DNA of 64,000 nucleotides from Yersinia artesiana. GTDB taxonomy: Bacteria; Pseudomonadota; Gammaproteobacteria; Enterobacterales; Enterobacteriaceae. Positions 1 through 64,000 of this stretch are shown piece by piece. The position numbers and the translations under genes were made by a program. The notes under the pieces are model-generated. The model ran no database searches, was not told the DNA's origin, and saw only the letters and a program-made list of their open reading frames with translations. The first letter of the stretch is position 1, and the number at the start of each line of letters is the position of its first letter. The stretch spans positions 1 through 64,000 of the forward strand of contig NZ_CACVAD010000028.1 in assembly GCF_902726545.1 (NCBI RefSeq), read 5' to 3'.

Positions 1-353
1 CAATAATTGAGAACTATAGTACGGTAATTAAAGAATATGCGGGGAATAACCTGAAGAAGTTTAAGGAGTTTTATCCCGATACAGAAATTAAAGACACTTA
101 TGGTGCCGATGAGTTAATGGATTATAGTTGTTTTTTCTTAAAAGAAAATCCCGAATTGAAAAACCTTTTACTTGAGTATGATCTAACTAATATGGATACA
201 TTGAATTCTATTACGGATGAGATGAGAGAAAAAATGGAGGATGTAGAGGATATTGAGAAGAGGGATAAGAAGATAGGTGAATTAACCTATACACTGATGA
301 CAGTTTCTGGCTCGCTGATAACCACGAAAAAACTAGATAATGATTATATGTGA
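1..353 (+). CDS. 3' end of an unrecognised AT-rich gene (5' end outside window)
   Basis: The reading frame is open from base 3 to the stop at 351-353, giving about 116 residues without needing an internal start, so the gene begins left of the window. The protein is rich in Lys, Glu and Asp, with a very acidic stretch near the centre (EKMEDVEDIEKR), and shows no signal peptide or membrane segment. Base composition is clearly more AT-rich than the following tmcA gene, as often seen in horizontally acquired genes. I do not recognise a family. Small acidic AT-rich proteins are common among toxin-immunity partners, but nothing here proves that role. A hairpin terminator follows. Confidence 0.6.
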   Translation, partial: IIENYSTVIKEYAGNNLKKFKEFYPDTEIKDTYGADELMDYSCFFLKENPELKNLLLEYDLTNMDTLNSITDEMREKMEDVEDIEKRDKKIGELTYTLMTVSGSLITTKKLDNDYM

Positions 354-404
354 TCTGAATGACGTAATCACTTATCGTTACGCTCTCAAAAAATAAAGCC
401 AATA

Positions 405-449
405 GGGACAATGCCAAATTTCAATTTTTAATAAGCATTGTCCTTTTTC

Positions 450-450
<1 letters not shown>
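405..450 (+). terminator. Rho-independent terminator after the left-edge gene
   Basis: A 9-bp perfect stem (GGACAATGC / GCATTGTCC) encloses a long AT-rich loop and is followed by TTTTTCTT. It lies 52 bp after the stop of the left-edge gene and abuts the 3' end of tmcA on the other strand. Confidence 0.75.
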
Positions 451-2925
<2,475 letters not shown>

Positions 2926-3028
2926 TTATCATAAGAGTGATGCTGCCTTGCAATAAAATGCCGGCAGCCAATGCACCGGCAAAAAGTACGCTTATGATAG
3001 TCTCTGCTTACTTGAGGTTCTAGCGCTA

Positions 3029-3898
3029 TTAGCGGGTGGCAAAGGTGTTGCAGCTATTCGGGTTGCCGCTGTCGAAACCACGTTTGAACCAGGTATAACG
3101 TTGCGCCGAGGTGCCATGAGTGAAACTATCTGGCACTACGCGCCCTTGGCGCTGCTGCTGTAACCTGTCATCACCAATGGCCTGTGCAGCATTCAGCGCT
3201 TCTTGTAAGTCACCAACCTCTAATACATTTTGCTGTTCCATGGCTTTGCCCCAGACCCCGGCAAAACAGTCCGCCTGCAATTCCATTTTGACCGATAAGC
3301 GATTAGCTTCCACCTCAGATGCGCCTTGCTGTTGTTGCCGCACTTTAGTATCGATACCCATCAAATGCTGTACATGGTGCCCAACTTCATGAGCAATCAC
3401 ATAGGCTTGAGCAAAGTCGCCATCTGCACCCAGTTTATTTTTCATATCTTCATAGAAAGATAAATCGATATAAACCGTACTGTCCGCCGGGCAATAAAAC
3501 GGGCCCATTACCGACTGACCGGTACCACAGCCGGTGCGTGTTGCACCGCGGTACATCACCAATTTAGGTTCTTGGTAGCTGCGGCCCATTTTTTGAAAAA
3601 TAGGTTTCCAGGTGTCTTCAGTATCGGCTAGCACCACAGAGGTAAATTTAGCGTATTGGTCATCTTTGGCGCTGACAGAACCTTGTGGGCGTGGTTGAGT
3701 CTGGGTTTGAGACATAGGATCGCTGCCGTTTAACAGCGGCGTCAGATCAACTCCGTAATAGCCCGCCACCAGCACCACTATCAGGATAACCAGACCACCT
3801 TTGCCACCAATTGGAGGACGGAATCCGCCACCGCCGCCAGATGAATCACCCCGCCGGTCTTCTACATTGTTACTTTCGCGACGACCTTGCCAACGCAT
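3029..3898 (-). CDS. ypfJ: YpfJ family putative neutral zinc metallopeptidase
   Basis: The 289-residue protein starts with the conserved [16 protein letters not shown] segment, followed by a Gly-rich stretch and one membrane helix at about residues 33-50 ([17 protein letters not shown]), so it is likely an inner-membrane-anchored protein with a periplasmic domain. The zinc-binding motif HEVGHH is at 170-175, and the C-terminal block around DSFTHGTS is retained. It is close in length to E. coli YpfJ. The substrate is unknown. The gene lies upstream of tmcA on the same strand but with a 115-bp gap, so a separate promoter is possible. Confidence 0.92.
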
Positions 3899-4030
3899 AG
3901 CTTTGCTCCCAGATATATTCCTTACGTATTATCGTAGGAAATCCGCGAAGCTAATACCATTAAAAGTACAAATGATTAATGTCACGGGGGAAAATAAGAA
4001 GAATAAGGGGAGATAGAGGTTATCTCCCCT

Positions 4031-4157
<127 letters not shown>

Positions 4158-4195
4158 AAAAGGTTACGTCAGAGAAAACGTAATCGATTGCGTAG

Positions 4196-4909
4196 TTAGT
4201 CTAATTTTACGCCAATACGGTGTGCAACTTCTTCGTAGGCTTCAATCAAACCACCCAGGCTTTGACGGTAACGGTCTTTATCCATTTTGTTCAGGGTTTT
4301 CTTATCCCACAAACGGCTGCCATCAGGTGAAAATTCATCGCCCAACACCACTTCACCGTTGAACAAGCCGAATTCCAACTTGAAATCCACCAGGATTAAA
4401 CCTGCATCATCAAACAGTTTGCTCAGCACGTCATTAGCCAAATAGCTCAGCTCTTTCATCCGCGCTAATTGTGCTTCTGTCGCCCAGCCAAACGTCTTGC
4501 AGTAAGACTCATTGACCATCGGATCATGCATAGCATCATTTTTCAAAAACAAGTCAAACAACGGTGGATTCAGTTCCAGACCTTCTTCGATACCCAGACG
4601 CTTGACCAAAGAACCCGCAGCACGGTTACGGATAACACACTCAACCGGGATCATTTCCAGTTTTTTCACCAGCACTTCGGTGTCTGATAGCAAGCGTTCC
4701 ATTTGGGTGGGAATACCGGCTTCTTCCAATTTAGCCATAATGAAATGGTTAAATTTGTTGTTTACCATGCCTTTACGATCGAACTGCTCAATGCGCTGAC
4801 CATCCAGTGCTGATGTATCGTTACGGAACTCCAATACCAATAGGTCAGGATTTTCGGTGGTATAGACGGTTTTCGCCTTGCCACGATACAACTCAGCTAG
4901 CTTTTGCAT
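4196..4909 (-). CDS. purC: Phosphoribosylaminoimidazole-succinocarboxamide synthase PurC
   Basis: PurC (SAICAR synthetase) joins CAIR and aspartate using ATP in de novo purine synthesis. From [16 protein letters not shown] the protein is 237 residues, the length of the E. coli enzyme, with conserved blocks such as [16 protein letters not shown] and VDFKLEFG. The frame is open 34 codons further upstream, but 4909 is chosen by homology and a GGAG ribosome-binding site about 10 nt before it. A TTCG-loop hairpin separates it from bamC, so it probably has its own promoter within 4910-5003. No clear PurR box was seen there. Confidence 0.96.
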
Positions 4910-5003
4910 CTTAATTACTCCAGTAATGTGACAATCTTTGATATACCCTTGGCACTTGAAGCCACAGTGATATTTACTGCAACAACAAGCTCTTCGGGTA
5001 GAA

Positions 5004-5035
5004 ATAAACAAAGGGGCCGAAGCCCCTTTGGTTTT
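5004..5035 (-). terminator. Terminator between bamC and purC
   Basis: On the minus strand an 8-bp stem AAAGGGGC / GCCCCTTT closes a TTCG tetraloop and is followed by the T-rich GTTTATTTC. It lies directly after the bamC stop and likely ends the dapA-bamC transcript. Confidence 0.75.
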
Positions 5036-6092
5036 ATTGAGTACTTATAGCACTAGTCTGACTAAGCGCCGCCTGGAACACCGCTACCAGCGCATCGTTC
5101 TGCGACTGAGTAAGCGTTTGCCCCTTAGGCCCGATGAACTGTAGGCTACTGCGGTTATCGAGATCACCGACTTGCAGCTTATAATCACCGGTTGGCAATT
5201 CTGGGTCTTTGGCACCCAATGCATCCCAACTGCTGCTGCTCATCGATTTAACGGTAACATTGATCGTACCCAGTGGGCGGCTACGATCTGTGACTTTCAT
5301 GCCCACTTTTTCAAGTGCATTTGGCAGACGTTCCCACAACACTGCATATGGCGCACGTACAATCAGTTGCGGTAAGCCGGTATCATCACTGCCACTTTGG
5401 ACATCAAGAGTACCGACTTTGCGTGCTGCCTGGCTGCTTTCGCTATCAGAACGCACCTTATCCAGACCTTCGATAATGGCATTCAGCATGGCGCCATTGT
5501 AGCGCTGAATTTCGGTATAGCTGGTAATAGGTTTGCCACCTTGTTGTAACTCAAGGGATTTCACCACCAGAGCCAACTGATAACCTTGCTCTTGTACACT
5601 TATCTGATAACGCCCTTCAAACTGGACGTCTTCATCTGCACGATTCCATTTAACCCAGTCAGTTGTCAACGTTTGGCTGGCATCCTGACGGCTGGCGATC
5701 GCCCAGTTTTTATCCTGTAGCACGCGGGTAACCTGCGCCCACAAGTTACGATTTTGCGGGCTATTTTCTAACAATAGCTTGCTGGTATCGTTAGCATTTT
5801 CAGCGCGAGAACCGCTTAACAATGCCAGTGGCTGAACCGGAGGACGGATGTCCAACTGTTTGCCCACAGCGCCTTGAGTGTTGACGGAGCGGATATCATA
5901 CTCACCATTTTGCACGGGCAGAATCATCCCTGCCGGTGAGTTCAGTGGTTTCAGCCCCGGAGCTTCAAGATAAGACTCGTCACCGCCAACCTGGCGTTTG
6001 TAGCGTTGGTCGGTGGTACAGCCTGCCAGCAACATCGCCAGCGAAACCCCCACAACCGTTACCACCGTCGACTTTTGCAATGTTATTGCCAT
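5034..6092 (-). CDS. bamC: Outer membrane assembly lipoprotein BamC
   Basis: BamC (NlpB) is an accessory lipoprotein of the BAM complex, which inserts beta-barrel proteins into the outer membrane. The protein of 352 residues starts at ATG 6092, preceded by AGGG; the TTG one codon upstream is disregarded. A lipoprotein signal ends in LLAGC with the lipidated Cys at about 25, followed by the flexible segment containing [18 protein letters not shown] that binds BamD. Two helix-grip domains follow, and the C-terminus [18 protein letters not shown] is highly conserved. It starts 16 bp after dapA, forming the usual dapA-bamC operon. Confidence 0.95.
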
Positions 6093-6108
6093 CAAATTTC
6101 CCTAAGAG

Positions 6109-7008
6109 TTACAGCAAACCTACGCTTTTCAGCGCGTCTTCCACAATCCGTTGGGCCGGATCAGTCAACGGGGTCATTGGCAGACGCATAGTGTCGTTAG
6201 CCATTAATCCCAGCTTCTTCGCGGCCCATTTCACCGGAATTGGGTTTGCTTCTACAAATAAATGCTGATGCAAAGGCATCAAGCGCTGATTCAAACGGCG
6301 AGCTTCGGCAAAGTTACCCTGTGCAGCCAATGCACAAAGTTCAACCATTTCGCGCGCAGCAATATTTGCTGTCACCGAAATAACCCCTTTACCGCCCAGT
6401 TGCATAAAGTCCAGACCGCTCGCATCGTCACCACTGAGCAGGATGAAATCTTCATCATCAACCAGCACTTGGATCTGACTTACACGACTTAAGTTCCCTG
6501 TTGCTTCTTTAACAGCAACAATATTTTTAATCTTAGCTAAGCGAGCAATGGTCGGCGGTAACATATCGCAACCGGTACGCGAGGGCACATTATAGAGAAT
6601 TTGTGGCAAATCGGTACTTTCAGCGATCGCTTTAAAGTGCTGATACAACCCTTCCTGCATCGGACGGTTATAATATGGCGTCACCGTCAGGCAACCCACC
6701 ACACCGGTATCTTTAAATCTTTCTGTGAGTGAAATGGCTTCGGCGGTAGCATTCGCACCGGTTCCGGCAATCACAGGAATACGGCCATCGGCCAGTTCGA
6801 GCGTCTGCAAGACAACATCAACATGTTCGTCATGGTTCAACGTCGCAGATTCACCCGTCGTGCCTACGGAGACAATTGCCGCAGTTCCACTGGCTACATG
6901 ATAATCGATAAGTTTCTTAAGACTCGCACGATCGACATTACCTTTGTCGTCCATCGGCGTTATCAGCGCAACTATGCTTCCTGTAAAGATCGAACTTCCC
7001 GTAGACAT
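6109..7008 (-). CDS. dapA: 4-hydroxy-tetrahydrodipicolinate synthase DapA
   Basis: DapA condenses pyruvate with aspartate semialdehyde, the first committed step to diaminopimelate and lysine. The 299-residue protein has the TIM-barrel landmarks: the GTTGESATL loop (49-57), catalytic Tyr139 in [10 protein letters not shown], and the Schiff-base Lys167 in VAVKEATGN. The N-terminus is seven residues longer than in E. coli (MSTGSSI before FTGSIVA); the ATG at 7008 is the only sensible start. It is divergent from gcvR and followed closely by bamC. Confidence 0.97.
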
Positions 7009-7136
7009 TGACCACCCCCACCTTAAACAAGTTACTCATGGTACTTTTGACCTCTATCCAAAAGCAAGCAAACAACTGTGTTGTAAGCGCTTGGCAGCAG
7101 GTTTTTTTTATGTTTACCATGGTAACCCCAAAGAGC

Positions 7137-7724
7137 ATGACAGGAAGAGCGATTTTGCCGCAGCTTGATGAACATTATCTGGTCATTACCGCACTCGGTG
7201 CTGACCGCCCTGGAATCGTGAATACCATCACCCGCCATGTCAGTAGCTGCGGTTGTAATATTGAAGATAGCCGGCTGGCCATGTTTGGTGAGGAGTTCAC
7301 ATTTATAATGTTGCTTTCCGGCAGTTGGAACGCGATAACCCTACTGGAATCAACCTTGCCGCAAAAAGGCGCAGAGCTTGATTTGCTGATTGTGATGAAA
7401 CGCACCAATGCACAAAATCAGAAAGCCATGCCTGCCACCGTCTGGGTGAAAGTCGAGGTGAATGACTCCCCCCATATTATTGAACGGTTTACCAATCTGT
7501 TCCATTGCCACAATATGAATATCGCTGAGTTGGTTTCCAAGACTCAACCGGCTGAAGGTAACATTCCTCCCCGGTTGCATATTCAGATAAGTGCGCACAG
7601 TCCTGCCAGCCAAAACAGTTCGATAATCGAACACGCTTTTTATCAGCTATGTACAGAACTCAACGCACAAGGCAGTATTAGCGTTGTGAACTATCCACAG
7701 CATGACTCACGAATGGAGAGTTAG
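7137..7724 (+). CDS. gcvR: Glycine cleavage system regulator GcvR
   Basis: GcvR is an ACT-domain protein that binds GcvA and blocks activation of the gcvTHP operon when glycine is low. Two ACT domains are visible: YLVITALGADRPGIVNTI near the N-terminus, and the second starting at VWVKVEVNDSPHIIERF. From MTGRAILPQL the protein is 195 residues, near the 190 of E. coli. The frame is open upstream, and ATGs at 7110 and 7119 are alternative starts, so the start is uncertain. bcp follows two bases after the stop, giving a tight gcvR-bcp pair. Confidence 0.92.
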   Translation: MTGRAILPQLDEHYLVITALGADRPGIVNTITRHVSSCGCNIEDSRLAMFGEEFTFIMLLSGSWNAITLLESTLPQKGAELDLLIVMKRTNAQNQKAMPATVWVKVEVNDSPHIIERFTNLFHCHNMNIAELVSKTQPAEGNIPPRLHIQISAHSPASQNSSIIEHAFYQLCTELNAQGSISVVNYPQHDSRMES

Positions 7725-7726
7725 TA

Positions 7727-8197
7727 ATGAGCCCATTGAAAGCCGGTGATATAGCGCCGAAGTTTAGTTTGCCCGACCAAGATGGCGAGCAAATTAGTTT
7801 GGCCGACTTCCAGGGACAACGTGTCTTGGTCTATTTCTATCCTAAAGCGATGACGCCTGGCTGTACCGTTCAGGCCTGTGGTCTGCGCGATAATATGGAT
7901 GAATTGAAAAAAGCAGGCGTCGAAGTGTTGGGTATTAGCACCGATAAACCTGAAAAGCTGTCACGTTTTGCCGAAAAAGAGCTACTGAATTTCACTTTAC
8001 TATCTGATGAGAATCATGAAGTTGCAGAGCAATTTGGTGTTTGGGGCGAGAAAAGTTTTATGGGGAAAACCTACGACGGCATTCATCGTATCAGCTTCTT
8101 GATTGGCGCTGATGGCAAGGTGGAGCATGTGTTTGATAATTTCAAAACCACCAACCACCACGAAATCGTTATGGACTACTTGCACCAAAGTGCTTGA
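7727..8197 (+). CDS. bcp: Thioredoxin-dependent thiol peroxidase Bcp
   Basis: Bcp is a peroxiredoxin that reduces hydrogen peroxide and organic peroxides with thioredoxin. The 156-residue protein carries the thioredoxin-fold YFYPKAMTPGCTVQACGLRD block with the peroxidatic Cys46 and resolving Cys51 four residues later, as in the atypical 2-Cys Bcp class. It is translated two bases after gcvR and followed by a strong terminator, so the two genes are likely one transcript. Confidence 0.96.
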   Translation: MSPLKAGDIAPKFSLPDQDGEQISLADFQGQRVLVYFYPKAMTPGCTVQACGLRDNMDELKKAGVEVLGISTDKPEKLSRFAEKELLNFTLLSDENHEVAEQFGVWGEKSFMGKTYDGIHRISFLIGADGKVEHVFDNFKTTNHHEIVMDYLHQSA

Positions 8198-8230
8198 GTC
8201 ATAACACAGCGGCCCTGGCCGATAAATGGC

Positions 8231-8258
8231 AAAAAAGAGCGCTCAAACGCTCTTTTTT
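8231..8258 (+). terminator. Terminator of gcvR-bcp
   Basis: AAAAAAGAGCG and CGCTCTTTTTT form a GC-containing stem around a 6-nt loop. The A-run on the left would also make it work toward the perM side, so it may be bidirectional. Confidence 0.88.
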
Positions 8259-8277
8259 ATTGGCAATAAATCGAATG

Positions 8278-8402
8278 ATCCCCAAAGCCATTGCTGTTGC
8301 AGCAAGGCAGCCAGCGAACTCATCCCGATGAGCTGACTCCGGTCAGTGATTCGGGTGAGTGAGTGCAGCTAACACCGCTGCGGCATCAAGGGCACAGGGG
8401 AT
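8278..8402 (-). repeat. ERIC element, diverged
   Basis: The core ATCCCGATGAGCTGACTCCG followed by GTCAGTGATTCGGGTGAG and GCAGCTAACACCGCTGCGGC follows the ERIC pattern in the orientation opposite to the copy at 4031. Both outer ends are degraded. It lies between the convergent 3' ends of bcp and perM. Confidence 0.8.
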
Positions 8403-8404
8403 AA

Positions 8405-9469
8405 TTAATCCGCATCCGGGATAAACTCCTCCGGCCAGGCATGGATAACAGCTTTCACCAATGTTGCCAGTGGAATGGCAAAGAACACACCCCAAAAGCC
8501 CCACATCCCACCAAAAATGATCACAGACAAAATAATCACCAGCGGGTGCAAATTCACCGCCTCAGAGAACAGCACCGGTACCAGTAAGTTGCCATCCAGC
8601 CCCTGAACAACCAAATAAGCGACAAAAAGTGTCCAGAAATCAGCCCCTATCCCCCATTGGAACAGCGCCACCAGCACCACCGGAATGGTGACAATCACTG
8701 CGCCGATATAGGGGATCAGGACAGAAAAACCGACCAATACCGCCAGTAACAGCGCGTAATTCATGCCCATCACGAAGAACACCAGATAAGTGGCGATGCC
8801 GACCACCACCATTTCCAACACTTTTCCACGAAGATAGTTGGTGATCTGTTGGTTCATTTCCAACCAAACCTGACCTGCCAAACCACGATTGCGCGGTAAA
8901 ATACGGCGCACCGCGTTTAGCATCTGCTCTTTATCTTTGAGCAGGAAAAACAGCATCAGCGGCACCAGAATCAAATAGATGGCCAATGTCAGCAAGCCAA
9001 TTAATGAAGCCAGCGAGATTTTCACCACTGACTCCCCCATTCCGGAGAGCTTGCTACGCAGGTTTTCTGCCATCATGTCGACAATCCCGGCGTCTACTAA
9101 TGCGGGGTAACGCGCAGGTAATGTCTGAGCAAATGCATTGAATTTATTCAACATCTTCGGCATATCTGAAATCAGATGATTACCTTGCTGCCAGACTGTC
9201 GGGGCAACAACAAACACCGCCAGCAGCGCAATACCACCAAAAACAACCAACACGATACTGGCCGCCCACGGACGCGAACAGCCAATTCGTTGTAATCGGG
9301 CCGTTGGCCACTCTAACAAGTACGCCAGAACAATAGCTGCCAATAACGGGGCCAAAATGCCGCTGAAGAAGTAAAGAATGCAGAATCCAGCCAGCAGAAT
9401 AGCCAGCAAAGCGATAACCTGTGGGTCGGTAAAACGACGGCGATACCATTGTAACAACAGCTCTAGCAT
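8405..9469 (-). CDS. perM: AI-2E family permease PerM (YfgO)
   Basis: The 354-residue protein has about eight membrane segments and the AI-2 exporter (UPF0118) signatures, including GNLLVPVLFSEAVNLHPLVIILSVIIFGG near the C-terminus. It starts MLELLLQWYRRRFTDPQ, as in E. coli PerM, and has nearly the same length. The transport substrate of PerM is not established. It is divergent from bepA, as in E. coli. The 350-bp gap to bepA shows no clear regulatory motif beyond AT-rich promoter-like sequence near 9600-9640. Confidence 0.93.
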   Translation of the reverse strand: MLELLLQWYRRRFTDPQVIALLAILLAGFCILYFFSGILAPLLAAIVLAYLLEWPTARLQRIGCSRPWAASIVLVVFGGIALLAVFVVAPTVWQQGNHLISDMPKMLNKFNAFAQTLPARYPALVDAGIVDMMAENLRSKLSGMGESVVKISLASLIGLLTLAIYLILVPLMLFFLLKDKEQMLNAVRRILPRNRGLAGQVWLEMNQQITNYLRGKVLEMVVVGIATYLVFFVMGMNYALLLAVLVGFSVLIPYIGAVIVTIPVVLVALFQWGIGADFWTLFVAYLVVQGLDGNLLVPVLFSEAVNLHPLVIILSVIIFGGMWGFWGVFFAIPLATLVKAVIHAWPEEFIPDAD

Positions 9470-9819
9470 CCGAAATTGCTCCTTAAATACTATGAGGGAT
9501 CCGCAAGTCAGCGAATTCCTTTAACAGCCCCATGCTGCAGAGGCATAATCCGAAGATCCGTTGATGCTTCAGCCGTTTTTTATCACCGTTGCCTTAGTCA
9601 CCATTACTTTATATAACTATTTCTTTATATCTATAGGCTGACTAAGATAGTTGCGAGTCTCAGTAATGGATGATGAGCTTAACCTTTAACCTATTTCATA
9701 CTTTTTTTGTGATCAAACTCGCTTTCGTGATGATTGTACTGGAGAGCAGAGCAAGGAAGAAGAACTCTTACACATCTCGGAGTCTAATTGTCATTACATC
9801 AGTAGGGGCAACCTCGTTT

Positions 9820-11328
9820 ATGACATATCGGTTAAACAAAACAGGTCGGTTAAACAAAACAGGCCGGGTAAGTAAGACGGTGATAGCCACATTGCTTGGG
9901 AGTTTACTGCTCGCCGGCCCCATACCTGTCAATGCTGAGACACAGACACAAGACCTGCTGCCCGATATCGGCACCTCAGCGGGGGCAACCTTGAGTATTG
10001 ATCAGGAAAAAGCCATGGGGGACTTTTATGTCCGCCAAATGCGAGCCAGTGCCCCACTGATTTATGACCCATTATTGACACAATACATCAATTCGCTGGG
10101 TAATCGCTTAGTCGCAAATGCTTACTCGGTACGTACGCCATTCCATTTCTATTTGGTGAATAACGATCAAATTAACGCCTTTGCATTCTTTGGCGGCAAT
10201 GTGGTACTCCACTCAGCCCTATTCCGCTATACAGAAAACGAAAGCGAACTGGCCTCCGTATTAGCTCATGAAATATCTCATGTCACCCAACGCCACCTGG
10301 CGCGAGCAATGGAAGAACAGCAGCGTATGGCCCCCCTGACATGGGTGGGTGTACTAGGGTCTATCCTGCTGACAATGGCCAGCCCACAAGCGGGGATGGC
10401 GGGCCTGAGTGGCACACTGGCGGGTGCTCAGCAGGGCATCATCAGCTTTACGCAAGGTAATGAGCAGGAAGCTGACCGAATTGGCATTCAAGTGCTGCAA
10501 CGGTCAGGGTTTGATCCACAAGCTATGCCCAATTTCTTGCAAAAACTGGCCGATCAGTCGCGATATGCATCCAAACCACCGGAAATGCTACTGACCCACC
10601 CATTACCCGATAGCCGTTTATCTGATGCACGTAACCGTGCTAATCAGATGAAACCGCACCCAACCGCCTCGTCGCAAGATTACTTGTTCGCCAAAGTTCG
10701 TATTCTGGGTATGTATGGTTCAGCCGAAAATAGCCTGACACCTGACCTGCTTGAGACCTTAAGCAAAGGCACTACACGCGAACAACTGGCCGCCAAATAC
10801 GGTCAGGCGATCGTGTTGTATCAAGCCAAAAAATACGATGAAGCCCGCAATCAGTTACAACCGCTGTTAACCCAACAGCCGGGCAATGTGTGGTTTCTCG
10901 ATTTGATGACAGATATCGATTTGGGGCAAAACAAAGCGGCCAGTGCCATCAACCGCCTGCAAGCCGCAACCGCTAAACAAAATAATGATCCGGTGTTACT
11001 GCTGAATTTGGCCAACGCCTATGTTCAGGGCGGGCAACCCGCGGCGGCCATCAAGATATTGCGTAACTACACATTCCGCTATCCGAATGATCCTAACGGT
11101 TGGGATTTACTGGCTCAAGCTGCTGCGGCACTGGGCCTGCGCGATCAGGAACTGGCGGCACGAGCGGAAAGCCTGGCATTGAGTGGCAAATTAACTCAAG
11201 CCATCGGCTTACTAAGTGATGCCAGTGCGCGGGTGAAACTCGGCAGCCTGGAACAGGCTCGCTATGATGCCCGAATTGACCAGTTGCGCCAATTGAATGA
11301 GCGCTTCCGTAAATACCAGAAGTCTTAA
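9820..11328 (+). CDS. bepA: Periplasmic chaperone and metalloprotease BepA (YfgC)
   Basis: BepA is an M48 zinc protease with a TPR domain that helps or removes stalled outer-membrane proteins such as LptD at the BAM complex. From ATG 9820 the protein is 502 residues: signal peptide to about Ala39 ([11 protein letters not shown]), protease domain with HEISH at 150-154 and NEQEAD at 214-219, then C-terminal TPR repeats. The frame stays open to 9670, but 9820 best fits a signal peptide. The leader contains a 15-bp tandem duplication encoding RLNKTG twice. An arsC-like gene follows after 8 bp. Confidence 0.93.
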
Positions 11329-11336
11329 GGAAAGTT

Positions 11337-11693
11337 ATGATGAAAGACGTCACGATTTATCACAATCCGCGTTGCTCCAAAAGCCGCGAAACACTCGCGT
11401 TAGTTGAGCAACAAGGCATTAAACCGCAGGTGGTATTGTATCTGGATACCCCACCCTCGGTGGCAACGTTAAAAGAATTACTGCAACAGTTGGGGTTCAG
11501 TGACGCCAGGCAATTGATGCGCACCAAAGAGGAGCTTTATAAGGAGCTGAATCTGGCAGATAAGGCGCTGACACAAGAGCAATTGCTGCAAGCCATGAGT
11601 GATAATCCCAAGCTTATCGAGCGCCCCATCGTGGTTTATAAAGATAAAGCGCGCATTGGAAGGCCGCCAGAGCAGGTATTGGAGATTTTGTAG
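11337..11693 (+). CDS. ArsC-family reductase YfgD
   Basis: This 118-residue protein has the ArsC/Spx thioredoxin-like fold, with the family Cys at residue 13 in the motif HNPRCSKSR and the conserved RPIVVYKDKARIGRPPE near the C-terminus. It matches E. coli YfgD in length and position beside bepA. Arsenate reductase activity is suggested by family only; no arsenic resistance genes are nearby, so the physiological role is unclear. It begins with ATGATG after AAGGAAAG, 8 bp downstream of bepA, and is likely co-transcribed. Confidence 0.88.
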   Translation: MMKDVTIYHNPRCSKSRETLALVEQQGIKPQVVLYLDTPPSVATLKELLQQLGFSDARQLMRTKEELYKELNLADKALTQEQLLQAMSDNPKLIERPIVVYKDKARIGRPPEQVLEIL

Positions 11694-11740
11694 TCATTGC
11701 CTGAATGGAATCATACCCTGCGTCATAAGAACGTGGGGTA

Positions 11741-12442
11741 TTAAAGGCTGAGGATCTCTTTCACAAAGGGGATAGTCAATTTACGCTGCGCAGTAATGGA
11801 GGCTCGATCAAGCTGATCCAACGTCATAAATAAAGTGCGCATTTCTCGATCGAGACGTTTTAGCAGAAAACGGCCCACATCTTCCGGTAATTCAAAGCCG
11901 CGTAATTTGGCGCGTAATTGCAAAGCCTGCAATTTTTCATCATCTGATAAGGGCTGCAATTTATAGATCTGCCCCCAATCAAGTCGGGAAGCCAAATCAG
12001 GCAAACCAAGATTTAACTGCCGTGGCGGACGATCACCGGTGATCAATAAACGGGTACGGCCGGTTTCCACAATGCGGTTATAGAGATTAAACATCGCCAT
12101 CTCCCACTGTTCGTCGCCAGCAATACACTCAATATTATCAATACAAACCAGGGCCAATTGCTCCATGCCATCCAACACTTCCGGCACGAAATAAGCACGT
12201 TTATCCAGCGGGACATACCCCACCGCCTCACCTTTTTGTGATAGCTCGGCGCAAGCTGCATGCAACAAATGACTGCGGCCACCGCCTTCGCGCGACCAAA
12301 AATAGATATAACTGCCATGAGACTGATGAACAGCGGACTGGATCGCCGCTAATAGGGACGGGTTCTCCCCCGGATAAAAACTGGCAAAAGTTTCATCATC
12401 GGGAAGATAGAGTGGCAGTGAAAGCTGTGCCGGCGTATTCAG
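11741..12442 (-). CDS. hda: DnaA regulatory inactivator Hda, probable CTG start
   Basis: Hda is an AAA+ protein that, with the DNA-loaded sliding clamp, stimulates ATP hydrolysis by DnaA and prevents re-initiation. The protein has the clamp-binding motif QLSLPL at the N-terminus, the AAA+ core ([16 protein letters not shown] as Walker B region) and the conserved [19 protein letters not shown] end. There is no ATG near the N-terminus. A GAGGTG Shine-Dalgarno lies just before CTG at 12442-12440, which would give 233 residues, the E. coli length. TTG at 12460 or GTG at 12448 are alternatives. Confidence 0.93.
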
Positions 12443-12527
12443 AAGCACCTCAACCAACAAAACGGGCGGGAAAACGTGGCAAGCTTACCACAAAAAATGA
12501 CAACAGCATAAAAACCTGATCTGCGGC

Positions 12528-12564
12528 AAAAAACTGGCCGAACCCACAAGTGCGGCTCGACCAG
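12528..12564 (-). terminator. Terminator after uraA, before hda
   Basis: On the minus strand CTGGTCGAGCC pairs with GGTTCGGCCAG (two G-U pairs) around a 9-nt loop and is followed by TTTTTTG. It lies just after the uraA stop and separates uraA from hda. Confidence 0.8.
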
Positions 12565-12573
12565 ATAGCACTT

Positions 12574-13863
12574 TTACTTAAGCGCAGGTTCGTCTTCCGT
12601 CGCCTCAATAATTTCTTCTTCGGTGCGGATCAAGCTAATCACTTTGAACAACAGGCTCAGGCCGATACCTACGACAGTTGCCAGTGCCATGCCTTTCAAC
12701 TCAGTTGCACCAATGTTCACTTTCGCGCCGCTCACCCCAATGATCAGGATAACAGAGGTTAAGATCAGGTTTTGTGCTTTGTTATAGTCAACTTTTGACT
12801 CGATCAACACGCGAATACCTGACGCCGCAATAACCCCGTACAGCAGCAGGGAGACGCCCCCCATAACCGGTACCGGCACCGCCTGAATTGCAGCGGCCAA
12901 CTTGCCGACACAAGAGAGCATAATCGCCAGAATCGCCGCACCACCGATAACCCAGGTACTGTAAACACGGGTGATCGCCATAACGCCGATATTTTCACCA
13001 TAAGTGGTATTCGGTGTCGAACCGAAGAAACCTGAAATAACCGTCGAAATACCATTAGCAAACATCGAACGATGCAGGCCAGGGTCACGAATCAAATCTT
13101 TTTTCACAATATTCGCTGTGACCACCAAATGCCCAATATGCTCGGCAATCACCACCAATGCCGCGGGCAAGATGGTCAGAATGGCAAACCACTCAAAACG
13201 CGGGGTATAGAATGTCGGCAAGGCAAACCAATGCGCTTCACGAATAGGAGTCAAATCAACCACCCCCATCACGAATGACAAGGCATAACCGACCAGTACA
13301 CCAATCAGAATAGGGATAATGGCAAAGAAACCACGGAATAACACTGACCCCAGAATGGTCACACCTAAGGTCACCATTGAAATGATGATGGTGGCGGAAT
13401 CGACTGTCACCCCTTCGGCAGGCAGCAACCCCGCCATTCCCGCAGCCACGCCAGCCAATTCAAGGCCGATAACCGCCACAATCGCCCCCATTGCCGCTGG
13501 TGGGAACAGCACATTCAACCAACCGGTGCCAGCTTTTTTTACAATCAGCGCCACCAGACAGAACAATACACCGCACATGATAAAACCGCCCAAGGCGACT
13601 TCGTAACCCAATGGCAGTAATAGCAATACTGGCGAAATAAAGGCAAAACTGGAACCCAGATAAGCCGGGATTTTTCCCTTACAAATAAATAAGTAAAGCA
13701 AGGTTCCGATGCCGTTAAACAACAGCACCGTCGCCGGGTTAATTTTAAACAGAATAGGAACTAAAACAGTGGCACCAAACATTGCGAACAAATGTTGGAA
13801 ACTCAGGGGGATCGTCTGGAGCAGCGGTGGGCGCTCGCTGACGCCAATGGTGCGACGGCTCAT
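12574..13863 (-). CDS. uraA: Uracil permease UraA
   Basis: UraA is a uracil-proton symporter of the nucleobase-cation symporter-2 family in the inner membrane. The 429-residue protein equals E. coli UraA in length, has about 14 membrane segments, and keeps the family blocks GLELAGVAAGMAGLLP, EHIGHLVVTANIV and FFGSTPNTTYGENIGVMAITRV. It lies downstream of upp, which traps the imported uracil as UMP, but an intervening terminator-like hairpin may limit readthrough. Confidence 0.97.
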   Translation of the reverse strand: MSRRTIGVSERPPLLQTIPLSFQHLFAMFGATVLVPILFKINPATVLLFNGIGTLLYLFICKGKIPAYLGSSFAFISPVLLLLPLGYEVALGGFIMCGVLFCLVALIVKKAGTGWLNVLFPPAAMGAIVAVIGLELAGVAAGMAGLLPAEGVTVDSATIIISMVTLGVTILGSVLFRGFFAIIPILIGVLVGYALSFVMGVVDLTPIREAHWFALPTFYTPRFEWFAILTILPAALVVIAEHIGHLVVTANIVKKDLIRDPGLHRSMFANGISTVISGFFGSTPNTTYGENIGVMAITRVYSTWVIGGAAILAIMLSCVGKLAAAIQAVPVPVMGGVSLLLYGVIAASGIRVLIESKVDYNKAQNLILTSVILIIGVSGAKVNIGATELKGMALATVVGIGLSLLFKVISLIRTEEEIIEATEDEPALK

Positions 13864-13920
13864 TTTCTCTATCCTCTAATGAAAGTTATATGGTGTGGTG
13901 TTGAATGCTAAAAATTATTC

Positions 13921-13948
13921 AAAAAAAAGCCGACTATCGAGTCGGCTA
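13921..13948 (-). terminator. Hairpin and T-run between upp and uraA
   Basis: On the minus strand AGCCGAC and GTCGGCT form a 7-bp stem with a 6-nt loop followed by eight T. It lies after upp and about 60 bp before uraA, so it may act as a terminator or attenuator within the upp-uraA unit. Confidence 0.7.
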
Positions 13949-13977
13949 TCTACTAAAGGTTATTCCAGTATGCGGTA

Positions 13978-14092
13978 ATGAGCACAGGCAGTTTGGACAC
14001 GGACAGCGCACAGAAACCGGAGCGTACACGCAGTACGTGAGGATTTCGAGCACTGCCCTGGTTCAAAATGGCAAGCGAATAGCATAATGGGG
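13978..14092. repeat. Putative structured intergenic repeat after upp
   Basis: This noncoding block has nested pairing: an outer GGCAGT (13987) with ACTGCC (14052) and an inner CGTAC / GTACG (14023-14037) inside the segment CCGGAGCGTACACGCAGTAC. From memory, similar sequence recurs in intergenic regions of Yersinia and relatives, but only one copy is in this window, so repeat status is an inference. Confidence 0.45.
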
Positions 14093-14099
14093 TGACCTT

Positions 14100-14726
14100 T
14101 TATTTGGTTCCGAAAATCTTATCACCGGCATCACCCAATCCAGGGATAATGTAGCCGTGTTCGTTCAGGCCTTGATCGATGGAAGCGGTGTACAGCTCGA
14201 CATCTGGGTGAGCGGCTTCCAGCGCTTTGATGCCCTCAGGAGCGGCGACCAATACCAATACCTTAATACTCTTACAACCCGCTTTCTTGAGCAGATCAAT
14301 GGTGGCAATCATCGAACCACCGGTTGCCAGCATCGGGTCAACCACCAGCGCCATGCGCTCATCGATATTTGATACCAGCTTCTGGAAGTAAGGGACTGGT
14401 TTTAGGGTTTCTTCATCACGATAGACACCCACCACACTGATGCGCGCGCTAGGTACATTTTCCAATACCCCTTCCATCATGCCCAAACCAGCACGCAGAA
14501 TAGGGACTACGGTAATTTTCTTACCTTTAATCTGTTCAATCTCAACCGGCCCGTTCCAACCCTCGATGGTGACTTTTTCAGTTTCCAGATCGGCGGTTGC
14601 CACGTAAGTCAGCAAACTCCCCACTTCAGACGCTAACTCGCGAAAACGCTTCGTACTGATATCATTCTCACGCATCAAACCAAGTTTATGTTTTACTAGC
14701 GGGTGTTTCACCTCAACGATCTTCAT
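14100..14726 (-). CDS. upp: Uracil phosphoribosyltransferase Upp
   Basis: Upp converts uracil and PRPP to UMP in pyrimidine salvage. From [16 protein letters not shown] the protein is 208 residues, exactly the E. coli length; the upstream extension to 14759 is disregarded. The PRPP-binding loop [12 protein letters not shown] and the uracil-binding C-terminus [16 protein letters not shown] are intact. It is divergent from purM and upstream of uraA. Confidence 0.97.
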
Positions 14727-14880
14727 TATTTTTCTCCTGGTTAGGCGACTGGCGGCCAAAAAAATCGCGAGATTATACCGCCTTTTTTTTTGAACGCCAC
14801 AATGAATAGCCTGATTCAGATCAATAGAAAATCATTATTAAGTCAAGAAAGCTAAAAATCGGAGTGATATCACAAGCTAC

Positions 14881-14896
14881 TCGCAAACGTTTGCCT
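14881..14896 (+). promoter_or_regulatory. PurR operator upstream of purM
   Basis: GCAAACGTTTGC (14883-14894) is a perfect palindrome matching the PurR consensus ACGCAAACGTTTNCGT. A TAGAAT-like -10 begins about 10 bp downstream, so PurR bound here would block the purM promoter, as known for E. coli purMN. Confidence 0.9.
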
Positions 14897-14961
14897 GCGC
14901 TGTTAGAATTGTCGCGTTTTCTTCCTAAGCTCAAACAGCCAACCGCAGTGGGGACCTCGCA

Positions 14962-16005
14962 GTGACCAACAAAACCTCTCTCAGCTATAAAGACGCAGGT
15001 GTAGATATTGATGCCGGCAATGACCTTGTTGATCGCATAAAAGGTGTGGTTAAACAGACTCGTCGCCCGGAAGTGATGGGGGGATTGGGCGGCTTCGGTG
15101 CCCTCTGCGCTTTGCCACAAAAATACCGTGAACCTATTCTGGTTTCAGGCACCGACGGCGTAGGCACCAAGCTGCGTCTGGCGATGGACCTGAAACGTCA
15201 CGATACCATCGGTATCGATTTAGTCGCCATGTGTGTCAACGACCTGGTAGTTCAAGGCGCAGAACCACTGTTCTTCCTTGATTACTTTGCTACCGGTAAA
15301 CTGGATGTGGATACTGCCGCCAGTGTGATTACCGGAATTGCCGAAGGGTGCAAACAATCAGGTTGTGCGCTGGTTGGTGGTGAAACGGCCGAAATGCCGG
15401 GGATGTACCACGGTGAAGATTACGACGTTGCCGGTTTCTGTGTTGGCGTGGTCGAAAAGTCAGAAATTATCGACGGCAGCAAGGTGGCACCAGGTGATGC
15501 ACTGGTGGCGTTAGGGGCTAGCGGCCCGCACTCTAACGGTTACTCTTTGGTGCGCAAAATTCTGGAAGTCAGTCAAACCAATCCAGAACAGACCCAATTG
15601 GATGGCAAATCTCTGGCCGACCATCTGCTGGAACCGACCAAAATCTACGTAAAATCAATTCTTAGCCTGATTGAGCAGCTTGATATCCATGCTATTGCTC
15701 ACCTGACCGGTGGTGGCTTCTGGGAGAATATCCCACGCGTGTTGCCACAAGGGACTCAGGCAGTGATTGATGAAGCTAGCTGGCAGTGGCCTACGGTATT
15801 TAGCTGGTTGCAAGAGACGGGTAATGTCAGCCGCCACGAAATGTACCGTACCTTTAACTGCGGTGTTGGTATGGTTGTTGCGCTCCCCGCTGAACTGGCA
15901 GACAAAGCGGTTGAATTGTTAACCGCATCCGGCGAAAAAGCCTGGAAAATTGGTGTTATCGCTGCGGCGACTGATGGTGCAGAGCAAGTCATTATCAATC
16001 CGTAA
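14962..16005 (+). CDS. purM: Phosphoribosylformylglycinamidine cyclo-ligase PurM
   Basis: PurM (AIR synthase) closes the imidazole ring in step five of de novo purine synthesis. The 347-residue protein starts with GTG, as in E. coli, and has the ATP-binding GTDGVGTKL loop, [11 protein letters not shown], and [13 protein letters not shown]. It is controlled by the PurR operator upstream and followed by purN after 41 bp, a wider gap than the overlapping purM-purN junction in E. coli. Confidence 0.97.
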
Positions 16006-16014
16006 TATTGATAA

Positions 16015-16046
16015 TTCCCCCTGCAACTTCAAGTACGAAGGGTATT
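16015..16046 (+). repeat. ERIC terminal fragment in the purM-purN gap
   Basis: CTGCAACTTCAAGTACGAAGGGTATTA resembles the ERIC right end (GCAGCTTGAAGTATGACGGGTATA). Only this end is present. Its GAAGGG lies 5 nt before the purN ATG and is the only good Shine-Dalgarno sequence there. Confidence 0.6.
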
Positions 16047-16685
16047 ATGAAAAAGATAGTGGTATTGGTCTCGGGCCAAGGCAGTAATTTACAGGCACTG
16101 ATAGACGCCCAACAACAAGGGCGTATTTCAGGGGAGATTAGTGCTGTTTTCAGTAATAATCCTGATGCTTATGGGCTGGAGCGAGCTGAACTGGCAGGTA
16201 TTGCGCATCATGCTCTGGATACCAAGGCTTATGCCGATCGCGCCAGTTTTGATTTAGCATTAGCGCAAGCCATTGATCAGTATCAACCTGATTTACTGGT
16301 GCTGGCGGGTTATATGCGTATTCTTAGCCCGGAATTTGTTCAGCATTATGCTGGCCGGATGTTGAATATTCATCCCTCGCTGCTGCCGAAATACCCCGGT
16401 TTGCATACCCATCGTCAAGCATTGGAAAACGGCGACCAGGAACACGGTACCTCAGTGCATTTTGTCACAGAAGAACTGGATGGCGGCCCGGTCATCCTGC
16501 AAGCCAAAGTCCCGATTTTCAGTGATGATAGCGAAGCGGATGTGATGTTGAGAGTGCAAACTCAAGAGCACAGCATTTACCCGTTAGTGGTCGGCTGGTT
16601 TACTGATGGCCGTCTGGCAATGCGTGATAATGCCGCCTGGCTGGATGATAAACGCTTACCACCCCAAGGCTACGCTGCTGAGTAA
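16047..16685 (+). CDS. purN: Phosphoribosylglycinamide formyltransferase PurN
   Basis: PurN (GAR transformylase) transfers a formyl group from 10-formyl-THF in purine synthesis. From MKKIVVLVSGQGSNLQAL the protein has 212 residues, the E. coli length. The catalytic residues sit in NIHPSLLPKYPGLHTH and the Asp in ELDGGPVILQ. The upstream extension to 16008 is disregarded. It is translated from an ERIC-derived ribosome-binding region and followed by a terminator. Confidence 0.96.
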   Translation: MKKIVVLVSGQGSNLQALIDAQQQGRISGEISAVFSNNPDAYGLERAELAGIAHHALDTKAYADRASFDLALAQAIDQYQPDLLVLAGYMRILSPEFVQHYAGRMLNIHPSLLPKYPGLHTHRQALENGDQEHGTSVHFVTEELDGGPVILQAKVPIFSDDSEADVMLRVQTQEHSIYPLVVGWFTDGRLAMRDNAAWLDDKRLPPQGYAAE

Positions 16686-16703
16686 TATTGGCTTATTGCA
16701 CAA

Positions 16704-16739
16704 TAAAGGCGCGACTTTCTAAAAGGAGCGCCTTTTTTA
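16704..16739 (+). terminator. Terminator of purMN
   Basis: AAAGGCGC and GCGCCTTT form an 8-bp stem with a 15-nt loop followed by a T-run. Confidence 0.85.
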
Positions 16740-16815
16740 TTTCCTCTGTGCTAACACCTCAACTCAATAGTATAATTTTTACGGCAGCAACCGCTGTCCT
16801 ATATGAGGAATAAGC

Positions 16816-17361
16816 ATGTCAACCACTAGCAGCGTCCGGTTACGCCCATTGGAACGGGATGATCTGCCGTTTGTCCATCAGTTAGATAATAATGCCAGCG
16901 TGATGCGTTATTGGTTTGAAGAGCCTTATGAGGCTTTCGTCGAACTGTCTGATCTGTATGATAAACATATCCATGATCAGAGTGAGCGCCGCTTTATTAT
17001 TGAAAGCCAAGGCACCAAAGTAGGTCTGGTGGAGTTAGTCGAAATTAACCACATTCACCGCCGCGCTGAGTTTCAGATTATTATCGACCCGGCCCATCAA
17101 GGTAAAGGTTTTGCCGGTTCGGCTGCACGACTGGCAATGGAATACGGTTTTTCTGTCCTGAATCTGTACAAACTGTATTTGATTGTGGATAAAGAGAATG
17201 AGAAAGCCATTCATATTTATACGAAATTAGGCTTTGAAATCGAAGGTGAATTGAAACAAGAGTTCTTTATCAATGGTGAGTATCGCACAGTAATCCGTAT
17301 GTGTATTTTCCAGCCGCAATACTTGGCTAAACATAAGACACCATCGATAAAGAGTGCTTAA
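16816..17361 (+). CDS. speG: Spermidine N1-acetyltransferase SpeG
   Basis: SpeG acetylates spermidine and spermine using acetyl-CoA, limiting polyamine toxicity. The 181-residue GNAT protein matches the E. coli enzyme over nearly its whole length, including [25 protein letters not shown] and the acetyl-CoA loop [17 protein letters not shown] at 16771 could be the -10 of its own promoter, since a terminator separates it from purN. It converges on pstB. Confidence 0.95.
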
Positions 17362-17370
17362 CCGATAATC

Positions 17371-17420
17371 AGGTGATTGGCGCTGTAGCAATCCAAACCG
17401 CTTCAGCGCCAATCTCACCT
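17371..17420. terminator. Long inverted repeat between convergent speG and pstB
   Basis: GATTGGCGCTG and CAGCGCCAATC pair perfectly over 11 bp, with AGGTGA/TCACCT extending the arms after a small offset. The placement between converging genes suggests a bidirectional transcription end, but there is no strong T-run on either side. Confidence 0.55.
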
Positions 17421-17428
17421 AAATGCCA

Positions 17429-18241
17429 TCAACCATAGCGTCCGGTAATATAGTCTTCCGTACGCCGCTGATGTGGTGAAGTAAATAACGCATCGGTAGC
17501 GTTATATTCCACCAACGTCCCCTGATGGATAAACGCGGTGTAATCTGAAACCCTGGCCGCCTGCTGCATATTATGGGTCACTAATACCACGGTATACTGC
17601 TGTTTTAATTCGGTAATTAACTCTTCGATAGTTAATGTTGAAATAGGATCTAACGCCGACGTCGGCTCATCAAGTAACAGCACTTCTGGCTCAATCGCGA
17701 TAGCCCGGGCTATCACTAAGCGCTGCTGTTGACCACTGGAGAGACGAAACGCATTTTCGCGCAGCCGGTCTTTGACTTCATGCCACAAAGCGGCAGCGCG
17801 TAATGAGCGCTCGACGGCATCATCCAGTACTCGCCTATCGCGAATTCCCTGCAAACGCAGGCCATAAACCACATTCTCATAAATAGATTTTGGGAAGGGA
17901 TTCGGCCGCTGGAAGACCATGCCGACCCGCCGACGCAATGCCGCCACATCGGTGGTTTTCTCGGTAATCACTTGGTCACCCAGCCGAATCTGCCCCTCAA
18001 GGCGGCAGTTATCCAGCAAATCATTCATGCGATTAAAACAGCGCAACAAGGTTGATTTACCGCAACCGGAAGGGCCAATTAGCGCGGTAACACGGTGTTT
18101 GGGGACATTAAAGGAAATATCATGCAGCACCTGCTTATCGCCATAAAATAAATTGAGCTTTTCGACCGCTAATGCAGTTTGCTCGTGGGTCAATTGCTGC
18201 ACATCTAACAGCGGCAGCGAATCTGGCATCAAAAGTCCCAT
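17429..18241 (-). CDS. pstB: Phosphate ABC transporter ATP-binding protein PstB (second-type system)
   Basis: This 270-residue ATPase energises phosphate import. It has Walker [10 protein letters not shown] (56-64), the ABC signature LSSGQ (167-171), Walker B LLLDEP (188-193) and the H-loop VTHN. RMNDLL and [14 protein letters not shown] are PstB hallmarks. The start at 18241 follows AGGATGAGAT. It is the last gene of pstC-pstA-pstB; no pstS or phoU follows, unlike the classical operon, so it probably works with a binding protein encoded elsewhere. Confidence 0.93.
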
Positions 18242-18269
18242 ATCTCATCCTGCGGGTTAAAAAGTTCAG

Positions 18270-19934
18270 TCACAGCATTAAACCACGGTATTTTTCGCGC
18301 AGATGATGGCGAATACCAATAGCCGCTAAATTAAGGCCTACCACAATAATCACCAGCAGTAGCGCGGTGGCAAAGACTAATGGCCGGGCAGATTCTACAT
18401 TGGGGCTTTGGAATGCCATATCGTATATCTGGAAGCTTAAATGCATAAATTTACGTTCTAAATGCAGGAACGGGAAAACACCGTCTACTGGCAATAGCGG
18501 CGCTGATTTCACCACCCCCACCAGCATCAAGGGAGCCGTTTCCCCTGCGGCTCGCGCTACCGCCAAAATCAGCCCGGTTATCATCGCCGGGGCTGCCATC
18601 GGCAACACAATATGCCACAGTGTCTCGGCTTTACTGGCTCCCAACGCCAATGAGCCTTGCCGCAAGCTGGCCGGAATGCGCGATAACCCTTCCTCAGTGG
18701 CAACAATCACCACCGGCAATGTCAATAAAGCCAGTGTTAACGCCGCCCAGAGCACACCCGGCGTACCAAATGTCGGGTTAGGCAAAGCTTCGGGATAAAA
18801 CAGTTTATCCAGTGAGCCACCGATAAAATAGACAAAAAAACCGAGACCAAACACCCCATAGACAATGGAAGGCACACCTGCCAAATTCACCACGGAAATA
18901 CGAATCATCCGAGTCAGCCAGTTTTTCCCTGCATATTCATGTAAGTAAACCGCAGCAATCACCCCCAATGGCATGACCACAATAGACATCAGGATCACCA
19001 TCAGCACCGTGCCAAAAATAGCCGGGAACACCCCACCCTCAGTATTGGCGTTGCGCGGGTTATCGGTCAGAAACTTATGTGTTTGTACCGCGAAATGGCG
19101 TAGTTTCTGCCCAAGACTCATATCATTGGGGTACCAGGCACGGTTGATTTGGCTCAGTGGCAGTGGATGAATTTGCCCATTCATATCGCGCAATAGCAGA
19201 GTGTAACGGCTTTGGTCGCTTTGCAAGCCGCGTAATTGTTCCATCATCGCCTGATGGCTGCGCTGGAGTTCGCCCCACTCGGCTTCAATGCGGTCTTGCG
19301 CTTTGCCATCAAAGTCACCGCTCATTTGCAGGCGTTTTTTCTGTAGTCGCAATGCTTCGAACTGTTGATTCAGCATGTTCATCTGGCGGAACTGAATATC
19401 TTTGGACTGCCTGAGCAGCGCCTGTATGACCGGAATACGTTTTTGCAGTTCCTGAGCTAAATTATCGCCCACCACCGGCTGGCCGTTATCCAGCATTCCA
19501 GCCAGAAATCCGTATGCCGTACCATTAATGTGGCGGTCTAACACCAACACATCTTTAGGCTGGCTACGCTGTTGAATATCGGTGTTCAGCAAGCGATGAA
19601 AATCTTGTCCTTGTATCTCACGATTACCGGTCTTAATCAGATAACGGGTCACAGTTTCACCCGCTTCAGGCGGTAACATAATACCAGCCTGCTCTAGTTG
19701 TTCGCGTGGGAGGGACTGCTGCTGATAAATTTCACCAATCACCCGGACGGGGCCGGCGGCAGTTTGTTTGAGTTCAAAAACGTAAACCGGGCTGGGCCAG
19801 AAATAACGCAGCCCCTGCCCCGCCAGCAATAAAACCACGCCCAGCAAGGCCAACAAGCTGATACTCACCGCCCCAGCCGTCAGCCAGATCCACGGCGAGC
19901 CGGAAGCGAACCATTTTTTGGTAAAGCCAGTCAT
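18270..19934 (-). CDS. pstA: Phosphate ABC transporter permease PstA, long form
   Basis: At 554 residues this permease is almost twice the length of classical E. coli PstA (296). The C-terminal half carries the permease domain (GGVFPAIFGTVLMVILMS, GASKAETLWHIVLPMAAPAMITGLILAVARAAGETAPL with the EAA-type loop). The N-terminal half has one membrane helix (about 17-42) followed by a large hydrophilic segment with a Gln/Arg-rich coiled-coil stretch (about 185-240). Long PstA forms of this type are known in Vibrio, Pseudomonas and Yersinia. It overlaps pstC by one base. Confidence 0.92.
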   Translation of the reverse strand: MTGFTKKWFASGSPWIWLTAGAVSISLLALLGVVLLLAGQGLRYFWPSPVYVFELKQTAAGPVRVIGEIYQQQSLPREQLEQAGIMLPPEAGETVTRYLIKTGNREIQGQDFHRLLNTDIQQRSQPKDVLVLDRHINGTAYGFLAGMLDNGQPVVGDNLAQELQKRIPVIQALLRQSKDIQFRQMNMLNQQFEALRLQKKRLQMSGDFDGKAQDRIEAEWGELQRSHQAMMEQLRGLQSDQSRYTLLLRDMNGQIHPLPLSQINRAWYPNDMSLGQKLRHFAVQTHKFLTDNPRNANTEGGVFPAIFGTVLMVILMSIVVMPLGVIAAVYLHEYAGKNWLTRMIRISVVNLAGVPSIVYGVFGLGFFVYFIGGSLDKLFYPEALPNPTFGTPGVLWAALTLALLTLPVVIVATEEGLSRIPASLRQGSLALGASKAETLWHIVLPMAAPAMITGLILAVARAAGETAPLMLVGVVKSAPLLPVDGVFPFLHLERKFMHLSFQIYDMAFQSPNVESARPLVFATALLLVIIVVGLNLAAIGIRHHLREKYRGLML

Positions 19935-22120
19935 CAGACAATCTGCTCCATTTGATAGCGTTCACGTAACCGCAAGCGAATGGACTCGGCGAGTGTATTG
20001 ACTAAAAACGTGAAACAAAACAGCACTAAGGCCGTCAAGAACAGCACCCGATAATGACCACTGCCCATCACCGCCTCCGGCATTTCAATGGCAATATTAG
20101 CGGCCATCGCCCGTAACCCTTGGAAAATGCTGCCATCGATAATCGGTGTATTGCCGGTCGCCATCAGTACAATCATGGTTTCCCCTACTGCGCGGCCAAA
20201 ACCAATCATTAATGCGGAAAAAATACCGGCATAAGCGGAAGGCAGCACCACACGAATCAGGGTTTGCCACGGGGTCGCCCCCAATGCCAGAGAACCCTGA
20301 CTCAGCGATGGCGGCACGCTAAATAGTGCATCTTCCGCCAGCGAGAAAATGACCGGGATCAGGGCAAAGCCCATGGCAACCCCCACGACTAAGGCATTGC
20401 GCTGGTCATAATTATCGCCCAACCATTCATGCAACGGCACTCCCAGCACAGCTATCGCCAGTTTTGGCCCCAACCAAAGTGCCAGCCAGCCAGTCAATAA
20501 AATGACCGGTAGCAAAATAATGACATCCCAGCCCGCAGGCAACTGGCGTTGCTTTTTTGCCGCCAATCGAGCGCTACCCCAGCCACACAATAAAATCGTC
20601 AATGCCAGCAAGGGGGACAACAATAAAATACCGGTCAAATACTGTTCGATAACCGGAGCCAGCCAAATTCCGGCAATCAAACCGATCACCACCGTTGGAA
20701 AGGCTCCCATCATCTCAATCGTCGGTTTAACCACCCGCCTTAGGCCCGCCGACATAAAATAAGCAGTATAAATAGCACCAGCCAATGCCAGCGGCACAGC
20801 AAATAACATGGCGTAGCCCGCCGCCTTTAAGGTGCCAAAAATAATGGGGATTAGGCTGAATTTGGCTTGATAGCTCTCTTGTGCCGAACTTGACTGCCAA
20901 ACATAGGCCGGTTCGGGGTAGTTCTCATACCACACCCGCTGCCATAAGCTGCGCCAATTGATATCAGGATAGCGATTGTCTAATTGATAGGTAGACCAAC
21001 CGGCAGCATTCTCGACCAGCAAGTTATCGCCCCAAGGGGAGAATGCCGCATGAGTCATGCCCGCCACCAGTTTATGTTGTAATAGCGGTGCTGACTGGAT
21101 ACTGGAGAACAGTGATAGTTCGCCTTGTGGCGATAATGAAGCAAATACCCGCCGCGTGTTTTCAGTGGTTAGTAAGCCCTTACCTGCGGGTGTAAAGCTG
21201 CGAATTCGCGTCAAATGATATTGGTTGTCTGGCCCTTTGGGGACATCAAACCATTGTGTGACGGCACCGTCCGGCGATTGAACTAACAGTGACTTTCCGC
21301 CCGCTAATAGAGAAAGGTGCAACGGCCCTTTCGACGGGTGTTTGTCATCTTGCAAAGAAACCACTTCTCGTAATGTCAGTTCAGCGCCAACTTGATAGAT
21401 ATACACCTGATGGTCAGATAACAGATAGAGCAGACGCCCGTCGGGTGCTAATAACAGTTGGTCAATGGCCTTGGGGACATCCGTTAGTTCGGTAACCTGC
21501 TGCCCTTGAGCAGTAAACACTCCGGCCATCAGGCGGCCATCTGCGGCAGTTGCAGCAATAGAAAAGTGTTGTGGTTGTGGTTCAGCCAGCACCAACTGGC
21601 TCAGTTTTTGGCCGGTCAAATCCAGAAAACGCGGTTGCTCGCCCAGTGGAAATTGCCAGCGTGGTGGTGTCGCTGAAAAATCAGGTTGCAGCAGCATAAA
21701 ACGACCATTGCTCAAGCCAATGCCATACAAAGATTGACTACCCGCAGCACGGCTGATTGACACTGGCAGGGGTGATAATTGCTGCTCACTGATAAGGCTA
21801 CCGGCGGGAGATTCACCCTGTTTATCCAGCCGAATGAAATAACCTCTGCCCTTATCATCAATGCGGTACCCCACCAGCCCTTGGGCATCCGTCCCCATAG
21901 CAATAGTCGGCGCACTGCGATTCACGGCAAACTGATGGTGCAAATTGATGGACGCGGGCTTAAATAAGGGGAGAGCAGCGTACAATAAATAGACGAAAAT
22001 CAGCATTAGGGTCAGCAAAACCAACAGGCCACTACCCGTCACCAACATACGCACCAGACGTTCAATAACAGCCCGGCGCTTATCTCTCCCTGATGGTGTT
22101 ACCACACCCGCTTGCTGCAT
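19934..22120 (-). CDS. pstC: Phosphate ABC transporter permease PstC, long form
   Basis: The 728-residue protein has one N-terminal membrane helix (about 35-55), a large hydrophilic region of roughly 350 residues with repeated beta-type segments resembling a propeller (for example LLAPDGRLLYLLSDHQVYIY), and a C-terminal ABC permease domain with GATPWQTLIRVVLPSAYAGIFSALMIGFGRAVGETM. Classical PstC has about 319 residues. GAGGTAAG precedes the ATG. It is first in pstCAB and divergent from ppk, with a candidate Pho box in between. Confidence 0.92.
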   Translation of the reverse strand: MQQAGVVTPSGRDKRRAVIERLVRMLVTGSGLLVLLTLMLIFVYLLYAALPLFKPASINLHHQFAVNRSAPTIAMGTDAQGLVGYRIDDKGRGYFIRLDKQGESPAGSLISEQQLSPLPVSISRAAGSQSLYGIGLSNGRFMLLQPDFSATPPRWQFPLGEQPRFLDLTGQKLSQLVLAEPQPQHFSIAATAADGRLMAGVFTAQGQQVTELTDVPKAIDQLLLAPDGRLLYLLSDHQVYIYQVGAELTLREVVSLQDDKHPSKGPLHLSLLAGGKSLLVQSPDGAVTQWFDVPKGPDNQYHLTRIRSFTPAGKGLLTTENTRRVFASLSPQGELSLFSSIQSAPLLQHKLVAGMTHAAFSPWGDNLLVENAAGWSTYQLDNRYPDINWRSLWQRVWYENYPEPAYVWQSSSAQESYQAKFSLIPIIFGTLKAAGYAMLFAVPLALAGAIYTAYFMSAGLRRVVKPTIEMMGAFPTVVIGLIAGIWLAPVIEQYLTGILLLSPLLALTILLCGWGSARLAAKKQRQLPAGWDVIILLPVILLTGWLALWLGPKLAIAVLGVPLHEWLGDNYDQRNALVVGVAMGFALIPVIFSLAEDALFSVPPSLSQGSLALGATPWQTLIRVVLPSAYAGIFSALMIGFGRAVGETMIVLMATGNTPIIDGSIFQGLRAMAANIAIEMPEAVMGSGHYRVLFLTALVLFCFTFLVNTLAESIRLRLRERYQMEQIV

Positions 22121-22217
22121 AGTCTTGCTTACCTCTACTCTTGCGCTATATCCGGTCTATGTTGCCAATCCAAACGCCTATCTATAATAGATATACCGCC
22201 AGATGACCGAGCATCTT

Positions 22218-22246
22218 ATGTCAGTTTTGTGGCGTTTGCATGACAA
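22218..22246 (-). promoter_or_regulatory. Candidate Pho box upstream of pstC
   Basis: Read on the minus strand, TTGTCAT, ACGCCAC and CTGACAT follow each other at the 11-bp period of PhoB half-sites (consensus CTGTCAT). The outer two are good matches, the middle weak. It lies about 100 bp before the pstC start. Confidence 0.5.
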
Positions 22247-22365
22247 TGTTTGTGATGAGGGTTTGGCAACGTTAACTAATGATATCTGTTGGACTTTCTT
22301 GTCAATCTTTCGCAATAATGATTAAGGACACTAAATACTCCCACAATAATCTTACTGGAGTTGCA

Positions 22366-24435
22366 ATGGGTCAGGAAAAGCTCTACACCGAAAAAGAACT
22401 CAGTTGGTTATCTTTTAATGAACGGGTATTGCAGGAAGCGGCGGATAAGAGCAATCCACTTATCGAGCGGATGCGATTTCTTGGCATTTACTCCAACAAT
22501 CTTGATGAATTTTATAAAGTCCGTTTTGCTGATCTGAAACGGCGCATTTTAATTAACGAGGAACAAGGCTCTGCCGTCACCTCCCGCCATTTGCTGAAAA
22601 AGATCCAAAGCAAAGTGGTGAAAGCCGACCAAGAATTTGACGGGCTTTATAATGATCTCTTGCTGGAAATGGCGCGTAATCAAATCTTCCTGATTAATGA
22701 GCGACAAATTTCCGAGAATCAGCAAATCTGGTTAAAGCAATATTTTAAGCAGCATCTGCGCCAGCACATCACGCCGATTCTGATTAACCACGACACTAAT
22801 CTGGTGCAATTCTTAAAAGATGATTACACCTATCTGGCAGTGGAAATTATCCGTGGTCAGGAAATAGCCTATGCCCTGCTAGAAATTCCTTCAGATAAAG
22901 TACCGCGCTTCGTCAATTTACCACCGGAAGCACCACGCCGCCGCAAGCCAATGATATTACTTGATAATATTCTTAGGTATTGTCTTGATGAGATTTTTAA
23001 AGGCTTCTTTGATTACGATGCGTTGAATGCCTACTCCATGAAGATGACCCGCGATGCGGAATATGATTTGGTCACTGAAATGGAATCCAGCCTGCTGGAG
23101 TTAATGTCATCAAGCCTAAAACAGCGTCTGACCGCTGAGCCAGTACGCTTTGTTTATCAACGCGATATGCCAGATGAAATGGTGGAATTACTGCGCGAGA
23201 AACTGGGTATTTCGAATGATGACTCAGTTATTGCTGGCGGCCGATATCATAATTTCAAAGACTTTATCAACTTCCCTAATGTCGGCAAAAGCAATCTGGT
23301 TAACAAACCGATGCCACGTCTGCGCCATATTTGGTTTGATAAATTCCGCAATGGTTTTGATGCTATTCGCGAGCAAGATGTCTTGCTGTATTACCCTTAT
23401 CACACTTTCGAACACGTATTGGAATTGCTGCGCCAGGCGTCATTCGATCCCAGCGTGTTGGCGATTAAAATCAATATTTACCGCGTGGCCAAAGATTCGC
23501 GCATAATCGAATCAATGATTCATGCTGCTCATAATGGTAAGAAAGTGACGGTGGTGGTGGAATTACAGGCACGCTTTGATGAAGAAGCCAATATTCATTG
23601 GGCCAAAAGTCTGACTGCCGCTGGCGTGCACGTTATTTTCTCCGCACCGGGGCTGAAAATTCATGCCAAATTATTCCTGATCTCTCGCCTAGAAGGCGAG
23701 GAGATCGTGCGTTATGCTCATATTGGCACCGGTAACTTTAACGAGAAAACAGCACGTATTTATACCGACTATTCTTTACTGACGGCAGATGCGCGTATTA
23801 CCAATGAAGTGCGGCGGGTATTTAATTTTATTGAAAATCCTTACCGCCCTGTTAAGTTCGATAATTTGATGGTGTCACCGCAGAACTCGCGCTTGATGTT
23901 ATATCAATTGATCGATCAGGAAATTATTCATGCTCAGGCGGGCGAAAGCGCCGGGATTACCCTAAAGATAAATAATTTAGTGGATAAAGGGCTGGTAGAT
24001 AGGTTATATAGCGCCTCCAGTGCGGGGGTGAAGATCCGGCTATTAGTGCGAGGGATGTGTTCGTTAATCCCCAACATGCCGGGGATCAGCGATAATATTC
24101 AGGTCACCAGTATTGTTGACCGCTTCTTAGAGCATGACCGGGTATACGTTTTTGATAATAAAGGCGACAAACTGGTCTATCTCTCTTCCGCTGACTGGAT
24201 GACCCGTAACATTGATTATCGTATTGAGGTGGCAGTCTCATTACTGGACCCGAGGTTAAAGCAGCGGGTGCTGGATATTTTAGAGCTGCTATTCAACGAC
24301 ACGGTAAAAGCCCGTTATATTGATAAAGAACTGAGTAATCGTTATGTACCGCGTGGAAATAAGCGCAAAGTACGTGCACAGATTGCCATCTATGATTATT
24401 TAAAAGCGCTGGAACAACCAGACGTATCGAGCTAA
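22366..24435 (+). CDS. ppk: Polyphosphate kinase Ppk1
   Basis: Ppk1 polymerises the terminal phosphate of ATP into polyphosphate and works in reverse. From [20 protein letters not shown] the protein is 689 residues (E. coli 688). The autophosphorylated His is in [10 protein letters not shown] near residue 433, and the second essential His in [10 protein letters not shown] near 590. The start is set by homology and a CTGGAG site; the extension to 22279 is disregarded. ppx follows 4 bp downstream, the standard operon. Confidence 0.97.
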
Positions 24436-24439
24436 AACT

Positions 24440-26002
24440 ATGCCGCTAACCAACAATTCAATTACCTCGAAACCGCAAGAAATTGCTGCTATCGACCTGG
24501 GATCTAACAGTTTTCATATGGTCATTGCCCGCGTCGTCAACGGCGCGTTGCAGGTTTTAGGGCGCCTGAAGCAGCGAGTGCATCTGGCTGATGGTCTGGA
24601 TAGCAATAATATGCTTAGCGAAGAAGCCATTGAGCGGGGTCTGGCTTGTCTGGCCCTGTTTGCAGAACGTTTGCAAGGTTTCTCACCAGATAATGTCTGC
24701 ATCGTGGGGACGCATTCACTGCGACAAGCCGCGAATGCAGAGACTTTCCTCAAGCGCGCCGCCGAAGTCATTCCTTATCCGATCGAGATCATTTCAGGTC
24801 AGGAAGAAGCGCGTCTGATTTTCATGGGAGTCGAACATACTCAGCCGGAAAAAGGCCGCAAACTGGTGATTGATATCGGTGGTGGTTCAACCGAGTTGGT
24901 TATTGGCGAAGATTTTGAACCTCTGCTGGTTGAAAGCCGCCGTATGGGGTGTGTCAGTTTTGCACAACAATTTTTCCCACACGGCGAAATCAGTAAGACC
25001 AATTTTAAACGCGCCCGTCTGGCTGCCGCGCAAAAGCTGGAAAATCTCGCCTGGCAATACCGCATTCAGGGCTGGCAATATGCTCTGGGTGCCTCTGGCA
25101 CTATCAAAGCCACCTACGAAGTATTGGTAGAAATGGGTGAGAAAGACGGCTTGATCACCCCGGAACGCCTCGAAATGCTGGTTGAGCAAGTGCTGCAATA
25201 CAAACACTTCTCTGCACTGAGCCTGCCAGGTTTATCGGAAGATCGCCAATCGGTATTTGTGCCGGGTTTGGCTATCTTGTGTGGTGTATTTGATGCATTG
25301 GCAATCAAAGAGTTACGTCTGTCTGATGGTGCATTACGTGAAGGCGTGTTGTATGAAATGGAAGGCCGTTTCCGTCATCAGGATATCCGTCAACGCACGG
25401 CAAAAAGTTTGGCCGAACACTACAATATTGACCGGGAACAAGCCCGGCGGGTACTGGAAACCACCGAGCAACTTTATGCACAATGGATGGCGCAGAATAC
25501 CAAGTTAGTGCAACCTCAGTTGGAGGCCTTGTTAAATTGGGCGGCCATGCTGCACGAAGTGGGGCTAAGTATTAATCACAGCGGGATGCACCGCCACTCT
25601 GCCTATATATTGCAAAATACCAACCTGCCCGGCTTCAATCAGGAGCAGCAATTGCTGCTGGCAACCCTGGTGCGTATGCATCGTAAAGCCATTAAGCTTG
25701 ATGAGTTACCACGTTTGAATTTGTTCAAGAAAAAGTATTATTTGCCGTTAATTCAATTATTGCGTTTGAGCACCTTATTGAATAATCAACGTCAATCAAC
25801 CACCACACCGGAAACATTGCGACTGATAACCGATGACAGCCATTGGACATTACGTTTCCCGGCGGGTTACCTGGCACAAAATAATCTGGTACAACTGGAT
25901 TTTGAACGTGAGCAGGCTTATTGGGATGATGTGGTCGGCTGGAAGCTAATCATTGAAGAAGAAGCAGCGGAAGAAGCCGAATCTGAGGCCGACAAAGCGT
26001 AA
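24440..26002 (+). CDS. ppx: Exopolyphosphatase Ppx
   Basis: Ppx removes terminal phosphates from polyphosphate and, in the same family, GppA hydrolyses pppGpp. The 520-residue protein has the actin-like ATPase signatures [16 protein letters not shown] near the N-terminus and [14 protein letters not shown], then the C-terminal HD-like domain with [19 protein letters not shown]. The neighbouring ppk and the fit to E. coli Ppx (513 residues) favour Ppx over GppA. ERIC copies follow directly. Confidence 0.96.
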
Positions 26003-26004
26003 TC

Positions 26005-26211
26005 AGGATAAGTGATTGCAGCAAGGCAGCAAATAAGAGAATCCCGATGAGCTTACATCAGAAAGTGATTCGGGTGACAAATCGGTCAGGAACCGATTTG
26101 AACGCTGCTTGCAGCGGCCTCGCAGAGGCGAGGCCCATGGACGGGCCGAGTAACGAATGCAGCTAACATTTATTGATATAAATCAGGCTGCAATTTCAAG
26201 GACGCAGGATA
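26005..26211 (+). repeat. ERIC element with a 75-bp internal insert
   Basis: The core ATCCCGATGAGCTTACATCA and GAAAGTGATTCGGGTGA is followed by a 75-bp insert (26078-26152), after which ERIC sequence resumes at ACGAATGCAGCTAAC. The insert is a chain of hairpins: AATCGGT/ACCGATT, GCTGC/GCAGC, GCCTCGC/GCGAGGC and GGCCC/GGGCC. Compared with the next copy, which lacks the insert, the junctions are clean. Confidence 0.88.
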
Positions 26212-26212
26212 T

Positions 26213-26345
26213 TCCCCAAAGTCATTGGGATTGCAGCAAGGCAGCAAATAAGAAAATCCCGATGAGCTTACATCAGAAAGTGATTCGGGTGAACGAATGC
26301 AGCTAACACCGCTGCAATTTCAAGGACGCAGGGGAAAGGGTAAAT
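26213..26345 (+). repeat. ERIC element, tandem to the previous copy
   Basis: This copy has nearly the same core as the preceding element but without the 75-bp insert. Its right end (GCTGCAATTTCAAGGACGCA then GGGGAAAGGGTAAAT) runs directly into the yfgG start codon. Confidence 0.88.
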
Positions 26346-26537
26346 ATGAAGAGACGGCCATCGACCCAACTAACAAAAATCATCTTGCTGGTGAGCTTTC
26401 TCATTCTATTTGGCCGCTTATTGTTCGCAGGGATCGCCTCTATTTCTCACCATCAGGAGCGACGTGAAGCACAACGAGTTGAGTTGTCAGTGGACGGTGA
26501 ACTTCCTGGCCCACATGAGACGGATGTTAGCCCCTAG
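26346..26537 (+). CDS. yfgG: YfgG family small membrane protein (DUF2633)
   Basis: The 63-residue protein has a basic N-terminus (MKRRPSTQLTK), a single membrane helix (about 12-30, IILLVSFLILFGRLLFAG) and a hydrophilic tail with HHQERREAQR. This fits E. coli YfgG, also 63 residues and located near ppx. YfgG has been linked to metal tolerance in E. coli, but its mechanism is unclear. The Shine-Dalgarno AAAGGG comes from the end of an ERIC element. Confidence 0.8.
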   Translation: MKRRPSTQLTKIILLVSFLILFGRLLFAGIASISHHQERREAQRVELSVDGELPGPHETDVSP

Positions 26538-26584
26538 ATTTTCGTACTTATACGCTCGTTTTATATACACGGACACCACATATT

Positions 26585-28060
26585 ATGCCAGTACCAATCA
26601 TTCCGGTTTCGTTTTCTGCTGCGGCCAAAAAAACCTCTAAAAATAACGCGAAAAAACTGGCAGAAATACGCAATCGAATACTATCCCTCTTATTAAATAA
26701 TAAAGCCTTAGTCGATGGCATTCTTGGCCGTCAGGATGAGCGGGAAAAACTCAGTGATGAGCAACTTGCTGAACAAACATTAGAAATCAAAACGCTGCTC
26801 GACGATCTGCACGCCGCTGACCTCGCCGACTTACTCGAAGCCTTACCTAACGATGAACGTTTGGCATTGTGGCGGCTAGTCAAAAACGAGAAACGCGGTC
26901 AAACGCTGGTCGAAGTCTCTGAAACAGTGTGGGACACACTGATCAAAGAGATGAGCGACAAAGACCTGTTAAAAGCGATGCGCACCTTGCATGTCGATGA
27001 ACAGGCTTACCTGGCTGAATACCTGCCGCGTAACTTGATGGGCCGCTTGCTCACGTCACTGGACCCGGACCAACGCGCCCGGGTGCGGGAAGTCATCCAA
27101 TATGGCCGTGATACTGTCGGCCAGATGATGGATTTCGAACTGGTGACGGTTCGGGCCGATGTCACCCTTGCCACCGTGCAGCGCTATTTGCGTTATCGGA
27201 AGAATATCCCCGATGCTACGGATAAGATCTTCGTTATTGATCGCAAGAATACCTTACTGGGCGAACTACCTCTGACTGCTATTCTCCTCAATGCACCGGA
27301 TACCAAAGTATTCCAGGTGATGGAGAGCAACCCGACAACTTTCCAACCGGAGCAAAAAGCAGAAGACGCCGCAGGTGCCTTTGAACGTTATGACTTGATC
27401 AGCGCCGCCGTTATTGATGCCAAAGGCAAACTAATGGGCCGTTTGACCATCGAAGAGATTGTTGATGTGGTCAATGAAGAGAGTGACACCACCTTAAGGC
27501 GCATGGGGGGCTTAAGCCCGGAAGAAGATGTATTTTCCCCGGTGGGACGTGCTGTTCGAACTCGTTGGTCATGGCTGGCCATTAATCTTTGTACCGCCTT
27601 TGTGGCCTCAAGGGTCATCGGGTTATTTGAAGATACCATCTCACAATTAGTCGCATTGGCGGCATTGATGCCAATTGTCGCCGGTATTGGCGGTAACACC
27701 GGCAATCAAACCATCACCATGATTGTGCGCGCCCTGGCGTTGCATCATATCCAGCAGGGTAATGTCACTTTTCTGATGTTCAGAGAGTTAGGTGTCGCGC
27801 TGATCAATGGGTTGATCTGGGGCGGGATTATGGGGGTGGTCACCTATCTGCTCTATGACGATCCGGCGATGGGCGGCGTGATGACGTTGGCGATGATCCT
27901 TAACTTATTAATGGCAGCACTGATGGGGGTCATTATCCCGATGACCATGGCCCGTTTAGGTCGTGACCCAGCTATCGGTTCCAGTGTCATGATCACAGCT
28001 ATCACCGATACTGGCGGCTTTTTTATTTTTCTGGGACTCGCCACCCTATTCTTAGTTTAA
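26585..28060 (+). CDS. mgtE: Magnesium transporter MgtE
   Basis: MgtE is a Mg2+ channel gated by intracellular magnesium. The 491-residue protein has the cytoplasmic N domain (helical, about 30-160, with LHAADLADLLEALP), a CBS pair (about 165-295, DKIFVIDRKNTLLGELPL), and five C-terminal membrane helices including the pore motif GIGGNTGNQTITMIVRAL. It carries a polar N-terminal extension (AAAKKTSKNNAKK). It begins 47 bp after yfgG, so the two may share a transcript. Confidence 0.93.
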   Translation: MPVPIIPVSFSAAAKKTSKNNAKKLAEIRNRILSLLLNNKALVDGILGRQDEREKLSDEQLAEQTLEIKTLLDDLHAADLADLLEALPNDERLALWRLVKNEKRGQTLVEVSETVWDTLIKEMSDKDLLKAMRTLHVDEQAYLAEYLPRNLMGRLLTSLDPDQRARVREVIQYGRDTVGQMMDFELVTVRADVTLATVQRYLRYRKNIPDATDKIFVIDRKNTLLGELPLTAILLNAPDTKVFQVMESNPTTFQPEQKAEDAAGAFERYDLISAAVIDAKGKLMGRLTIEEIVDVVNEESDTTLRRMGGLSPEEDVFSPVGRAVRTRWSWLAINLCTAFVASRVIGLFEDTISQLVALAALMPIVAGIGGNTGNQTITMIVRALALHHIQQGNVTFLMFRELGVALINGLIWGGIMGVVTYLLYDDPAMGGVMTLAMILNLLMAALMGVIIPMTMARLGRDPAIGSSVMITAITDTGGFFIFLGLATLFLV

Positions 28061-28146
28061 TGATTATGATAATAAACAAATCATTAATTGAGCATGGGAT
28101 CAACAAATAGCAACCATCCATGCTTAGCTATACTAAACTACTAAAT

Positions 28147-28177
28147 ATGACCGTATTTCAAATACGGTCTATTTTTA
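28147..28177 (+). terminator. Terminator after mgtE
   Basis: GACCGTATT and AATACGGTC form a 9-bp stem with a 3-nt loop, followed by TATTTTTAT. Confidence 0.82.
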
Positions 28178-28232
28178 TATGGTAGATTTTTCTATCATAA
28201 TCAACATGTTTGCGAGCAAAATAAGGCGTTAT

Positions 28233-31200
28233 ATGGATCTCAGCGCGGCTGAAAAACCGGCTCCTGACAATAAAACACTGCTGCACATCACTATCATCAG
28301 CATCGTGGTGTTTTTGCTCGCACTATTTTGTATCCGCCTTTCTGAGCAATCAGAAAACCTGGCTCCGTTATGGTTCCCAACCGCAGTATTGATGGTGGCA
28401 CTATTCCACCACCCCATGCGCTATTGGTCGTGGCAATTATTATCAGCAGGAATATGTATTGTTGCCGCCAATTATATTTTATATGGAATCAGTTGGTTTC
28501 CGCTGCCGCTGACATTGATAAATCTTGCAGAAGCAGCGGCGGGCGCCTGGCTACTGCGCAAATTTCTCCAACCTAAAGATCCGTTAAATAACCTGTTCAG
28601 TTGGCTCAAATTCTCGATTTGTACCGTGGTTATCGTCCCCCTGATCAGCGGGCTGGCAGCGGCGTGGTATTTAGCGCCGCAAAACGGCAGCTTTACCCAA
28701 GTGCTAACGGTGTGGTTTATGTCCGAAGCCATCGGCATGTTGGCGCTAGGGCCAGTCGGGCTACTGTACCGCCGAGGTTATTTTAATATTACCAACAAAA
28801 CCAAAGCGCTGTTCGACATGACATGGATGATGATAGTGTCACTGTCAGCTTGCTATCTCGGTTTGATGTATCTGCCATTTCCCTTTACTTTCATCATCAT
28901 GGCATTGATCTGGACCTCTATCCGGCTACCGCGTTTTGAAACCTTTACTATCTGTTTTCTGGCCACCTTGCTGATTGCGCTGATGATCAATTTCAACCTG
29001 TTTACCCTTCAGGTTGATACCAAACTATCAGTGCAGGCATTTTCCTTTATTCCATTATTGATGGTGCTGATTCCTCCCCATGCTATGGCGATGGTGATGC
29101 ATTCTTTTCGGATGGAAAAAGAGCACATCGTTGAAAGTGAAAACCGCTTTCGCAATGCGATGGAATATTCGGCCATTGGTATGGCTCTGGTGTCGCCGGA
29201 AGGCAAATGGATGCAGGTCAACCAGGCACTGTGTAAATTGCTGGATTACCGGCAGGAAACCTTACTGACCCTGACCTTTCAGCAAATCACTCACCCGGAG
29301 GATCTCTCCGCCGACCTAAAATTGCTTGATGATTTGTATCATGGCCGCATCCCCAGCTATTCGATGGAAAAACGCTATATCCGTAGTGATGGCGAGGTGG
29401 TGTGGGCGCTACTGGTGGTCAGTGTGGTGCGCGACCATGAGCAACAGCCGCTCTATTACATCTCGCAGGTGGAAGATATTAATGATCTGAAAAAAAGCGA
29501 GATAGTTAACCGCCGTCTGATGGAGCGCATCACACTGGCAAACGAAGCCGGTGGGATCGGTATCTGGGAATTGGATATCAGAAAACAGCTGATCAGTTGG
29601 GATAAACGGATGTATGAGCTTTATCATGTCCCGCTCAATACCCCGGTTGATGAAAAGGTTTGGCAGCAATACATTCACCCGGAAGATATCAACCGCGTGA
29701 AACGTGAATACAGTGCCGCCCTCACTCAACGTCTGCCGTACCGGCTTGAATTCAGATTATTGCTGCCCAATGGCGAGATTGTCCATTTGCGTAATCAGGC
29801 CAATATGATTTGCGACAAAAATGGCAATATTCTGCGCCTGATTGGTACCACGCTGGATATGACCGAAATCAGAAATCTGACTGAAGCGCTGCATGAAGAG
29901 AAAGAGCGCTTACATATCACGCTCGATTCCATCGGCGAGGCCGTGGTATGTACTGATCAGGAAATGAAAATCACCTTTATGAATCCGGTGGCGGAGAAAA
30001 TGACCGGTTGGGCCAATACCATCGCACTGGGCCAACCCATACAGCACATTATTAAGCTCACTGATGGTATTGATGGGCCGGAAATTGATAATCCGATAGA
30101 ACATTGCCTCACCCAGCGCCCTTATTCCTCACTGAATGAGTCGATGGTATTGCATCATCGCGACGGGCTGCATTACGACATTCAGGAATCTGTCGCCCCC
30201 CTGAAAACACTGGAGGGAACCATTGTCGGGGCGGTATTGGTGTTCCAGGATGTCGGCGAGTCGCGCGCGATGATGCGCAAGCTCAGCCACAGCGCCTCTC
30301 ACGATAACCTTACCGGGCTGCCAAATCGCGCCAATTTTGAAAATAAGCTGAAAGCAGCTATCCAGAAAAGCATCGATTTTGACCAACAACACGCGCTGGC
30401 TTTCCTTGATCTGGACTATTTCAAAGCGGTTAACGACACCGCCGGGCACCCTGCGGGTGATGCGCTGCTCAAAGAACTCAGTCAGTTAATGCGCCAGCAT
30501 CTGCGCAACAGTGATTGTGTTGCGCGGTTGGGGGGCGACGAATTCGGTTTACTGATGCTCAATTGCACCCTGCCTCACGCCAAAGCTATCACCCAAAGCC
30601 TGGTATCCATGATCAATGGCTATCATTTCTACTGGGAAAATAAGCTGTACCGTATAGGTGCCAGTGCCGGTGTCACGCAAATCAGCCGCAGCAACAGTCA
30701 GCGCAGCGAAATCATGGCGCAGGCTGATATCGCCTGTTATACCGCCAAACACAGCGGGCGTGGTCAGGTTTATCTCTATCAGCCGAGGCAAAAGCAGCTA
30801 TTAGCCCGCCAGCACGAATTGCTGAGTCGGGAAGATGTAGCAAGCATTCTCAGTGAGAATCAACTGTTACTACAGTTAACCCCAACCGCACCGCCGAAAA
30901 CGCCGTTGTCAGTGTGTTTCTATCAGGTCAGTTTCGAAATTAATCGGCCAGACAATATCATCGTCAGTCAGTCGGCCTTTGAGGAGGCGGCAACGTTGTA
31001 TAACTTGCTGCCGAAAGTTGATAGCTGGATATGCAAGCAATTGTTAGTTGTTCACGCCCAGGCAATCCAGCAGAAAGGGCTGGCGCTGGCGATCCCGCTA
31101 TCAGAATTGGCGCTGCTCAAAGAGGATTTCCGCCAATCACTGCTCACATTGATGCAACAGACCCTGGTGCCACCACAAAGTTTGTACTGGATGATAGATG

Positions 31201-31583
31201 AGTCCACATTGCTGCAATATCCGTTTGCGATTGGCAACTTCCTCGCCAAGCTGCAACAACTGGGCTGCAAGCTCATTGTGAAAGAGTTTGGCCATAATCT
31301 GAATGATTTTGAATTGTTAGCAGAGCACCGCATTGATTACCTAAAATTTAACAGCGAATTAATCGCCCATATTCACATTAATCAAATGGACGAAGTGCTG
31401 ATATCCATTATCAACGGCACCGCACAGCGTGCGAATATCGCCACACTGGCAGGCCCGGTAGAACTGCCGCCAACCTTGAGTAAATTGATTGATATCGGTG
31501 TTGATTTAGCTGACGGCACAATGATTGGCCGCACTGAACCTTTATCCGAAGTGCTTAACAGCGGTTATTTCGCCATTAAATAA
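28233..31583 (+). CDS. dgcE: Diguanylate cyclase DgcE (YegE): MASE1, PAS repeats, GGDEF, degenerate EAL
   Basis: Makes the second messenger c-di-GMP. An N-terminal MASE1 membrane domain (about 8-10 helices, residues 15-280) is followed by three PAS regions (NRFRNAMEYSAIGMALVSPEG, LANEAGGIGIWELD, TLDSIGEAVVC), a GGDEF domain with intact GGDEF at about 767-771 and an inhibitory RxxD site (RNSD) five residues before it, then an EAL-like domain without an EAL motif. Order and length (about 1116 residues) match E. coli DgcE. ATG 28233 follows AAGG and is preferred; ATGs at 28179 and 28206 are alternatives, the first in the terminator tail. Confidence 0.92.
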   Translation: MDLSAAEKPAPDNKTLLHITIISIVVFLLALFCIRLSEQSENLAPLWFPTAVLMVALFHHPMRYWSWQLLSAGICIVAANYILYGISWFPLPLTLINLAEAAAGAWLLRKFLQPKDPLNNLFSWLKFSICTVVIVPLISGLAAAWYLAPQNGSFTQVLTVWFMSEAIGMLALGPVGLLYRRGYFNITNKTKALFDMTWMMIVSLSACYLGLMYLPFPFTFIIMALIWTSIRLPRFETFTICFLATLLIALMINFNLFTLQVDTKLSVQAFSFIPLLMVLIPPHAMAMVMHSFRMEKEHIVESENRFRNAMEYSAIGMALVSPEGKWMQVNQALCKLLDYRQETLLTLTFQQITHPEDLSADLKLLDDLYHGRIPSYSMEKRYIRSDGEVVWALLVVSVVRDHEQQPLYYISQVEDINDLKKSEIVNRRLMERITLANEAGGIGIWELDIRKQLISWDKRMYELYHVPLNTPVDEKVWQQYIHPEDINRVKREYSAALTQRLPYRLEFRLLLPNGEIVHLRNQANMICDKNGNILRLIGTTLDMTEIRNLTEALHEEKERLHITLDSIGEAVVCTDQEMKITFMNPVAEKMTGWANTIALGQPIQHIIKLTDGIDGPEIDNPIEHCLTQRPYSSLNESMVLHHRDGLHYDIQESVAPLKTLEGTIVGAVLVFQDVGESRAMMRKLSHSASHDNLTGLPNRANFENKLKAAIQKSIDFDQQHALAFLDLDYFKAVNDTAGHPAGDALLKELSQLMRQHLRNSDCVARLGGDEFGLLMLNCTLPHAKAITQSLVSMINGYHFYWENKLYRIGASAGVTQISRSNSQRSEIMAQADIACYTAKHSGRGQVYLYQPRQKQLLARQHELLSREDVASILSENQLLLQLTPTAPPKTPLSVCFYQVSFEINRPDNIIVSQSAFEEAATLYNLLPKVDSWICKQLLVVHAQAIQQKGLALAIPLSELALLKEDFRQSLLTLMQQTLVPPQSLYWMIDESTLLQYPFAIGNFLAKLQQLGCKLIVKEFGHNLNDFELLAEHRIDYLKFNSELIAHIHINQMDEVLISIINGTAQRANIATLAGPVELPPTLSKLIDIGVDLADGTMIGRTEPLSEVLNSGYFAIK

Positions 31584-31663
31584 CCAAATCTCCCGACTTG
31601 ATGATTGCCCCGTTGCTCACTCTAAGGTAAAGTCGCCCCCCTTTATTTGGCCTGGGGGCAATT

Positions 31664-33016
31664 ATGTTCATTGGATTTGACTACGGCACAGCAAACTGCT
31701 CAGTTGCCGTGATGCGGGATGATGCTCCCGAATTGCTGGTGCTGGAGAATAATGACGTCTATTTGCCCTCTATGCTGTGCGCCCCGACCCGCGAAGCCGT
31801 GAGTGAGTGCTTGCACCGCCACTGGCAGGTGCCAACCGGCAGTGACGAAAACCAGCAACTGTTACGCCGCGCCATGGCGTTCAACCGCGAAGAAGATATT
31901 CCGGTGACAGCTGATAGCTTGATGTTCGGCCTGTCAGCGCTGGCCCACTATATTGAAGATCCCGAAGAAGTTTACTTTGTAAAATCGCCTAAATCTTTCC
32001 TGGGTGCCAATGGATTAAAACCGCAACAGTTGGCGTTGTTTGAGGATTTAGTCTGCGCCATGATGTTCCATATTAAGCGCCAGGCAGAATCGGTATTGGC
32101 AGCTGAAATCAGCCAGACAGTGATTGGCCGCCCGGTTAACTTCCAGGGTTCCGGCGGTGAAGAAGCCAACCAACAAGCTGAAGGTATTTTACTGCGCGCC
32201 GCGCAACGCGCTGGTTTTCGCGATATCGCTTTCCAGTTTGAACCAGTGGCCGCCGGGTTGGATTTTGAAGCCACACTCAAGAGCGAGAAAACCGTGTTGG
32301 TAGTAGATATCGGCGGCGGGACCACTGACTGTTCAGTACTGCTGATGGGGCCGAAATGGCAAGGTCTGGCCGATCGCCAGCAAAGTCTGCTGGGCCACAG
32401 TGGTTGCCGTGTCGGAGGGAATGACCTCGATATCATGTTGGCATTCAAGCAACTGATGCCACTGTTTGGTATGGGCAGCGAAACCGAAAAAGGGATTGCG
32501 ATGCCGTCATTACCTTACTGGAATGCTGTTGCCACCAATGATGTTCCGGCTCAGAGCGATTTCTATAGCACGGTTAATGGCCGTTTCCTGCGGGATTTGA
32601 TCCGTGATGCCGCCAATCCACAGCAAGTTGAGCGCTTACTGAAAGTCTATCAACAGCGCTTAAGTTACCGCCTGGTGCGAGCCGCAGAAGAGAGCAAAAT
32701 TGCGCTGTCCGAGCAACAACAGGTCGCCGCGGCACTGGATTTTGTACAACCAGAGTTGGGGCAAACTATCAGCCAACAACAGCTCGCCGAAGCCATATCC
32801 CAGCCACTGCAACGCATTCAAGAGCAAGTCAGTCTGGCACTCGCCACCAGCCACGTCACGCCGGATGTAATTTACCTGACCGGCGGCAGCGCTCGTTCCC
32901 CGCTACTACGCGCGGCATTACAGCAGCAATTACCGGGGATTCCATTAGTGGGTGGTAATGATTTTGGCTCCGTCACCGCTGGGTTGGCGAGGTGGGCACA
33001 GACGCTTTACCGGTGA
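31664..33016 (+). CDS. yegD: Hsp70-family putative chaperone YegD
   Basis: The 450-residue protein has the actin-like ATPase fold of Hsp70: phosphate loop 1 in MFIGFDYGTANCSVAVM, phosphate loop 2 in VVDIGGGTTDCSVLLMG and the adenosine motif VIYLTGGSARSPLL. It lacks the Hsp70 substrate-binding domain, as does E. coli YegD. Its client is unknown. It lies alone between dgcE and a repeat-flanked fimbrial island; in E. coli it is next to mdtA, so the island separates yegD from the mdt operon here. Confidence 0.93.
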   Translation: MFIGFDYGTANCSVAVMRDDAPELLVLENNDVYLPSMLCAPTREAVSECLHRHWQVPTGSDENQQLLRRAMAFNREEDIPVTADSLMFGLSALAHYIEDPEEVYFVKSPKSFLGANGLKPQQLALFEDLVCAMMFHIKRQAESVLAAEISQTVIGRPVNFQGSGGEEANQQAEGILLRAAQRAGFRDIAFQFEPVAAGLDFEATLKSEKTVLVVDIGGGTTDCSVLLMGPKWQGLADRQQSLLGHSGCRVGGNDLDIMLAFKQLMPLFGMGSETEKGIAMPSLPYWNAVATNDVPAQSDFYSTVNGRFLRDLIRDAANPQQVERLLKVYQQRLSYRLVRAAEESKIALSEQQQVAAALDFVQPELGQTISQQQLAEAISQPLQRIQEQVSLALATSHVTPDVIYLTGGSARSPLLRAALQQQLPGIPLVGGNDFGSVTAGLARWAQTLYR

Positions 33017-33050
33017 TATTGATGGTGGTGATTAGTGATTAGTGATCAAT

Positions 33051-33631
33051 TCGGTTGTTAGAGCTTCACGGCTCACCTTACCTCCGATGAACCAACCGCC
33101 AAAGGGGTTACAAGCGCGTAACCCTCTTGGAACCCCTGCGCTTACGCACGTATCGCTTGCCCACTGCGTGGGTTCCCTCCCTCATCATTTCGCTGACGGA
33201 TCGGGCCGATTCGCATCCATGCCTCGCGTCCTACCTTCATTCTTCACTCGGCTGCTCAAATGTGCTTTTAACTTCAAGGTCAAAACAATGGTTTTGATTT
33301 TCTCTTTTGACCTTGAGCGCAATTAGGAATATTACCGACAAGGATGGAGGGTAGAGTGAGCGGGCATGGACAAATCTACCGGGAGCAGATTTGAACGCTG
33401 CTAGCAGCGGCCCCGAAGGGGTGAGTCCCAGGGATGGGACGAATTACCCCGGCGAAAAGCGCGCTGGAGCAGGAAGCGACTCGCGCTGGCTCGATAAGGC
33501 CAACGGCTGCCGGAGGGGACTGCGAATAGCAGTAATATTTCGCGCAAGCCGCAGGTGCAGGAGGGCCGGCTTGCCCTCCTGCTCGGTTGAGGCCGCAGAG
33601 GTAAGGTGATAACAGAACGTCTAGCAACCGA
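33051..33631 (+). mobile_element. MITE-like element, long copy (581 bp), left of fimbrial locus
   Basis: The ends are TCGGTTGTTAG and CTAGCAACCGA, an 11-bp terminal inverted repeat with one mismatch. There is no convincing ORF; the two overlapping frames inside are repeat shadows. A shorter copy in reverse orientation lies at 40750-40910 and matches 33051-33162 and 33569-33631. The extra middle part (33163-33568) is bounded by an 8-bp direct repeat GCTTGCCC and contains a structured insert at 33371-33442 like that in ERIC copies. A possible 3-bp AAT duplication flanks the element. Confidence 0.7.
33371..33442 (+). repeat. Structured 72-bp insert, also found inside ERICs
   Basis: It has the same chain of hairpins as the ERIC inserts at 26078 and 48774: AAATCT/AGATTT, GCTGC/GCAGC, GCCCC/GGGGT and GTCCC/GGGAC. 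GATTTGAACGCTGC is conserved, while the stem sequences differ in a paired way. Confidence 0.7.
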
Positions 33632-33755
33632 AATCAGATCCCGTACTCTAACACACCCCAATTAATATCCCCGACCTGTTCCGATCTATTTCCAAACCAC
33701 TTTCAATAAGCCAAATAAGCCCACTTCCAAACAATTCCAGCAAAAATAATCATAA

Positions 33756-33791
33756 TAATGCCGCCTTAGTCACTATATTAAGGCGGCATTA
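33756..33791. promoter_or_regulatory. Perfect 13-bp inverted repeat upstream of the fimbrial operon
   Basis: TAATGCCGCCTTA and TAAGGCGGCATTA are separated by 10 bases, and CCGCCTTAGT is repeated once more at 33812. It lies about 230 bp before the major subunit gene. It could be a regulator site or a transcript hairpin. The rest of 33632-34018 is AT-rich noncoding sequence probably holding the fimbrial promoter. Confidence 0.45.
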
Positions 33792-34018
33792 CACTATTAA
33801 TAATAAATAATCCCGCCTTAGTGAATCCCACTCGCTATTACCTGGCATTAATTCCAAAACATTTCTATTTCTTTTGATATTTCAGCTCACTATATTAGCT
33901 GCCAAGATGAAACGGCAACAAACACCTTTCATTGCAAAACCGGTCATTAGGCCAAAACAAATTAACTATTAAACATTACCATTAACTATCGCGAACTATT
34001 TCGCACCGGAGCTTTATT

Positions 34019-34552
34019 ATGAATATCACGATGAAAAAGAAACTGATTGTTACCTCTTTACTGGCCGCCTCGGTATTTGCCTCTGCGGCGAATGCTGCGA
34101 GTGGTTCAATTAATGTTACAGGCAAAATCACAGCAAGCCCATGTTCTATAGATACAACAAAATCAACTACCACTCTAGATCTTGGCAGTATTAATCTGAA
34201 CAGTAAAGATACTATTCCCGCCGAAAAAGAAATTACAATCAGTCTTAAAGACTGCCCCTTCACGGCCCAAACTGCCACGGTAAAATTTACCGGTACAGCA
34301 GATGGAGACAATTTCAAGTTTGAAGGTGGTGCTAAAGGCTATGCATTGCAACTAATTGATACAGATGGCTCAACGCCGATTAAGAATGGTGTTGATGCCG
34401 CCCCTCTGAACATGGGAGGGCAAGCAACTAATGACCTAAAATACAAAGCTAAATTTATCAAGACCGGTACTGCTGCTACTGACTTCCAAGCTGCTTCCAA
34501 AACTACTGGTGATGTAAATGTATCGTTAGGTTACGACATAACATTTAACTAA
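34019..34552 (+). CDS. Fimbrial major subunit (type 1 pilin family)
   Basis: The 177-residue protein has a Sec signal peptide ending SAANA (cleavage near residue 26), the pilin disulphide pair Cys42 and Cys79, and the C-terminal beta-zipper ending GYDITFN, with the penultimate aromatic placement typical of chaperone-usher pilins. Small size and first position suggest the main rod subunit. CGGAG precedes the ATG; Met5 is an alternative start. It is followed by chaperone, usher and two adhesin genes on the same strand. The exact fimbrial type is not recognised. Confidence 0.88.
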   Translation: MNITMKKKLIVTSLLAASVFASAANAASGSINVTGKITASPCSIDTTKSTTTLDLGSINLNSKDTIPAEKEITISLKDCPFTAQTATVKFTGTADGDNFKFEGGAKGYALQLIDTDGSTPIKNGVDAAPLNMGGQATNDLKYKAKFIKTGTAATDFQAASKTTGDVNVSLGYDITFN

Positions 34553-34692
34553 TCCCCACCCGCGCTAATACCTTTATTAACGCAGTAATTATGCAGTCTT
34601 TACCGCCCCGATATTTTATTTGTCGGGGAAGTAATTTTTATTATTTATTGTTGCCACCAAGGCAAAAATTAATCTATTTAGAGAGAACAACC

Positions 34693-35373
34693 ATGCCGTG
34701 GTTAAAATCGTTATTCTTTATCGCCTGTTTAACCGGCGTGATGCAGTCAGCTCAGGCCGGTGTTGCGGTCGGCGGCACCCGGGTTATTTATGATGGTGCT
34801 AAAAAAGAAGCTACTTTATCCGTGACCAATCAGGATAAAAACACCCCTTATTTAATTCAAAGCTGGGTCGATAATTTTGAGGCCACCAATAATAACAAAG
34901 TGCCCTTTATTATCACCCCGCCGTTATTCCGTTTAGATGGCGGGCAGGAAAGTAACCTGCGTATTTTATTAGCGGGCGGTAATTTGCCGCAAGACCGCGA
35001 ATCAGTGTATTGGCTGAATGTCAAAACCATTCCCTCCAGTAAAAAAGGCGATGGCAACCAGCTATTTATCTCGATTAAAAATCGCATCAAATTATTTTAC
35101 CGCCCGGCCGGGCTGGCCGGTAACGCCGCTGATGCCTATAAAGCACTGCGCTTCGCGCGCCAGGGCAAGCAATTACAAGTGAGCAACCCCACCGCCTATC
35201 ACGTCTCCTTCCATACCCTGAAAGTGGGAAGCAGCGAAATCAAAGGCGCGCTGATGGTAGCTCCTCAAGGCACCCTCACCGTTGACCTCCCCGCTGGCGC
35301 TACAGGCGCGGTGAGCTGGCAGGCAATTAATGATTTTGGCGGCACGTCAGATATTGCCAGCGCCAGCTTATAA
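34693..35373 (+). CDS. Periplasmic fimbrial chaperone (PapD/FimC family)
   Basis: The 226-residue protein starts MPWLKSLFFIACLTG with a signal peptide ending SAQA. The mature part has two Ig-like domains: the N-terminal domain with GVAVGGTRVIYDGAKKEATLSV, LFRLDGGQ, the conserved RESVYWLNVKTIP and the alternating donor strand NQLFISIKNRIKLFYRP, then the C-terminal domain. It caps subunits by donor-strand complementation and hands them to the usher encoded 6 bp downstream. The upstream extension to 34591 is disregarded. Confidence 0.93.
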   Translation: MPWLKSLFFIACLTGVMQSAQAGVAVGGTRVIYDGAKKEATLSVTNQDKNTPYLIQSWVDNFEATNNNKVPFIITPPLFRLDGGQESNLRILLAGGNLPQDRESVYWLNVKTIPSSKKGDGNQLFISIKNRIKLFYRPAGLAGNAADAYKALRFARQGKQLQVSNPTAYHVSFHTLKVGSSEIKGALMVAPQGTLTVDLPAGATGAVSWQAINDFGGTSDIASASL

Positions 35374-35379
35374 CCCCGG

Positions 35380-37920
35380 ATGACCACCATGACGCAGCAT
35401 CATTTTGCTTTACCAGCCAGTGGGCGGGCTTTAAGGTTGGCTATTCAGTTAGCGCTGGGGTTAACCACCTTATCGGCCCCCGCCTGGGCTGAGGATTATT
35501 TCCATCCCGGTTCGTTAGAAATTAAAGACGCCAGCTATGCGGCCATTGATCTCAGTGTATTTTCGCAATCCGGTTCACAGTTGCCCGGCACCTATCGGGT
35601 AGATATTTACCTGAATGGCCAGCAGATAGAGACGCGCGACGTCACCTTTATTGCTGATAACGGCAACTTACTGGCCGAAATCACCCCGCAGCAACTGGCT
35701 GATTTAGGGGTGAAAGTGGCCGCCTTCCCGGCTTTGCAACAGCAACCGGTGGATGTGCCACTGACGCAATTGAGCGAATTTATTCCGGCCGCCAGCAGCA
35801 GCTTTGATATTCATCACCAGCGGCTGGATTTAAGCATTCCACAGGCGGCGCTGAACAGTCAGGCGCGCGGCTATATTGACCCGAAACAGTGGGATCAAGG
35901 TATCCCCGCGCTGATGGTCAATTACAGCCTGAGCGGTGCCAATAGCTGGCAGGATAACCAGCCGGGCAGTAGCAGCAGCCATTTTCTCAACCTGCGCAGC
36001 GGGCTGAACTGGGGGCCGTGGCGTTTGCGTAACTATTCCACTTACAGCCAGAGCAGCAATGGTCAGGCACAGTGGAAAAACATTACCAATACCTTACAGC
36101 GCGATATTCACGCCATCAAAGGCCAACTGACCCTCGGTGACAGCTACACCCCCGGCGAGATCCTGAACGGTGTGGCTTTCCGTGGTGCGCAGTTATCATC
36201 TGATGACAGTATGTTGCCCGATAGCTTGCGCGGTTTTGCCCCGGTCATACGCGGTATTGCCGATAGCAACGCGCAGATCACCATTCGTCAGAATAATAAT
36301 GTGATTTACCAAACCTACGTGCCACCGGGGGCTTTCGCCATTGACGACTTGTACCCGACCTCTTCCAGTGGTGATTTAGAGGTGACCATCAAAGAGGCCG
36401 ATGGTCGCGAGCGCAGCTTTAAGCAGGCGTTTGCTTCCGCGCCGATTATGCAGCGCGAGGGCAGCCTGAAATATTCTCTGAGCGCCGGTCAATACCGTGG
36501 CGGTGGCAACGGCAGCCCTACGCCGCACTTTGCCCAGACCTCGCTGGCCTACGGCATGCCGTTCGGCTTTACCCTGTATAACGGCTTATTAATCTCAGCT
36601 GATTATCAGGCCGGCGCGCTAGGGGTGGGGGTGGGTTTAGGCCGTGTCGGTTCGGTATCCATGGATGTGACCCAAGCCAAAACCACCTTTGAAGATAGCA
36701 CTACCCGTCAGGGGCAATCATACCGGCTGCAATATGCCAAAAGTTTTACTGAAACCGGCACGAACTTCTCGCTCGGTAGCCACCGCTACTCCACTGAGGG
36801 TTTTTATGATTTCAGTGAAGCTAACCAACTGACCGGCGTGGGCAGCATTAACTCGTTGGGGCGCAACAATAACAAGCGCAGCCGTACCCAGTTTCATATC
36901 AGTCAGTCACTGAATGATTTTGGCAGCCTGTATCTTTCCGCTTATCAGCAGGATTACTGGCAGCGCAAAGGCTACGAGCGCAATGCCACACTGGGCTACA
37001 ACATTTCTCTCTCTGGCATTAGCTATGGCCTAAATTACAGCTATAGCCAGACGCCGGGCCAGCAGCAAAATGATCAGCGCGCCAGTCTGAGTGTCAATAT
37101 TCCGTTGAGCAAATGGCTGCCCAATAGTTGGGCCAATTACAGTATTAACAGCAATAAAGGCGGGGCGACCAGTCAGCAGTTGGGGCTGAGTGGCAGTGCG
37201 CTCGATAATAATCTCAGCTACAACCTGCAACAAAGTCGCGCCAATCGCGGCGGCGGCAACAGCGGTAGCCTGAGCAGCAGTTATAGCGCTAGTTACGGCC
37301 AGGTAAACGCCGGTTACAGCTACAGTGCGAACAGCCGTCAGTTGAACTATGGCCTGAGCGGCGGTGTGCTGGCGCATCCTTACGGCGTCACCCTGTCACA
37401 ATCCCAGAGCGATACCTTAGTGTTGGTGCGCGCCCCCGGAGCCAGCGGTGTCGGCGTCGGCAGTGGTCGCGGGGTAAAAACCGACTGGCGTGGCTATGCA
37501 GTGGTGCCCTATGCCACCCCTTATCGCCAGAACAGCGTGGCGCTGGATACCCAAAGTATGGGGGACAGTATCGATATGGATATCACCAGCCAAAACGTAG
37601 TACCCACCCGCGGCGCGGTGGTGCTGGCTAACTTCCAGCCACGCCTCGGTAGCCGGGTGCTGATTAACCTCAGTTATCAAGGTAAGCCGGTGCCGTTCGG
37701 TGCTATGGTCAGCTTGCAGGGTGAGGCAGCCGACAGCGCCAATAGCAGTATTGTCGGCGATGACGGCCAGGTGTATCTCAGCGGCGTGCCGGATAACGGC
37801 AATTTGCAGGTGCAATGGGGCAATCAGGAAAAGCAGCAGTGTCGCGCGGCATTGACCTTACCGGCAGCAGAAACTGATACCACTTCGGCAGTGCGCATAT
37901 TGGATGCGGTGTGCCGGTAA
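35380..37920 (+). CDS. Fimbrial outer membrane usher (FimD family)
   Basis: The 846-residue protein has a signal peptide ending SAPAWA, then the usher N-terminal domain (FHPGSLEI...), a 24-strand barrel with plug, signature SYTPGEILNGVAFRGAQLSSDDSMLPDSLRGFAPVIRG, and C-terminal domains ending with a Cys pair (QCRAALTL...AVCR). It secretes and assembles the subunits at the outer membrane. It appears full length. ATG 35380 or 35389 could be the start. Base composition is GC-richer than the following adhesin gene. Confidence 0.94.
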   Translation: MTTMTQHHFALPASGRALRLAIQLALGLTTLSAPAWAEDYFHPGSLEIKDASYAAIDLSVFSQSGSQLPGTYRVDIYLNGQQIETRDVTFIADNGNLLAEITPQQLADLGVKVAAFPALQQQPVDVPLTQLSEFIPAASSSFDIHHQRLDLSIPQAALNSQARGYIDPKQWDQGIPALMVNYSLSGANSWQDNQPGSSSSHFLNLRSGLNWGPWRLRNYSTYSQSSNGQAQWKNITNTLQRDIHAIKGQLTLGDSYTPGEILNGVAFRGAQLSSDDSMLPDSLRGFAPVIRGIADSNAQITIRQNNNVIYQTYVPPGAFAIDDLYPTSSSGDLEVTIKEADGRERSFKQAFASAPIMQREGSLKYSLSAGQYRGGGNGSPTPHFAQTSLAYGMPFGFTLYNGLLISADYQAGALGVGVGLGRVGSVSMDVTQAKTTFEDSTTRQGQSYRLQYAKSFTETGTNFSLGSHRYSTEGFYDFSEANQLTGVGSINSLGRNNNKRSRTQFHISQSLNDFGSLYLSAYQQDYWQRKGYERNATLGYNISLSGISYGLNYSYSQTPGQQQNDQRASLSVNIPLSKWLPNSWANYSINSNKGGATSQQLGLSGSALDNNLSYNLQQSRANRGGGNSGSLSSSYSASYGQVNAGYSYSANSRQLNYGLSGGVLAHPYGVTLSQSQSDTLVLVRAPGASGVGVGSGRGVKTDWRGYAVVPYATPYRQNSVALDTQSMGDSIDMDITSQNVVPTRGAVVLANFQPRLGSRVLINLSYQGKPVPFGAMVSLQGEAADSANSSIVGDDGQVYLSGVPDNGNLQVQWGNQEKQQCRAALTLPAAETDTTSAVRILDAVCR

Positions 37921-37987
37921 ATAAACTTAGGGTTGCGGGTTAATCTTTACTAGCCCGTGGCTCAATAAAATAATCGTGTAGGTCATT

Positions 37988-39022
37988 ATGTTTAAGTCAA
38001 TTGCAAAAGCTATAAATCAGAATAAAAAAAATAAATTAGTAAAATTAATTACAGTTTTATCAGTTTTTTATATATTTACACCTTATATTTCTCATGCTAC
38101 TCCGGAATGTACAGGGGATTCTAAATTTTTTATGAGAAAAGATAAAATTAAATTCATGAACACAAGTAATATTGGTCATCAAGAAAAATCCTTGGAGATT
38201 AGTTCTGACATGTCATGTAGTAAAATTACACCTCAAGATGTTGGAGAAAAAATTGTATTCAGATTAGTACCCACAACAACCCCGATATTTATCAGCAGTG
38301 ATACTTTTGATAGCGGAATATCAGGAATAGGCATAAGAATTGAAGAGATGTATCAGAATCCTGAGTGTTCCTTCGATAGCACCAAATTAGAATATACATG
38401 TGAAATACTAAACAACCACCAACGGGGAGTAAAATATATGTTTCTCGTATATTTATATATTGTAAAGTTAAATTTAAATCATGGCATTGGTGAATTTTCA
38501 TCACCAACATACTCTGGGGAATATTATGTAGAGTCCAATGGTCCAGGATCGGCCAAGAGAATAAATATTGGAAATAATAATTCACAAAAAATAGAAATCA
38601 CATCTAATACTTGCACCCTGAATACTCTCAATATTGATTTTAACTTAGGAGAACAGCAGCAAAAAGATTTTACTGGCATGGGGTCTAAAGGCCGTGAAAA
38701 TACCAATAAAATAGCTTTAACCTGCGATCCCAATACTAAATACTCCCTTAAAATCGATGGCGATGCTGAGCCTGGTCATCAGAGCGTACTTAAATTAACC
38801 CCAGAACCCGGTGCTGCCAGCGGGGTGGGAGTGCAACTGCTTGTTGGTAACAATAAAGACCCGATGGAAATTGGCAAAGCTAAAGAAATGGGTATCACCG
38901 CCAGTACTGGCACTGACATAAAGAAAGAAATCGATATCACCGCCCGCTATTATCAAACCGAAAACAAAGTCACCCCCGGCACCGCCAATGCCAGCGCCAC
39001 CTTTACCATGACATATCAATAA
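37988..39022 (+). CDS. Fimbrial adhesin-like tip protein 1
   Basis: The 344-residue protein has a signal peptide to about Ala37 (TPYISHA), an N-terminal region of about 170 residues with several Cys (ECTG, MSCSK, PECSFD, YTCEIL) that resembles a receptor-binding domain, then a C-terminal pilin domain from about residue 205 (NTCTLNTLNIDFNLG...ALTCDPNTKYSLKIDG) ending ASATFTMTYQ. This two-domain layout is typical of tip adhesins. The first two thirds are strikingly AT-rich, while the last 250 bp are GC-richer, suggesting a mosaic gene. The receptor is unknown. Confidence 0.8.
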   Translation: MFKSIAKAINQNKKNKLVKLITVLSVFYIFTPYISHATPECTGDSKFFMRKDKIKFMNTSNIGHQEKSLEISSDMSCSKITPQDVGEKIVFRLVPTTTPIFISSDTFDSGISGIGIRIEEMYQNPECSFDSTKLEYTCEILNNHQRGVKYMFLVYLYIVKLNLNHGIGEFSSPTYSGEYYVESNGPGSAKRINIGNNNSQKIEITSNTCTLNTLNIDFNLGEQQQKDFTGMGSKGRENTNKIALTCDPNTKYSLKIDGDAEPGHQSVLKLTPEPGAASGVGVQLLVGNNKDPMEIGKAKEMGITASTGTDIKKEIDITARYYQTENKVTPGTANASATFTMTYQ

Positions 39023-39242
39023 AAAAGCACATCGCGGCGGCAGTGAGTTAATTCACTGCCGTCACAGCGGCCGCTGTCAATAGTCAGAATGGCGTTTTCC
39101 CAAAAAGTCATACATCACGGCTATTTTATCCAATTTATACTTTCTCTGACCGCAGCTTAATTCCACGATCTGAATATTCCGTTTAAAAATATAACTGTTA
39201 GATTAGCGGGCAATAATCAACATTATCCCAAGAGAATTTTTT
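39023..39242 (+). other. Intergenic region with hairpins between the two fimbrial modules
   Basis: GGCAGTGA/TCACTGCC (39039-39060) forms a hairpin, and CAGCGGCCGCTG (39065-39076) is a perfect palindrome. There is no T-run, so termination is uncertain. The rest is AT-rich and may contain a promoter for the second chaperone-adhesin module. Confidence 0.5.
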
Positions 39243-39719
39243 ATGTGGTGGTTTAAACCGCTATTATTGATAGCCTGCTTAAGCGGCGCGGTGCATTCCA
39301 CCCAGGCGAGTCTATTAAGCAGCACAGACAATCTACTATTGCTGACCATTAAACAGCGGATTAGCCAATTCTACCACGCAGTTGAACTGCCTAATACTCT
39401 GGCTAATGCCTATAAAACGCTGACCTTTTCCCGCCACGGCAATCAATTACAGATCACTAACCCCAGCCCGTATCACATCTCTTTTCATAACCTGAAGATC
39501 GGTGGCAATGAGATTAAAAACGTCACCAAGATTGCGGCCAAAAGTACACTCACATTGCCGCTACCCACCGCCCATTCTGGTTCAGTAAGCTGGCAGGCCA
39601 TCAGTGACTTCGGCGGTATTTCCCCGGTGGCAACGGCTATTATTGTGGATAACGCTAATCTGAGCGATAAATTAGCCGCTGCGCATACACCACTGAGCAG
39701 AATAGAAGATGATGATTAA
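39243..39719 (+). CDS. Truncated fimbrial chaperone lacking most of the N-terminal domain
   Basis: The 158-residue protein keeps a signal peptide (MWWFKPLLLIACLSG...STQA) clearly related to the first chaperone, then jumps to NLLLLTIKQRISQFY, the equivalent of the donor strand NQLFISIKNRIKLFY. About 100 residues of the N-terminal Ig domain, including the region that anchors subunit C-termini, are absent in frame. The C-terminal domain (YKTLTFSRHGNQLQITNPSPYHISFHNLKIGG...WQAISDFGG) is intact and has a 20-residue tail ending DDD. It may be a decaying duplicate or an altered partner. It overlaps the next gene by 11 bp. Confidence 0.8.
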   Translation: MWWFKPLLLIACLSGAVHSTQASLLSSTDNLLLLTIKQRISQFYHAVELPNTLANAYKTLTFSRHGNQLQITNPSPYHISFHNLKIGGNEIKNVTKIAAKSTLTLPLPTAHSGSVSWQAISDFGGISPVATAIIVDNANLSDKLAAAHTPLSRIEDDD

Positions 39720-40725
39720 TTTAATACTTAACCGGATTAATATCCGCAAATATTCTGTTGCTGCCCCGCTAATTTTATTATTAGCGGGCCTATATGGGTT
39801 TATACCTGCTACCAGTTATGCCGATGTTCAATGTGATGTATTTAACCCTGGTGAAATAAGACTAGAGCCGGTCACCATATATAATTCAGATCCACTGGGC
39901 ACTGAGAAACATCTCTATTCCCGAGGTTCTCGCATGAATTGTACCTTTACCCCGCAGCAAGAAAAAATGGGGAAATTAATTTTTGAACTGGACCCAGCCG
40001 CCGCCAGTAATACCACTTATCCTGAAGCATTTAATACTAATCTGGCTGGCGTGGGTCTTAAATTTGCGATTACTGGCAACCCGGCATGTGCAATAGAGGA
40101 TAGAACCAAAATAGCCTGTAATATTAAACTCAAAGATCAAGTAGTGCATTTTGTTATCCTCAGGCTGTTTTTTAAAACTGATCTCCAGCAAGAATTTGGC
40201 ACCATTAACATTCCTCAAGGCAATATCAAGTATTATCTGGAAGAGGATGGCCCGGCCACAGCCAAAGATCTGCCCGGTATACTCGGCGCAGCCACAAGGG
40301 TGATAAACAAAAATGGTTGTATGCTAAAGACGCTCAACCTTGATTTTGATTTAGGCAAACATCAGCAAAATAGCTTTAAGGGCATCGGTAGCACCGGGCG
40401 GGAAATAACCCAGCCGATTATTTTATCCTGCAACCCGAAAACCAAATATTTCCTTAGCGTTAATGGCGACGATGCCGGTGCGCTGGGGGTGATTAAACTC
40501 AGTCAGGCCCCCGGCATGGCCAGCGGCATTGGGGTACAGTTGCTAACAGCAAATGATAATCAGCCAATAATATTAACGGCGACCAAAGAAATGGGTACCT
40601 CGGCTGACAATAACAAAGATTCAGAGCAAACCATTGGCATTACCGCGCGCTACTATCAAACCGACACTAAAGTCACTCCCGGCAGCGCCAATGCCAGTGC
40701 CACCTTTATCATGACTTATGAGTAG
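39709..40725 (+). CDS. Fimbrial adhesin-like tip protein 2 (paralogue of protein 1)
   Basis: The 338-residue protein has a signal peptide to about Ala38 (PATSYA), an N-terminal domain with spaced Cys (VQCDVF, MNCTF, PACAIE, IACNIK) and a C-terminal pilin domain very like that of adhesin 1 (GCMLKTLNLDFDLGKHQQNSFKGIGSTGRE, ITARYYQTDTKVTPGSANASATFIMTYE). The pilin halves are far more alike than the N-terminal halves, suggesting duplication with divergence of the binding domain. ATGATG allows a start at 39709 or 39712, overlapping the truncated chaperone gene. Confidence 0.8.
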   Translation: MMINLILNRINIRKYSVAAPLILLLAGLYGFIPATSYADVQCDVFNPGEIRLEPVTIYNSDPLGTEKHLYSRGSRMNCTFTPQQEKMGKLIFELDPAAASNTTYPEAFNTNLAGVGLKFAITGNPACAIEDRTKIACNIKLKDQVVHFVILRLFFKTDLQQEFGTINIPQGNIKYYLEEDGPATAKDLPGILGAATRVINKNGCMLKTLNLDFDLGKHQQNSFKGIGSTGREITQPIILSCNPKTKYFLSVNGDDAGALGVIKLSQAPGMASGIGVQLLTANDNQPIILTATKEMGTSADNNKDSEQTIGITARYYQTDTKVTPGSANASATFIMTYE

Positions 40726-40749
40726 CAATATGGGGCATAGGAACAGGTC

Positions 40750-40910
40750 TCGGTTGATAGTCGTTCTGTTATCACCTTACCTCTGCGGCCTCACCGAGCA
40801 GGAGGGCAAGCGATACGTGCGCAAGCGCGGGATTCCACAAGGGTGCGCGCCCGCACCCTTTGGCGGTTGGTTCATTAGAGGCTAAGTTAGCTCGGTGCTC
40901 TAACAACCGA
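40750..40910 (-). mobile_element. MITE-like element, short copy (161 bp), right of fimbrial locus
   Basis: The ends TCGGTTGATAG and CTAACAACCGA are the same terminal inverted repeats as in the 33051-33631 element. The whole sequence is the reverse complement of that element with its middle 407-414 bp missing; the join falls at CTTGCCC. The two copies therefore form a large inverted repeat around the fimbrial cluster. No ORF. 40911-41107 is AT-rich and holds the mdtA promoter region. Confidence 0.75.
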
Positions 40911-40995
40911 ACCGGCTCACTTAATCAATCAACTAAAACAATTTTAAATGTCAAAATTGTAAACTCCACTCCCCAAACCCTGACAATACTTTCAT

Positions 40996-41013
40996 ATTTC
41001 CTCCATTTTTACC
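40996..41013 (+). promoter_or_regulatory. Candidate BaeR box upstream of mdtA
   Basis: TTTCCTCCATTTTTACC matches 13 of 17 positions of the published E. coli BaeR motif TTTTTCTCCATDATTGGC. It lies about 95 bp before the mdtA start, and baeR is at the end of the same gene cluster. Confidence 0.5.
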
Positions 41014-41107
41014 CACTCAATACCCACTAAACTAGTAACATATCAAAATTCTCATTTTTGCACCTGCGTGCACATAAACAGATCAATAAAAGGGATTCTC
41101 CACCATT

Positions 41108-42442
41108 ATGAAAGCTCAATCCAAACGCACTTCCCGGTTACTGATGTTATTGGGGGTAGTGGTGGCGATTATTGTTACTGTGTTTGTCTGGCGTCATTTC
41201 AGTGCAGCCCCGCAGAGCAGTGCGCCCGGCGCACAACAAGCCGCGAGTGGCAGCAGCTCCGCCCGCGCTGGGGGGCGGCGTAATATGCCGATGTCTCCAG
41301 TACAAGCCGCCACAGCGACCGAACAAGCGGTGCCACGCTATCTCACCGGCTTAGGCACAGTGATTGCCGCCAACACCGTGACGGTCACCAGTCGGGTTGA
41401 CGGTCAGCTCATGGCTATCCACTTTACCGAAGGCCAACAGGTCAATGCTGGCGACTTACTGGTCGAAATTGACCCGCGCCCATACGAAGTCCAACTGACT
41501 CAAGCTCAGGGGCAGCTGGCGAAAGATCAAGCCACACTGGATAACGCGCGTCGCGATTTAGCCCGCTACCAGAAATTGGCGAAAACTGGCCTGATTTCAC
41601 AACAGGATCTGGATACCCAAGCCTCGCTGGTTCGCCAAAGCGAAGGCAGTGTAAAAGCTGACCAAGGGGCTATCGATAGCGCCAAATTGCAATTGACTTA
41701 TAGCCGTATTACCGCGCCTATTTCCGGTAAAGTCGGGCTAAAACAAGTGGATGTCGGCAACTACATTACCAGCGGCAGCGCCACTCCGATTGTGGTTATC
41801 ACTCAAACACATCCAGTTGATGTGGTCTTTACCCTGCCAGAAAGTGATATCCCTGCCATTATGCAAGCGCAGAAAAATGCGGCAAAAAACAATACTACCG
41901 TTCCGGTTGAAGCCTGGGACCGCACCAACAAGCAGATGCTGGCCCAAGGCCATCTGCTCAGTATTGATAACCAGATTGATACCACCACCGGCACCATTAA
42001 GCTAAAAGCCCGCTTTGCCAATGAAGATGACGTGCTGTTCCCGAATCAATTTGTCAACGCGCGTATCAAAGTGGATTTACTGCAAAACGCCGTGGTAGTT
42101 CCAACCGCTGCGGTACAGATGGGCAACGAAGGCAGCTTCGTCTGGACGTTAAATGACGAGAACAAAGTCAGTAAGCACTTGGTTACCACTGGGATTCAGG
42201 ATAGCAAACAAGTGGTTATCAGCGCCGGGTTGGATGCCGGTCAGCGCGTAGTCACTGACGGCATTGATCGCCTGACAGAAGGTTTACAAGTTGAAGTGGT
42301 GACGCCGCGCTCAGCGGATACCACGCCAACCGATGCAGCAGAAAAGCCGGCTACGGCTGAGAAAGGCACACACCGTCGGGGCGGAAAACCCGCGACGGAC
42401 GCAGCGGCGGGCAGTACCACCACTGCGGCGGAGAAATCCTGA
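41108..42442 (+). CDS. mdtA: Multidrug efflux periplasmic adaptor MdtA
   Basis: MdtA is the membrane-fusion protein of the MdtABC-TolC pump, which exports novobiocin and bile salts in E. coli. The 444-residue protein has an N-terminal membrane anchor (about 10-32), a lipoyl/hairpin core ([29 protein letters not shown]...) and a C-terminal Ala/Thr-rich low-complexity tail that makes it longer than E. coli MdtA (415). A candidate BaeR box lies upstream. Its stop overlaps the mdtB start by one base (TGATG). Confidence 0.95.
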
Positions 42443-45400
42443 TGCAAGTGATGCCTCCAACGCCGGGCGGCGGGCCATCACGGCTGTTTATCCTGCGCCC
42501 TGTCGCCACCACCTTATTTATGGTCGCCATTTTGCTGGCGGGGATTATCGGCTACCGCGCCTTGCCGGTTTCCGCCCTGCCGGAAGTGGATTACCCAACC
42601 ATTCAGGTGGTCACACTCTATCCCGGTGCAAGTCCGGATGTGGTGACCTCCTCTATTACCGCACCACTTGAGCGCCAGTTTGGTCAGATGTCTGGCTTGA
42701 AACAGATGGCGTCACAAAGCTCCGGTGGCGCGTCGGTTATCACCTTGCAATTCCAGCTCACTTTGCCGCTGGATGTGGCCGAGCAGGAAGTGCAGGCGGC
42801 GATTAACTCCGCCACTAACTTGCTGCCAAATGATCTGCCCTACCCACCGATTTACAGTAAGGTGAATCCGGCGGATCCACCGATTCTGACGCTGGCCGTC
42901 ACCTCCACCGCCATCCCGATGACACAAGTGGAAGACATGGTGGAAACCCGCATTGCGCAAAAGATCTCGCAAGTCACCGGCGTCGGTCTGGTCACCATTT
43001 CAGGTGGGCAGCGCCCTGCCGTGCGGGTCAAATTGAATGCCCCGGCGGTAGCTGCTTTGGGGCTGGACAGTGAAACCATTCGTACCGCCATCAGCAATGC
43101 CAACGTCAACTCGGCCAAAGGTAGCCTGGATGGGCCAACCCGTTCGGTAACCTTATCCGCCAACGACCAGATGAAGTCGGCTGAGGATTACCGCGACCTG
43201 ATTGTTGCTTACCAAAACGGCGCGCCAGTTCGCTTGCAAGATGTCGCCACCATCGAGCAGGGCGCAGAAAATAACAAACTGGCGGCCTGGGCCAATAACC
43301 AGCAGGCCATTGTGCTGAATATCCAGCGCCAGCCGGGGGTCAATGTGATCGCTACCGCCGACAGTATTCGCGAAATGCTGCCGGAGCTGATCAAAAGTCT
43401 GCCTAAATCGGTTGATGTCAAAATACTGACCGACCGCACCACCACTATCCGCGCCTCGGTCAATGATGTGCAGTTCGAGTTACTGCTGGCCATTGTGTTG
43501 GTGGTGATGGTGATTTACCTGTTCCTGCGTAATGCGGCGGCCACCATTATCCCCAGTATTGCCGTGCCGTTGTCATTAATCGGGACGTTCGCCGCGATGT
43601 ATTTCCTCGGTTTCTCAATCAACAACCTGACATTAATGGCGCTGACTATTGCCACCGGCTTTGTGGTCGATGACGCCATTGTGGTGATTGAAAATATCTC
43701 GCGCTATATCGAAAAAGGCGAAAAACCGCTGGATGCCGCGCTGAAAGGGGCTGGTGAGATTGGCTTTACCATTATTTCACTGACGTTCTCATTGATTGCC
43801 GTATTGATTCCACTGCTGTTTATGGGTGATATCGTCGGCCGCCTGTTCCGTGAGTTTGCGGTGACATTGGCAGTGGCAATCCTGATTTCAGCCGTGGTGT
43901 CCCTGACACTGACGCCAATGATGTGCGCACGCATGCTCAGTTATGAGTCACTGCGCAAGCAAAACCGCCTGTCACGCGCCAGTGAGAAATTCTTTGACTG
44001 GGTGATTGCCCATTATGCGGTAGCACTGAAAAAAGTCCTTAAGCACCAATGGATTACTTTGGGTGTCGCGCTGAGCACCTTAGTGCTGACAGTCTTGCTT
44101 TACCTGATGATGCCGAAAGGATTTTTCCCATTACAGGACAACGGATTGATTCAAGGTACGCTGGAAGCGCCACAATCGGTTTCATTCAGTAATATGGCGG
44201 AGCGCCAGCAGCAAGTGGCCGCCATCATCCTGAAAGATCCGGACGTCGAAAGCCTGACCTCATTTGTCGGGGTGGATGGCACCAACGCCACACTGAACAA
44301 TGGCCGGTTGCAGATTAACCTTAAACCATTGGAAAGCAGAAAAGATCGTATCCCAGAAATCATTACCCGCTTGCAACAGAGTGTATCCGGCGTTCCGGGT
44401 ATTAAGCTCTATTTGCAGCCAGTGCAAGATTTGACTATCGATACCCAACTGAGCCGCACCCAGTATCAGTTCACCCTGCAAGCCACCTCATTGGAGGAAC
44501 TGAGTACCTGGGTACCGAAACTGGTCAGTGAATTGCAACAACAAGCGCCATTCCAGGATGTGACCAGCGACTGGCAGGATCAGGGGCTAGTGGCATTTGT
44601 GAATGTGGATCGAGACAGCGCCAGCCGTCTGGGGATCACTATGGCAGCCATCGACAGCGCGTTGTATAACGCATTTGGTCAGCGGCTAATTTCCACCATT
44701 TATACCCAAGCCAACCAGTATCGGGTGGTGTTGGAACATGACGTCAAAGCTACGCCGGGGCTGGCGGCCTTCAATGATATCCGCCTGACCGGCAGTGACG
44801 GCAAAGGTGTGCCATTGAGCAGTATTGCCACCATCGAAGAGCGCTTCGGGCCGCTTTCTATCAACCATTTGAATCAGTTCCCGTCAGCCACCATCTCATT
44901 CAATTTGGCACCGGGCTATTCTCTGGGCGAGGCGGTGGAAGCCGTGACACAAGCGGAGCAGGCCATTCAACTGCCGGCCGATATCACGACGCGTTTCCAA
45001 GGCTCGACACTGGCGTTTCAGGCCGCACTCGGCAGCACACTATGGCTAATTATTGCCGCCATTGTGGCGATGTATATTGTGCTCGGCGTGTTGTACGAAA
45101 GCTTTATTCACCCGGTCACTATCTTATCTACCCTACCGACCGCCGGTGTCGGCGCGTTATTGGCTCTGATATTGACCGGCCACGAGCTGGATGTGATCGC
45201 CATTATCGGGATCATTCTGCTTATTGGGATCGTGAAGAAAAACGCCATCATGATGATCGACTTTGCGCTGGCCGCCGAGCGCGATCAGGGTATGACCCCA
45301 TATGACGCAATTTATCAGGCCTGCTTATTGCGTTTCCGCCCAATTCTGATGACCACCCTGGCCGCACTGTTTGGCGCATTGCCGCTGATGCTCAGTACCG

Positions 45401-45585
45401 GAGCCGGTGCCGAACTGCGCCAGCCGCTCGGGGTCTGTATGGTCGGTGGGCTGATTGTTAGTCAGGTGTTGACTCTGTTTACCACACCGGTTATTTATCT
45501 GTTGTTCGATAAACTGGCACGCAATACCCATAATCATCAGGATATTGATACACCAGCCTTGCCGAATGGACGGGAACAGCCGTGA
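42442..45585 (+). CDS. mdtB: Multidrug efflux RND transporter MdtB
   Basis: One of two different RND subunits that form a heterotrimer (MdtB2C). The 1047-residue protein (E. coli 1040) has 12 predicted membrane helices, two large periplasmic loops, and the proton-relay segment [23 protein letters not shown] with paired Asp residues in helix 4. The C-terminal [15 protein letters not shown] block is typical of the family. It is coupled to mdtA by a one-base overlap and to mdtC by four bases. Confidence 0.97.
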
Positions 45586-48500
45586 AATTCTTTGCTCTGT
45601 TTATTCAGCGCCCAGTGGCCACCACGCTGTTGACACTGGCGATAACACTCAGTGGAGTGATCGGCTTTAGCTTATTGCCGGTTTCACCGCTACCGCAAGT
45701 CGATTACCCAGTGATTATGGTCAGCGCCTCCATGCCCGGCGCGGATCCGGAAACCATGGCGTCATCCATTGCCACACCACTGGAGCGCGCACTGGGAAGA
45801 ATTGCCGGGGTCAATGAAATGACCTCAACCAGTTCATTGGGTAGCACGCGGATTATTCTGCAATTTGATCTCAGCCGCGATATTAATGGCGCAGCTCGTG
45901 ATGTGCAGGCCGCACTCAACGCCGCTCAGAGTTTGCTCCCATCAGGGATGCCCAATCGCCCGACCTATCGCAAGATGAACCCGTCGGATGCGCCAATCAT
46001 GATAATGACCCTGACCTCGGATACTTTCAGTCAGGGGCAATTATATGACTTTGCCTCAACCCAACTGGCGCAGAAAATTGCCCAGACCGAGGGGGTCAGT
46101 GATGTCTCCGTCGGTGGCAGTTCCCTGCCAGCGGTGCGGGTAGAACTTAATCCAAGTGCGCTGTTCAATCAGGGCGTGTCGCTGGACGCGGTGCGTCAGG
46201 CGATCAGTGCCGCTAACGTGCGCCGCCCGCAAGGTTCAATCGACAGCAGTGAACAACACTGGCAGGTGCAGGCCAATGATGAGATCAAAACGGCCGAGGG
46301 TTATCGCCCGCTTATCATTCACTACAACAATGGCTCTCCGGTGCGGCTACAAGATGTCGCTAATATCGTCGATTCTGTGCAGGATGTGCGCAATGCCGGG
46401 ATGTCTGATGGCAAGCCGGCCGTGCTGTTGGTGATCAGCCGTGAGCCGGGCGCAAATATTATTGCCACTGTCGATAGAATTCGCGCCGAGCTCCCTGCCC
46501 TGCGCGCCTCGATCCCCGCCTCGATTGAGTTGAATATTGCTCAGGATCGCTCGCCGACTATCCGCGCCTCACTGGATGAAGTGGAGCGTTCACTGGTGAT
46601 CGCCGTGGCATTGGTGATTTTGGTGGTGTTTCTGTTCCTGCGATCAGGCCGTGCCACCTTGATCCCCGCTGTCGCCGTGCCGGTTTCGTTGATCGGCACC
46701 TTTACTGCCATGTATTTGTGCGGTTTTAGCCTCAATAACCTGTCGCTGATGGCGCTGACCATCGCCACCGGTTTTGTGGTTGATGATGCTATCGTGGTGC
46801 TGGAGAATATTTCCCGCCATCTGGAGGCGGGCGTGAAACCGATGGCTGCCGCCTTGCGCGGGGTGCGCGAAGTCGGTTTTACCGTGCTGTCGATGAGTAT
46901 TTCTCTGGTGGCGGTGTTTATTCCGCTGCTGTTGATGGAAGGGTTACCGGGGCGATTATTCCGTGAGTTTGCCGTCACATTGTCAGTGGCAATTGGTATC
47001 TCGTTAGTTATTTCGTTGACCCTGACGCCGATGATGTGCGCCCATTTATTACGTGCACAGCCGGCAGGGAAACAACAACGTATTCGTGGCTTAGGTAAAG
47101 TGCTGATGGCTATTCAGCAAGGTTATGGTCGCTCGCTCAATTGGGTGCTGGGCCATACACGCTGGGTAATGGTTGTGCTGCTTTCCACTATTGCTCTGAA
47201 TGTTTGGCTCTATATCAGCATTCCCAAAACCTTTTTTCCCGAGCAGGATACCGGCCGCATGATGGGCTTTATTCAAGCCGATCAGAGTATTTCGTTTCAG
47301 GCGATGCAGCAAAAGCTGAAAGATTTTATGAAAATTGTCAGTGCTGACCCGGCGGTCGATAATGTCACTGGTTTTACCGGCGGTTCGCGCACCAACAGTG
47401 GCTCGATGTTTATCTCATTGAAACCACTAAGTGAACGCAATGAAACGGCGCAACAAGTGATTACCCGGTTACGTGGAAAATTGGCAAAAGAGCCGGGAGC
47501 CAGCCTGTTCCTCTCTCCGGTACAAGATATCCGTGTTGGCGGCCGACAATCTAACGCCAGTTATCAATTTACGTTATTGGCCGACGATTTAGCGGCTCTG
47601 CGTGAATGGGAACCGAAAGTGCGGGCTGCTTTGAGCAAGTTACCAGAGCTGGCGGATGTTAACTCCGATCAGCAGGATAAAGGCTCGGAAGTGGCCCTGA
47701 CGTATGACCGCGAAACTATGGCGCGGCTGGGTATCGATGTGTCAGATGCCAATGCGTTGCTCAATAACGCCTTTGGTCAGCGGCAAATTTCCACCATTTA
47801 TCAGCCATTGAACCAATACAAAGTGGTGATGGAAGTCGCCCCTCAATACACGCAGGATGTGAGTTCGCTGGATAAGATGTTTGTGATTAACAGCGCAGGC
47901 CAGTCTATCCCGCTGTCCTATTTCGCTAAATGGCGGCCCGCCAATGCGCCGTTGTCGGTTAATCACCAGGGCTTATCGGCTGCCTCAACTATCTCATTTA
48001 ACTTGCCCGATGGTGGCAGCTTGTCTGAAGCGACAGTCGCCATTGAGCGGGCGATGACGGAACTGGGTGTACCAAGCACAGTGCGCGGTATGTTTGCCGG
48101 TACGGCGCAAGTGTTCCAGGACACCTTGAAATCCCAGCTCTGGCTGATTATGGCGGCGATCGCCACGGTGTATATCGTGCTGGGGATTTTGTATGAAAGT
48201 TATGTCCACCCGCTGACCATTCTTTCAACACTGCCCTCTGCGGGAGTCGGGGCATTACTGGCGCTGGAGCTGTTCGATGCGCCCTTTAGTCTTATCGCCC
48301 TGATTGGCATCATGCTATTGATTGGTATCGTAAAAAAGAACGCCATCATGATGGTCGATTTTGCCCTTGATGCCCAACGCAATGGCAACCTTAGCGCCCG
48401 CGATGCCATTTTCCAGGCCAGCCTATTGCGCTTTAGGCCGATTTTGATGACCACCTTGGCTGCCTTATTCGGCGCGCTACCCCTGGTGTTAAGTAGCGGC

Positions 48501-48656
48501 GATGGTGCCGAACTGCGCCAACCGCTGGGGATTACCATTGTCGGCGGGCTGGCGATGAGCCAATTGCTCACTCTGTATACCACGCCGGTGGTTTACCTCT
48601 ATTTTGACCGGCTGCGCAGCCGCTTTAGCAAAAAACCGTTAATGAGACTGGAATAA
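45582..48656 (+). CDS. mdtC: Multidrug efflux RND transporter MdtC
   Basis: The second RND subunit of MdtABC. The 1024-residue protein starts with GTG overlapping the mdtB stop by four bases (GTGA), the same architecture as MdtB with [23 protein letters not shown] in helix 4 and [18 protein letters not shown]. It is full length compared with E. coli (1025). An ERIC array follows immediately, separating it from mdtD, to which it is directly joined in E. coli. Confidence 0.97.
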
Positions 48657-48689
48657 TTTATTATGAAATGCCCAATAGCTTTTAAATTG

Positions 48690-48728
48690 CAGCCAACACA
48701 GCAGCAGGTTGAAAGATGACAGCCTATC
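48690..48728 (+). repeat. ERIC right-end fragment
   Basis: TTGCAGCCAACACAGCAGCAGG followed by TTGAAAGATGACAG resembles the right end of the complete ERIC that starts at 48729 (GCAGCCAACGCATCTGCGGG, TTGAAAGATGACGG). It suggests an older ERIC was partly deleted or that the insertion occurred next to an existing copy. Confidence 0.65.
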
Positions 48729-48926
48729 TATACCCTATAGATTTCAAGTTGCAGGAAGGCGGCAAGCGAGTGACTAATCGGTTGAAAACCGATTTGAACA
48801 GCATTTATGCTAGCCCGCAGGGTGAGCCTCTTTGAGGCTCATTAATCCCGATGAGCTTACACCAGTAAGTGATTCGGGTAAGCGAGCGCAGCCAACGCAT
48901 CTGCGGGTTGAAAGATGACGGGTATA
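48729..48926 (+). repeat. ERIC element with 71-bp insert, overlapping the mdtD start
   Basis: The element runs from TATACCCTATAG to GACGGGTATA and is 198 bp, i.e. a 127-bp ERIC plus a 71-bp insert (48774-48844). The insert contains AATCGGT/ACCGATT, AGCAT/ATGCT and GAGCCTC/GAGGCTC hairpins. It sits after GAGTGA in the left arm, whereas the insert in the 26005 copy sits after GGGTGA in the right arm. The last 12 bases of the ERIC are the first four codons of mdtD. Confidence 0.92.
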
Positions 48927-50324
48927 CGTTGGCAACTGTGGATAGTGGCCTTCGGCTTCTTCATGCAAACGCTGGACACCACCATCGTCAACACTGCCCT
49001 GCCCTCAATGGCGGCCAGCTTGGGCGAGAATCCGCTGCGCATGCAGTCGGTGATCGTCTCCTATGTGCTGACGGTGGCGGTGATGTTACCCGCCAGTGGC
49101 TGGTTGGCGGATAGAGTGGGCGTTAAATGGGTATTTTTCTCCGCCATTATTTTATTTACCCTCGGCTCATTACTGTGCGCGCAAGCTGAAACCCTGAATG
49201 AGCTGATTTCTTCCCGCGTCATTCAGGGGGTTGGCGGTGCCATGATGGTGCCGGTTGGCCGCCTGACGGTGATGAAAATCGTCCCGCGCGAGCAATATAT
49301 GTCAGCAATGGCATTCGTCACATTGCCCGGTCAGATTGGGCCATTGGTCGGGCCTGCGCTGGGCGGTTTTTTGGTGGAATATGCCAGTTGGCACTGGATA
49401 TTTTTAATCAATTTACCCGTCGGAGTGGTCGGTGCATTAGCCACTTTATGGTTGATGCCCAATTACACCACCCGCACCCGACGCTTTGATATCAGTGGTT
49501 TTATTATGTTGGCTATCGGTATGGCAACCCTGACACTGGCGCTGGACGGACACAAAGGATTGGGTCTGCCGCCGCTGGCGATTGTCGGTCTGGTATTGTG
49601 CGGAATATTAGCACTGGCCGGTTACTGGTGGCATGCCAAAGGTAACAGTTCGGCACTGTTCACACTGCGGTTATTCAACAATAAATCTTACTCTCTTGGC
49701 CTGATAGGCAGCATGAGCGCCCGTATCGGCAGTGGCATGTTGCCATTTATGACGCCGGTTTTCCTGCAAATCGGGCTGGGATTTACCCCCTTCCATGCCG
49801 GTTTGATGATGATCCCGATGATTATCGGCAGTATGGGCATGAAACGGATTATCGTGCGCGTGGTCAACCGTTTCGGTTACCGGCGGGTGTTGGTCAGTGC
49901 CACATTGTTGCTGGCGGTGGTCAGTCTCTGCTTCCCATTGGTAGCTTTGATGGGATGGACATTACTATTGCCGGTCGTGTTATTTTTACAGGGAATGCTC
50001 AACGCCCTGCGCTTCTCCACAATGAATACATTAGCGCTGAAAGATCTCCCCGATCGCCTGGCCAGCAGCGGCAATAGTTTATTGTCGATGGTGATGCAGT
50101 TATCCATGAGTCTGGGGGTCAGTACCGCCGGGATATTGCTCGGCGTATTTGCTCATAATCAGGTGGTGACGAATACCCCGGCGACCCACAGCGCGTTCTT
50201 ATACAGCTATATCTGTATGGCTATTATTATTGCGCTGCCCGCCCTGATATTTAACCGTGTGCCACCGGATACCGGCACTAACCGTAATCTGCCTCGCGCA
50301 TCCGCGAAAGCGGCCAACCGATAA
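48915..50324 (+). CDS. mdtD: Major facilitator transporter MdtD
   Basis: MdtD is a 14-helix drug:H+ antiporter-type (DHA2) transporter encoded with MdtABC but not part of the tripartite pump; E. coli MdtD has been connected with citrate or iron-citrate export. The 469-residue protein matches from [29 protein letters not shown] onward, with motif [11 protein letters not shown] and motif C GPALGGF. A stop codon (TGA) lies two codons before ATG 48915, and the first helix begins at once, so this ATG, inside the ERIC end, must be the start. The ribosome-binding site is weak (GGGTTGAAAG). Confidence 0.93.
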
Positions 50325-50340
50325 AACAGGTGGAAATATC

Positions 50341-51717
50341 ATGAGAATCGGCATTACCGGAAAACTGTTTATGGCGATTTTTGCCACTTGCATGCTGGTG
50401 CTCATTACGATGCATTGGGGGGTTAGAGCCAGCTTTGAGCGCGGTTTCATCGATTATATCAAGCAAAGTAATGAACAAAGGATCGCCATGCTGGGGGATG
50501 CGCTTGAAGTGCAATATCAGCGCTACGGTAACTGGGATTTTCTGCGCAACAATGACCAAATTATCTATCAGATAATGAAGTCTTTTGAGCAAAGTGGTGA
50601 TAACAGCCGCAACCTGCCGCCACATGGCTGGCGCGCTCAGTTTTGGGTGGTCGATAGTCATAATAATCTGCTGGCAGGCCGTACCGACCGGGTGCCCAAA
50701 GAAGCCAGCCGCCAACCGATAACCGTAAATAATCAGGTGGTGGGCTGGGTGATGTCGACCCCGCCGGAAAAACTGACCCGTAATGCTGATATTAACTTTG
50801 ACAGGCAACAACGCCGCACCAGTTGGATTATTGTTGGCCTGTCGACCCTGCTGGCCGCCGCCGCCACCTGGATTTTATCGCGCGGCATGCTTGCCCCGGT
50901 CAAACGTCTGGTAGAGGGAACTCATCGGCTGGCGGCGGGCGATTTCAGTGCTCGCGTGGCCGTCAGTAGCCGTGATGAGTTGGGCCGTTTGGCGCAAGAT
51001 TTTAATCAGCTTGCCAGCTCACTGGAGAAAAACGAGCAGATGCGGCGCGACTTTATGGCAGATGTCTCGCATGAGTTGCGCACTCCGCTGGCGGTACTGC
51101 GCGGTGAACTGGAGGCGCTGCAAGATGGTGTGCGGGCACCGACACCAGAATCGTTAATTTCACTGCAAGCCGAAGTCGGGATACTGACCAAATTGGTTAA
51201 CGACTTACACCAGTTATCACTTTCTGACCGTGGCGCATTGGCTTATCGTAAAACACAGCTCGATGCGGCTCGTCTGCTGCAAATTGCCATTGCCAGCTTC
51301 CGTGGCCGCTTTGAAAGCAAAAACATCACCATCACCACCCACCTACCGGAACAAGCGGTGATGTTCGGTGATCCCGATCGGCTAAACCAACTGTTTCATA
51401 ATTTGCTGGAAAATAGCCTGCGCTACACCAACGAAGGCGGCCAGTTAGACATTAGCGCACAACAAGAAGAAGAGACCTTAACGCTGCGCTGGCAGGACAG
51501 TAAACCCGGCCTGAGCGACGAACAGTTACAACGTATTTTTGAGCGTTTTTATCGCACTGAAAGTTCACGTAACCGTGCCAGTGGCGGTTCGGGGCTAGGG
51601 TTGGCGATCTGTCACAATATTGTCGAGGCGCATGGAGGGAAAATCAGCGCCGAACATTCGCCTATGGGTGGCCTGCGGATTACGGTAGTATTCCCCCTAT
51701 TCCATTCAATAGGGTAA
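50341..51717 (+). CDS. baeS: Envelope stress sensor histidine kinase BaeS
   Basis: BaeS senses envelope damage and toxic compounds and phosphorylates BaeR. From [17 protein letters not shown] the protein has 458 residues: a membrane helix (about 8-28), a periplasmic sensor domain, a second helix (about 161-180), HAMP (about 182-235), the phosphoacceptor His244 in [10 protein letters not shown], and an ATPase domain with [14 protein letters not shown] and [10 protein letters not shown]. It lacks a few N-terminal residues seen in E. coli. The upstream extension to 50257 is disregarded. It is 16 bp after mdtD. Confidence 0.96.
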
Positions 51718-51725
51718 TTCATGTG

Positions 51726-52445
51726 ATGCACGAACCGCTTCAGTCTGCCAGCCAGCCTGGCACCGTATTGATTGTTGAAGATGAACCCAAGCTCGGCCAG
51801 TTATTGGTCGATTACCTGCAAGCTGCGGGTTACAGCACCCAGTGGCTCACCAATGGAGCCGAAGTGGTCGCCGCAGTTCGCCAGTCTCCTCCGGCTATTA
51901 TTTTGCTGGATCTGATGTTGCCCGGCAGTGATGGCATCAGTATTTGCCGTGAAATTCGCCGTTTTTCCGACGTGCCAATCATGATGGTCACCGCGAAGAC
52001 AGAAGAAATTGACCGATTATTGGGATTAGAAATTGGTGCTGACGATTATATTTGCAAACCATACAGCCCACGGGAAGTGGTGGCTCGGGTTAAAACTATT
52101 CTGCGTCGCTGCCAACAACAGCGGGAACAACCCAGTGAGAGTGCGCCGCTGCTGATTGATGAATCCCGCTTCCAGGCAAGCTATCAGGGCCATCTGCTGG
52201 AGCTGACCCCGGCAGAATTTCGTTTGCTGAAAATCCTGGCAACCCAACCCGGCCACGTTTTTAGTCGCGAACAACTGCTGAATAATCTGTATGACGATTA
52301 CCGCGTGGTAACTGACCGCACTATCGATAGCCATATCAAAAACCTGCGCCGTAAGCTGGAAGCACTTGATGGAGAGAAGCCATTTATTCGCGCGGTTTAT
52401 GGAATGGGCTATCGCTGGGAAGCAGAGATCTGTCGTTTACTTTAA
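51726..52445 (+). CDS. baeR: Response regulator BaeR
   Basis: BaeR is the OmpR-family regulator that activates mdtABCD, acrD and spy in E. coli. The receiver domain has [10 protein letters not shown] and the phosphorylated Asp near residue 62 in [11 protein letters not shown], with Lys in [12 protein letters not shown]. The winged-helix domain follows, with [38 protein letters not shown] 51726 gives 239 residues; GTG at 51723 is an alternative. It lies 8 bp after baeS. Confidence 0.96.
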
Positions 52446-52523
52446 TCTCATCATCTTAGGTTGGTGGTGACTCCGTGATTGACTACACTCATTGGAGGTA
52501 CCACCACCAACAGGAGAAACATC

Positions 52524-52862
52524 ATGGCCATGGGTCACTTTGAGATTAAGAAAGCAAAGAATGGGCAGTACTATTTCAATCTGAAAGCCAGTAATGGCGA
52601 AATCATTCTCACCAGTGAGATGTATGCCAGTAAAGCCTCCGCTGAAAATGGCATATCATCGGTACAAAGTAACTCCCCACTGGAAAGCCAATATGAGCTG
52701 AGACACAACACCAAAAATGAGCCTTATTTTGTGTTGAAAGCGAAAAACCATCAGATTATTGGTGTTAGTGAGTCCTACAGTTCCGAAGCTGCCGCTAAAA
52801 ATGGTATTGCCTCAGTGATGAAAAACGGCCCGACCACCATTATTAAAGATCTAACGCTGTAA
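52524..52862 (+). CDS. yegP: YegP, UPF0339 (DUF1508) protein
   Basis: The 112-residue protein consists of two tandem repeats of about 50 residues: GHFEIKKAKNGQYYFNLKASNGEIILTSE..., then YELRHNTKNEPYFVLKAKNHQIIGVSE.... Each ends with an A(E/K)NGI(S/A)SV motif. The family is small, soluble and of unknown function. It lies between baeR and trhP, the same place as in E. coli. CAGGAG precedes the ATG. Confidence 0.92.
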   Translation: MAMGHFEIKKAKNGQYYFNLKASNGEIILTSEMYASKASAENGISSVQSNSPLESQYELRHNTKNEPYFVLKAKNHQIIGVSESYSSEAAAKNGIASVMKNGPTTIIKDLTL

Positions 52863-52914
52863 TTTTATTGATTCGATAGCGCTTTTTACCTATTTATCCT
52901 GCTAAAAATGTATT

Positions 52915-52941
52915 CGCGCGGGGCCATTGACCGCGCTTTTC
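52915..52941 (+). terminator. Possible terminator after yegP
   Basis: GCGCGG and CCGCGC form a 6-bp GC stem with a 9-nt loop followed by TTTTC. The stem is short and the T-run modest. Confidence 0.5.
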
Positions 52942-52951
52942 ACGCCTCAGA

Positions 52952-52965
52952 TTGATCCAGATCAT
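52952..52965 (+). promoter_or_regulatory. Candidate FNR site upstream of trhP
   Basis: TTGATCCAGATCAT matches nine of ten bases of the FNR consensus TTGAT-N4-ATCAA. A TACAAT -10-like box is at 53016-53021, which would place the site near -70. Confidence 0.4.
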
Positions 52966-53084
52966 TTAAACCTTACAAAAATTGTGCGATGGCTGATTTT
53001 CATGGTTGCCAAGGTTACAATCCTCGGCTTTTAGCCACCCCCTTGGGCGTGGTTCTGACTTGAACTCAGACTGAGAGCCGTTAT

Positions 53085-54494
53085 ATGTCTTTAACAAAAG
53101 TATCGTCACCAACATCTTCATCAAATACGCCTTTTACACCAGAATTGTTATCCCCGGCCGGTACCCTTAAAAACATGCGTTATGCCTTTGCTTATGGCGC
53201 AGATGCCGTTTATGCCGGACAGCCGCGCTATAGCCTGCGGGTGCGTAATAATGAATTCAATCATGAAAACCTGGCGTTAGGTATTCAGGAAGCCCATGCT
53301 TTGGGCAAGCGTTTCTATGTGGTGGTGAATATTGCGCCCCACAACTCCAAGCTGAAAACCTTCCTGCGTGATTTAAAACCGGTGATTGAGATGGGGCCTG
53401 ATGCCCTGATTATGTCTGATCCCGGTTTGATCATGATGGTACGTGAGGCTTTCCCACAGATGGATATCCACCTGTCGGTGCAAGCGAATGCCGTGAATTG
53501 GGCGACCGTTAAATTCTGGCAGCAGATGGGGCTGACGCGCGTGATCCTTTCTCGTGAATTATCACTGGAAGAAATCGCTGAAATCCGCGCGCAAGTACCG
53601 GACATGGAACTGGAAATTTTTGTCCACGGCGCACTGTGCATGGCCTATTCTGGCCGCTGTCTGCTCTCCGGCTATATCAACAAGCGCGACCCGAATCAAG
53701 GAACCTGCACCAATGCCTGCCGCTGGGAATATAACGTCCAGGAAGGTAAAGAAGATGATATTGGCAATATCGTGCATATTCATCAGCCAATTACCGTTAA
53801 GAATGTCGAACCGACATTGGGTATCGGTGCCCCTACCGATAAAGTGTTTATGATAGAAGAAGCCCAGCGCCCAGGTGAATATATGACGGCATCGGAAGAT
53901 GAGCATGGCACTTACATCATGAATTCCAAAGACCTGCGCGCCATTCAGCATGTCGAGCGCCTGACCAAAATGGGGGTGCATTCGCTGAAAATTGAGGGCC
54001 GAACCAAGTCATTTTATTACTGCGCCCGTACCGCGCAGGTGTATCGCCGTGCGATTGATGATGCCGTTGCTGGTAAGCCTTTCGATCCGACTCTGCTCAC
54101 CACACTGGAGGGCTTGGCCCACCGCGGTTACACCGAGGGCTTCCTGCGCCGCCATGTGCATGAAGAGCAGCAAACTTACGAATACGGTTATTCGGTTTCA
54201 GAACGTCAGCAATTTGTCGGCGAATTTACCGGTATACGTCGTGATGGACTGGCGGAAGTGATCGTCAAAAACAAATTCTCAGTCGGCGACAGTGTTGAGC
54301 TGATGACCCCCAACGGGAATATCCAGTTTACACTTGAGAGCATGCAGGATAAAAAGGGCCAACCGGCAGATGTCGCACCAGGTAACGGGCATATCATGTA
54401 TTTGCCAATTCCAGAGGACATTAATGTGGAATATGGCTTACTGATACGCAATCTGAACGGGACAAATAGCCGCAATCCCCATGAAAAAGCGTAA
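53085..54494 (+). CDS. trhP: tRNA 5-hydroxyuridine modification protein TrhP (YegQ)
   Basis: TrhP is a U32-family protein required, with prephenate, for O2-independent 5-hydroxylation of U34 in several tRNAs. The 469-residue protein contains the U32 signature EIFVHGALCMAYSGRCLLSGYINKRDPNQGTC with its conserved Cys cluster (GTCTNACRWEY). It has a 15-residue Ser/Thr-rich N-terminal extension relative to E. coli (453); the family core starts at FTPELLSPAGTLKNM. It is followed by a terminator and cyaR, the E. coli order. Confidence 0.95.
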   Translation: MSLTKVSSPTSSSNTPFTPELLSPAGTLKNMRYAFAYGADAVYAGQPRYSLRVRNNEFNHENLALGIQEAHALGKRFYVVVNIAPHNSKLKTFLRDLKPVIEMGPDALIMSDPGLIMMVREAFPQMDIHLSVQANAVNWATVKFWQQMGLTRVILSRELSLEEIAEIRAQVPDMELEIFVHGALCMAYSGRCLLSGYINKRDPNQGTCTNACRWEYNVQEGKEDDIGNIVHIHQPITVKNVEPTLGIGAPTDKVFMIEEAQRPGEYMTASEDEHGTYIMNSKDLRAIQHVERLTKMGVHSLKIEGRTKSFYYCARTAQVYRRAIDDAVAGKPFDPTLLTTLEGLAHRGYTEGFLRRHVHEEQQTYEYGYSVSERQQFVGEFTGIRRDGLAEVIVKNKFSVGDSVELMTPNGNIQFTLESMQDKKGQPADVAPGNGHIMYLPIPEDINVEYGLLIRNLNGTNSRNPHEKA

Positions 54495-54505
54495 CGAGAA
54501 GCAAT

Positions 54506-54540
54506 AAAAAAATAATGCCATCGTCAGGATGGCATTTTTA
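54506..54540 (+). terminator. Terminator after trhP
   Basis: AATGCCATC and GATGGCATT form a 9-bp stem with loop GTCAG, flanked by an A-run and TTTTTA. Confidence 0.88.
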
Positions 54541-54547
54541 GCAAATA

Positions 54548-54563
54548 TTAGAAATGGATCACA
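54548..54563 (+). promoter_or_regulatory. CRP site and promoter of cyaR
   Basis: TTAGA-N6-TCACA matches 8 of 10 bases of the CRP consensus TGTGA-N6-TCACA. A -10 box TAGGAT is at 54585-54590, which puts the start of transcription near 54597 and the CRP centre at about -41.5, the class II position. CyaR is known to be activated by cAMP-CRP in E. coli. Confidence 0.75.
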
Positions 54564-54596
54564 TCAATTATAATAACACTGGGGTAGGATAGCTCG

Positions 54597-54688
54597 AGTA
54601 CAATCAAGAACTAAAAAAGTTTTAAAGCAAGACTAGGAACCACCTCCTTGGCTAGCCCAATCTCCCTTGGGCTGGCCTTTTCTTTTTT
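54597..54688 (+). ncRNA. cyaR: Hfq-dependent small RNA CyaR
   Basis: The block AGGAACCACCTCCTTGGC, followed by a stem (AGCCCAATCTCCCTTGGGCT) and TTTTCTTTTTT, matches the conserved 3' part of E. coli CyaR (RyeE), which has AGGAACCACCTCCTTAGCC and a similar terminator. The gene is also in the conserved place downstream of yegQ. The exposed CCACCTCC can pair with ribosome-binding sites of targets such as ompX. The 5' end is predicted from the promoter and the usual length of about 87-92 nt. The 5' third has diverged from E. coli. 54690-54967 is AT-rich and holds nothing else I can identify. Confidence 0.9.
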
Positions 54689-54967
54689 ATTAACTAACCC
54701 ATTGATTATAAGTAATTTTAACAATTTTCTATTATTAATGATTCTTGTTAAAGCGTTAGGCAATAATAAGAATAGCCCTTTATCGCGAATAACCCACCCT
54801 AAATAAAAATTATCTTCGCTAAATAAATATTTCAGTAAAAATAAAAACTATTTTATTAAGAATAACTATTACTGATATTCTGCGTTATTTATTGAATAAT
54901 CTGATAGATAAATTAAACAGGTATGGGTTACTGTTACTCTTATTGCAGAAACTCACTGGAGCAAGTT

Positions 54968-55867
54968 ATGACCTCAATGCCGCACGCTCTTCTTATCCTA
55001 AATGGCAAAGAAGCGGGTAATCAAGATGTTCGCTGTGCAGTCAAAAACTTGCGTGATGAAGGTGTGACTCTCCATGTTCGCGTGACCTGGGAACAAGGCG
55101 ATGCAAAACGCTATGTCGATGAGGCGGCGATACTGGCGGTCGAGACGGTCATTGCCGGTGGAGGCGATGGCACTATCAATGAGGTAGCCAGTGCGCTAAT
55201 GGCATTACCGGAGTCCAATCGCCCCAGTTTGGGTATTCTGCCACTGGGCACGGCCAATGATTTTGCCACCAGTTGCAGTATTCCTCTGCAAATAGACAAC
55301 GCATTACAGTTAGCAGTTAAAGGGCGAGAGGTAGCCATCGATTTAGCACAAGTGAATGACAAACACTATTTCATCAATATGGCGACAGGTGGCTTTGGCA
55401 CTCGCATTACCACCGAGACCCCCGAGAAACTCAAAGCCGTGTTGGGGGGCGCGTCTTACTTTATTCATGGCTTAATGCGCATGGATACGATTAAAGCTGA
55501 CAGTTGTGAAATTCGTGGCCCTGACTTTGAATGGTCTGGCGATGCCTTAGTTATAGGGATTGGTAATGGCAGGCAAGCCGGTGGCGGGCAGCCTCTCTGC
55601 CCCGATGCGCTGATTAATGATGGTCTGCTGCAATTACGTTTGTTGATCGCTGAAGAATTGCTTCCCGCCCTGCTAAGCAGTGTCTTTCGTGGTGAGAAAA
55701 ACAAAAACGTGGTTGAGACCACTTTGCCTTGGCTCGAAATCACCGCTCCCCATGACATCACTTTTAATTTGGATGGCGAACCGCTGTCAGGAAAAAACTT
55801 TCGTATTGAGGTTATTCCTAATGCTATCCAGTGCCGCTTACCTCCCAATTGCGAGTTATTAGGCTAA
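54968..55867 (+). CDS. yegS: Lipid kinase YegS
   Basis: YegS is a diacylglycerol-kinase-like protein that phosphorylates lipids, with phosphatidylglycerol kinase activity reported for the E. coli protein. From [18 protein letters not shown] the protein has 299 residues, the E. coli length. It contains the nucleotide-binding [25 protein letters not shown] and the conserved GGFGTRIT and [15 protein letters not shown] precedes the start; the extension to 54923 is disregarded. The sorbitol operon follows, an arrangement different from E. coli. Confidence 0.95.
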
Positions 55868-56032
55868 AGAGCTGAACATGGGCTATTAATGATTAGCCCA
55901 TGAATATCCTCGATTTTATTGCCATTCCAGCTTTGCCATCTCCTCTGTATCATCCCAAAACTCGTTAAAGTAGCTGCATTTCCCACAACAAAACCTTTCA
56001 TTTCAATCCAATTTTCTTTTATTTTTAATATT

Positions 56033-56074
56033 CACTTTGAAAGGTTTATCTTTCAAAGTGTGATCTATATGCAA
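56033..56074 (+). promoter_or_regulatory. srl promoter region: 11-bp palindrome and possible CRP site
   Basis: CACTTTGAAAG and CTTTCAAAGTG form a perfect inverted repeat with a 6-bp spacer (56033-56060). TGTGA-N6-TGCAA (56059-56074) overlaps its right edge and matches 7 of 10 CRP positions. DeoR-family regulators often bind TTTGAAA-type repeats, and SrlR is encoded in the operon. The remainder of 55868-56245 shows no ORF and likely contains the promoter. Confidence 0.5.
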
Positions 56075-56077
56075 TAA

Positions 56078-56794
<717 letters not shown>

Positions 56795-56829
56795 TATGTA
56801 ATTCAAATACATACTGTGTGGAGCAGATC

Positions 56830-57852
56830 ATGAGTGAGTTTATCCGGATTGAAAAAGGCGAAGGCGGTTGGGGTGGCCCATTAGAGTTGCCAATCGTCCC
56901 CGGTAAAAAAATTGTTTATATCACCGCGGGCACTCGCCCAGCCATTATTGACCGCATTAGCGAACTGACAGGCTGGGAAGCGGTAGATGGCTTCAAAGAA
57001 GGCGAACCGCCTGCTGAGGAAATCGCGGTCGCTATTATTGATTGCGGTGGCACCTTGCGTTGCGGCCTGTATCCGAAACGCCGTATACCAACCGTCAACA
57101 TCCATTCAACAGGTCAATCAGGGCCGATGGCGAAATACATACTGGAAGATATCTATGTTTCCGGTGTACGTGAAAAAAACATCAATAAAATCAGCAAAAC
57201 CGATGGCGCAGCAGCCGTAGCTGCACAAACAGAATCCACAGTAGAAGCTGCTCCGCAAGCGGCAGCAACTGCCGCCAAAGGTGGCCGTGATTACGATACC
57301 ACCAAGAAAATCACTGAGCAAAGTGACGGTTTGTTGGCAAAAGTAGGTATGGGCATGGGCTCTGTGGTTGCGGTGTTCTTCCAGTCAGGCCGCGACACCA
57401 TTGATACGGTACTGAAAACCATCCTGCCGTTTATGGCCTTCGTCTCGGCATTAATCGGCATCATCATGGCATCCGGTTTGGGTGACTTTATTGCCCACGG
57501 CTTGACACCACTGGCCAGCAGCCCAATTGGATTAGTGCTCTTGGCGCTGATCTGCTCCTTCCCGCTGCTGTCTCCGTTCTTAGGCCCAGGGGCCGTTATT
57601 GCACAAGTTATCGGTGTATTGGTTGGGGTTCAAATTGGTTTGGGGAATATCCCACCACAATTAGCCCTGCCAGCTTTATTTGCGATTAATGCTCAAGCGG
57701 CATGTGACTTCATCCCGGTTGGCCTATCACTGGCTGAAGCGAAGCAAGATACCGTCCGTGTCGGGGTGCCATCAGTGTTGGTTGGCCGCTTCCTGACCGG
57801 TGCGCCGACCGTATTGATTGCCTGGGCAGCATCCGCCTTTATTTATCAGTAA
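56830..57852 (+). CDS. srlE: PTS glucitol/sorbitol transporter subunit IIBC SrlE
   Basis: SrlE carries the IIB phosphorylation domain and part of IIC. The 340-residue protein has the IIB domain with [18 protein letters not shown], where Cys72 or Cys78 would be the phosphorylated residue, an Ala-rich linker (about 128-157) longer than in E. coli, and the membrane domain from [24 protein letters not shown] precedes the ATG at 56830; the GTG at 56818 is part of that region rather than a likely start. Confidence 0.95.
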
Positions 57853-57917
57853 GACATTATCAGTAAGACAGAAGCATTAGAATTTCTGTAATACATTCAA
57901 CGGTTAAGGATGTACGT

Positions 57918-58280
57918 ATGAATACTATTTATCAGACAACCATTATCAATATCGGAGACAGCGCCCGCGAGGCGCTGTTAGATGACATGCTCATCACCTT
58001 CCGCGAAGGGGCACCGAAAGATATTGAAGAGTTCTGCTTTATCCACCAGCACAGCGCTACCGATGGGGAATTACAGGCAGGCAACATTATGGAATTGGCC
58101 GAGACGCGCTATGTCATCACCGCCGTGGGTGAAGTGGCGACGCAAAATTTGCGTGAGCTGGGCCATATCACCATCCGTTTTAACGGTGATGAGCAGCCTG
58201 AATTTCCTGGCTCCATTCATGTCATTGGCCCGACACCGACTGATGTACCGGTCGGCAGTGCATTGAAATTTATTCGTTAA
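57918..58280 (+). CDS. srlB: PTS glucitol/sorbitol transporter subunit IIA SrlB
   Basis: SrlB receives phosphate from HPr and passes it to SrlE. The 120-residue protein matches E. coli SrlB (123), with ITFREGAP and the probable phospho-acceptor His43 in EEFCFIHQHS, and the C-terminal PGSIHVIGPTPTDVPVGS. It lies 65 bp after srlE and 20 bp before srlD. Confidence 0.95.
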   Translation: MNTIYQTTIINIGDSAREALLDDMLITFREGAPKDIEEFCFIHQHSATDGELQAGNIMELAETRYVITAVGEVATQNLRELGHITIRFNGDEQPEFPGSIHVIGPTPTDVPVGSALKFIR

Positions 58281-58300
58281 TTTATTTTTTGGAGGTGTAT

Positions 58301-59083
58301 ATGTCACAACAAGTAGCAGTAGTGATTGGTGGTGGGCAAACTCTGGGGGCATTTTTGTGCCATGGTCTGGCCGAAGCAGGTTATAAAGTGGCCGTTGCTG
58401 ACTTGAATTCCACTAACGCACAATTAGTTGCTGATCAGATTAATGCTGAATATGGTGCAGATAGCGCACAAGGTTTTCAGGTTGATGCCACCAATGAAAG
58501 CAGCGTACAAATGCTGGCAAAAGCAGTCGATCAGCGCTTCCATCAAACCAATTTACTGGTTTACAGCGCCGGTATCGCCAAGGCCGCACCTATCACTGAT
58601 TTCCCTTTGGATGATTTTGACCGCTCACTGCAAGTGAACCTGGTCGGTTACTTCTTATGTGCGCGTGAGTTCTCCCGCCTAATGATTCGTGATGGTATTG
58701 CTGGTCGCATCATCCAAATCAATTCCAAATCAGGTAAAGTGGGTAGCAAACACAACTCCGGTTACAGTGCAGCGAAATTTGGTGGTGTGGGTTTGACACA
58801 ATCGCTGGCACTGGATTTGGCAGATTACGGCATCACCGTTCATTCGCTGATGTTAGGAAATCTGTTGAAATCGCCGATGTTCCAGTCACTTTTACCGCAG
58901 TATGCCGCCAAGTTGGGTATCAAACCGGAAGAAGTTGAAAAATATTATACCGATAAAGTGCCACTAAAACGTGGTTGCGATTATCAAGATGTACTCAATA
59001 CCCTGTTGTTCTACGCCAGTGATAAAGCCGCCTATTGTACCGGCCAATCCATTAATATCACCGGCGGGCAAGTGATGTTTTAA
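58301..59083 (+). CDS. srlD: Sorbitol-6-phosphate dehydrogenase SrlD
   Basis: SrlD oxidises sorbitol-6-phosphate to fructose-6-phosphate with NAD+. The 260-residue short-chain dehydrogenase has the nucleotide-binding GGGQTLGAFLCHGLAEAG, LVYSAGIAKAA and the catalytic Ser, Tyr and Lys within INSKSGKVGSKHNSGYSAAKFGG. It is highly conserved with E. coli SrlD (259). GGAGGTG lies just before ATG 58301. Confidence 0.97.
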   Translation: MSQQVAVVIGGGQTLGAFLCHGLAEAGYKVAVADLNSTNAQLVADQINAEYGADSAQGFQVDATNESSVQMLAKAVDQRFHQTNLLVYSAGIAKAAPITDFPLDDFDRSLQVNLVGYFLCAREFSRLMIRDGIAGRIIQINSKSGKVGSKHNSGYSAAKFGGVGLTQSLALDLADYGITVHSLMLGNLLKSPMFQSLLPQYAAKLGIKPEEVEKYYTDKVPLKRGCDYQDVLNTLLFYASDKAAYCTGQSINITGGQVMF

Positions 59084-59089
59084 AGTTGT

Positions 59090-59188
59090 TGGTATCAAGC
59101 CCGAATCGCTGTCTCGCACCAGTGGTTCGGGTGCCAATTTGCCAAAGGTAGCTAACACTGCTGCAGTACCAAGACAAAAAGGTAAATT
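59090..59188 (+). repeat. Degenerate ERIC between srlD and srlM
   Basis: GCCCGAATCGCTG, GTGGTTCGGGTGCC and GTAGCTAACACTGCTGCAGTACCAAG follow the ERIC right half with many changes. The end AAAAAGGTAAATT runs into the srlM start codon, as seen for yfgG. Confidence 0.65.
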
Positions 59189-59554
59189 ATGTCTCCTACA
59201 TCCGCACTAATCAGCATTGTCATCATCGCCTGGGTTCTGCAAATCTTGCTTGGATGGTGGCAAATCAATCGTTTTAACCGTGCTTTTGATCGGCTTTGCC
59301 AACACGGTAAATCGGTCGGTGTTGGACGTTCTGGCGGGCGTTTTAAACCCAGAGTCGTGATGGCGCTGGCTTTTGATGAAAACATGCGTGTCAGTGACAG
59401 CATGATCATGCGAGGAATCAGTGTTTTTGCCCGCCCACGCACATTAGCGCACCTCCATGGGTTACATCAGCAGGATTTAATCCCGGATGTGATCTTCCCT
59501 ACGGATACAGCATGTCAAACTGCACTATCATTAGCGATTAAACCGAAATCATGA
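59189..59554 (+). CDS. srlM: Glucitol operon activator SrlM (GutM)
   Basis: GutM is a small activator of the glucitol operon in E. coli. The 121-residue protein has an N-terminal hydrophobic helix (about 6-20, ALISIVIIAWVLQILLG), then the conserved GWWQINRFNRAFDRLCQHGKSVGVGRSGGRFKPRVV. It has no classical DNA-binding domain, so its mode of action is not obvious. It is separated from srlD by a degenerate ERIC. Confidence 0.92.
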   Translation: MSPTSALISIVIIAWVLQILLGWWQINRFNRAFDRLCQHGKSVGVGRSGGRFKPRVVMALAFDENMRVSDSMIMRGISVFARPRTLAHLHGLHQQDLIPDVIFPTDTACQTALSLAIKPKS

Positions 59555-59564
59555 TATTTTCACA

Positions 59565-59596
59565 ATGAAAGTTATTCTTTTTCATGTGAAAGTTAT
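59565..59596 (+). promoter_or_regulatory. Direct repeats upstream of srlR, candidate operator
   Basis: TGAAAGTTAT occurs at 59566 and again at 59587, 21 bp apart (two helical turns), just before srlR. A related TGAAAGGTTTAT lies in the palindrome upstream of srlA. Confidence 0.4.
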
Positions 59597-59638
59597 GCCT
59601 GAAAAAGAGGCAATGGAAATACTTGAGCAGGAATCGTT

Positions 59639-60409
59639 ATGAAACCAAAGCAGCGACAAGTCGCTATCCTGGAATATCTCCAGCAGCACGGTAAAACGGC
59701 TGTTGATCAACTTGCCGCCCATTTTTCGACCACTGGCACGACAATCCGCAAAGATTTAACCAGTCTTGAAAATGAAGGTGCGGTTATTCGCACCTACGGC
59801 GGGGTGGTGTTAAATCGCGACGATGTTGAGCAACCCATCGACCGTAAAACACATATTAATACTGAGAAGAAAAAGCAAATAGCCAAAGCGGCCAGTAAGC
59901 TGATTAATGACGGCGATAGTCTGGTTTTTGATGCCGGCAGCACTGTGCTGCAAATGGTGCCGCACCTGGCCAAATTCAACAATATTACGGTGATGACCAA
60001 CAGCTTGCATATCGTCAATGAATTGGTCGAGCTGGATAACGATCAGACTATCTTGATGCCGGGCGGCACATACCGTAAAGGTTCAGCCTCTTTCCATGGC
60101 AGTCTGGCGGAGTCTGCCTTTGACAAGTTCAGTTTCGATAAACTGTTTATCGGTGCAGATGGTGTTGATCTTAATGCCGGTGTCACCACGTTTAACGAAG
60201 TTTATCATGTCAGTACCGCTATGTGTCACGCCGCCAGTCGTATCATTCTGCTGGTCGACTCTTCCAAATTTGGCCGTAAAAGCCCCAATGTGGTTTGTGC
60301 GCTGAGTGCCGTTGATATCCTGATTACCGATAAAGGTATTAGCGCCGAGTATTTGCAGGAACTACAGAAAATGGGCATTAACATCATTCTGGTTGATAAA
60401 GATGACTAA
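59639..60409 (+). CDS. srlR: Glucitol operon repressor SrlR (DeoR family)
   Basis: SrlR represses the srl operon until sorbitol is present. The 256-residue protein has the DeoR winged-helix domain ([43 protein letters not shown], residues 5-50) and a sugar-phosphate-binding domain ([30 protein letters not shown]). It matches E. coli SrlR (257). Its stop overlaps the gutQ start by 8 bp. Confidence 0.96.
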
Positions 60410-61367
60410 TCCACTGCTTGCCTATGCCCGTGAAACACTGGAAATTGAGCTGAAAGAAGCCCAGCGTTTGTTATCGCGGTTAGATAATAATTTTGTCCAC
60501 GCTTGCGAATTGTTGTTGGCCTGCACCGGTAAAGCGGTGGTTTCTGGCATTGGCAAATCCGGCCATATTGGTAAAAAAATTGCCGCCTCACTGGCCAGTA
60601 CCGGCACCCCATCCTTTTTCGTTCACCCAGCCGAAGCATTGCACGGCGATTTAGGGATGATCGGCCCGCAAGATGTATTGATTTTTATCTCTTATTCAGG
60701 ACGCGCTAAAGAACTGGATTTGATCCTGCCGTTGCTGGCAGACAGCCATATTCCGGTAATTGCTATCACTGGCGGTTTAGAGTCGCCACTGGCGCAAGGT
60801 GCAGCCTGTGTACTGGATATCAGTGTTGAGCATGAAGCATGCCCGATGGGGCTGGCCCCCACCTCCAGCGCAGTAAATACCCTGATGATGGGAGATGCAT
60901 TGGCAATGGCCCTCATGCGCCATCGCGGTTTTAATGCAGAAGATTTTGCGCGTTCACATCCCGGTGGGAGTTTGGGCGCGCGGTTACTCAATCGGGTTCA
61001 TCATCTAATGAGAACCGGTGACCGCTTACCGGTGGTAAATGAATCTGACAGCGTGATGGAAGCTATGTTGGAACTGAGTCGCACCGGATTAGGGCTGGTG
61101 GCGGTATGTGATCCTAACCAAAAGGTTGTGGGTGTTTTCACTGATGGTGATTTGCGCCGCTGGTTGGTCAAAGGAGGCACCTTGCAACAACCGCTCGGGC
61201 GCGCGATGACCCGCCCAGGTTTCCGATTGCCAGAACAATGGCGCGCCGGTGAAGCATTAGAAGCACTGCATCAGCATCATATCAGTGCGGCACCAGTGGT
61301 TGATCTTGATGGCAAACTGGTTGGCGCTATCAACTTGCACGATTTACATCAAGCCGGCGTTGGCTGA
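60402..61367 (+). CDS. gutQ: Arabinose-5-phosphate isomerase GutQ
   Basis: GutQ interconverts ribulose-5-phosphate and arabinose-5-phosphate and is a second isoenzyme of KdsD. The protein has a SIS domain ([42 protein letters not shown]) and two CBS domains in the C-terminal third ([40 protein letters not shown]). ATG 60402 gives 321 residues, the E. coli length; the TTG at 60393 is disregarded. It is the last gene of the srl operon. Confidence 0.95.
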
Positions 61368-61496
61368 TATCCCCGTCATCTTTCAAGTTACAGGTGTGTT
61401 GGCTGCTCTCGCTTACCCGAATCACTTACTGGTGTAAGCTCATCGGGGTGCCCTCGTTTGCCGCCTTCCTGTAACTTGAAATCTATTGGGGCTATA
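61368..61496 (+). repeat. ERIC element, first of a tandem pair
   Basis: The sequence TATCCCCGTCATCTTTCAAG to CTTGAAATCTATTGGGGCTATA is a full ERIC in the same orientation as the 4031 copy. It starts one base after the gutQ stop. Confidence 0.92.
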
Positions 61497-61615
61497 TTTT
61501 TGTTGTCATCTTTCAAGTTGCAGGTGTGTTGGCTGCTCTCGCTTACCCGAATCACTTACTGGTGTAAGCTCATCGGGGTGCCCTCATTTGCCGCCTTCCT
61601 GTAACTTGAAAACAA
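61497..61615 (+). repeat. ERIC element, second of a tandem pair
   Basis: It repeats the preceding element at a 130-bp period with very few changes over about 105 bp (for example TTACAGG to TTGCAGG, CTCGTTTG to CTCATTTG). Its terminal TATACCC-type ends are degraded. Confidence 0.92.
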
Positions 61616-61622
61616 TCAACCT

Positions 61623-62153
61623 TCAGTGCCAGTTAGGGTCTTGCTCTAACTGCTTTTTCAACATAGCTTGAATACTCTCGCTCGGGCGGCCCAACCATTG
61701 ATAAGTGGCGAACTTACTCGGGGCATCTAGCGCCTCTGGCTTGTCGTCAACCGAAACCCGCATCCCCCATGCCTGCCAAACTTGTTTTTCATCCCGCCTA
61801 AAGGCAACCCACATAAAATTATTGCTGCAATCATGGGGTTTACAAATTCGCCCCACTTTATACTGCTGCCCTTCCCAATTTATCACCTCATATGGCGCGG
61901 ATGTCCCGACACCTTTACGCGCCCAAGCAGGCAAGTTTTTTTGGCTTTTCACCATTTTTTGCCAGCTATTTTTATACACTGGCTGTTGCAGTAAATCTGC
62001 GGTGGTAGGCAGGGGTTTCGCTGGTGCGGGCTGAACAGGCGCTGAACTTGCAGGTGCCGACGCAACATTCGTCGCAGGTTGCGCAAAAGCCCAGGAACTG
62101 GCACTGAGTATTGTCGCGGCAATAAGACAATGGCGGGTTTTATGACCTTTCAT
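61623..62153 (-). CDS. ivy: Ivy-type inhibitor of vertebrate (C-type) lysozyme
   Basis: Ivy proteins are periplasmic inhibitors of C-type lysozyme and protect the cell wall. The 176-residue protein has a signal peptide (cleavage near Ala24, SSWAFA), a Pro/Ala-rich linker (26-50), the conserved LPAWARKG segment and the inhibitory loop CKPHDC at 104-109, which inserts into the lysozyme active site in the E. coli protein. The linker is longer than in E. coli Ivy. It is a single gene between an ERIC pair and an unrecognised gene, transcribed toward gutQ. Confidence 0.85.
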   Translation of the reverse strand: MKGHKTRHCLIAATILSASSWAFAQPATNVASAPASSAPVQPAPAKPLPTTADLLQQPVYKNSWQKMVKSQKNLPAWARKGVGTSAPYEVINWEGQQYKVGRICKPHDCSNNFMWVAFRRDEKQVWQAWGMRVSVDDKPEALDAPSKFATYQWLGRPSESIQAMLKKQLEQDPNWH

Positions 62154-62185
62154 TATCGAAAATCCTTATTATCTGATGAATCTAT

Positions 62186-62433
62186 ACTCTAAATAGATTG
62201 AAGTTTGACGGGGACACTCACTGGGTATTGAACTCGCCTCTATACAACAAATTGGCGGGCGTGATATGAGTTTGCCTGTCTATGACCCCCAACTGTAGAA
62301 AAAGTTGATCCATAGCACGAATTTTCATCCTAATTCTCGTTATAGCACAATCTGTATGACAGCTTGAGGTAAGCTATAAACCATATGATGAGTTGATAAC
62401 CATACTCTAAATAATTCGGAAAAAGGCTATGCC
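62186..62433. other. Intergenic region with ERIC end remnants
   Basis: TATACTCTAAATAGATT (62186) and ATACTCTAAATAATTCGG (62402) resemble the ERIC left end (TATACCCTAAATAATTCGAG). The first is followed by GAAGTTTGACGGGG, like a collapsed right end. Apart from these and probable promoter sequence for the flanking divergent genes, I see nothing here. Confidence 0.4.
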
Positions 62434-63297
62434 ATGTTGACCCTTGAATTACCCGAAGCCCCTGAGAAGCTGTATTACTCCGCTGGGGATGCCCATCCGC
62501 TAGACAAGCTAGAGAGCGATAAAATCGTTCAAATGGTCATCGATCTGGATGTTGCCAACTCTGATAGTGAGCATTACGTCACTGGCTGGATGGGGCTAAA
62601 TAGCGTGGTGGTGATACGGAATTATCAAAACAAGCGCGGTACCGCCAACGGCTTTGTATTGAATAAAGGGGATCGCTATCGGCTGAGTGTTCAGTCAATT
62701 GAATTTCGTATTCCTAAAATGGTGTTATGGATGAGTTTTCGCCGCAAGCCTCGCACCATGGAGCTAATAACTTACGAAACTTTAGGCGACCAACCCAGTG
62801 GTATGCAGCAATATCGTAATATTCTCGAAGAGGAATTACGCCAGCAACTGGATGAAGATTGGCGCGAACTGAATGATTATCTGGGCGCGGCTTGCTGGCA
62901 AATAGAAAATGATGTTCCGCTGTGGCGGCAAGCGCATCGAGAAATCACTTTGGATGCCATTAACCAGCTCGCTGCTGCCCCCATTTTCCATACCAAACAT
63001 TTGCAAGCTGATGGCAATTATGCCGGTTTCTGGGCAGGAGATTACTTTTTTGCCGTCAGGCAACCTACGGCAGATAACCCCTTGCCCGCGATACAAATTT
63101 CCTGGCGAGAAAATGAAAAAGAGATCGGCAGCTATCAGTTTGATCTTATAAAAGATGAGGCCGGCGAGCCGAAGTTGTTACTGTGCATTCGCCCACGCAA
63201 AGGGGCTGAAAGTTACCTGCTTAACCGTTTTGATGCCCATCATTTGCAGCGGGCCATCGCGATGTTTACCATGACTCGGCGCTATCTACTGGCATAA
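62434..63297 (+). CDS. Unrecognised 287-residue protein
   Basis: The protein has no signal peptide or membrane helix and looks soluble. The N-terminal half is beta-rich with a run of hydrophobic and charged alternation (IVQMVIDLDV...VVVIRNYQNKRGTANGFVLNKGDRYRLSVQSIEFRIPK), then a Glu-rich helical stretch (ILEEELRQQLDEDWRELNDYLG) and a second beta-rich half with many Trp and Phe. Coding potential is good: normal codon use, no interruption. I do not recognise a family. It lies between ivy (divergent) and thiD (convergent), separate from any pathway. An ERIC end remnant lies just upstream. Confidence 0.8.
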   Translation: MLTLELPEAPEKLYYSAGDAHPLDKLESDKIVQMVIDLDVANSDSEHYVTGWMGLNSVVVIRNYQNKRGTANGFVLNKGDRYRLSVQSIEFRIPKMVLWMSFRRKPRTMELITYETLGDQPSGMQQYRNILEEELRQQLDEDWRELNDYLGAACWQIENDVPLWRQAHREITLDAINQLAAAPIFHTKHLQADGNYAGFWAGDYFFAVRQPTADNPLPAIQISWRENEKEIGSYQFDLIKDEAGEPKLLLCIRPRKGAESYLLNRFDAHHLQRAIAMFTMTRRYLLA

Positions 63298-63299
63298 CA

Positions 63300-63394
63300 A
63301 ACGATATGAATAAAAACCTGCGGCTTCAAGACGACGGGTGCCCAAAGCCATTGGAGTCGTAGTTAACACCCCTGCGGCTTCAAGGGCGAAGGGC
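63300..63394 (+). repeat. Degenerate ERIC fragments between the unknown gene and thiD
   Basis: CCTGCGGCTTCAAGACGACGGG and CCCTGCGGCTTCAAGGGCGAAGGG are two copies of an ERIC right end arranged in tandem; the core is missing. Confidence 0.55.
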
Positions 63395-63395
63395 A

Positions 63396-64000
63396 TTACC
63401 ACCATCGGTGGAAATGATGCACCGGCCCGATCCCCTGCCCCACTTCAAGGGTATCGGCCTGCTCCAACGCCCCTTGCAGATAGTCTTTAGCTGCACTGAC
63501 GGTATCTGGCCAATTGGCGTATCGAGGCCGCAATGCTGCCAGTGCTGCCGACAAGGTGCAACCCGTGCCGTGGGTATGTCGGGTATTAACCCGGCGCGTG
63601 ACAAAACGCTGCTCGCCCTGAGCGGTAAACAGCCAATCCGGGCTTTCTTCCCCCCCCAAATGCCCTCCTTTCATCAATACCCCCTGACAGCCTAAAGCCA
63701 ACAGTGCCCGCCCCTGCTGGCGCATCTCTTGCTCATCATGGGCGGGCTGGCAATCCAGCAGTGCTGCGGCTTCCGGCAAATTCGGGGTAATCAGGGCAAC
63801 CTGCGGGAGCAGTATGCGGCGCACCGCATCTACTGCCTGCGGTGCCAGCAGTGGATCACCACTTTTAGCGACCATCACGGTATCTAATACCACAAATGGG
63901 ATGGGATAACGGCGCAATTGTGTGGCGACAATATCGACAATTTCCGCATTTGCCAGCATGCCGATTTTGGCGCTGTCGATACGCACATCACTGAGAACAG
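63396..64000 (-). CDS. thiD: Hydroxymethylpyrimidine (phosphate) kinase ThiD, C-terminal part
   Basis: ThiD phosphorylates HMP and HMP-P in thiamine synthesis. The frame runs off the right edge; about 200 C-terminal residues are visible of a protein usually 266 long. Present are KIGMLANAEIV, VLDTVMVAKSGDPLL, LITPNLPEAAALLD, VLMKGGHLGGEESPDW and the catalytic THGTGCTLSAALAALRPR, ending GIGPVHHFHRWW. These match E. coli ThiD closely. No other thi gene is visible. Confidence 0.95.
   Translation of the reverse strand, partial: VLSDVRIDSAKIGMLANAEIVDIVATQLRRYPIPFVVLDTVMVAKSGDPLLAPQAVDAVRRILLPQVALITPNLPEAAALLDCQPAHDEQEMRQQGRALLALGCQGVLMKGGHLGGEESPDWLFTAQGEQRFVTRRVNTRHTHGTGCTLSAALAALRPRYANWPDTVSAAKDYLQGALEQADTLEVGQGIGPVHHFHRWW

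What the first reader, a model, noticed from the sequence alone, without database searches (positions are those of the whole stretch)
48729..48926. An ERIC repeat supplies the start codon of mdtD
In E. coli mdtC and mdtD are directly joined. Here a 198-bp ERIC follows mdtC, and the first four codons of mdtD (ATG ACG GGT ATA) are the terminal repeat of the ERIC. A TGA two codons upstream in frame rules out an earlier start, and the first membrane helix begins within ten residues, leaving no useful later start. The insertion apparently removed the original start, and the repeat end was adopted. It may also alter mdtD expression relative to mdtABC, since the ribosome-binding site is weak and the ERIC can fold into a long hairpin in the mRNA.
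Basis: partly seen in the sequence, partly recalled or inferred. Interest (0 to 1): 0.75.

Follow-up and report, generated by a model that had tools for sequence, protein, structure and literature searches.

The report
Mobile repeat supplies gene's start codon
A small mobile DNA repeat sits at the front of a membrane-transporter gene, and the gene appears to start inside the repeat's end; several related bacteria share this, and in most of them the repeat can also be read as a short leader that stops exactly where the transporter starts.

Summary
A 198-bp ERIC (48729-48926) lies between mdtC and mdtD, and its right end carries mdtD's only good start codon (ATG 48915; in-frame TGA at 48909). 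The history is only partly right. G006 and G012 lack this ERIC, yet start mdtD in a 61-bp ERIC remnant whose counterpart also lies in the window. Of 17 genomes of the genus with mdtD (25 searched, own included), 10 start it in an ERIC end, G010 has an ERIC end plus its own start, 6 have no ERIC. The original start was perhaps not lost: an ATG stands -4 to +6 nt from the mdtC stop. In 9 of 10 complete ERIC junctions an ATG frame, or relay of two, runs from there to a TGA overlapping the ERIC ATG (ATGA). Other ERICs are open in that frame in 0 of 58 (own genome) and 6 of 43 (eight congeners). The window is the exception: its frame stops 79 nt short, leaving only a TTG bridge. mdtD dN/dS is 0.015-0.066 in ERIC pairs. 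Best reading: a domesticated repeat end, kept coupled to mdtC by an ERIC-encoded leader. Coupling is inferred, not shown.

The parts
45582..48656 (+). mdtC, RND efflux permease; its stop is where translation would be handed on
   Evidence: NCBIfam MdtC equivalog, 2102 bits against a cut-off of 1774
48663..48719 (+). leader ORF1, 18 codons, ATG 6 nt after the mdtC stop; ends in ATGA overlapping the next ATG (48716)
48668..48720 (+). older short ERIC remnant (left end fused to right end); the matching 61-bp element supplies the mdtD start in G006 and G012
48716..48835 (+). leader ORF2, 39 codons, starting at the remnant's ATG and running into the 198-bp ERIC; stops 79 nt before the mdtD start
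48729..48926 (+). 198-bp ERIC: TATACCC...GGGTATA ends, about 71 bp longer than the 127-bp form
   Evidence: no Rfam match reaches a gathering score
48832..48918 (+). possible leader ORF3 (TTG start overlapping the ORF2 stop, 28 codons), ending in ATGA over the mdtD start; weak evidence
48909..48911 (+). TGA in the mdtD frame, two codons before its ATG, inside the ERIC end; excludes an earlier start
48915..48926 (+). ERIC terminal repeat used as the first four codons of mdtD (MTGI)
48915..50324 (+). mdtD (DHA2-type MFS transporter; renamed IceT in work on iron and citrate efflux)
   Evidence: name and function from PMC4462101 (one passage)

Best explanation
An ERIC transposed into the first codons of mdtD (or at the mdtC-mdtD join) in an ancestor within this genus. 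Its right end carries TGA-AAG-ATG-ACG-GGT-ATA, and the ATG opens straight into the conserved R-W-Q-L-W body, so the repeat end became the start codon. The old start codon stayed beside the mdtC stop and now opens an ERIC-encoded leader that ends at the TGA of the ATGA overlapping the new start. Ribosomes finishing mdtC would read the leader and restart on mdtD by termination-reinitiation. Later ERIC insertions, tandem copies and internal deletions changed the leader's length but left the relay open in 9 of 10 complete junctions; in the window a second, longer ERIC has weakened it. Shown: the sequences, the distribution, the open frames, the purifying selection. Inferred: use of the start (about 0.9), coupling through the leader (about 0.55), that the upstream ATG is the old start, and the order of insertions (unresolved).
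For: Start in the ERIC end in 10 of 17 genomes with mdtD; an ERIC-end-like motif before mdtD in 0 of 28 enterobacterial loci of other genera, 400 nt scanned (or what the locus holds), 28 of the 80 loci. Leader or relay ending at +4 (ATGA) in 9 of 10 complete ERIC junctions, leaders of 18 to 341 codons (in G010 the overlap is with the ERIC-end ATG, 9 nt before its own). Control by one script: frame open in 6 of 6 mdtD elements and 6 of 43 other evaluable ERICs, from 60 fetched of 140 end matches in eight congeners (Fisher p = 6.6e-5); in 0 of 58 others in the own genome. Gene-side element lengths at mdtD found in seven congeners (127 four times, 61, 82, 124 or 139) are all 1 modulo 3; the window's 198 is not. 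mdtD dN/dS 0.015-0.066 in 12 ERIC pairs, 0.038-0.074 in four ERIC-free pairs, a fifth undefined. Five of 6 ERIC-free genomes were measured: mdtD starts +1 to +33 nt after mdtC. Of 10 own-genome ORFs of at least 150 codons opened by an ERIC end, 7 of the 9 others have a family alignment that begins at or after a later ATG or GTG; mdtD's begins at residue 3. Overlaps of 4 nt couple translation, and gaps of about 20 nt nearly abolish it (PMC10666635, abstract).
Against: No expression or proteomic data. In the window itself the ATG relay is broken: ORF2 ends at -79, and only a TTG start bridges the gap. The leader frame is partly ERIC's own, and relatives share descent, so the counts are not independent; a simulation keeps a 43-codon leader stop-free in 18-30% of trials at 0.45 substitutions per site and an 18-codon one in 39-52%. 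Leader residues are not conserved: about 4 amino-acid changes to 1 silent in ORF1 of G000, G018, G006 and G012, by eye. mdtD is missing from 8 of 25 genomes, so it is dispensable. Start-region opening cost lies above the ERIC-free range in only 4 of 10 ERIC junctions.
Confidence: 0.6

Rival explanations
1. The ERIC end supplies the start codon, but there is no functional leader: mdtD is translated by direct initiation at the ERIC ATG, and the leader frames merely reflect ERIC's own open frame.
For: Anti-SD pairing at the ERIC start is -2.9 to -6.9 kcal/mol in the nine genomes run (G005 not run, G010's ERIC end -8.7), against -3.1 in E. coli L032. Short leaders stay open by chance fairly often. 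In the window the relay is interrupted, yet mdtD dN/dS against its sister G018 is 0.050. Leader residues drift.
Against: Other ERICs are open in this frame in 0 of 58 and 6 of 43; the leader start sits at the mdtC stop in all 10 complete ERIC junctions.
Confidence: 0.33
2. The ERIC start is hardly used; mdtD is a decaying gene that survives without selection, or starts at codon 11 or 17.
For: Eight of 25 genomes lack mdtD, at least 7 changes on the mdtC tree.
Against: mdtD dN/dS is 0.015-0.066 in ERIC pairs; all 17 copies are open from R(W/A)QLW to the first stop, 457-468 codons; later starts would cut into the conserved body.
Confidence: 0.07

Closest known systems
ERIC / IRU / RU-1 elements of enterobacteria (non-autonomous MITE-like repeats)
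   Same: Terminal TATACCC/GGGTATA, hairpin, many copies per genome; the five best E. coli rows are 83-85% identical in the right half (the best place is under 80% in 2507 of 5305 records)
   Different: The end is used as the start codon of a conserved operon gene, and the inner frame is open as a leader at this locus
ERIC/RU open-reading-frame fusions (Delihas 2007, PMC2759123; first part and passages seen)
   Same: Repeat sequence becomes part of protein-coding genes; for the other repeat RU-2 (YPAL) N-terminal parts are reported in Yersinia (YP_0349, YPO1552)
   Different: Its RU-1 (ERIC) frame is on the reverse complement, and the two RU-1 cases seen here extend C-termini (ECA3499, ECA0168). 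'Start codon' does not occur in that text. Here an ERIC end gives the start and the forward strand gives a leader
BOX repeats of pneumococcus (PMC3049150, passage)
   Same: Part of the repeat (boxC) encodes the start codon of a transcribed ORF
   Different: Those ORFs were not conserved operon genes in the passage seen; the repeat family is unrelated
ERIC effects on mRNA in Yersinia (De Gregorio 2005, seen only through passages of PMC2229807, PMC10969869 and PMC3049150)
   Same: ERIC co-transcribed inside operons
   Different: That work is described as RNase E cleavage and lower stability of the upstream transcript, not translation of the downstream gene; the original is not held
Termination-reinitiation at 4-nt ATGA overlaps (PMC10666635, abstract)
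   Same: Stop of the upstream frame overlaps the next start by 4 nt
   Different: The overlap is brought in ready-made by a mobile element, and the upstream frame is an ERIC-encoded leader

Membership tests
ERIC element | Terminal repeats TATACCC...GGGTATA | tested here: met
   48729 and 48926
ERIC element | Many similar copies in the genome and in other enterobacteria | tested here: met
   67 matching pieces, query included; 83 end matches, control 0; 5293 of 5426 E. coli genomes
ERIC element | Length about 127 bp | tested here: not met
   198 bp here; ten other copies of 188-202 bp by best left end in the same genome, so a length class of the family; congener elements at this locus are 127, 124 or 139, 82 and 61 bp
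ERIC element | Folds into a stable hairpin as RNA | tested here: met
   -96.4 kcal/mol, z -4.3, 0 of 200 shuffles as low (stretch 48700-48960)
ERIC element | TA target duplication | tested here: inconclusive
   TA stands at both ends, but the left neighbour is the older remnant and the empty site was not written out
MdtD | Curated family score and place between mdtC and baeS | tested here: met
   890.9 bits against 426; MdtC upstream and BaeS downstream by NCBIfam
Termination-reinitiation pair | Upstream frame ends in a short overlap with the downstream start | tested here: met
   +4 overlap in 9 of 10 complete ERIC junctions; in the window only through a TTG frame
Termination-reinitiation pair | Downstream translation depends on upstream translation | not testable with these tools
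   needs reporters or ribosome profiling

The most novel reading that the evidence does not exclude
The ERIC right end is a portable stop-and-restart cassette. Its forward frame can be read and ends in TGA overlapping ATG (ATGA), so an ERIC that lands in the first codons of a co-translated gene can be tolerated at once: the old start translates the repeat and the ribosome restarts in the gene. In this genus selection has since kept that relay open, even through an eight-unit tandem array that reads as a 341-codon frame in G002.
Probability: 0.35. Interest if true: 0.7.

Novelty: new variant of a known kind. Interest (0 to 1): 0.55.

Why it matters
ERICs are widely used for strain typing and mostly treated as intergenic hairpins (recalled). 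A case spread through a genus in which an ERIC end is the start codon of a selected operon gene, with the repeat readable as a leader that hands ribosomes on, would show how a MITE can enter a translated operon without breaking it. It makes a directly testable prediction about reinitiation. It also warns that gene callers need care at ERIC borders.

Tried and rejected
Idea that ERIC ends supply start codons widely: not supported. In the own genome 10 of 83 ERIC-end matches open an ORF of at least 150 codons in the ATG frame (one with GTG), against 4 and 7 in the two other frames. Of the 20 such loci other than mdtD that were looked at (9 own, 11 congener), 19 have a later ATG or GTG 8-24 codons on; mdtD has GTG 11 and ATG 17, but inside its conserved body. 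A family scan of the 9 own ones: in 7 the alignment begins at or after the later start (PduG-type reactivase, glycerophosphodiester phosphodiesterase, peptide symporter, PheS, fumarate reductase flavoprotein, Rht/Leu-type exporter, YihI); L174 matches only far downstream and L226 matches nothing, so these two stay open. The 11 congener loci were not scanned. Burial of the start in the ERIC hairpin: not consistent. A conserved leader peptide: rejected, residues drift. Whole-gene transfer to explain G010 and G013/G014: not supported, both trees place G010 with G005 and G013/G014 near G002; one old insertion with losses against repeated insertions stays open (2 changes on the mdtC tree with 20 rows scored, 4 left out and G008 not in it; a G001 scrap that looks ERIC-free by eye would add to this). 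Rfam: only sub-threshold matches. In one search the Serratia row failed to find its start and the row for 48717 is one base off; neither is used. Literature: searches listed no title or abstract on an ERIC-supplied start; two showed only 10 of 1,526 and 12 of 47 papers; only openly licensed PMC papers are covered, and De Gregorio 2005 is not held.

Full report
WHAT IS THERE. The window holds mdtC-mdtD-baeS (NCBIfam), preceded by an mdtB-like paralogue of mdtC and an ORF in the place of mdtA (that name is by order only). Between the mdtC stop (48656) and the mdtD start (48915) lie 258 nt. Of these, 48729 onward is a 198-bp ERIC whose last 12 bases are the first four codons of mdtD. An in-frame TGA at 48909-48911 excludes an earlier start, and the next candidates are GTG at codon 11 and ATG at codon 17. 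The family alignment runs from residue 3 (profile position 7), so only the extreme N-terminus differs. ERIC identity rests on the ends, on 83 end matches in the genome against 0 for a backwards-pattern control, and on matches in 5293 of 5426 E. coli genomes.

A SECOND, OLDER ERIC. Just upstream, 48668-48692 and 48689-48720 resemble the left and right ends of the ERIC (80% and 88%): a short element with its middle missing. In G006 and G012 this 61-bp element is the only ERIC present, and its right end supplies ATGACGGGTATA to mdtD. G018, the nearest relative in both trees, has both elements, the second in the 127-bp form. The ERIC-end start is therefore not tied to the 198-bp copy. Whether G006 and G012 show the older state or lost a second ERIC by recombination between the two right ends is open.

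THE GENUS. An mdtD orthologue (84-100% identical) is present in 17 of 25 genomes, own included (the others are unnamed). By junction: 10 start mdtD in an ERIC end (G000, G018, G005, G006, G012, G003, G002, G007 reading MTGI; G024 MTNI and G020 MTSI, each two mismatches from the motif); G010 has a degenerate ERIC end followed by its own ATG in the same frame; 6 show no ERIC end (G013, G014, G022, G016, G008, G021). Eight genomes lack mdtD (G001, G004, G009, G011, G015, G017, G019, G023); mdtC is followed by what looks like baeS, and in four of them ERIC scraps remain, by eye. This presence pattern needs at least 7 changes on the mdtC tree. A paper states that all Enterobacterales have MdtD (PMC7015380, one passage); these eight genomes do not. 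Of 28 enterobacterial loci of other genera (of the 80 loci), 0 have an ERIC-end-like motif in the 400 nt scanned before mdtD, or in what the locus holds. On the mdtC tree ERIC junctions are spread over a clade of 21 genomes (support 88/83), with ERIC-free G013/G014 nested in it; one gain with losses and repeated gains are both possible.

THE LEADER. Complete ERIC junctions are ten: the genomes named above plus G010, without G020, whose contig breaks inside the ERIC. In all ten an ATG stands between -4 and +6 nt of the mdtC stop. In 9 of 10 (all but the window) the frame from that ATG, or a relay of two frames, ends at a TGA overlapping the ERIC-end ATG by 4 nt (ATGA): single leaders of 18 (G006, G012, G010), 27 (G024), 40 (G007), 43 (G003) and 341 codons (G002, eight tandem ERIC units), and relays of 18+43 (G018) and 61+43 (G005). 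In G010 this ATG lies 9 nt before its own start. In the window ORF1 (18 codons) ends in ATGA on ORF2, but ORF2 (39 codons) ends 79 nt before mdtD; only a TTG-started frame (48832-48918) bridges the rest.

IS THE OPEN FRAME SPECIAL? The same reading frame was scored in other ERICs. Own genome: of 83 end matches (up to 3 mismatches, so a few may not be ERICs), 70 keep ATGA and lie far enough from the locus edge, and 59 have a recognisable left end; 0 of 59 are open across the element, the window's own mdtD element included. Eight congeners: 140 end matches (up to 1 mismatch), 60 fetched, 49 evaluable, open in 6 of 6 at mdtD and 6 of 43 elsewhere (Fisher p = 6.6e-5; with the own genome 6 of 7 against 6 of 101, p = 3.2e-6). 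The left-end rule was 7 mismatches and 8. These counts are not independent, since loci recur between species and mdtD elements share descent, and a neutral simulation shows short leaders surviving often. I read this as suggestive, not conclusive. Leader residues are not conserved, so any selection would be on the frame, not on a peptide.

IS MDTD REALLY USED? All 17 copies are open from R(W/A)QLW to the first stop, 457-468 codons. dN/dS is 0.015-0.066 in 12 pairs of ERIC genomes and 0.038-0.074 in four ERIC-free pairs (a fifth was undefined); it is mostly, not always, above that of mdtC. A gene with no usable start would not be expected to look like this.

MECHANISM. Most likely the old start codon, left beside the mdtC stop, now starts an ERIC-encoded leader, and ribosomes restart on mdtD at the ATGA brought by the ERIC end. 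Published reporter work says such overlaps couple translation and gaps of about 20 nt nearly abolish it (PMC10666635, abstract). The main rival is plain direct initiation at the ERIC ATG; pairing with the 16S tail is mediocre (-2.9 to -6.9 kcal/mol in nine genomes; E. coli L032 -3.1). Start-region opening energy exceeds the range of five ERIC-free congeners (7.3-12.7 kcal/mol) in only 4 of 10 junctions (G003, G002, G005, G010: 16.0-19.1).

COMPARISON WITH WHAT IS KNOWN. MITE and ERIC open reading frames fused to genes are known, including N-terminal contributions of the Yersinia repeat RU-2 (PMC2759123, PMC2229807, PMC10969869; part and passages seen). ERIC effects on transcript stability in Yersinia are known to me only second-hand. 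A pneumococcal BOX element encoding a start codon is described in PMC3049150 (passage). I found no account of an ERIC-supplied start or of an ERIC leader relay in the listings of searches. MdtD itself is reported not to be needed for drug resistance and to be linked to iron and citrate efflux (PMC4462101, one passage).

Noticed in passing
G002 locus L096, between mdtC and mdtD: Eight tandem ERIC units (129-nt period) form one 341-codon open frame overlapping the start of mdtD; by eye the inner unit borders lack the ATGA, only the gene-side end has it.
   Followed up: partly
L124, L125, L126, L129, L130, L133, L134, L140: mdtD missing in eight genomes of the genus; mdtC is followed by what looks like baeS, with mdtD or ERIC scraps in several.
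   Followed up: partly
window 4031-4163 and 61368-61577, minus strand: Further ERIC copies in the window; the second place looks like two ERICs in tandem.
   Followed up: no
L205, L227, L149, L159, L186, L161 (own genome): ERIC ends directly upstream of, and in frame with, known gene families that have a later start 9-18 codons on; automatic annotation could extend these proteins wrongly.
   Followed up: partly
L104 (G008): G008 has mdtD, but no MdtC match at E <= 1e-200 was found; the upstream DNA still resembles the end of mdtC by eye.
   Followed up: no
L102 (G022), mdtC-mdtD spacer: An ERIC-free 33-nt spacer also holds a 12-codon ATG frame that overlaps the mdtD start by 7 nt.
   Followed up: no
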